The position numbers were made by a program, and so were the translations under genes. A DNA stretch of 33,771 bases from NCBI GenBank assembly GCA_031290255.1, contig JAITNW010000002.1, forward strand, positions 1-33,771, read 5' to 3'. The notes under the pieces were generated by a model, which had not been told where the DNA came from, did not search any database, and saw only the letters and a list, made by a program, of their open reading frames with translations. Positions 1 to 33,771 of this stretch are shown one piece after another. This DNA is from Candidatus Nomurabacteria bacterium. GTDB taxonomy: Bacteria > Patescibacteriota > Saccharimonadia > Saccharimonadales > Saccharimonadaceae. Positions within the stretch are counted from its first letter, which is position 1; every line of letters starts with the position of its first letter.

Positions 1-98
1 AAGATCTTCATGATTATTTTTTCCTCTTTATTATTCTTATGGTAGCGCGACCTTAAGAACTTTGCAAGTCTTTTTTTCTAGTTCTTAGATGTGCGTAA

Positions 99-214
99 GA
101 GAAACCCCCGATACCTAACTCCCAGCATCATTGCGAACCAGTGAAAGCACCCAGAGGGGCTGCTTTCCTGCGTGAGCACTCCTGATGCTGGGGGTTAGGT
201 GTTGGGGGTTTCTC
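99..214 (+). repeat. Family I structured inverted repeat, copy L1
   Basis: Left arm 99-130 pairs with right arm 183-214 over 32 bp with no mismatches other than three G.T (G.U) pairs. Core TTGCGAACCAGTGAAAGCACCCAGAGGGGCTGCTTTCCTGCGTGAGCACTCC is shared with copies at 12.8 and 32.0 kb. Confidence 0.9.
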
Positions 215-278
215 CACAAATCCCATAATACCAAAAACCAGGCACTTGAGTTCTTCTCCCCCCAAAAAGCTCATTAAA

Positions 279-306
279 TTGACTTTATAACGATGTGTGC
301 TATAAC
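279..306 (+). promoter_or_regulatory. Sigma70-like promoter TTGACT-16-TATAAC for the small CDS at 317
   Basis: TTGACT 279-284, 16-nt spacer, TATAAC 301-306, ATG at 317. Confidence 0.6.
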
Positions 307-316
307 GAAAAGATAT

Positions 317-520
317 ATGCCTAAAATAAAACCAACCTACACACCCCAAAAATGCTGGGTCAACAACCAACAAAAAGTCTGCCACCCAGACATCTTCACC
401 GCCGAACAATCCGCCCGCCTCATAGAGCAAGAGCACCATCTACCACCAAACTTCCTACACGCCTACAAATGCGAATACGGCAACCATTACCACCTAGCCA
501 GCTCATCCCCTAAGCATTAA
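317..520 (+). CDS. Small conserved-looking protein with C-terminal AYKCEYGNHYHLAS motif (possible metal-binding Cys/His pattern)
   Basis: ORF 293-520; ATG at 317 preferred because the promoter overlaps 293. Composition is protein-like. Converges with the tig 3' end (11-nt overlap). Confidence 0.6.
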   Translation: MPKIKPTYTPQKCWVNNQQKVCHPDIFTAEQSARLIEQEHHLPPNFLHAYKCEYGNHYHLASSSPKH

Positions 521-1784
521 ACTTAGCCAGCTTCTCCAAAGTCCTATCAATCTTCAAACGATTAGCAATATCCGCAATCACCCTCTCATCTTCAAGCTGC
601 TTCGCCGCATTCTCGTCCTTCTTATAGACTTCCTTAAGCTCAGCAACTTTTTGCGCCACCTCGGCATCATCTACTTTCACATCCAATTCTTTCGCCAGCT
701 CCTGCAAAATAATACTAGCCTTCACGCGATCTTCAGCAATCTTTCGTGCTTCCTCATTCCATTTTTCCTCAGAACTACCAGTTTTCTCCAAGAATTCTTC
801 CACCGTAGCCCCACGCGATCGTACATTCTGCTCCAAATCCTGCCTCAAAGCACTTAACTGATCCGCCACCACAGATTGTGGCGCCTCCACAGTACTCGCC
901 GTCACCAACTCCATCACCAACCCATCCCGGTACTTATCTTCCGCACGTTTCTCCGCCTGAGCAACCAGGTTCTTTTTTATATCAGCTTTCAACTCTTTCA
1001 GGGTCTCAAAAGCCCCAGATTTCTTAGCCAACTCATCATCAATCTTTGGCACCTCCACATCATTCACCTGCTTCACTAGCACCTCAAAAACCGTCTTCGC
1101 CCCAGCCAAATCCTGATTATGGTATTCCTTAGGAAAAGTCAGATCCAGCTCAAACTTATCACCAGCTTCATGTCCAATCACTCCATCCTCAAACCCAGGG
1201 ATAAACTCCCCAGACCCCAGCGCCAGCCTAAAATCCTTAGCCGATCCACCCTCAAAAACCACCCCATCTTTCTTGCCAGCAAAATCAATAATCACCTCAT
1301 CGCCCTTTTTTGACTTCCGCTTCACTACCCTAGGCTCAGCATAACTCTTGGCAATCCGCTCCAGCACATCTGTCACATCTGCTGCTTTCACCTCCACCTT
1401 TTCGCGCTTCGCCTTCAGCTTCTTATAATTCCCCAACTTCACCTCTGGCATAATATCCGAAGTCACAGTGAATTCTGCCATTTCGCCAGGCACATACTTC
1501 ACGATATTCACTTGCGGCATAGAAAGTGGCTGAATCTTTTCCGCCTGAAAGATCGCCGGCAACTTCCCCCGAATCGCGATGTCTAGCGTCTCCGAAGCCA
1601 AATCATTTGGATCCACATGTTGCTCCACCACATTCGCCGGAGCCTTCCCTTTGCGAAATCCAGCCACTTTCGTGCCATTCGCCAAACGCTCCAAAGCTTT
1701 CAGCCTCGCCGGCTCCAAGTCAGATTTAGTAAAATTCACAGTAATTTCTACTGATGTGTTGAGTTTTTTGCTAGATGTCTTCAT
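510..1784 (-). CDS. tig: Trigger factor, ribosome-associated chaperone / PPIase
   Basis: N-terminal ribosome-binding region GFRKGKAP, PPIase FKBP-like region GDEVIIDFAGKKDGVVFEGGSAKDFRLALGSGEFIPGFEDGVIG, C-terminal helical domain. Confidence 0.97.
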   Translation of the reverse strand: MKTSSKKLNTSVEITVNFTKSDLEPARLKALERLANGTKVAGFRKGKAPANVVEQHVDPNDLASETLDIAIRGKLPAIFQAEKIQPLSMPQVNIVKYVPGEMAEFTVTSDIMPEVKLGNYKKLKAKREKVEVKAADVTDVLERIAKSYAEPRVVKRKSKKGDEVIIDFAGKKDGVVFEGGSAKDFRLALGSGEFIPGFEDGVIGHEAGDKFELDLTFPKEYHNQDLAGAKTVFEVLVKQVNDVEVPKIDDELAKKSGAFETLKELKADIKKNLVAQAEKRAEDKYRDGLVMELVTASTVEAPQSVVADQLSALRQDLEQNVRSRGATVEEFLEKTGSSEEKWNEEARKIAEDRVKASIILQELAKELDVKVDDAEVAQKVAELKEVYKKDENAAKQLEDERVIADIANRLKIDRTLEKLAKFNA

Positions 1785-1829
1785 ATTATATGCATAATAT
1801 CATAATCTATGCACCCGCACCACCCCAGA

Positions 1830-3431
1830 TTACTCTGTCACCACTCCTGGGTTATAAGAAGTTCGGAGTTTCCTCACCACTGCCGGCAAACTCGCCTCCA
1901 TCTTGATCCCCGGATTCATAATATTATTCGGATCCAAAATATCTTTCAGTTCACCATAAAATTTCGCTACCTCAAGCTTCATCGCCAAGTTCGTGAACAC
2001 CGCCTTGAGCCTACCCTCCGGCGCACCACCCGCGAGCGAGCCACCACAAAACGTCACCATCTTTGAATAATCCCGCATAAACGCCAGCGCAAATTGCCTA
2101 CCCGGCACCGAAGAAAGATCCACCTTCGGCCGAATACTATAATAATTCGTCAGTGCCGATCCAAACACCGGCAACTTGATCTCATATTTATCAGCAAGCA
2201 CCGGCACCATATCATAATAATCCACCAACCGATTTGGCGGGATATACGCATCGTCCACCAACGGCACGCGCACGCTTTTGAACCCATCATTCAGATAAAT
2301 CGAAAGAATCGATTTCAGCTCCACAAATTCATCATAATTATTTTCATCAGATACCGCAATCTTCGTCTTACCCTGCAGAATCTTATTCAGTTTCTTCACT
2401 TTTCGCGCCCGCCTCCGCATATTCACGTCGTCAAACGCTGCCATCACAAGCATACCGTTTTCTGGCAACTTCTTAAACATCTTCAGCTGCTTACTCCCTT
2501 CGCTTGCCTCCTTAAATAACAGCACATCGTAAGTATTTAGCTCGGATGGCGCAAGTCCAGAAATTGCATGCGATATTCTCAGCGCATGCTTAACATCATT
2601 TGCAAGCATCGCTACATATTGAGGTTTCTCAGCTATCAAATCGCAACTCATAATTAGCTCCGTGACCACTCCAAGCGTACCCTGTGATCCATACAGCACT
2701 GGCAAAATATCAAAAACACCGTTCTTTTGCTTGCACTTCGTAATCAGCGGATAACCACTAAGATTTGTCCCGGGATCTGGTATCGCACGGATAGCCTTCT
2801 CATTATTCGTAATGAGCATATCCACTTTACGGTAAATCTCTCCCTCAAATCCTCGCTCGGCCTTTTTCCGCTCCAATGCCCTAGGTTTAAGCGCAACGGT
2901 CTGAATCACGTCACCGCTGCTAAGTACCACCTCAGCCTGACTCACATAATTCGCAATCGAACCATACTTATGAGACATACTGCCCGAAAAATGATTCGCC
3001 ACCATCCCACCAATTGTAAGACTTGGATTGCCATTCAGTGGTAACGTCAGCCCGTGCAAAGCCAGAGCCGATTGCAATTCGCCCAACTTTACTCCTGCCT
3101 GCAACCTCACTAGTCTCTGCCGCGGGTCAATCTCCAGAATCCGATTCATTTTCTCCATAGAAATTATAATTCCCGACCCAATTGCCGCACCCGTCTCATC
3201 CAGCCCCGTACCGCGCACAGTAATTGGCAAACTCACATTCTTAATCGCGAGCTGATTAGAAAATTTCACAAGCTTGCGAATATCATCAGTATTCTTCGGC
3301 ACCGCCACCACTCTCGGATACATCTTGAGCACCGAGCGATCCGTAGCATAAGCCATCAGCACCAAAGGCGCACTATAAACCGTGCCAACAATATGCTGAT
3401 TCAAATATTTCGCAATTCTATTCATGACCAC
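1830..3431 (-). CDS. FAD-binding oxidoreductase (FAD-linked oxidase, GlcD/PCMH-like)
   Basis: PRVVAVPKNTDDIRKLVKFSNQ, PITVRGTGLDETGAAIGSGIIISMEKMNRI, NPSLTIGGMVANHFSGSMSHKYGSI motifs of FAD_binding_4; C-terminal NIMNPG motif. Confidence 0.92.
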   Translation of the reverse strand: MVMNRIAKYLNQHIVGTVYSAPLVLMAYATDRSVLKMYPRVVAVPKNTDDIRKLVKFSNQLAIKNVSLPITVRGTGLDETGAAIGSGIIISMEKMNRILEIDPRQRLVRLQAGVKLGELQSALALHGLTLPLNGNPSLTIGGMVANHFSGSMSHKYGSIANYVSQAEVVLSSGDVIQTVALKPRALERKKAERGFEGEIYRKVDMLITNNEKAIRAIPDPGTNLSGYPLITKCKQKNGVFDILPVLYGSQGTLGVVTELIMSCDLIAEKPQYVAMLANDVKHALRISHAISGLAPSELNTYDVLLFKEASEGSKQLKMFKKLPENGMLVMAAFDDVNMRRRARKVKKLNKILQGKTKIAVSDENNYDEFVELKSILSIYLNDGFKSVRVPLVDDAYIPPNRLVDYYDMVPVLADKYEIKLPVFGSALTNYYSIRPKVDLSSVPGRQFALAFMRDYSKMVTFCGGSLAGGAPEGRLKAVFTNLAMKLEVAKFYGELKDILDPNNIMNPGIKMEASLPAVVRKLRTSYNPGVVTE

Positions 3432-3467
3432 CCATTTCTATGTTCTAGTTTAGCATAAGTTTTTTGT

Positions 3468-4631
3468 TTAGCCCAGAATCTTTTTCATGACGTCAATCGT
3501 CTTGTCGACATCCTCTTCTCGGATATGGTACCCCAAAGAAAACCTAATTAGTGGCGGGTACTTCTTCACATGGTCAAGGTAATAATGTGCGCAAAAATAT
3601 CCCGTCCGCACCATAATATTCTCACGACTCAGCGCCTCCCCCACCATATGCGAATCCAGCCCCTTAATATAAAACGATATCGTGGGATTTACTTTATGAT
3701 TTACCATATGCACCTTAGGTTGCGCACTCAAAAAATCATAAAGTTTCTGCGTCCGCTCTGCCAAGTTCTTTCGATCCTGCGTACCAATGCCATTCAGCCA
3801 ACGAATCGCCTCACCAAGCGCCACAATCTCCCCCCAAGCCTGCAAGCCTGCCTCAAACTTGGTATAAGCATGGTTCGCCGAATTTGCGGACAACTCATAA
3901 CTATTAAGTTCCACATCATCCACCATCCCACCCCCAATAAATGTCGTATCAATTTTCTTAAACAAATCCCGCCTCACCACCATCACTCCAAGCGACGGTG
4001 CATACATCTTATGTGCCGAAAAACAAACCGCATCCGCCTCAGTCTTCTGCAAAATCTCCGCACTATGCCCCATCGCCTGCGCCGCATCAATAACAATTAC
4101 CCCACCACCCTTATGCACTGCCTTCACGACTTCCTCAATATTTTGCAATCTTCTTCCGTCTACATTCGAGGCACAGTTTAGTACCACCAGCGCCTTATGA
4201 AAGTCATAGCCCTTCACCGGTACCGAGCCATCGTCATTCCGGGTAGTCACCACCCTTTCCACCCCATTTTTCTTTGCATATGCCATCGTCGCAAGAAACG
4301 GCGAATTATGCTCAATATCAGAAGTCACCACTTTGTCAAAAAGCTCTGGCTTGATCTGGCTTAGCAACAAATTAATCCCATAAGTAGTATTAAGCGTATA
4401 AGACACCACATAATCCTTCGCCTTCAACCCCAAATACTTCAATACCAGCGCCCGCGTCTCCTCTACCTTCTCATCAGTCTCCCTCCCCCACCGATATTTC
4501 ACCCTCTCCCCGCAAGAATTATGCCGAGTATAATAACCATTCAGCGCATCAATCACACACCTTGGCCTCAAAGACTGGCAAGCCCCATCCAAATAAACCT
4601 CCCCCTCCCCCAAATAATCAAAATCATCCAT
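3468..4631 (-). CDS. Class V aminotransferase / cysteine desulfurase (SufS/NifS-like)
   Basis: PLP-Lys motif AVCFSAHKMYAPSLGVMVVRR; IDAAQAMGHS; C-terminal RTGYFCAHYYL with putative active-site Cys. Confidence 0.92.
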   Translation of the reverse strand: MDDFDYLGEGEVYLDGACQSLRPRCVIDALNGYYTRHNSCGERVKYRWGRETDEKVEETRALVLKYLGLKAKDYVVSYTLNTTYGINLLLSQIKPELFDKVVTSDIEHNSPFLATMAYAKKNGVERVVTTRNDDGSVPVKGYDFHKALVVLNCASNVDGRRLQNIEEVVKAVHKGGGVIVIDAAQAMGHSAEILQKTEADAVCFSAHKMYAPSLGVMVVRRDLFKKIDTTFIGGGMVDDVELNSYELSANSANHAYTKFEAGLQAWGEIVALGEAIRWLNGIGTQDRKNLAERTQKLYDFLSAQPKVHMVNHKVNPTISFYIKGLDSHMVGEALSRENIMVRTGYFCAHYYLDHVKKYPPLIRFSLGYHIREEDVDKTIDVMKKILG

Positions 4632-4666
4632 ACATCTATAATAGCACAGACAAAAATCAAAAAACA

Positions 4667-4752
4667 GAACGGGCGACAGAGTCTAGGGGCCTCCCCAGAA
4701 AGAAAATTTCTTAAATTTTTTTCTGGGGAAAAGACTCTAGCAGGCCCCGTTC
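4667..4752 (+). repeat. Family II small hairpin element, copy A (diverged)
   Basis: Nested inverted repeats GAACGGG/CCCGTTC, AGAGTCT/AGACTCT, TCCCCAGAAA/TTTCTGGGGA; same layout as copies B-E with compensatory substitutions. Confidence 0.85.
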
Positions 4753-4770
4753 AGTATAAGTATATTGTGG

Positions 4771-7700
4771 CTACTCTATCTCAGCGATCTCATCCTCAGT
4801 AGGAATATCCGACTCCGCAGCCCCTTCAGCATAAACAGCCAAAGGCTCCACACCAGTACCCACAGGAATCTTGCGCCCAATAATCACATTCTCCTTGAGA
4901 CCCTTCAGATGATCTACGCGACCCTGAATCGCCGAATTGATCAGCACACGCGTAGTATCCTGGAAAGATGCCGCCGACAAGAACGAGTCTGAGTAGATAG
5001 CAACTTTGGAAATACCCAGTAGCATTTGCACAAACGTCGCCTGCTCCTTACCTTCAGCCTCCAACCTACGATTCGCATCAAGCACCACCGCTCGGCTCAT
5101 AATGTCCCCAGCTACAAACGGCGAATCACCCGGCTCCTCAATCATCACGCGCGAGAACATCTGGCGCACGATAATCTCAAGGTGCTTAGCAGAAATCTCA
5201 TGACCCTGAGCAGCGTAAATTGCCAAAATATCATTCACGATATAGCGCTCAGTCGCTGGAATACCTTTGTACTTCATCAAATCTTGCAAATTGAGCGAAC
5301 CCTCAGAAATCCGATCGCCAATCAGCACACTTTCGCCAGACTTTACAGTAAGAGCATAGTCGGACGGAATTTCAATCTTCACTGGCGCACCCGCCCCTGC
5401 CACCATCACAATCTCATTCTCCGTCAGCTCCACAATCCCATCAAATGGCGCCACGATTGGCTCAGCACCTTTCGCCTTACTAGCAATTACATCGCCAGCT
5501 TTCACGGAAGCGCCGTCTTTTACTTTTGATTTACGTCCATCCAGCGCAATTCTCTCTACCTCGCCAGCTTCAGGAGTAATCTGCACGACATTATAGCGTC
5601 CTTCTTCCCAAATATTCACAATACCGCTAATTGTAGCCATATAAGCTTGCCCCTTTGGCGCGCGCGCCTCCAGAAGTTCCTCAACCCGAGGCAAACCACG
5701 CGAAATCGCACCAGAGCCAGCCACACCAGAGCTATGCTTTGTATCGAGCGTCAGCTGTGTACCAGGCTCACCCACAGATTGTGCCGCAATCACACCCACC
5801 GGCTCATGTAGAGCCACCGTGCGACGCGTCGACATATCAATACCGTAAGCCTTCAAAGGCACCCCATTTGCGCACTCAGTAGTAAGAATACTCTGAATAG
5901 TTGCACCATCAATAGTATCGTCCGCCGCAATCTGATCCGCTACATCCTTAGTAATTAGCTCATCTACATCCAAGCCATACTTCTCAATCTTTTCTGCTGA
6001 ATAGCGCCCAATAATTCGACTCGCAAAGTCAATACCGGTATATTCGCTCTCATGCTTAAAGACCCTAAAACCTGGATCAGCCGCACCGTCTTCTACAGTA
6101 AATACATCTTGTGACACATCTACCAGGCGACGAGTAAGATATCCGGAATCAGCCGTACGTAGCGCAGTAGACACCTGCCCCTGACGCGCACCACGAGTTG
6201 CAATAAACGATTCAAGAGTATTCAGACCCTTCTTGTAACTTGACTTCACCGGAAGCTCAATCTCACGGTTAAACACGTCCACCATGATACCAATCGCTGC
6301 AGACGCAAGCTTAATATTACTTGCCGAACCACGCGCACCAGAGTTAACCATAATTGAGACATTCGTATCAAGCAATGCCAAATTATTTTTGACCAAATCG
6401 CCGATCTTGTTATCCACCTCTCGCCAAGCTGCTACCGTCAAACGGTAACGTTCGTCATCGGTAATCAACCCTTCATCAAACTGCTCAGAAATCATCGCCG
6501 CCTTACCTTCACCCTCAGCCAGCAACACATCCACCTCTGGATAAGTTGGATAATCGTCCTTTGAGGTCGATACCGCTGCAATTGTCTCATATTCAAAAGC
6601 GAGATCCTTGATAGCGTCAGCAGTTTCCACCGTAACATCCGCACCGAACTGATTCATCACGTCGGCCATCACCTTTTTCAAGTGCTTAGAGTTCTGCACG
6701 TCATTATCATAAGGATAATCCTTTGGCAACACTTCATTAAAGAATACTCGCCCAAGCGTAGTATCGCGCTTTTTGCCCTTAGTATGTACCCGAATCGGCG
6801 TTTGGAGCTGAATTATCCCCATATCGTATGCCAACTCTGCCTCGTATACGCTCGTATAGGCTTTGCGTTCAGTCTGCGCCGATGGTTTTTCATAAGTAAG
6901 ATAGTAATTACCAAGTACCACGTCCTGAGAAATCGACAATACTGGCGCACCATCTGCTGGCTTCAGCAAGTTCTTGCCTGCCGTCATCAGCTCTCTAGCT
7001 TCAGCCTGCGCCTCCGCAGACAGCGGCAAATGTACAGCCATTTGGTCACCGTCATAGTCAGCATTAAAACCATTCGCCACGAGCGGATGTAGCTGAATCG
7101 CCTTACCGTCAATCAATTTTGGCTGGAAAGCCTGCACCGACAAACGGTGAAGTGACGGCGCACGGTTTAGTAGCACATATTTGCCCTTAATCACTTCGTC
7201 AAGTGCATCCCAAATGATAATCTCGCCCTGTTCAATCAAACGAGTCGCAGCACGAATATTTGCCGCATGTTCGCCAGTAATCAGCCAGCTAATCACAAAG
7301 GGCTTAAATAGCTCAAGCGCCATCTGCTTCGGCAATCCACATTCATGAATCCGCAGTTCAGGGCCCACCACAATCACCGAGCGACCAGAGTAATCCACGC
7401 GCTTACCCAGCAAGTTCTGACGGAAACGCCCCTGCTTGCCCTTTAAAAGATCCGAAAGGCTCTTCAGCTTACGGCGTCCATTCTGAGAATTCGCCGTTCG
7501 TCCGCCATGAGAAGCATTGTTGTCAATCAGCGCATCCACTGCCTCTTGCAGCATCCGCATCTCATTCCTACAAATTACCTCTGGCGCATTCAAATCAATC
7601 AATTTTTTCAAGCGGTTATTACGGTTAATCACGCGACGATAAAGATCATTAAGATCTGAAGTTGCAAAGCGCCCACCAGCCAAAGAAATCATCGGGCGCA

Positions 7701-8613
7701 GATCTGGAGGAATCACCGGAATCACATTGAGCGTCAGGTCGGTTGGCTTAATCCCCGCAGACAGCATGCCTTCAAGCACCTTTAATCGCTTAATAATCTT
7801 CTTTTCTTTCTGCCCCTTAGCACTCTCTGCCTCTTCCTCAAGTTCAGCAATCAGCACAGACAAATCAATATTCTCAAGCATCTTTTTCACAGCCGAAGCT
7901 CCCATCCCAACCGTAATCAGCTCTTCATATTCATCTTCAAGATTACGATAATCAGCCTCGCTAATTATCGAACCTTTTACAAAACTGTCTAATTTTGCTT
8001 TTCTATCAGCATAATTGGTGTCAACCTCTTCTATTTCTTTACTTTGCGCCTCAGCCAAAGCTTTCACATCCGCCGTTTCCGACTTTGCCTCTGCTTCATA
8101 GCGAATTTTGATCGCTTGCCTTGCCGCGTCAGTCTCAGCTTCAAGATCAGCCAGCTTCTTCTCAGCTTCTTCCGCCTTTACGTCAGTAATCAAGTAAGCT
8201 GCAAAATACACAACTTTCTCGATATTTTTGACGGTTAAGTTCAAAAGTAAGCTCAGTGCCGACGGGGTACCACGCATAAACCAAATATGTGCCACTGGTG
8301 CCGCCAAGCTAATATGTCCCATCCGCTCACGTCGAGTAATACTCTTTGTGACCAAATTTCCCTCTTTGTCCACCGCAGCTTCACGCGAACGCACACCTTT
8401 AAGCTTCGAATCGTTTGGATTGATATCTTTAACTGGTCCGAAAATCCTCTCACAAAACAAACCATCACGTTCAGGTTTTTGCGTCCGGTAATTGATGGTC
8501 TCTGGCTTCAAAACTTCGCCATAGCTCCAATTTAGTATATCTTCACTGCTCGCCACCGATAGACGAATCGAGTCAAAATCAGTTGCGCTAATAAAATTAT
8601 CTTGCCAAGCCAT
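4771..8613 (-). CDS. rpoC: DNA-directed RNA polymerase subunit beta'
   Basis: Catalytic NADYDGDQMAVHLPLS, GKRVDYSGRSVIVVGP, EPVGVIAAQSVGEPGTQLTL; follows rpoB. Confidence 0.98.
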   Translation of the reverse strand: MAWQDNFISATDFDSIRLSVASSEDILNWSYGEVLKPETINYRTQKPERDGLFCERIFGPVKDINPNDSKLKGVRSREAAVDKEGNLVTKSITRRERMGHISLAAPVAHIWFMRGTPSALSLLLNLTVKNIEKVVYFAAYLITDVKAEEAEKKLADLEAETDAARQAIKIRYEAEAKSETADVKALAEAQSKEIEEVDTNYADRKAKLDSFVKGSIISEADYRNLEDEYEELITVGMGASAVKKMLENIDLSVLIAELEEEAESAKGQKEKKIIKRLKVLEGMLSAGIKPTDLTLNVIPVIPPDLRPMISLAGGRFATSDLNDLYRRVINRNNRLKKLIDLNAPEVICRNEMRMLQEAVDALIDNNASHGGRTANSQNGRRKLKSLSDLLKGKQGRFRQNLLGKRVDYSGRSVIVVGPELRIHECGLPKQMALELFKPFVISWLITGEHAANIRAATRLIEQGEIIIWDALDEVIKGKYVLLNRAPSLHRLSVQAFQPKLIDGKAIQLHPLVANGFNADYDGDQMAVHLPLSAEAQAEARELMTAGKNLLKPADGAPVLSISQDVVLGNYYLTYEKPSAQTERKAYTSVYEAELAYDMGIIQLQTPIRVHTKGKKRDTTLGRVFFNEVLPKDYPYDNDVQNSKHLKKVMADVMNQFGADVTVETADAIKDLAFEYETIAAVSTSKDDYPTYPEVDVLLAEGEGKAAMISEQFDEGLITDDERYRLTVAAWREVDNKIGDLVKNNLALLDTNVSIMVNSGARGSASNIKLASAAIGIMVDVFNREIELPVKSSYKKGLNTLESFIATRGARQGQVSTALRTADSGYLTRRLVDVSQDVFTVEDGAADPGFRVFKHESEYTGIDFASRIIGRYSAEKIEKYGLDVDELITKDVADQIAADDTIDGATIQSILTTECANGVPLKAYGIDMSTRRTVALHEPVGVIAAQSVGEPGTQLTLDTKHSSGVAGSGAISRGLPRVEELLEARAPKGQAYMATISGIVNIWEEGRYNVVQITPEAGEVERIALDGRKSKVKDGASVKAGDVIASKAKGAEPIVAPFDGIVELTENEIVMVAGAGAPVKIEIPSDYALTVKSGESVLIGDRISEGSLNLQDLMKYKGIPATERYIVNDILAIYAAQGHEISAKHLEIIVRQMFSRVMIEEPGDSPFVAGDIMSRAVVLDANRRLEAEGKEQATFVQMLLGISKVAIYSDSFLSAASFQDTTRVLINSAIQGRVDHLKGLKENVIIGRKIPVGTGVEPLAVYAEGAAESDIPTEDEIAEIE

Positions 8614-8614
8614 A

Positions 8615-11600
8615 TTATAGGTCCTCCCCTAAATCTGTTAATGCTTCTTCGCCCTCAGTGATGCTTACCCCCTCATCATCCAATTCTTCTTTTATCTCTT
8701 CGTCATCCATCACGTCAATATCCGGCAGAGTGTCATCAGCTGGCGCATAGATCGCCGCGTCTTCTTTGCTTCGCTCCACTTCCGCAGTTGCCTTCTCAAT
8801 TACATCACTGGCATCTGCAGCTTCACCGTTATCTAGAAGATCCACTTTAAGACCCAAACCTTGCAGCTCCTTCACCAAGACATTAAAGCCTTCTGGAAGT
8901 TTTGGCCCCTGAATCGCTTCGTTCTTGATAATGGATTCGTAAGCTTTTGCCCTACCATAGACATCATCAGACTTGATCGTAAGCATTTCCTGCAAAGTAG
9001 ATGCTGCACCATAAGCCTCGAGCGTCCACACCTCCATCTCTCCAAACCTTTGACCACCATTCTGTGCTTTACCACCAAGTGGCTGCTGCGTCACCATTGT
9101 ATATGGGCCCGTCGAACGTGCGTGAATCTTATCCGCCACCATATGGTGTAACTTAATAATATGCATTACACCCACAGTCGCCCGCTCTTCAAACGGCTCC
9201 CCCGTTAGACCATCATAAAGCTGTACGCGACCATCACGCTCAAAACCAGCCTTTTCAAGCTCATCAGAAATCGTCTCATCAGATACAGAGTTAAACGATG
9301 GACTCGCTACCTTATAGCCAAGCGCCCGCGCCGCCATACCAAGGTGAGTCTCGTATAACTGACCCAAATTCATACGGCTAGGCACACCCATCGGGCTAAG
9401 TATCACATCTACTGGAGTGCCGTCTTCCATAAAGGGCATATCTTCTATTGGCAAAATCCTTGCCACCACACCCTTATTACCATGTCGTCCCGCAAGCTTA
9501 TCGCCCACACTGATCTTACGCATTTCCGCCACATAGATTTTAATCTGCATCAATACGCCAGCTTTAAGTTCATGCCCCTGTTCGCGGGTAAATACTTTTA
9601 CGCCCACAACCTTACCACTATCAGAACCATTCATACGCACTGAAGTATCGCGCACATCTTTGGCTTTTTCTCCAAAGATCGCTCGGAGGAGTCGCTCTTC
9701 TGAACTAAGTTCTTGCTCCCCCTTAGGAGTAATCTTACCCACAAGCACGTCACCACGGCGCACCTCTGAACCAACCGCCACAATACCGTCTTCACCAAGA
9801 TGCCGTAGCACTGTCTCAGAAACATTCGGAATATCACGTGTCACCTGTTCTGGGCCAAGCTTAGTCTCACGCACCTCCACATCAAAGTCGCGGATATTGA
9901 TACTAGTAAGAGCATCATCTTGTACCAATTTACTCGACAAGATAATCGCATCATCCATATTATAACCACGCCAGGGCATAAACGCGACCGTCAAGTTCTT
10001 GCCAAGCGCCATTTCGCCATTACTGACAGATGCACCCTCAATCAAGATGTCACCTTTCTTCACTTTGTCGCCACGCTTTACAGTAACTCGCTGATTGTAG
10101 CACCGGTCGTCATTGGTCTTAGCAAAATGAATCAAATCATATTTCTTAACACCGTTCTTATATTCCACTTCTACGACTTCACCATCAGCCCGCTTCACCA
10201 CGCCAGCATCTTCTGCCATGATGAGCTGCGAAGTATTTTGCGCCACAATATCATCAATGCCAGTCGAAACCTGTGCCGATTCCGGCTTAAGCAATGGCAC
10301 CGCTTGCTTCTGCATCGCGCACGCCATCAAAGAACGGTCCACCCGGTTCTTCTCTACAAATGGGATCATCGACGCTGCCACGCCAAGAATTTCCTTATGT
10401 GCCGCATCAAGATGCGTAACTTCTTTAGCTTCCACCTGAGTTGGCGTCAAGTTCTTGCGCGCCGATACCCATTCTTCAGCAAATTCACCCTTATCAGTCA
10501 ATTTTGCACTAGCATCCGCAATCACCATATCAGCTTCTTGCGATGCATCCACAAAGACCACCTCATCAGTCACTTTCCCGTTCTTCACAGTACGATATGG
10601 CGCCTCAACGAAACCGTATTCATTGATCCGAGAATACGTAGCAAGGTTTAACACCAAGCCCACGTTCGCACCTTCCGGCGTCTCCACCGTGCAAATCCGA
10701 CCATAATGTGTCGGATGCGTATCACGCACCTCAAAACCCGCACGCTCACGAGTCAACCCGCCAGGCCCCATTGAAGAAAGCCGGCGCTTATGTGAAAGTT
10801 CAGCAAACGGATTAGTCTCATCCATCAGCTGCGAAAGCTGGCTAGAAGCAAAAAACTCCTTAACCGCTGCCACCACTGGGCGTGAATTCAAGAGCTGCGA
10901 CGGAGTCACAGTCTCAATATCACTCATCGACATCCTGTCAAGAATATTGCGCTGCAAACGGAGCATACCCAGGCGGAACTGGCGCTGCACCAATTCGCCC
11001 ACCAGCTTTACGCGACGATTCGACAGCGAGTCAATATCATCTGCCGGCTCCTGAGTATTATTCAGACGGATAATTTCGCGAATAATTGCAATCAGATCCT
11101 CCATCTGAAGAGTACGGTGCAGACTATCGTTTGGCGTATCAAAACCAAGTCTCTGGTTCATCTTAAACCGACCCACACGAGAATAATCATACCGACGATA
11201 ATCCCAGAAAGTCTTCTCAACCATAGACTTAGCGTTATCCACAGTAGCAAGATCACCCGGGCGGAGGCGACGATAAATCTCAATCAGAGCCTCACTCTGG
11301 CCACGCGCCGGATCCTTATCAAGCGTATTCTCGATATATTTCACGTCACCCGTATCAATATCTGCAAACTTAGACTTGATCTCCGAGTTCTTAGAAACCC
11401 CCAAAGCACGTAGGAAAGTCGTCACCGGCACCTTACGCCGCCGGTCAATCTTCACATAAATCACCCCCTTATTGTCGGTCTCAAACTCCAGCCAAGCCCC
11501 CCGACCCGGAATCACCTTTGCGCCATATAGATTATGACCATTACTATTGTCCGCCGTAAAGAAAACCCCAGCCGAACGGATCAACTGCGACACCACAACA

Positions 11601-11995
11601 CGCTCCGTACCATTGATAATGAAGCTTGCACGATCCGTCATCCAAGGATAATCGCCAAAATAAATATCCTGCTCGCGAACCTCACCGGTCACCTTATTCA
11701 AGAGCTCCACCACCACATGAAGCGGCGCATCATAAGTCGCCAAATTCTCCTTAGCAGAACGCTCGTCTTCCACTGGAGATTTGAAATAATAGCTCTTAAA
11801 CGACAAACTCAGCTTCTGCCCAGTATAATCGTCAATTGGATTCAGCTCATTAAAGACTTCTTGCAGCCCAGTCTTTACGAATCCGTCCCACGAACTTAGC
11901 TGATGTCCGATTAAGTTTGGTATTTTAAGTGCCTGGTCGCCTTCGGTAAAAAATACCCGGCTACCACCTTTTGCGGTATCTAAAGATTTTGCCAC
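8615..11995 (-). CDS. rpoB: DNA-directed RNA polymerase subunit beta
   Basis: SSQLSQLMDETNPFAELSHKRRLSSMGPGGLTRERAGFEVRDTHPTHYGRICTVETPEGANVGL; GRHGNKGVVARILPIEDMPF. Confidence 0.98.
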   Translation of the reverse strand: MAKSLDTAKGGSRVFFTEGDQALKIPNLIGHQLSSWDGFVKTGLQEVFNELNPIDDYTGQKLSLSFKSYYFKSPVEDERSAKENLATYDAPLHVVVELLNKVTGEVREQDIYFGDYPWMTDRASFIINGTERVVVSQLIRSAGVFFTADNSNGHNLYGAKVIPGRGAWLEFETDNKGVIYVKIDRRRKVPVTTFLRALGVSKNSEIKSKFADIDTGDVKYIENTLDKDPARGQSEALIEIYRRLRPGDLATVDNAKSMVEKTFWDYRRYDYSRVGRFKMNQRLGFDTPNDSLHRTLQMEDLIAIIREIIRLNNTQEPADDIDSLSNRRVKLVGELVQRQFRLGMLRLQRNILDRMSMSDIETVTPSQLLNSRPVVAAVKEFFASSQLSQLMDETNPFAELSHKRRLSSMGPGGLTRERAGFEVRDTHPTHYGRICTVETPEGANVGLVLNLATYSRINEYGFVEAPYRTVKNGKVTDEVVFVDASQEADMVIADASAKLTDKGEFAEEWVSARKNLTPTQVEAKEVTHLDAAHKEILGVAASMIPFVEKNRVDRSLMACAMQKQAVPLLKPESAQVSTGIDDIVAQNTSQLIMAEDAGVVKRADGEVVEVEYKNGVKKYDLIHFAKTNDDRCYNQRVTVKRGDKVKKGDILIEGASVSNGEMALGKNLTVAFMPWRGYNMDDAIILSSKLVQDDALTSINIRDFDVEVRETKLGPEQVTRDIPNVSETVLRHLGEDGIVAVGSEVRRGDVLVGKITPKGEQELSSEERLLRAIFGEKAKDVRDTSVRMNGSDSGKVVGVKVFTREQGHELKAGVLMQIKIYVAEMRKISVGDKLAGRHGNKGVVARILPIEDMPFMEDGTPVDVILSPMGVPSRMNLGQLYETHLGMAARALGYKVASPSFNSVSDETISDELEKAGFERDGRVQLYDGLTGEPFEERATVGVMHIIKLHHMVADKIHARSTGPYTMVTQQPLGGKAQNGGQRFGEMEVWTLEAYGAASTLQEMLTIKSDDVYGRAKAYESIIKNEAIQGPKLPEGFNVLVKELQGLGLKVDLLDNGEAADASDVIEKATAEVERSKEDAAIYAPADDTLPDIDVMDDEEIKEELDDEGVSITEGEEALTDLGEDL

Positions 11996-12130
11996 TTTCC
12001 CTCGCTGTTACTTTATTAGTGTTATTATCTCTCTGGCGGAAGATTACAGCTTCTATCCAAAATCCGACCCGCCAAAGCCAAACTTTTTAGACAAAAGCAC
12101 ACTACTTCTTGCAGTCAAGTGTACCACACC

Positions 12131-12158
12131 AAAAAACCACCGTCAACAGTGGTTTTTC
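12131..12158. terminator. Bidirectional intrinsic-terminator-like hairpin between the KH-domain gene and rpoB
   Basis: AAAAACCAC-CGTCAACA-GTGGTTTTT. Confidence 0.75.
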
Positions 12159-12241
12159 GAACATATAAGCTCTCAACTCTTAATTGTTTGTTTAAGCTGA
12201 CTCGCAGTTAGCTTAATGTCCTTTCAAAGACATTACCAGTA

Positions 12242-12700
12242 TTATATATCAAGATCGTCTAAATCCGCAAGCTCTGCGCGCGTCTTTTCTGCAAGCTCGT
12301 TGTCTTTTTCCACAGGCTCAGCCTCTGCTTCCTCTGCTGGTGCCTCTGTTTCCTGACTTTCTTCTGAAATGTCTTCCGACGCAAAACTATCATCAGACTG
12401 CACATCGTTCCGATCATCCTCGCGGCGATCATTCCGCTCCGCCGGCACATAATCATCATTATTTACAATCTTCAGATTGTAACGAGCGTCATTTTTAGTG
12501 CCAAGCGCACGCAGCAGCGTACGAATACTCTGCGCAGTAGCACCACGCCGACCGATAATCCGCCCCACATCTTCCGGATCTACTTCCAAACTCAGAAGCA
12601 CGCCCTTCTCGTCGATAATTCTTTCTACCTTTACCTCATCAGGGTTATTTACGAGAGTCTTCACGATATACTCTACAAATTGCTGATCTATTGTGGACAT
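12242..12700 (-). CDS. KH-domain RNA-binding protein (KhpA/YlqC-like) with acidic C-terminal tail
   Basis: DVGRIIGRRGATAQSIRTLLRALG KH signature; gene order next to rpsP as in many bacteria. Confidence 0.92.
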   Translation of the reverse strand: MSTIDQQFVEYIVKTLVNNPDEVKVERIIDEKGVLLSLEVDPEDVGRIIGRRGATAQSIRTLLRALGTKNDARYNLKIVNNDDYVPAERNDRREDDRNDVQSDDSFASEDISEESQETEAPAEEAEAEPVEKDNELAEKTRAELADLDDLDI

Positions 12701-12812
12701 AGGTTTTCTCCATTCTTAGTTGATATTATTAGTATAACACGAAAAAATCCCTAAACGCTAATGAAATCGATATCGTAAAACCACTGAATACAGATTCAAA
12801 CAAAGTGTCAGA

Positions 12813-12931
12813 GAAAAAGCTGAGTAAGTAGCTTTCGGGGCGATTGCGAACCAAAGAAAAACCTGCCCAGAAGCAGGTCTTTTTCTTTGCGTAAGCACCC
12901 TTGCCCTGAAAGCTACTTACTCAGCTTTTTC
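12813..12931 (+). repeat. Family I structured inverted repeat, copy L2
   Basis: Arms 12813-12843 / 12901-12931 (31 bp, two G.T pairs, no other mismatches). The right arm overlaps the last codons and stop of rpsP. Core TTGCGAACCAAAGAAAAACC...TTTGCGTAAGCACCC. Confidence 0.9.
12853..12889 (-). terminator. Intrinsic terminator downstream of rpsP, formed by the inner hairpin of Family I copy L2
   Basis: Minus-strand AAAAAGACCTGC-TTCTGG-GCAGGTTTTTCTTT, a GC stem followed by a T-tract. Confidence 0.75.
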
Positions 12932-13285
12932 CACCTCAGCGCTTTCTTCCTCAGCAGAAGCAACCTCTTCCCTAGACTGATTCTTCCTAAGCTTATCAGC
13001 ATGCTTAGGAGCAACCGTCTTCTTAACACCCTCATCCACCCACCTAGGCAACTTCACCCCCTCAGCCCTAAGAATCCGCACCACCCGAGTACTAGGCTGA
13101 GCCCCATTATCAAGATATTTTTGCGCCACCTCTTTATTAACGTTAGTGGCTTTCGTATGAGGGTTGTAAGTGCCGACCTGAGCTACAATACGACCCGAAA
13201 GAGGGTGGCGTTGCGCTTCTTGGACGACTATCCGGTATAGGGGTAAACCCTTCCGGCCATTACGCTGTAAGCGAATCGCGAGCAT
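12917..13285 (-). CDS. rpsP: 30S ribosomal protein S16 with C-terminal extension
   Basis: MLAIRLQRNGRKGLPLYRIVVQEAQRHPLSGRIVAQVGTYNPHT. Confidence 0.96.
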   Translation of the reverse strand: MLAIRLQRNGRKGLPLYRIVVQEAQRHPLSGRIVAQVGTYNPHTKATNVNKEVAQKYLDNGAQPSTRVVRILRAEGVKLPRWVDEGVKKTVAPKHADKLRKNQSREEVASAEEESAEVEKAE

Positions 13286-13314
13286 TTAATTTCCTTTACT
13301 TAATTAATATCTGT

Positions 13315-13343
13315 ATTTTACAGCGTTTCCAGCCCGAAGTCAA
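13315..13343 (-). promoter_or_regulatory. Sigma70-like promoter for rpsP
   Basis: Minus strand TTGACT-17-TAAAAT, upstream of AAAGGAAATTAAATG. Confidence 0.65.
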
Positions 13344-13372
13344 GCATAGCCATAAGAATAAGCACAATTCTA

Positions 13373-13401
13373 TTGACTTTTCGCGCCAAGTATGCTATAA
13401 T
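13373..13401 (+). promoter_or_regulatory. Near-consensus promoter (TTGACT-17-TGC TATAAT) directed antisense into rnc
   Basis: TTGACT 13373-13378, 17-nt spacer, TATAAT 13396-13401; no + strand CDS downstream until 14694. Confidence 0.75.
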
Positions 13402-13426
13402 GGAAAGATAAGGGCCTTTTCTTCCC

Positions 13427-14143
13427 TCAAGATTTCGCCTCTTTCTTATAAGTCAACAGCGCCCTCTCCGCCGCCTCCACCTGCGCCACCTGCTTACTAT
13501 GCCCCGCACCAGTCCCCTTCAGCTTATTCCCAATAAACACCCCAAGCGTAAAGATCTTATCATGATCCGGCCCATCCTCCTTCAGCACCTTATAAACTGG
13601 CGTTACCCCCTCAGTATGTTGCGCCACCTCTTGCAAATGTGATTTCGCATCCCGCCAAGACTCATTCTTTAGAATCTCATCAATTTTCACCAAAATATTA
13701 TCATGAATGAACTTTTCCGCCTGCTTATAGCCATGATCCAAATAGATCGCCCCAATCACCGCCTCGAAACAATCCGCCAAAATCACTGCATGCGCCCGCT
13801 CTGACCCTCGCTTCTCCCCCTTACTCAGCCTCACCAAAGGCTCATACCCCAGCCGAATCCCCGCCTCAGCAATACTCTCCGTCCGCACCAAAGCCGCCCG
13901 CCAACTCGTCATAATCCCCTCCGGCTCATCGTAATTCCGGTACAAAAAGTCCGAAGTCGCCAGCTCCAACACCGCGTCCCCCAAAAATTCCAACCGCTCA
14001 TTATGTTCCGTCACCGATTTCTTATGCTCGTTCACATAAGACCGATGCGTCAAGGCCGTAACCAGAAGCTGAATATCATTAAATTCAAATCCCAGTTTCT
14101 CCCTCGCAAAATCTTTATATGCATCTAATTGTTCTCTATTCAT
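13427..14143 (-). CDS. rnc: Ribonuclease III
   Basis: ALTHRSYVNEHKKSVTEHNERLEFLGDAVLELATSDFLY signature; C-terminal dsRBD-like region. Confidence 0.97.
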   Translation of the reverse strand: MNREQLDAYKDFAREKLGFEFNDIQLLVTALTHRSYVNEHKKSVTEHNERLEFLGDAVLELATSDFLYRNYDEPEGIMTSWRAALVRTESIAEAGIRLGYEPLVRLSKGEKRGSERAHAVILADCFEAVIGAIYLDHGYKQAEKFIHDNILVKIDEILKNESWRDAKSHLQEVAQHTEGVTPVYKVLKEDGPDHDKIFTLGVFIGNKLKGTGAGHSKQVAQVEAAERALLTYKKEAKS

Positions 14144-14195
14144 GGTGATATTCTAGCATAAATGTCGAAAAATCTTTAAAAATAGCGCGTTGGTA

Positions 14196-14277
14196 GCGGG
14201 TCCTGTCGAGGTCTTCTCCCCACAAAAAAATTTAAGAAATTCTTTTTGCGGGGATGCCCCTAGACCTCACCACCCGC
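14196..14277 (-). repeat. Family II small hairpin element, copy B
   Basis: Minus strand GCGGGTGGTGAGGTCTAGGGGCATCCCCGCAAAAAGAATTTCTTAAATTTTTTTGTGGGGAGAAGACCTCGACAGGACCCGC, near-identical to copy C. Confidence 0.92.
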
Positions 14278-14340
14278 AGATAAGCTATTCTTTAATTTAT
14301 GAAATGTGCAATATTCCATAAATTAACACAAAGCGTCAGA

Positions 14341-14508
14341 GCGGGTGGCAGGACATAGGAGCCCTCAAAGTCTCAAATAATTGTTCCATCATACCCGCGG
14401 TACCACCCAAGAAATTTGTAGGAAGACTGCCGGCAGGGGCCTTGCAGTGTAACCCATCCAAGGAAGCAATTTTTGAGACTTTGAGGAAAATGTCCTGACA
14501 GGACCCGC
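14341..14508 (+). repeat. Family II large structured element F sharing termini with the small copies
   Basis: GCGGGTGGCAGGACAT...CCTCAAAGTCTCAAA / TTTTGAGACTTTGAGG...ATGTCCTGACAGGACCCGCC. The first part recurs at 33710-33771 with one substitution. Confidence 0.88.
14396..14408 (-). promoter_or_regulatory. T-box-like 13-mer GGGTGGTACCGCG inside element F
   Basis: Minus strand GGGTGGTACCGCG matches the T-box consensus AGGGUGGNACCGCG except the first A. The rest of a T-box architecture is not evident. Confidence 0.3.
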
Positions 14509-14561
14509 CCCACATCACCTCTATTATTTTGACACCCAGCGAAAAATAAGCATAATAAGTA

Positions 14562-14590
14562 TTGACTTTTCAGACCAACTGTGCTAGTAT
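14562..14590 (+). promoter_or_regulatory. Sigma70-like promoter for the 74-aa ORF
   Basis: TTGACT 14562-14567, 17-nt spacer, TGC-TAGTAT 14585-14590. Confidence 0.7.
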
Positions 14591-14693
14591 AAGAAGCAGT
14601 TAGATAATAAAAATAAACATCTAACAAACAAAAAACGAATTCCAAAGGGTATTAGGAAGGGACAAAGAACAAAAATAAACAGGAAACATTAAA

Positions 14694-14918
14694 ATGGCAA
14701 ACGAAAACATCGAACAATTCACCATCCCCCAAGAAGCAGATTACAATATAGATGACGCGTACGAGTATTATGGGAACGAGAAGCAGTATGATGGGACTCA
14801 GATCCCAGAAGAAACGCTCAGCAAAGACACAAAAGAGAGCATAGATAGGATAAAGAAGAGGGAAGTGAAGCTAGGTATGAAGGGCCTACGTGCCGCGATG
14901 TTTAGCGACGCCGCCTAA
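14694..14918 (+). CDS. Small acidic hypothetical protein (74 aa)
   Basis: AGGAAACATTAAAATG start context, own promoter and own terminator. Confidence 0.75.
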   Translation: MANENIEQFTIPQEADYNIDDAYEYYGNEKQYDGTQIPEETLSKDTKESIDRIKKREVKLGMKGLRAAMFSDAA

Positions 14919-15015
14919 AGAAAGGAAAAACATATAAGATAAACATTAGCAAAATAAAACTAAAACGGAGAACATCCAATGTAAAATAACAGATCAAATA
15001 TATCACACGAAGTAT

Positions 15016-15042
15016 AAAAACCGAACCAAGTGTTCGGTTTTT
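15016..15042 (+). terminator. Intrinsic terminator after the 74-aa ORF
   Basis: AAAAACCGAAC-CAAGT-GTTCGGTTTTT. Confidence 0.85.
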
Positions 15043-15063
15043 ATATTACCCTCAAAATGAGAC

Positions 15064-15093
15064 TTGACAAACCCAAACCGTTAATGCTAGCAT
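15064..15093 (+). promoter_or_regulatory. Sigma70-like promoter for the 605-aa membrane protein
   Basis: TTGACA 15064-15069, 18-nt spacer, TAGCAT 15088-15093. Confidence 0.55.
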
Positions 15094-15128
15094 GAGTTAA
15101 AAGGTCAAACATAAACAAGAAAAATCAA

Positions 15129-16946
15129 ATGAATCCCGAAAACCTAAACAACACAGAAAGCCAAGAGCGAGAACACGCTCATGAAGAGAACCTCAAGTTT
15201 ATCGAGGATTCTCCTGCCATCCCACTTTTACTAAAAATGAACATCGCGCCCATAGATATATATTCTATGGACGAAAATACCTTGAATGACCTAAGAAAAC
15301 GACTTGAAGATCAGCTAACGAACCCAACGACAAACGAAGCTAGTAGCAACGACAACGGAGAAACTCCTCCAGCAAATGACACAGCGGGAAATAGTGATGA
15401 GGGCCCAGCCCTCATCCCGCCCATCCCAATAGCCACTTCAGAAAGTGAAAAGCCACCAGAATCAGAAGCTGGCGATAAAACTAACGAAGAAGCAACGGGT
15501 GAAACTCCCGAACCAGCCACAGAGCAAACCGACAACAAACCGGAAAAGAAGAAATTCTGGACTCGTAATAAAAGAATCGGCGCTGCTGTCTTAGCAGTCA
15601 TAGCGTCGGTAGGTATTATTGCCGGTACAGCCGTACTCTTAAAAAGCAACGAAGCAGGCGCAACTGAGAATCCTCCCGGGTACGAACAGATGGATACCGA
15701 AAATTCTCACGAGTTCAAAATCTTTGAAGGTACCGACTACCGTGACCTCTTCTTGAATTCCGAAGGTGATGATTATAATGAGGCCAAGCAAGGCTACCTT
15801 CTCAACCCAAATACGGGACAATGGGAACAGGAAGCTAGCTGGAAATACGATATCTCTCCTCGCGTGCTTGACGACCTAAAAATTGAAAATGATGAGCTAG
15901 GCGCACGCGCCACAATCCTCAATCAACTATCTCGTGAACCAGAGTTTCTCGCCATCGTCGCAAATCGACTGGGCGCCGAAGACAAAGCGCGACTAGGCCT
16001 TGACGGCATCAGTACGGTAGCTGGTATGGAATCCGCACTCGAAAACGAGGACACGCTTAACCATGCCGAACTAGAGATGAAAGACCTTTTTGAAAACAAT
16101 GCCATCGGCGAATTTACCACATTCACTGGCAACGCCACGAACTATTATATGCGCGCCATAAACGAATCAAACATCCAAAACGACGCGAGCAGCATTGAAG
16201 CCGCCCGTACGGCCACGCGCTATTACGACAGCGTCGATGTATTTATTATCCATATGGCAGACGGCTCAGATATTATCTTCGACATCGACTGTCTCAATGT
16301 CATCGTTCCCGTAGAGCCAGGCACTCCAGAAGACGAAGTTGAGCCAGGTACTCCAATCATCACAGAAGAAACCCCAGAAAATCCAGACACAGGTGCAGAA
16401 ACCGGCACCGAAACCGGTGCTGAAACTGGCAATGAAAGTGGCACTGGCGACGAGAGTGGGGGCACAGGCACAGAAACTGGAACTGAGACGGGCAACGAAA
16501 ATGGCACTGGTATCGAGACCGGAACCGAAACGGGCAACGAAGGCGGCACGGAACTCACTCCAAAAAATCCCCAAGACATCGAAGACAATATGCAAGTAGG
16601 CGACGAAAGCAATAACTTCGTAACGCCACTTCCTGCAGGAGAAGAAACGGAACGCCCTGATACATCTACGGATACATATAACCCTGAGACTAATAAATTT
16701 GAAGATTCTAATAGTGAAGTCGAGCGTCCAGCAGAAACTATCGTCAGCGAAGATGGCAGCGGTAGCACCGTAGCAGAAATAATCGACCAAGCCGATCAAA
16801 CGCACGCCGAAGACGTCAATCTAAGCGCAGAAGACCAGGCGGCATCCGAAGCACAGCAGGAAGCCAATGAAAGTGAGATTACTAACACGCCAGAACTAAG
16901 CAACGAAGAAGCTGGCGATTGGTTCGAGAGAGAATTTGGCGGATAA
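15129..16946 (+). CDS. Single-pass membrane protein with long extracytoplasmic region and Thr/Glu/Gly repeats
   Basis: Acidic N-terminus, KKKFWTRNKR then hydrophobic IGAAVLAVIASVGIIAGTAVLL, low-complexity ETGTETGAETGNESGTG repeats. Confidence 0.85.
   Translation: MNPENLNNTESQEREHAHEENLKFIEDSPAIPLLLKMNIAPIDIYSMDENTLNDLRKRLEDQLTNPTTNEASSNDNGETPPANDTAGNSDEGPALIPPIPIATSESEKPPESEAGDKTNEEATGETPEPATEQTDNKPEKKKFWTRNKRIGAAVLAVIASVGIIAGTAVLLKSNEAGATENPPGYEQMDTENSHEFKIFEGTDYRDLFLNSEGDDYNEAKQGYLLNPNTGQWEQEASWKYDISPRVLDDLKIENDELGARATILNQLSREPEFLAIVANRLGAEDKARLGLDGISTVAGMESALENEDTLNHAELEMKDLFENNAIGEFTTFTGNATNYYMRAINESNIQNDASSIEAARTATRYYDSVDVFIIHMADGSDIIFDIDCLNVIVPVEPGTPEDEVEPGTPIITEETPENPDTGAETGTETGAETGNESGTGDESGGTGTETGTETGNENGTGIETGTETGNEGGTELTPKNPQDIEDNMQVGDESNNFVTPLPAGEETERPDTSTDTYNPETNKFEDSNSEVERPAETIVSEDGSGSTVAEIIDQADQTHAEDVNLSAEDQAASEAQQEANESEITNTPELSNEEAGDWFEREFGG
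16391..16550 (+). repeat. Degenerate in-frame repeat coding for (T/S/N)(E)(T/S)G units
   Basis: Repeated GGCACCGAAACCGGTGCTGAAACTGGCAATGAA-like units; peptide TGAETGTETGAETGNESGTGDESGGTGTETGTETGNENGTG. Confidence 0.85.
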
Positions 16947-16974
16947 TTATTAGAAAGGGAAGATAGGAGAAAAA

Positions 16975-18204
16975 ATGAAAACAAACACAAAACTAAAACT
17001 TAATAAGCTGATTATGCCGGCACTTGCGCTGCTGTCTTTAGCCTCGTTTCTGCCAGCCTATACAGCTTTAGCTTGGGGCCCAGATCGCCCGACCTTCACG
17101 ATGGAGAAGCCAGCTTCTTATCCTACGTTCAACTCCATCACGAATAATCCAGTGCTGGGTGACGAGCGTAACTTTGTGCGTGTTGCCGAAAAGGGCGCTG
17201 GCGTTGCGTTCTCTGACGAAATACAAATCAAGCCAGGCAAGGAATACGAAGTCTATATTGGTTATCATAATAATGCTGCGGCAAACCTTAATTCTTCTGG
17301 AGTAGGTATCGCCCAACAAGTCAGGCTATCCTCACAATTTCCAACTAAAGTCAGTCCTAGCCAAAAAGGCACAGTGAGCGCTATTATTTCTGCCAGCAAT
17401 ACAAACCCGCTTGAGGTTTGGGATGAAGCATACTTTACGGCGCTAGAGGAAATATCGCTACACTATAAAGAAGGCTCTGCCAAAATCTATAACAGTTTTT
17501 CTTCCAATGGCTCAGTACTTCCGGAGACTCTATTTAGCCAGACGGGTACTTATCTTGGTGCGAATACACTGGATGGAAGATTGCCTGGCTGTGGCGAATT
17601 CTCTGGACACGTAATTTACACCTTAGTTGCGGAAGCTCCTGCTGCTAAAATCCAAAAAACCGTATCTCTCGATGGAAAAACCTTCACCGAAAACGTCAAA
17701 GCTAAAATAGGCGATGAGGTAACTTTCAAAGTTGTCTTTGAAAATACTGGCAATACTAACATATCAAATGTAACATTCCACGATAAATTCCCAACTGGCC
17801 TTAGTTTAGTACCAGGCAGTACATATCTGTATAACGACGAACACCCTGATGGCGAACTTCTGACTGACCTAATTGATAAGAATGGTTACAATACCGGACT
17901 TTATGGCCCAAAAACCAAAGCCACTATCACCTATAAAGCAAAAATTACTAAAGACGCTTTGAGCTCCGAAAGCTGCACAGCGAATCTCGTAAATACTATG
18001 TACGCAGATCATGAGGGTGGCGAAATCTCTGACGGGGCTACCATTATACTTGACGAAGAGTGTATCCCATCTGAACTTCCTCAGACTGGCCCTGGCGAAA
18101 TCGCCCTAGCAGTAGTAGCAATTCTCTGTATCGGCGTAGGTGGCACCTACTGGTATCGCAGCCGCAAAGCCATCAAGAAGATCACCCACGATATCGAAGG
18201 CTAA
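16975..18204 (+). CDS. Secreted/cell-wall surface protein with DUF11-like domain and LPQTG sorting signal
   Basis: N-terminal signal peptide ending near TALAWG; DUF11-like KIGDEVTFKVVFENTGNTNISNVTFHDKFPTGLSLVPGST; C-terminal LPQTGPGE + TM + RSRKAIKK. Confidence 0.9.
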   Translation: MKTNTKLKLNKLIMPALALLSLASFLPAYTALAWGPDRPTFTMEKPASYPTFNSITNNPVLGDERNFVRVAEKGAGVAFSDEIQIKPGKEYEVYIGYHNNAAANLNSSGVGIAQQVRLSSQFPTKVSPSQKGTVSAIISASNTNPLEVWDEAYFTALEEISLHYKEGSAKIYNSFSSNGSVLPETLFSQTGTYLGANTLDGRLPGCGEFSGHVIYTLVAEAPAAKIQKTVSLDGKTFTENVKAKIGDEVTFKVVFENTGNTNISNVTFHDKFPTGLSLVPGSTYLYNDEHPDGELLTDLIDKNGYNTGLYGPKTKATITYKAKITKDALSSESCTANLVNTMYADHEGGEISDGATIILDEECIPSELPQTGPGEIALAVVAILCIGVGGTYWYRSRKAIKKITHDIEG

Positions 18205-18207
18205 ATA

Positions 18208-19359
18208 ATGCCCACGCTTACTATTATCCATACGGGTAAACCCGAACGTACGCTTGATGAGCTGGTGGATTACGGCGAACGTATGGGAATCAATGTTGAG
18301 GTCGTCCGTATTAGCGACGACCTCATTGCTTCAGGTGCGATAGAAGAATTTGGCGACGGCATCTTGTGGCGACTTTCAGATATCGACATAGGAGGCGCCG
18401 CTGCGTTTTATAGTGCCATAGAGGATAAAGAAACCATCAACCCAGCCTTGTATAAATTTCCCCAACTCGCAGATAAATTCTTCCAGCAAAGCATGCTTCG
18501 CTATTCCAGTCTCCGCAATCACTATATAGATACGCTACGCGTCAACGGCGCTTGGCCAGCTAAAAAGTACGTCGAAGCAGGGAAGTTGCGTTACCCCTTT
18601 GTGGTCAAACCTGCGCGCGGGTACAGCGGCAACGGAGTCAAGCTTATCAAGAGCCCAGCCGACCTCGCAAGCATAAGCAATAATTTTGTCGCCCAATCCT
18701 ACGTGCCAAATACTGGCGAATGGCGAGTATTCGTAGTCGGCGGCGTTGGTATTGGCGCTATGCGCAAGGTGGCCGCCGACGGTCAGCCGTTCAACTTTGT
18801 TACGAGTGATGCACACATTTTTTGTGAAGACGACCCCGAAGTCTTATCAGAGTTGAATAAAATAGCGTGTCGAGCTGCATCATTTTTTAGCCTCGGCTGT
18901 ACCGGCGTAGACATCGTGCGAAACAAAAACACAGGTGAGTACAAAATTTTTGAAGTCAACCTATCTCCCGGATGGCAAAACGGTTGGGACACCGTAACTG
19001 GCGAAAGCGTACCCAAAGAAGTCATGTCATGGTATCAAGAACGCTGGAATCTTGACCCCAATAACTCAATTGACGCTCTCCGTAATTACCTGAACAATAG
19101 AATTACTCGACTTACGCCCAACACCCAAGAAAAAGTCAAAGCCATTATGAGTGGCAATCTCTCAGAAGACGTAAAGAACAATCTGTCGGAGCATAAAGCC
19201 AAAATCGAACTTCACCACAAAATCAGCCCACTAGGCAATTTCCTAGTAGACTCCCGCAGCCACACCAAATCAGGCCTAAGCACCGCCCACAACCTCGAAG
19301 ATTGCGCCGAAACCACCGCCACCTACATCAAAATCTGCGAATTACTAGGTAACGCTTGA
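18208..19359 (+). CDS. ATP-grasp (RimK-like) ligase family protein
   Basis: RYPFVVKPARGYSGNGVKLI, FVAQSYVPNTGEWRVFVVGG, CTGVDIVRNKNTGEYKIFEVNLSPGW ATP-grasp motifs; starts 3 nt after the surface protein gene. Confidence 0.85.
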   Translation: MPTLTIIHTGKPERTLDELVDYGERMGINVEVVRISDDLIASGAIEEFGDGILWRLSDIDIGGAAAFYSAIEDKETINPALYKFPQLADKFFQQSMLRYSSLRNHYIDTLRVNGAWPAKKYVEAGKLRYPFVVKPARGYSGNGVKLIKSPADLASISNNFVAQSYVPNTGEWRVFVVGGVGIGAMRKVAADGQPFNFVTSDAHIFCEDDPEVLSELNKIACRAASFFSLGCTGVDIVRNKNTGEYKIFEVNLSPGWQNGWDTVTGESVPKEVMSWYQERWNLDPNNSIDALRNYLNNRITRLTPNTQEKVKAIMSGNLSEDVKNNLSEHKAKIELHHKISPLGNFLVDSRSHTKSGLSTAHNLEDCAETTATYIKICELLGNA

Positions 19360-19384
19360 AAACTGATTGAAAATTTGCTATAAT
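19356..19384 (+). promoter_or_regulatory. Sigma70-like promoter for rplU
   Basis: TTGAAA 19356-19361, 17-nt spacer, TATAAT 19379-19384. Confidence 0.75.
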
Positions 19385-19410
19385 AGCGTGAGTAAAAATA
19401 AAGGAAATTT

Positions 19411-19719
19411 ATGAAAAAAGCAGTCATAAAGATTGGCGGCAAGCAATATCTAGTCGCCGAGAATGAGACCCTACGGGTGGACCTCCTCCCGGAAGGCACT
19501 AAAGAGCTCGCTTTAGACGCTTTACTCGTAATTGACGGCGATAAGACTACGGTCGGCACGCCTACAGTTAAGGGAGTGAAGGTTACAGCGAAGCTTACGG
19601 AGGCAAAAATTGCCGGCGAGAAAATCCGCGTAATCCGCTACAAGTCCAAGAAGCGCGTGCACAAAGAAACTGGTCACCGCCAAAAATACTCCCTCATAGA
19701 AATCACAAGCATTAAATAA
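19411..19719 (+). CDS. rplU: 50S ribosomal protein L21
   Basis: KAVIKIGGKQYLV...KIRVIRYKSKKRVHKETGHRQKYSLIEI. Confidence 0.95.
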   Translation: MKKAVIKIGGKQYLVAENETLRVDLLPEGTKELALDALLVIDGDKTTVGTPTVKGVKVTAKLTEAKIAGEKIRVIRYKSKKRVHKETGHRQKYSLIEITSIK

Positions 19720-20391
19720 ATGGCAGACGGCATACCTACTCATCTGGGCTTCATCGTAGATGGTAATCGTCGTTGGGCAAAAGAACGTGGCCTGCCAACA
19801 CTTGAAGGACACAGAAAAGGTATGGATCTTGTAGAGAAGGTGGCAGAAAAATGCTTCAAAGCTGGCGTCAGACACGCCAGCTTCTATGTTTTTTCCACCG
19901 AAAACTGGGAGCGCAGTACAGAAGAGGTCAGTTATTTGATGAAAATGGTCACCGCAAGCGTCAAGCGCCTAGTCAAACGTTGTTTGAAAAACGACGTGAA
20001 GCTAATTATATTAGGCAGCCGCAACCGGCTGGATGAAGAAATTATTGACGCAATTAAAATGGCAGAGTCTGATACTGTGGAGTGCCAAGGTGGCACACTC
20101 GGCCTATGTTTCAACTACGGCGGTCGCCAAGAGATTATCGATGCAGCTAACGCAGTAGAGGGCAAAATAACAGAGGAAAAACTTAGCTCTGCACTTTATC
20201 ATCCAGAAATCCCAGACCTCGATATGATTGTGCGGACTTCTGGCGAACAGCGTATCAGTGGGTTTATGCTTTGGCGCGCCGCCTATTCAGAATTGCTTTT
20301 CGTTAACAAGTATTGGCCTGAAATTACCATGCCAGATATTAACAGCATCTTAAAAGAATACGCTCGCCGAAATCGTCGTTTCGGAAAATAG
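19720..20391 (+). CDS. uppS: Undecaprenyl diphosphate synthase (cis-prenyltransferase)
   Basis: HLGFIVDGNRRWAKERGLPTLEGHRKGMD, FSTENWERS, DMIVRTSGEQRISGFMLWRAAYSELLFVNKYWPE. Confidence 0.96.
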   Translation: MADGIPTHLGFIVDGNRRWAKERGLPTLEGHRKGMDLVEKVAEKCFKAGVRHASFYVFSTENWERSTEEVSYLMKMVTASVKRLVKRCLKNDVKLIILGSRNRLDEEIIDAIKMAESDTVECQGGTLGLCFNYGGRQEIIDAANAVEGKITEEKLSSALYHPEIPDLDMIVRTSGEQRISGFMLWRAAYSELLFVNKYWPEITMPDINSILKEYARRNRRFGK

Positions 20392-20414
20392 TAATTGTGC
20401 TAAAATAAGTAGCA

Positions 20415-21656
20415 ATGGAACTAATATTTGGAATTATAGTCGGTTTGGTCGTTTTGATGTTACTCGTATTAGTCCACGAGCTGGGTCACTTTATCGTCGC
20501 AAGACGTAACGGTGTAGAAGTAACTGAGTTTGCCATTGGTTTTCCCCCGCGCGCCGTAGCTTGGCGCAAAGTCAACGGAAAATGGTGCCGCCTCAAGAAA
20601 TCCGAATGGGAAAATCCTCCTAGTAAAGATTATGTAGTTTCACTAAACTGGTTGCCTATTGGCGGGTTCTGCCAAATGAAAGACGAAAGCGATGCCGCCA
20701 CGAGAAAAGGCAGTTTCGGCCGCGCCAGCTTCTGGCAAAAAACCAAGATTTTATTTGGTGGCGTCACGATGAATTTGATTTTTGCAGCCGTAATCCTCAC
20801 AATACTAGCATTCACCGGTATGCCGCATTTTATCGAAGGGCAATTTGAGGTGCCAAGTGACACTAATATATCAGCTGCGCCAGTGTTAGTCGGCGAAGTT
20901 GAGCCCAGTAGCCCAGCAGAAGTTGCCGGCTTGCAGTCTGGTGACGAGCTTAAAACTATGAAAATCGAAGAGTGCGTAGTGCAAGATTGTCATCCGCAAA
21001 TCAAAGATGAAGTAGAGATAGTAACTCCGCAAGACGTCACGAGCTTTGACGCAAAATATGCAGGCCACCATATTGAACTTATCTACATTCGAGATGGGAA
21101 AGAACATAGCGCCTCGGTGGCTCTGAACGAATCTGGTGGTGACTATATCCTAGGTGTAATTATGAATCAAACCAGCATGCCTATTTATCGTTCCACTTGG
21201 AGTGCGCCGATAGTCGGCGTCGCCACTACAGTCCAGCTCACGGGCGAAACTTTTAGGGGATTAGGCGAGATGGTATGGAATCTGGTCAGCGGGGCAGTGA
21301 TGCAGGTTAATATTGACTCATCCGTAAGAGAAGAAGGCGCAGCGAATATCGAGAAAGCCGGCCAAGCCGTCAGTGGCCCCGTTGGTATTATTGGGGTGCT
21401 CTTTCCCGCCTTTGCTCAAACCGGGCTTACGAACGTTGCATTTCTAGCTGCCATCATTTCCGTATCACTCGCCTGCATGAATATTCTGCCGATTCCTGCC
21501 CTTGATGGTGGACGCTGGCTACTAATTGCCATTTATCGGTTACGCAAGAAAAAACTCACCAAAGCTACTGAAGAAAAAATCGTCAGCCGCGCCTTCATGG
21601 TATTGATCGGTCTTATCATCTTGATTACAGTGTTAGATGTCATGAGGCTATTCTGA
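20415..21656 (+). CDS. rseP: Site-2-type membrane zinc metalloprotease (RseP family) with PDZ
   Basis: LVHELGHFIVARRNGVEVTEFAIGFPP (HExxH) and NILPIPALDGGR. Confidence 0.95.
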   Translation: MELIFGIIVGLVVLMLLVLVHELGHFIVARRNGVEVTEFAIGFPPRAVAWRKVNGKWCRLKKSEWENPPSKDYVVSLNWLPIGGFCQMKDESDAATRKGSFGRASFWQKTKILFGGVTMNLIFAAVILTILAFTGMPHFIEGQFEVPSDTNISAAPVLVGEVEPSSPAEVAGLQSGDELKTMKIEECVVQDCHPQIKDEVEIVTPQDVTSFDAKYAGHHIELIYIRDGKEHSASVALNESGGDYILGVIMNQTSMPIYRSTWSAPIVGVATTVQLTGETFRGLGEMVWNLVSGAVMQVNIDSSVREEGAANIEKAGQAVSGPVGIIGVLFPAFAQTGLTNVAFLAAIISVSLACMNILPIPALDGGRWLLIAIYRLRKKKLTKATEEKIVSRAFMVLIGLIILITVLDVMRLF

Positions 21657-22423
21657 TGAAAAAAGACCTATCAATCCAGAAGAACACAAAACCAATTAAC
21701 AAAAAAACTAATCCCAAACTTACATGGAAAACTTTCAGCTGGGCTTTGCTTATGCTACTTTGGGTTGCGATTGCCTTAATCGCTAGCCAGTTTGTAGTTA
21801 GCTTTATTCTAGTTTCATTGCTCGGCGTCGAGACGGTTGTTCAGCCCGTCTGGAGTACGCTTTATTCTGCATTAGTATATATCTTATGTCTTTTCTTAGT
21901 CATATTTATCCCCTGGAAGCTCTTAAAAATGAAGACTAATCGCGACGAGCTTGGCCTGACTGGCCTACCAACCTGGACTGACATTGGGCTAGCGCCAATA
22001 GGATTTATAGTGTATTTCATCCTTTCAATGGTCGTTGTTGCACTAATCATGGCCATCCTTCCTAACGTCAACTGGGATCAAGCCCAAGATGTCGGCTTCC
22101 AGAATTTAATTTATGATACTGATAAGATCTTAGCCTTCGTCGCCCTAGTGATACTTGCGCCAATAGCAGAAGAGATTATTTTTCGTGGCTGGCTCTACGG
22201 CAAAATCCGTTCCAAAATGCCCGCTTGGCTGAGCATCCTATTAGTATCTATTTTATTTGGCGTAATGCATGGCCAATGGAATGTCGCCGTCAATGTCTTC
22301 TGCATGAGCGTAGTAATGTGCCTCCTCCGCGAAATCACCGGCACAATCTGGAGCAGTATTATGTTACACATGCTAAAAAACGGCGTCGCCTTCTACTTCC
22401 TCTTCATCAACCCAATGCTATAG
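21656..22423 (+). CDS. CPBP family intramembrane protease (CAAX protease-like)
   Basis: APIAEEIIFRGWLYGKIR and SILFGVMHGQWN motifs; multiple TM segments; overlaps the rseP stop. Confidence 0.92.
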   Translation: MKKDLSIQKNTKPINKKTNPKLTWKTFSWALLMLLWVAIALIASQFVVSFILVSLLGVETVVQPVWSTLYSALVYILCLFLVIFIPWKLLKMKTNRDELGLTGLPTWTDIGLAPIGFIVYFILSMVVVALIMAILPNVNWDQAQDVGFQNLIYDTDKILAFVALVILAPIAEEIIFRGWLYGKIRSKMPAWLSILLVSILFGVMHGQWNVAVNVFCMSVVMCLLREITGTIWSSIMLHMLKNGVAFYFLFINPML

Positions 22424-22438
22424 TCAGATAGCGTATGC

Positions 22439-22523
22439 GCGGGTGGTGAGGTCTAGGGGCATCCCCGCAAAAAGAATTTCTTAAATTTTTTTGTGGGGAG
22501 AAGACCTCGACAGGACCCGCCCC
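22439..22523 (+). repeat. Family II small hairpin element, copy C
   Basis: GCGGGTGGTGAGGTCTAGGGGCATCCCCGCAAAAAGAATTTCTTAAATTTTTTTGTGGGGAGAAGACCTCGACAGGACCCGCCCC. Confidence 0.93.
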
Positions 22524-22546
22524 AATAAGCTTTCTACCAAAAATGA

Positions 22547-22552
22547 TATAAT
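22547..22552 (+). promoter_or_regulatory. -10 box TATAAT, 6 nt before the mutM ATG (predicted leaderless)
   Basis: TATAAT AGATCT ATG. Confidence 0.65.
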
Positions 22553-22558
22553 AGATCT

Positions 22559-23407
22559 ATGCCAGAACTACCAGAAGTAGAAACCATCAAAAGAGGACTA
22601 GAACATTTTTTGATCGGAAAACACATCACGAAAGTCACAGTCAAAACCGCAAAAAGCTTCACAGGAAAATCCGAAGAAGTCGTTGGTCACAAAGTCATCG
22701 AATTCAAACGCCGCGGCAAAGCCTTGCTCATTGGCCTAGACGGAAATTTGTGGTTAATGATCCATCTGCGTATGACTGGCCAACTAATATACATTGGTGA
22801 AGAAAAATTTGCCGCCGGTCACCCAGACAAGAGTTTCGTCGAAAAAATGCCGGGTAGACATACGCGAGTTATTTTTGAATTCGATGATGCGAGCCACTTG
22901 TACTTTAACGACCAGCGTAAATTTGGTTTTGTAAAATTCGTAAGCAAAGCCGAGCTAGAGAAGGATCCATTTTTGACCAAACTAGCTCCTGAGCCATGGG
23001 AATTAACTCCTGAGGAGTTCTTCGCTAGATTGCAACGTCGCAAAGGCACCACGATAAAAGCTGCCATCTTGGATCAATCCGTCATAGCGGGTGTAGGTAA
23101 TATTTATGCAGACGAAAGTCTATTCTTCGCGCAAATTTTCCCTGGGCGCAAAGTCGCCGATGTTTCCAGAGCCGAATCAGGCAAATTATTAAAAGGCATA
23201 CGCGAAGTCATGGAGGCATCCATCGCTAGTGGTGGTTCCACCATGAAAGATTATGTGCGCGCTGACGGGACAAAAGGTAATTATCTCGAAAAATTTGCTA
23301 AAGTATTCCAACATGATGGGCAAAAATGTTTAACCTGCAGCAATATCATTCTAAAAACCAAAATCGCCGGACGTGGCACCCATTATTGCCCAGAGTGCCA
23401 AAAATGA
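22559..23407 (+). CDS. mutM: Formamidopyrimidine-DNA glycosylase
   Basis: MPELPEVETIKRGL; C-terminal zinc finger CLTCSNIILKTKIAGRGTHYCPECQK. Confidence 0.97.
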   Translation: MPELPEVETIKRGLEHFLIGKHITKVTVKTAKSFTGKSEEVVGHKVIEFKRRGKALLIGLDGNLWLMIHLRMTGQLIYIGEEKFAAGHPDKSFVEKMPGRHTRVIFEFDDASHLYFNDQRKFGFVKFVSKAELEKDPFLTKLAPEPWELTPEEFFARLQRRKGTTIKAAILDQSVIAGVGNIYADESLFFAQIFPGRKVADVSRAESGKLLKGIREVMEASIASGGSTMKDYVRADGTKGNYLEKFAKVFQHDGQKCLTCSNIILKTKIAGRGTHYCPECQK

Positions 23408-24012
23408 TCCGTATCTTTTACGGCGACGACCGCCTAGAGACCCAAGACGAGATAGGGCATCTGTTGGGGGACGGCTATGAAGTCTTAGACGGCGAAAGTT
23501 TAAATGTAGGCGATCTAGATTCTGTTTTCCTTGGAAGTTCGTTATTTGCCTCGCAGCGCAAGATTCTTGTCAAAGATTTATCTGATAATTCCGATTGCTT
23601 CGTCAGGCTAGCTAACTATTCTGGAACTCCGCATGAAGTTATTGTTTGGGAGAGTAAGCTCGACAAGCGTACGGTTGCGCATAAAGAACTAGTTGCCCGC
23701 AAAATAGAATTTCGTGAGTTCAAGCTTGCCGAGTCTCCTGATAAAAAACTAGTTTTTGATATCTTCAATCTTGCATGGAGCGGCAACAGCGCCAAAGCTA
23801 TTTCTGTTTGCGAGCAAATTGAAACGAATAATGACCCATATATGTTCTTCGGATTGATGACTAGCCAAGCCATCAAAAAACTAGATTTGAACCAAAAAAA
23901 GGTGACTGGTGTCCTTAAAAAGATGGCGCGTGCTGATATTGATATGAAAACAACCAGCTTAGATAGCTGGTTGCTCATCAAAAGTCTGCTTCTGCAAATT
24001 TCGGAAATTTAG
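23404..24012 (+). CDS. holA: DNA polymerase III delta subunit-like protein
   Basis: MIRIFYGDDRLETQDEI N-terminus; SSLFASQRKILVKDL; ATGA overlap with mutM supports start at 23404, not 23326. Confidence 0.72.
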   Translation: MIRIFYGDDRLETQDEIGHLLGDGYEVLDGESLNVGDLDSVFLGSSLFASQRKILVKDLSDNSDCFVRLANYSGTPHEVIVWESKLDKRTVAHKELVARKIEFREFKLAESPDKKLVFDIFNLAWSGNSAKAISVCEQIETNNDPYMFFGLMTSQAIKKLDLNQKKVTGVLKKMARADIDMKTTSLDSWLLIKSLLLQISEI

Positions 24013-24329
24013 GCAGATTTTTTTGCTGAAGTAGCTTTTTTGGCTACTTCTTTTTCTGCATGTACCTCAACACGGGTGCGTGGTAGGGAGCGACCAGAAA
24101 AGTGAGATTTCTTAGTCTTCACGAATTGTACCGTGCCATCAACTGCAGCATGGATTGTGAAGTTGCGACTCAAGAATGTGCCTGGTCCAGCAATCTTCGT
24201 GCTACCAGTCTGGCGTACTAGTACCTCACCAGTCTTTACTCTTTGACCGCCAAAGCGCTTCACGCCCAAGCGTTGACCTGCATTATTGTGGATATTTTTA
24301 CTGGTTCCACCAGCTTTGACATGTGACAT
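24009..24329 (-). CDS. rpmA: 50S ribosomal protein L27 with C-terminal extension
   Basis: HVKAGGTSKNIHNNAGQRLGVKRFGGQRVKTGEVLVRQ. Confidence 0.92.
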   Translation of the reverse strand: MSHVKAGGTSKNIHNNAGQRLGVKRFGGQRVKTGEVLVRQTGSTKIAGPGTFLSRNFTIHAAVDGTVQFVKTKKSHFSGRSLPRTRVEVHAEKEVAKKATSAKKSA

Positions 24330-24330
24330 C

Positions 24331-25446
24331 TTATGTTTTCCTTAATACTATTATTTGGCGCGCAACTACCTGATTCTCTCTATAGTACAAGAGGTCAGTT
24401 ACTGATGCGTGCTTGAAACTAATAAGATTATAGCCGAGTTTCTCAATTTCGTCAATGATATTGAGCATAGAAAAGCTATTATCTAATCTTTTCCATGCGG
24501 GTATCGCCAATGCCAGTTTTGTATTTTTCTCAATCTGTGGCGCAAGATTTTTTAAAAATGCCAGAATGATTGACCCCGTAGTGTGCATCACCTCTTTCAA
24601 TTTGATATTGGCAGGTGGGGCAGAGAACGGCAGGCCAAGATACGTCTCAGAAGCAACAAAGTTTATTTTGCCACTCCACTTATTCTTGGTTGCGTCCCCT
24701 ACGCTCAGTTCAAACTTCGGTAACCTATCTCTGCCATCAGCCAGCCATTCAAGATTCTTTTTTGAGTAAGCAACCATTTTCTCGGACATATCGGTGCCGT
24801 ATGTCGTGTAACCCATCAAAAGTGCTTCCTGCAATATTGTTCCAGTTCCACAAAAAGGATCCAGTAGCCTGCCTTCGGGTATATTTCCTACGGCTAAGTT
24901 CACTAAAATCTGTGCCAGCTTAGGTGGCAACATCCCCACAAATGCGTCCCTCGCTGGACGAGCTTGGTCTCGTTTTGCGTAAGCCGTGATATTTTGCGCG
25001 CCAATTGACTCGGCCAAATATTTGCCATACTGAACAATCTCTATGTGCTTCGCTTTTTCGCCTAATTGGTTATGATGCGAAGTCGCAGAAGATAGCGCCG
25101 CATCTACGTTGGGGACAAGCCTCACGGAGCGCCCGCGTCTTTTCAGGAGGTTTTTTAGCTTCAATGCTTCATGCCACGAGGTATTTTTCGTAGCCCTATC
25201 TGAATAGTCAGAATATCCCAGCGTAATTTTACCTTCTGGTAGAGAAGCAAGTACCTCGATCGGGCTTTCATCCAAAACTTTCCCAGCTTTTATCGTGCCT
25301 CCGAGTCGATTCAGATCGAACTTCCTCGTAGTCACAAGGGCGATATTCTCAGCAATCGGCGTAACTTTTGTCGCACCGAAAATCGCCTCAAGCTCAGCAA
25401 GAGATATTTTTGGTTCGCGCCCTAACACAGCTAAGTACATACTCAC
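24331..25446 (-). CDS. Trm11/TrmG10-like RNA methyltransferase
   Basis: LLDPFCGTGTILQEALLMGYTTYGTDMSEKMVAYSKKNLEWL SAM-binding motif; Trm11-like N-terminal region; motif IV reads SETYLGLPF. Confidence 0.8.
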   Translation of the reverse strand: MSMYLAVLGREPKISLAELEAIFGATKVTPIAENIALVTTRKFDLNRLGGTIKAGKVLDESPIEVLASLPEGKITLGYSDYSDRATKNTSWHEALKLKNLLKRRGRSVRLVPNVDAALSSATSHHNQLGEKAKHIEIVQYGKYLAESIGAQNITAYAKRDQARPARDAFVGMLPPKLAQILVNLAVGNIPEGRLLDPFCGTGTILQEALLMGYTTYGTDMSEKMVAYSKKNLEWLADGRDRLPKFELSVGDATKNKWSGKINFVASETYLGLPFSAPPANIKLKEVMHTTGSIILAFLKNLAPQIEKNTKLALAIPAWKRLDNSFSMLNIIDEIEKLGYNLISFKHASVTDLLYYRENQVVARQIIVLRKT

Positions 25447-25500
25447 TAAATCATATCATATTATTCTTTCGCTTACTCTGGGTTATGGTACAATATGGCT

Positions 25501-26640
25501 ATGTTCAAAAAGATCTTAAGCGTCATCACGGTAGTCTTAGTTGCTGTCATCGCTTATGCCGCTTTCAACGAAGAGGTCGTCATTGATGGCGAAACTATGT
25601 CTATGTGGGCGGCCACGATTCGGGCCTTTACAGATCTGAATATCTGGGTTCTGCTACTTCTTATTCCCGAGCAGATGTTCATGTATTTCGCCGCTGGGCA
25701 AATGTACTTTGCATTCTTGCGCGCCCGTCAGGGCATCCAAATCACACAGCGCAAACTTATGCGCGTTAGTCTAGAGATCAACTTCGTGAACACTGCCTTA
25801 CCAAGCGCGGGCGTTAGCGGACTCGGCTATCTGATATGGCGGCTAAAAAGCTTCAACATATCTCCAGGACAGGTTAGCTTCATCCATGTTCTTCGTTATG
25901 CAATCTCTGCTCTCGCAAACACCATCCAGACTTGGATAGCTATCGTTATTGTTCTTATTGCGGGCTGTGTCGTATCTGGTGGCGAATGGGCATTATGGCT
26001 AGCTGGTGGAGTGGCACTTGGTATAGAAGCAGTCATCTTCATCGCTTGGCTCATCATACGTCGCCAAAAGAATGTAGATTGGTTCGCAGCTACCGCTAGC
26101 AAAGTCATTAATAAAATCGTTAGATGGTTTACCCGTGGGCGGAAAAGAGTTTTCTTGCGCGAAGATACAGTCAATAAATTCTTCTCCGATTTGCGCGAAG
26201 ATTATCTTGCCATCAAGCGTAATAAAAATATTCTCGGTAAGCCAATCTTATGGGGTGCGATTTATGCATTTTTGGAGCTCGCTACCTACTGGGTAGTAGC
26301 ATGTGCTTTAGGTCATCCAGAAATTTTGCCTCAAATCATGATCGCAGAGGGCGTAGCAAGCGTAGTTGGCACGGTCTTGGTTACTCCAGGTGGAGTTGGC
26401 GGTTATGAAGGGGCTATGATCGCAATTATGGTTGCTACAGGAGTAGACCTATCTACCGCTACCATCGTAGTCGTCGTGACGCGCATCACCGTTTTACTTG
26501 GAACTATTGCCAGTGGCTGGGGCTTCTACCAGCACGCACTAATGAGCAGGGAAGATAAATTTAGCGCTACTTCAGAAAAATCCAAAATTGAAGCGCGCAA
26601 GGCCAAAAAGGCTATTAAAGAAGCCACTAAGGCAGAATAA
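25501..26640 (+). CDS. Lysylphosphatidylglycerol synthase TM region / UPF0104 flippase-like membrane protein
   Basis: Polytopic; TPGGVGGYEGAMIAIMVATGVDLSTA motif; TACAAT-6-ATG supports start at 25501. Confidence 0.87.
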   Translation: MFKKILSVITVVLVAVIAYAAFNEEVVIDGETMSMWAATIRAFTDLNIWVLLLLIPEQMFMYFAAGQMYFAFLRARQGIQITQRKLMRVSLEINFVNTALPSAGVSGLGYLIWRLKSFNISPGQVSFIHVLRYAISALANTIQTWIAIVIVLIAGCVVSGGEWALWLAGGVALGIEAVIFIAWLIIRRQKNVDWFAATASKVINKIVRWFTRGRKRVFLREDTVNKFFSDLREDYLAIKRNKNILGKPILWGAIYAFLELATYWVVACALGHPEILPQIMIAEGVASVVGTVLVTPGGVGGYEGAMIAIMVATGVDLSTATIVVVVTRITVLLGTIASGWGFYQHALMSREDKFSATSEKSKIEARKAKKAIKEATKAE

Positions 26641-27728
26641 TGCCAGAACAGACTTATACCGTTTCGGATTTCCAAGCCGTATGCAACCAAATCTTAGATA
26701 ATGCTTTTGCTGGCGTAATTATCGAGGGCGAAGTGGCTAGTTTCAAAATCAATCAAGGCAAGTTCGTATTTTTTGATTTGAAAGACGAAAGCTCTAGCAT
26801 AGGCTGCTTTATGATGCAATTTGCTCTCAGATTCCCAATAGAGGATGGCATGAGAATTCGTGTCAAAGCTACGCCCAAAATTACCACATGGGGCAAATTC
26901 TCGCTCACTATTCAAGCCATAGTTCCGGTCGGGGAAGGTAGCCTCAAAAAAAGTTTTGAACTTCTCAAGAAGAAATTACACACCGAAGGCTTATTTGACC
27001 CAGCCAAAAAACGTCCGCTCCCGACCGATCTCGCAAAAATCGGAGTCATATCTAGCACTCAAGCAGCTGGGTACGCTGATTTTTGTAAAATCTTGAACGA
27101 AAGATGGGGCGGCCTAGAAGTTCAAGTCGCCCACACTCAAGTGCAGGGCATATCTGCCGCCGATCAGATTATTCGCGCTCTCAAATATTTTAACGAACAT
27201 AGCGAAGTGCAAATTATCGCTATCATACGCGGTGGCGGAAGCGCAGACGATCTGGCAGTTTTTAACGACGAGCAACTTGTACGCGCCATTGCAGCCAGCA
27301 AAGTCCCCATCATCACTGGCATCGGACACGAGATCGACGAAAGTCTTTCAGATCTCGCTGCAGACCTCATAGCCAGCACGCCAAGCAATGCGGCACAGAT
27401 GCTAACCAAAGATAAACGTGCCGAAATCTCCAATTTATATTCTGAACTTCAGCGTACCGCCAGATTATTAGATGACAAGCTAAGCGCAATAATTCGCGAC
27501 AATAGACGCGAAATAGACGCAACCTCTCGAGCACTAATCACAAAAGTTACCACATTCGAAGACAGCGTTAAGTCTTATATCCAAATCGTAGAACAGCTCA
27601 ACCCAGAAAAAGTCCTAGAGCGTGGCTACGCCCTAATAAGCGGCAAGATTGCCATAGGTAGCATCATCCAAGTCATTACATCAAGTAAACAAATTCAAGC
27701 GGAGGTAAAGAATGTCACAACCAAATAA
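26640..27728 (+). CDS. xseA: Exodeoxyribonuclease VII large subunit
   Basis: IIEGEVASFKINQGKFVFFDLKDESSSIGCFMM OB fold; IIRGGGSADDLAVFNDEQLVRAIAASKVPIITGIGHEIDESLSDLAADLIASTPSNAA. Confidence 0.97.
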   Translation: MPEQTYTVSDFQAVCNQILDNAFAGVIIEGEVASFKINQGKFVFFDLKDESSSIGCFMMQFALRFPIEDGMRIRVKATPKITTWGKFSLTIQAIVPVGEGSLKKSFELLKKKLHTEGLFDPAKKRPLPTDLAKIGVISSTQAAGYADFCKILNERWGGLEVQVAHTQVQGISAADQIIRALKYFNEHSEVQIIAIIRGGGSADDLAVFNDEQLVRAIAASKVPIITGIGHEIDESLSDLAADLIASTPSNAAQMLTKDKRAEISNLYSELQRTARLLDDKLSAIIRDNRREIDATSRALITKVTTFEDSVKSYIQIVEQLNPEKVLERGYALISGKIAIGSIIQVITSSKQIQAEVKNVTTK

Positions 27729-27906
27729 TATTAACAAGAAGTTAGATGAGTTAAAGATAAAAATAGAATGGTTCTATTCAGATGATTTTGACTTATCAAA
27801 GGCCACAAAAGAATACAAAAACACCATTGATCTTGCTAAAGAAATCGAGAAAGACCTCACAAGCATGAAGAATGAGATAAAAGTCTTAGCAGAAGATTTT
27901 AACTAG
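27712..27906 (+). CDS. xseB: Exodeoxyribonuclease VII small subunit
   Basis: Short helical protein overlapping the xseA 3' end. Confidence 0.8.
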   Translation: MSQPNNINKKLDELKIKIEWFYSDDFDLSKATKEYKNTIDLAKEIEKDLTSMKNEIKVLAEDFN

Positions 27907-27957
27907 GCCTAGCCAAAACCACTTGCACATTCTATCAAACATAAGTACAATTACCCT

Positions 27958-28716
27958 ATGGACAATAATATAGTTACTCCAAATGAACCAACAATCCCAA
28001 CCCCTGAGCCATCTATGCCTCAACCGGGTCAGCCACCAATAGCATCTACGCCTACTATGCCAATCCTTCCAGCAGACAAGAAACCTTCCCACGGCACTAT
28101 CATTGAGACAATCGTACTTATTGCAGTATGTCTCGTCGCTGCCGTAGCCATCGTCCTCGCAGTCGTGTTCTATCTGCAATGGGACGAAGCGCAAACCAAT
28201 GTCGATGGTAAAGTCGACGCTGCAGTCGCAACTGCAGCAGAAGAACAGAAGAGTATAGATGAGGCTAATTTCGCTGAGCGCGAAAAACTCCCAAATAATG
28301 AATTCGTTGGCCCTAGCGATTATGGCTCACTAAGTTTCATGTACCCAAAGACTTGGAGTATCTACGTAGCAAAAGACGCCAGCACCGGTGGTGACTTTGA
28401 AGCGTACTTCAATCCAGTACAGGTAAACCCAATTAGCGAGAAAACTATCAACGCCCTACGTGTCTATATCTATGATCGCCCCATCGACCAAGTTCGCACT
28501 CAGTACGACGCCCTAGTCCGCAACGGCAGTCTTACGTCGAGCGTCTACACAGTTGGCGACATCACCGGCACAAAATACGAAGGCGCCTTCAGCCAAGATA
28601 TAACTGGCATCGCAGTAATGATCAAGATTAACGATAAAACGGCCGTCATCCGTACCGACGCAGAGATTTTTCGCAAAGATTTTGAGACACTAATCTCCAC
28701 CATCCGCAAAAACTAG
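27958..28716 (+). CDS. Membrane-anchored hypothetical protein (Pro-rich N-terminus, one TM, extracytoplasmic domain)
   Basis: TIIETIVLIAVCLVAAVAIVLAVVFYLQW TM; TACAAT-6-ATG start. Confidence 0.75.
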   Translation: MDNNIVTPNEPTIPTPEPSMPQPGQPPIASTPTMPILPADKKPSHGTIIETIVLIAVCLVAAVAIVLAVVFYLQWDEAQTNVDGKVDAAVATAAEEQKSIDEANFAEREKLPNNEFVGPSDYGSLSFMYPKTWSIYVAKDASTGGDFEAYFNPVQVNPISEKTINALRVYIYDRPIDQVRTQYDALVRNGSLTSSVYTVGDITGTKYEGAFSQDITGIAVMIKINDKTAVIRTDAEIFRKDFETLISTIRKN

Positions 28717-28730
28717 TGTAAAATGGGGGT

Positions 28731-29429
28731 ATGGAAAGAGAGGTGTTCGGGGTGGATTCAGGGACCATTACCGTGGCGCATGAATTAAAGGCACCTCTCA
28801 GTCTCATGCGGCAGCTAGCTCTGTCCATTGAGCTCGAACAAGATAAAGAGAAAATATCCTACACGGCCGATCGTATCGTCGCAACCAGTGAGCGTGCGCT
28901 AAAGCAAGTAAATGATCTAGTGAAAGTCGCTCGACTTTCTGATGGATTGTTCGAAATGGAGCCCGTCAATCCTCGTCGCATTTGCGATGAAGTCGTAAGC
29001 GAACTTTGGGAATTATTTAGATTCAATCGTCGTGAAGTCATCTCGGAATATAGGAACCGCGAGAAGCTTGTTGTTGCCAACCACGATTTACTCTATAGCG
29101 TGATATATAATTTCTGCCTCAACGCTATGAATTACAGCGGCGAAGAAACTCCTAGCGAAATATTCATCAATAATACCAAAAATGGCATCCGTATCAGCGT
29201 TCGAGATTATGGCCCATGCATTCCTACTTCCATCTGGCGCGAAATACGCCAGTATGGCGCAAGCCGCCCACTTAGCACCGCCATGCGACCGGGAAGCTCC
29301 GGACTTGGCTTATATATCGCATCACGCTTCATAGAATTTATGAACGGACGCTTTGGTTTAATCCGCCATCGCGATGGCACCAGTTTCTTCGTTGATCTCC
29401 CCATTAGTAAACAGTTAAGTTTTATTTAG
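28731..29429 (+). CDS. Soluble sensor histidine kinase without obvious sensor or TM domain
   Basis: TVAHELKAPLSLMRQ (H box), NFCLNAMNYS (N box), VRDYGPCI (G1), GSSGLGLYIASRF (G2). Confidence 0.92.
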   Translation: MEREVFGVDSGTITVAHELKAPLSLMRQLALSIELEQDKEKISYTADRIVATSERALKQVNDLVKVARLSDGLFEMEPVNPRRICDEVVSELWELFRFNRREVISEYRNREKLVVANHDLLYSVIYNFCLNAMNYSGEETPSEIFINNTKNGIRISVRDYGPCIPTSIWREIRQYGASRPLSTAMRPGSSGLGLYIASRFIEFMNGRFGLIRHRDGTSFFVDLPISKQLSFI

Positions 29430-29432
29430 TCT

Positions 29433-29783
29433 ATGATAATGATAATAGATGACGACAAGGGTTGGCTAGATTACTATCGAAATTTGCTAAAAAATTTTGA
29501 TATAGAGTTATTTCGTGACGGCGTAGCCGCAATTCAGCGCATGGACAAAGAGGTCCCCAAGTTAATATTACTCGACATTCTCTTAACCGGCCCTACAGGA
29601 TTTTCGATTTTGAGTGAAATGCAAAGTTATCCTGAGCTTGCAAATATTCCTATATTCGTAGTGAGCAGTGTAGACCTAAGCGCAACGAGCCTACAAAAAT
29701 ATGGCGTCAAAGAAATTTTTAATAAAAGCACAATGTTGCCACAAAACTTATTAGCACGAGTCAGGGAATACCTCAATGCGTGA
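29433..29783 (+). CDS. Single-domain response regulator (receiver only)
   Basis: MIIDDDKGWLDYY, LILLDILLTGPTGF phosphoacceptor Asp, FNKSTMLP conserved Lys; no output domain. Confidence 0.9.
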   Translation: MIMIIDDDKGWLDYYRNLLKNFDIELFRDGVAAIQRMDKEVPKLILLDILLTGPTGFSILSEMQSYPELANIPIFVVSSVDLSATSLQKYGVKEIFNKSTMLPQNLLARVREYLNA

Positions 29784-30453
29784 TCAGAAAGCCAAAGCCA
29801 TAGTCCTCAGGCGCACCAATTACGGCGAAGCAGATCGTATCCTGCAGCTACTCACAGAAGAGGGCAAAGTCAGTGTACTCGCTAAAAGTGTACGCAAAGA
29901 ACGCTCGCGCCTAGCTGGCAGCATAGAGCTATTTTCGCTCAGCGAAGTCACAATTCACCACGGCAAAAGCGAGCTCGGCATCCTCACCAGCGCAAGACTA
30001 ATAGAATTTTACGGCACAATTTGTAGCGACCTAGACTTAATGGAGTTCGCCGGCTCTTGCCTTCGCGACGTCTCAAGACGTACCGAGCATATAGATAGTC
30101 CAGAATTCTTCGACATTCTCGCTCAAACCCTCAAAGCACTCAGCAACAACTCCAAACAAATTGATCTAATTCGCACATGGTGGCTACTAAATCTATCCCG
30201 TATCAGCGGAGAAGACGCCAATTTTCACATAGACACCAAAGGCGACAAGCTCTCTCCAGACCAGACTTACGCATGGAATTCTGCCGAAAGTAGCCTCGAG
30301 CCAAACTCAGCCAATGGAAGAATTACCGTCAATCACATCAAGCTGATCCGCCTCATGCTTTCCGCCCCACTAAAACTCATCCTCAAAATCCAAAACACCA
30401 CCCACCTAATAGACGACACGCTATATATTGCGAAATGCATCAACCAATCCTAG
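29776..30453 (+). CDS. recO: DNA repair protein RecO
   Basis: KAIVLRRTNYGEADRILQLLTEEGKVSVLAKSVRKERSRLAGSIELFSL. Confidence 0.9.
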   Translation: MRDQKAKAIVLRRTNYGEADRILQLLTEEGKVSVLAKSVRKERSRLAGSIELFSLSEVTIHHGKSELGILTSARLIEFYGTICSDLDLMEFAGSCLRDVSRRTEHIDSPEFFDILAQTLKALSNNSKQIDLIRTWWLLNLSRISGEDANFHIDTKGDKLSPDQTYAWNSAESSLEPNSANGRITVNHIKLIRLMLSAPLKLILKIQNTTHLIDDTLYIAKCINQS

Positions 30454-30504
30454 CACCCAGTATTTCTATAACACACGATTCACCAAATAATACAAAGCTT
30501 CCAA

Positions 30505-30588
30505 GCGGGTGGCGAGGTCTAGGGGCATCCCCACAAAAAGAATTTCTTAATTTTTTTGTGGGGAGAAGACCTCGACAGGACCCGCCCC
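30505..30588 (+). repeat. Family II small hairpin element, copy D
   Basis: GCGGGTGGCGAGGTCTAGGGGCATCCCCACAAAAAGAATTTCTTAATTTTTTTGTGGGGAGAAGACCTCGACAGGACCCGCC. Confidence 0.93.
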
Positions 30589-30601
30589 AACAAGCTATAA
30601 T
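30572..30601 (+). promoter_or_regulatory. glyS promoter with -35 (TCGACA) inside the 3' end of Family II copy D
   Basis: TCGACA 30572-30577, 18-nt spacer, TATAAT 30596-30601, 7 nt to ATG 30609. Confidence 0.6.
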
Positions 30602-30608
30602 GAACACT

Positions 30609-31913
30609 ATGGAAAACATCGTAAATCTATGCAAACGCAGGGGATTCATTTGGCAAGGCTCAGAAATCTACGGCGGCATGTCTGGCACCTGGGATTACGG
30701 TCCCCTCGGCACAGCCCTAAAGCGCAACATCATGCAAGCTTGGTGGCAGTACTGGGTCGAAGATCGCGAAGACATGTATGGCATCGACGCTGCCATTATC
30801 ATGAACCCACGCACTTGGGTAGCCTCCGGCCACACCGCTACTTTTTCCGACCCCCTCGTAGAATGCAAGTTCTGCCACAACCGCTTTCGCGCTGATAAGC
30901 TCGGTAATTTTGGCGCCAATGTCACTACGGAAGAGCTAGTAACGGCAAAAGTAAAATGCCCAGTCTGTGGCAAAATCGATTGGAGCGAAGTCAAGCAATT
31001 CAATATGATGTTTGAAACCAAAGTCGGCGCCACTGGCAATGATGTAGCTTACCTCCGCCCAGAAACCGCACAAGGTATTTTTACCAATTACCGCAACGTC
31101 GTAGACACCATGTACCCCGACTTGCCATTTGGACTATGCCAACAGGGCAAAGCTTTCCGCAACGAAATCAGTCCACGCGATTTCGTCTTCCGCAGTCGCG
31201 AATTTGAACAAATGGAAATTGAATATTTCATTAACCCCAAAACTTGGGAAGCAGATTTCGAAAAGCTCTTAAACGACTGTCACGAATTTCTTGAGCAAAT
31301 CATCGGGCTGCCAAAAGATCTTATTCACGAGTTAGACGTCACCGAAGAAGATCGCGCTCATTACTCCCGCCGCACTATTGATATCGAATTCGACTACCCC
31401 ATCGGCCGCGAAGAACTCATGGGTATAGCCTACCGCACAGATTTCGACCTCAGCAATATTCAGCGCGAATCCGGCAAAAATATGGAATACACCATTAAAG
31501 GTACTACCGAAAAATTCATCCCCCACGTCATCGAGCCGTCCTTCGGCGTCGAGCGCCTCCTCATGGCCGTCCTCACTAGCGCCTACACCGAAGACGAAAT
31601 CGCCGGCGAAAAACGCACCCTCCTCAAACTCCCAGAGCATCTTGCACCATTCCGCTCCTGCGTCTCCCCCCTCCTAAAAAATAAACCAGAATTAGTCGCC
31701 AAAGCCCAAGAAGTCTACCAAACCCTCCGCCAAAAATACCACAACGTCACCTGGGACGACTCTGGCAACATTGGCAAACGCTACCGCAAGCAAGACGAAA
31801 TCGGCACTCCCAAATGCATCGTCATCGACTTCGACACCATAGAAGACAACACAGTAACAATCCGCGACCGCGACACCACCAAACAAATCCGCACCCCCAT
31901 CTCCGACCTCTAG
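30609..31913 (+). CDS. glyS: Glycyl-tRNA synthetase, homodimeric (alpha2) class II type
   Basis: NLCKRRGFIWQGSEIYGGMSGTWDYGPLG, MNPRTWVASGH, RPETAQGIFTNY, VIEPSFGVERLLMA. The ORF extension from 30435 merely reads through copy D. Confidence 0.96.
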   Translation: MENIVNLCKRRGFIWQGSEIYGGMSGTWDYGPLGTALKRNIMQAWWQYWVEDREDMYGIDAAIIMNPRTWVASGHTATFSDPLVECKFCHNRFRADKLGNFGANVTTEELVTAKVKCPVCGKIDWSEVKQFNMMFETKVGATGNDVAYLRPETAQGIFTNYRNVVDTMYPDLPFGLCQQGKAFRNEISPRDFVFRSREFEQMEIEYFINPKTWEADFEKLLNDCHEFLEQIIGLPKDLIHELDVTEEDRAHYSRRTIDIEFDYPIGREELMGIAYRTDFDLSNIQRESGKNMEYTIKGTTEKFIPHVIEPSFGVERLLMAVLTSAYTEDEIAGEKRTLLKLPEHLAPFRSCVSPLLKNKPELVAKAQEVYQTLRQKYHNVTWDDSGNIGKRYRKQDEIGTPKCIVIDFDTIEDNTVTIRDRDTTKQIRTPISDL

Positions 31914-31945
31914 GATAAGCATACCAAGAGTTCGCATAACTTATG

Positions 31946-32059
31946 GGGAAAATCTAAATTGCTCCTTTCGAGATCATTGCGAACCAGTGAAATCACCCTG
32001 AGGGGCTGATTTCCTGCGCGAGCATTCCTGATCTCGAAAGGAGCAACTTAGATTCTCCC
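31946..32059 (+). repeat. Family I structured inverted repeat, copy L3
   Basis: Arms 31946-31976 / 32029-32059 (31 bp, two A.C mismatches); core TTGCGAACCAGTGAAATCACCCTGAGGGGCTGATTTCCTGCGCGAGCATTCC. Confidence 0.9.
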
Positions 32060-32069
32060 GCCAAAAAGC

Positions 32070-33494
32070 TCAAGAACCTTTCTTCAACTGACTAAAAATC
32101 TTACTCCTCGCATGCCGACTAAATGCCTTAGTCAACCACCCAGGATTAGGCTTAGTATTCTTAGCCGTCAAAATCTCCACAATATCCCCCTGCATAAGTC
32201 GAGTGTTCAGATTCACCAACTTCCCATTCACCTTAGCGCCCGTACATTTAGCCCCAACCTCACTATGTAGCCGATAAGCAAAATCGAGCGGCATCGACCC
32301 CTTAGGCAAATCAATAATGTCTCCCTTAGGCGTATACACAAAAATCTTATCCGCAAACATATTCAACTTCAACTTCCGAGTGTCCACCTTTTCTCCACCC
32401 GACAACTTCGCCGTCGCCTCCTGTAATTCCTTAATCCACAGCAGATTCATCGGCAGCTTATCCACCTGCCCCCGAGCATAAGCCGAAGTCAGTTTTTGTT
32501 CATTATAATAGAACGAAGCCGCCAGCCCTCGCTCCGCATAGTCGTGCATTTCCTTGGTCCTAATCTGAAATTCCACCACCTGCTTGTCCGGCGTAATCAC
32601 CGTAGTATGTAGCGATTGATACCCATTCTGTTTCGGCGTCGCAATATAATCCTTAAACCGCCCATCCATCGGGCTAAACAACGCATGGATAATCCCAAGT
32701 ACCAGATAGCAAGTCGTCACATCCTCCACAATATACCTCAGTGCAATCAAATCATAAATCCGATCCACATCCTGATTATATTTCGCCAACTTCTTATGTA
32801 ACGAATAAATCGACTTTACGCGTCCATCATTAGTGTATTTTAACCCCTCCTTTTTTAATGCAGCACCGACTCCCTCCTGCGCATTTTTGAGTTTCTTATC
32901 CGCCTGCTCCAAGCGCTTCGCCGTCAAATCCTTCAAAAACTCATATCGTTTCAGATCCAAATACTTAAAGCTCGTCTCCTCAATCTCCACCCGCACCCGC
33001 CCCATCTGTAATCGATCCGCCAAAGGCCCAAACACTTCCAACGACTCCCGCGCAATTTTCTGCTGCTTCGCCGGCGGCAGAGCAGAGAGCGTTCTCAGAT
33101 TATGCAACCTATCCGCAAGCTTAATAATCAACACCCGAATATCTTGTCCCGTAGCAATCAAAAGCTTCAACAAATTATCACTAGTCGCCGGCAAATACTC
33201 TCCGAGATCCCGCATATTCTGCCGCGCTTTCCCGAGTTTCGTCACCCCATTCACCAAAAACGCCACATCCTTCCCAAACTCACCCTCAATCTCCTCCAGC
33301 GTATACCCCGTGTCCTCCACTACATCATGTAGTAGCCCCGCAATCTGCGTATCCTCATCCATATTCCACTCTTCAAGAATCTTCTGCGTAGCCAACGGAT
33401 GGACAATATAAGGCTCGCCCGTCTTCCTGAGCTGCCCCTCGTGCGCCCTAGTCGCGAATCTCACCGCCGCCCTAATTCTCTCCGTCTTTGCCAT
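32070..33494 (-). CDS. RelA/SpoT homologue (HD hydrolase, synthetase, TGS; no C-terminal regulatory region beyond TGS)
   Basis: AGLLHDVVEDTGYT, GRVKSIYSLHKKL, GRFKDYIATPKQNGYQSLHTTV, VYTPKGDIIDLPKGSMPLDFAYRLHSEVG (TGS). Confidence 0.96.
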   Translation of the reverse strand: MAKTERIRAAVRFATRAHEGQLRKTGEPYIVHPLATQKILEEWNMDEDTQIAGLLHDVVEDTGYTLEEIEGEFGKDVAFLVNGVTKLGKARQNMRDLGEYLPATSDNLLKLLIATGQDIRVLIIKLADRLHNLRTLSALPPAKQQKIARESLEVFGPLADRLQMGRVRVEIEETSFKYLDLKRYEFLKDLTAKRLEQADKKLKNAQEGVGAALKKEGLKYTNDGRVKSIYSLHKKLAKYNQDVDRIYDLIALRYIVEDVTTCYLVLGIIHALFSPMDGRFKDYIATPKQNGYQSLHTTVITPDKQVVEFQIRTKEMHDYAERGLAASFYYNEQKLTSAYARGQVDKLPMNLLWIKELQEATAKLSGGEKVDTRKLKLNMFADKIFVYTPKGDIIDLPKGSMPLDFAYRLHSEVGAKCTGAKVNGKLVNLNTRLMQGDIVEILTAKNTKPNPGWLTKAFSRHARSKIFSQLKKGS

Positions 33495-33529
33495 ATCAAA
33501 TATTATAGCATTTATGCGTTAAAGTTTTT

Positions 33530-33582
33530 CGGCGCGGGTCCTGTCGAGGTTTTAAGTCTATCGGCGCGGGTCCTGTCGAGGT
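33530..33582 (-). repeat. Partial tandem duplication of the Family II terminus (32-bp period)
   Basis: CGGCGCGGGTCCTGTCGAGGT at 33530-33550 and 33562-33582. Confidence 0.9.
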
Positions 33583-33647
33583 CATCTCCCCACAAAAAAA
33601 TTTAAGAAATTCTTTTTGCGGGGATGCCCCTAGACCTCACCACCCGC
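33566..33647 (-). repeat. Family II small hairpin element, copy E
   Basis: Near-identical to copy B; followed by the same AGATAAGCTATTCTTTAA spacer start. Confidence 0.92.
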
Positions 33648-33709
33648 AGATAAGCTATTCTTTAAGCAACATAATGTGCAGCATCTATCAAATAACATAT
33701 AGCGTCAGA

Positions 33710-33771
33710 GCGGGTGGCAGGACATAGGAGCCCTCAAAGTTTCAAATAATTGTTCCATCATACCCGCGGTA
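33710..33771 (+). repeat. Family II large element F', truncated by window end
   Basis: GCGGGTGGCAGGACATAGGAGCCCTCAAAGTTTCAAATAATTGTTCCATCATACCCGCGGTA matches 14341-14402 with one substitution. Confidence 0.9.

Follow-up and report, generated by a model that had tools for sequence, protein, structure and literature searches.

A palindromic repeat over the 3' end of rpsP belongs to a dispersed element family in two sister Saccharibacteria

Nearest described palindromic repeats

Rickettsia palindromic elements (RPEs) are short palindromic repeats that occur in intergenic DNA as well as in frame within unrelated genes (PMC10969869), and the CGTC-tagged repeats have a terminal tag (CGTC or TGTC) and, in many cases, a CCA-like tail, include intragenic units and have no known dedicated transposase (PMC3733652). 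Template switching creates perfect stems and keeps them so by copying the other DNA arm, as described for RNA genes such as those of microRNAs and rRNA (PMC8794818). In the mitochondria of Nematomorpha, coding genes contain perfect inverted repeats whose arms evolve in concert (PMC6649704).

The repeat that we describe lies over the rpsP 3' end of a Saccharibacterium and shares traits with the first two of these. Like RPEs, for which the size criterion is about 100-150 bp, it is a dispersed palindrome of ~120 bp, with ~15 copies in its genome and in-frame insertions in unrelated protein genes; like the CGTC-tagged repeats, it includes intragenic units and often has a CCA-like tail, and some of its copies bear a tag-like AGYGTC motif. 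Neither a transposase (none was found among the 20 window proteins scanned) nor a target-site duplication, as would mark a MITE, is known for it. It differs from RPEs in belonging to another phylum and in having stems of ~31 bp that are nearly locus-specific around a conserved core. CGTC-tagged repeats have stems of 8-9 bp and loops of 4-5 nt, whereas here the stems are long and nested and the tag is present in some copies only. Hairpins made by template switching have been described for RNA genes, in contrast to a dispersed repeated element, and the Nematomorpha palindromes are those of animal mitochondria and are not known to have a conserved repeated core. RPEs and CGTC-tagged repeats are the nearest described families and those that the element most resembles. 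We assign it to neither, because its arms measure 28-36 nt and its core folds by itself, unlike the short stems and loops by which CGTC-tagged repeats are defined, and because the likeness to RPEs is one of description.

The reading that we consider probable is that a non-coding palindromic element of the RPE or CGTC-tagged-repeat kind was inserted over the rpsP 3' end and that its arms are kept matched by copying at the DNA level. Such an element would be, or once have been, mobile; one arm would be copied onto the other, as could happen through template switching at the hairpin, and at gene ends this copying could extend into the flank, leaving a distal arm that is the inverted gene end. At rpsP the element's arm would then hold the stop codon, and the inner hairpin probably ends transcription.

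The rpsP copy and its dispersed relatives

Within the window, by which we mean the whole stretch of 33,771 nt that was analysed, an inverted repeat lies 3' of rpsP, with 29-nt arms that are 28/29 complementary (97%) and stand 61 nt apart (Table 1). As the first-pass annotation had claimed, the right arm includes the rpsP stop codon and last codons (the final four codons plus stop, GAAAAAGCTGAGTAA) and the left arm inverts this coding end downstream; the inverted copy is exact over all 15 nt, stop included. The inverted match scores 15, against a best of 9.5 in shuffled downstream DNA (500 shuffles) and a maximum of 9.5 and a median of 5 at 29 congener rpsP loci. The right arm additionally bears features found family-wide; neither these nor the boundary motif at the distal edge had been noted in the first-pass annotation.

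Table 1. Positions of the rpsP palindrome, its parts and further copies in the window
Feature	Position	Strand	Remark
Boundary motif AGTGTCAGAG	12804-12813	+	outer edge of distal arm; common to some other copies
Distal (left) arm	12813-12841	+	carries inverted copy of rpsP end
Inner part of distal arm, CTTTCGGGGC	within 12813-12841	+	family-conserved inner arm
Conserved core motif ATTGCGAACC	12843-12852	+	
Inner hairpin, core subtype Ib	12853-12888		terminator-like on both strands
Inner-hairpin stem	12857-12882	minus	
Inner-hairpin stem	12861-12878	plus	
Conserved core motif GCGTAAGCACC	12889-12899	+	
Right arm	12903-12931	+	overlaps final 15 nt of rpsP (12917-12931)
rpsP (ribosomal protein S16)	12917-13285	minus	stop codon within right arm
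Further copy, subtype Ia	99-214	+	same window
Further copy, subtype Ia	31946-32059	+	same window, between two convergent genes

The rpsP copy is one of ~15 in the 698-kb source genome (G000), where 14 full covariance-model matches and one subtype Ib copy in tsaD were tallied. Of the element copies examined in their gene context, most occupy gene 3' ends or intergenic sites. Several contigs end in element copies (C5, C6, C11, C12 and C14 in G000; C2, C3 and C5 in the congener G006), so that copy numbers are uncertain by a few; some of these terminal copies may have been duplicated in assembly. The cores are for the most part nearly identical, whereas the arms (~31 nt) vary by locus, yet pair inside each locus. 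Across ten G000 loci the arms share 12 nt at their inner end (z 11.8) and 11 nt at their outer end (z 5-8), while the middle is weakly conserved (z about 3); arm identity between loci averages ~13/31 nt, compared with 8.4 in shuffles. At the distal-edge position 3 of 11 copies, that at rpsP among them, carry the sequence AGYGTC, where 0.07 would be expected; the other copies lack it.

G006, with 16 copies, is the only congener with clear relatives of the element among the 40 of 45 congener genomes sampled, and some of the remaining congener genomes likewise gave no match. In a tree of LDH, ExoI and S16, G000 and G006 are sisters (support 1.0). They have two element loci in common, the tsaD loop and the rluB-pilM interval; the arms differ between the genomes and pair in each, and these shared loci may reflect independent insertion at the same places. 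Searches of the congeners with the core pattern returned single one-mismatch matches only, with the palindrome absent, and this pattern was unmatched in genome_contigs and viral_contigs. The R1 query found nothing in 120 other genomes of the family or at 80 further rpsP loci. Weak R2 matches in other genera (at most 37 bits) were not counted as members, those that were read being other hairpins, many of them at tRNA ends. Rfam gave no family at the gathering threshold for the element, and a miRNA-type match was set aside as a generic long stem scoring under the cut-off.

The element is in frame inside truB, sbcB, priA and tsaD in G006 and inside tsaD in G000. Aligned with uninterrupted congener genes, these inserts measure ~21-31 aa and fall in variable loops, and in several of them the outer arms are imperfect, which counts against the reading that we consider probable. 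Read in frame at four G006 loci (L245, L247, L249 and L255), the core gives KTLPE[AT]G, similar to a sortase motif; we take this LPETG-like reading as coincidence, no membrane-anchor segment following the motif. Because G006 has 16 related copies, four of them in frame in genes, a fixed element did insert. The earlier proposal that the palindrome arose by copying of flanking DNA instead of insertion of a fixed element is not supported, in view of these in-frame copies and of the core and the inner and outer arm ends common to ten loci.

A second nested-palindrome family (Family II) is also present in the window (4681-4749, 14196-14512, 22428-22532, 30474-30588 and 33554-33771), with ~25 pattern matches in the genome and a common motif, AGCGTCAGAG (14332-14341, 33701-33710). 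Part of it (14385-14410) resembles T-box sequence on the minus strand; identification of Family II as a T-box was rejected, with no T-box match over 12700-14600 and the sole match in the genome lying elsewhere and below the cut-off.

Origin of the arms

At pth, rluB and ldh of G006 the gene ends have the commonest length and native-like residues, the tail being 22 residues past DFVLSKF in pth, 22 past LHR in rluB and 24 past the RLGLKL motif in ldh. Because the coding-side arm at these three genes is the native gene end, it is the distal arm that is the inverted copy, over 20/21 nt at pth and more weakly at ldh (p 0.018). These comparisons support the view that an arm can be made as an inverted copy of the adjacent gene's 3' end. 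The earlier claim of a gene-derived arm thus has support as a general process; at rpsP itself the sequence evidence is split between the sister's rpsP and the family's arm consensus. The comparison of rpsP across relatives that the first-pass annotation had suggested fits capture and also plain insertion: none of the 29 congener rpsP loci examined, among them that of G006, has the element or the inverted copy of the gene end, and the congener loci that were read have an ordinary short terminator-like hairpin 3' of the gene.

Two accounts of the rpsP arms are each possible. Under the first, the coding-side arm would be original rpsP and the distal arm a fold-back copy made after the core had inserted, in which case GTGGAAAAAGCTGAG is expected in the rpsP end of an element-free close strain. 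The last seven G000 rpsP codons match the uninterrupted rpsP of G006 at 17/21 nt, in register and displaced by two codons from the same offset (p 0.002 in the vicinity of that offset, 0.01 with any offset allowed and 0.027 in codon-shuffled local alignment), and pth, rluB and ldh of G006 offer further cases of the process. However, the coding-side arm fits the profile of nine other copies as well (p 1e-4 over 34 nt and 0.002 over the outer 22), and the distal edge carries the family boundary motif, which is not rpsP-derived. That profile match, together with an arm consensus common to the copies, points instead to the second account, possible to much the same degree, in which the native rpsP tail was replaced by element sequence, now the coding-side arm, and the last S16 codons are element-encoded; the in-register match with the sister's uninterrupted rpsP argues against it.

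We are more doubtful of a broader scheme in which gene-3'-end hairpins of Saccharibacteria, those of this element and of tRNA genes alike, would repeatedly act as fold-back points, with the gene end copied inverted downstream, palindromes growing from terminators and some of them dispersing. In other Saccharibacteria genomes, eight tRNA genes (L216, L218, L221, L223, L226, L228, L236 and L238) are followed by a terminator-like hairpin and then by an inverted partial copy of their own T-arm region, 47-56 nt past the tRNA; at two tRNA-Pro loci the copy is exact, over 13 and 15 nt. ARAGORN predicted no second tRNA at these inverted T-arm copies. Because the model that retrieved these loci rewards pairing, they are no gauge of prevalence. 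Derivation of the element's core from a tRNA end, prompted by its CCA, was dropped because the spacing is unfit.

Arm matching and termination

Arm positions comprise 655 Watson-Crick pairs, 15 G-U and 12 A-C. Selection on RNA pairing is expected to favour G-U over A-C. The lack of a G-U excess among the mismatches and the presence of in-frame copies speak for DNA-level copying from arm to arm, by which one arm, copied onto the other, would keep the stems matched. We consider it unlikely that the element is instead a structured RNA, or a large terminator acting in both directions, in which RNA selection maintains arm pairing through compensatory mutation. Changes on both sides in 33 of 49 pairs, on which the probable reading draws as well, the prevalence of gene 3' ends and intergenic positions among context-read copies and the terminator-like inner hairpin at rpsP are what such selection would lead one to see; on the other hand, G-U does not exceed A-C, copies persist in frame within genes, Ia cores lack a T-run after the inner hairpin, and Rfam offers no family for the element at the gathering threshold.

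On the rpsP strand the inner hairpin (12882-12857) has 11 pairs followed by a T-rich tail, a consensus match to an intrinsic terminator, and it plausibly, indeed probably, terminates rpsP transcription. The suggestion that it doubles as a rho-independent terminator is consistent with this stem and tail, but termination is unlikely to be the element's purpose, because the same core type occurs inside reading frames in G006. The hairpin belongs to the family's core; that it was the original rpsP terminator is not favoured, the same core type being found in G006 copies remote from that gene.

Should the in-frame copies be translated, the candidate phyla radiation would likewise have coding palindromes resembling those of Rickettsia. 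Moreover, a conserved core flanked by differing yet matched arms, at the two loci shared by the sister genomes among others, amounts to a natural experiment on how long stems are kept perfect, in which RNA selection would leave one spectrum of mismatches and DNA template switching another.
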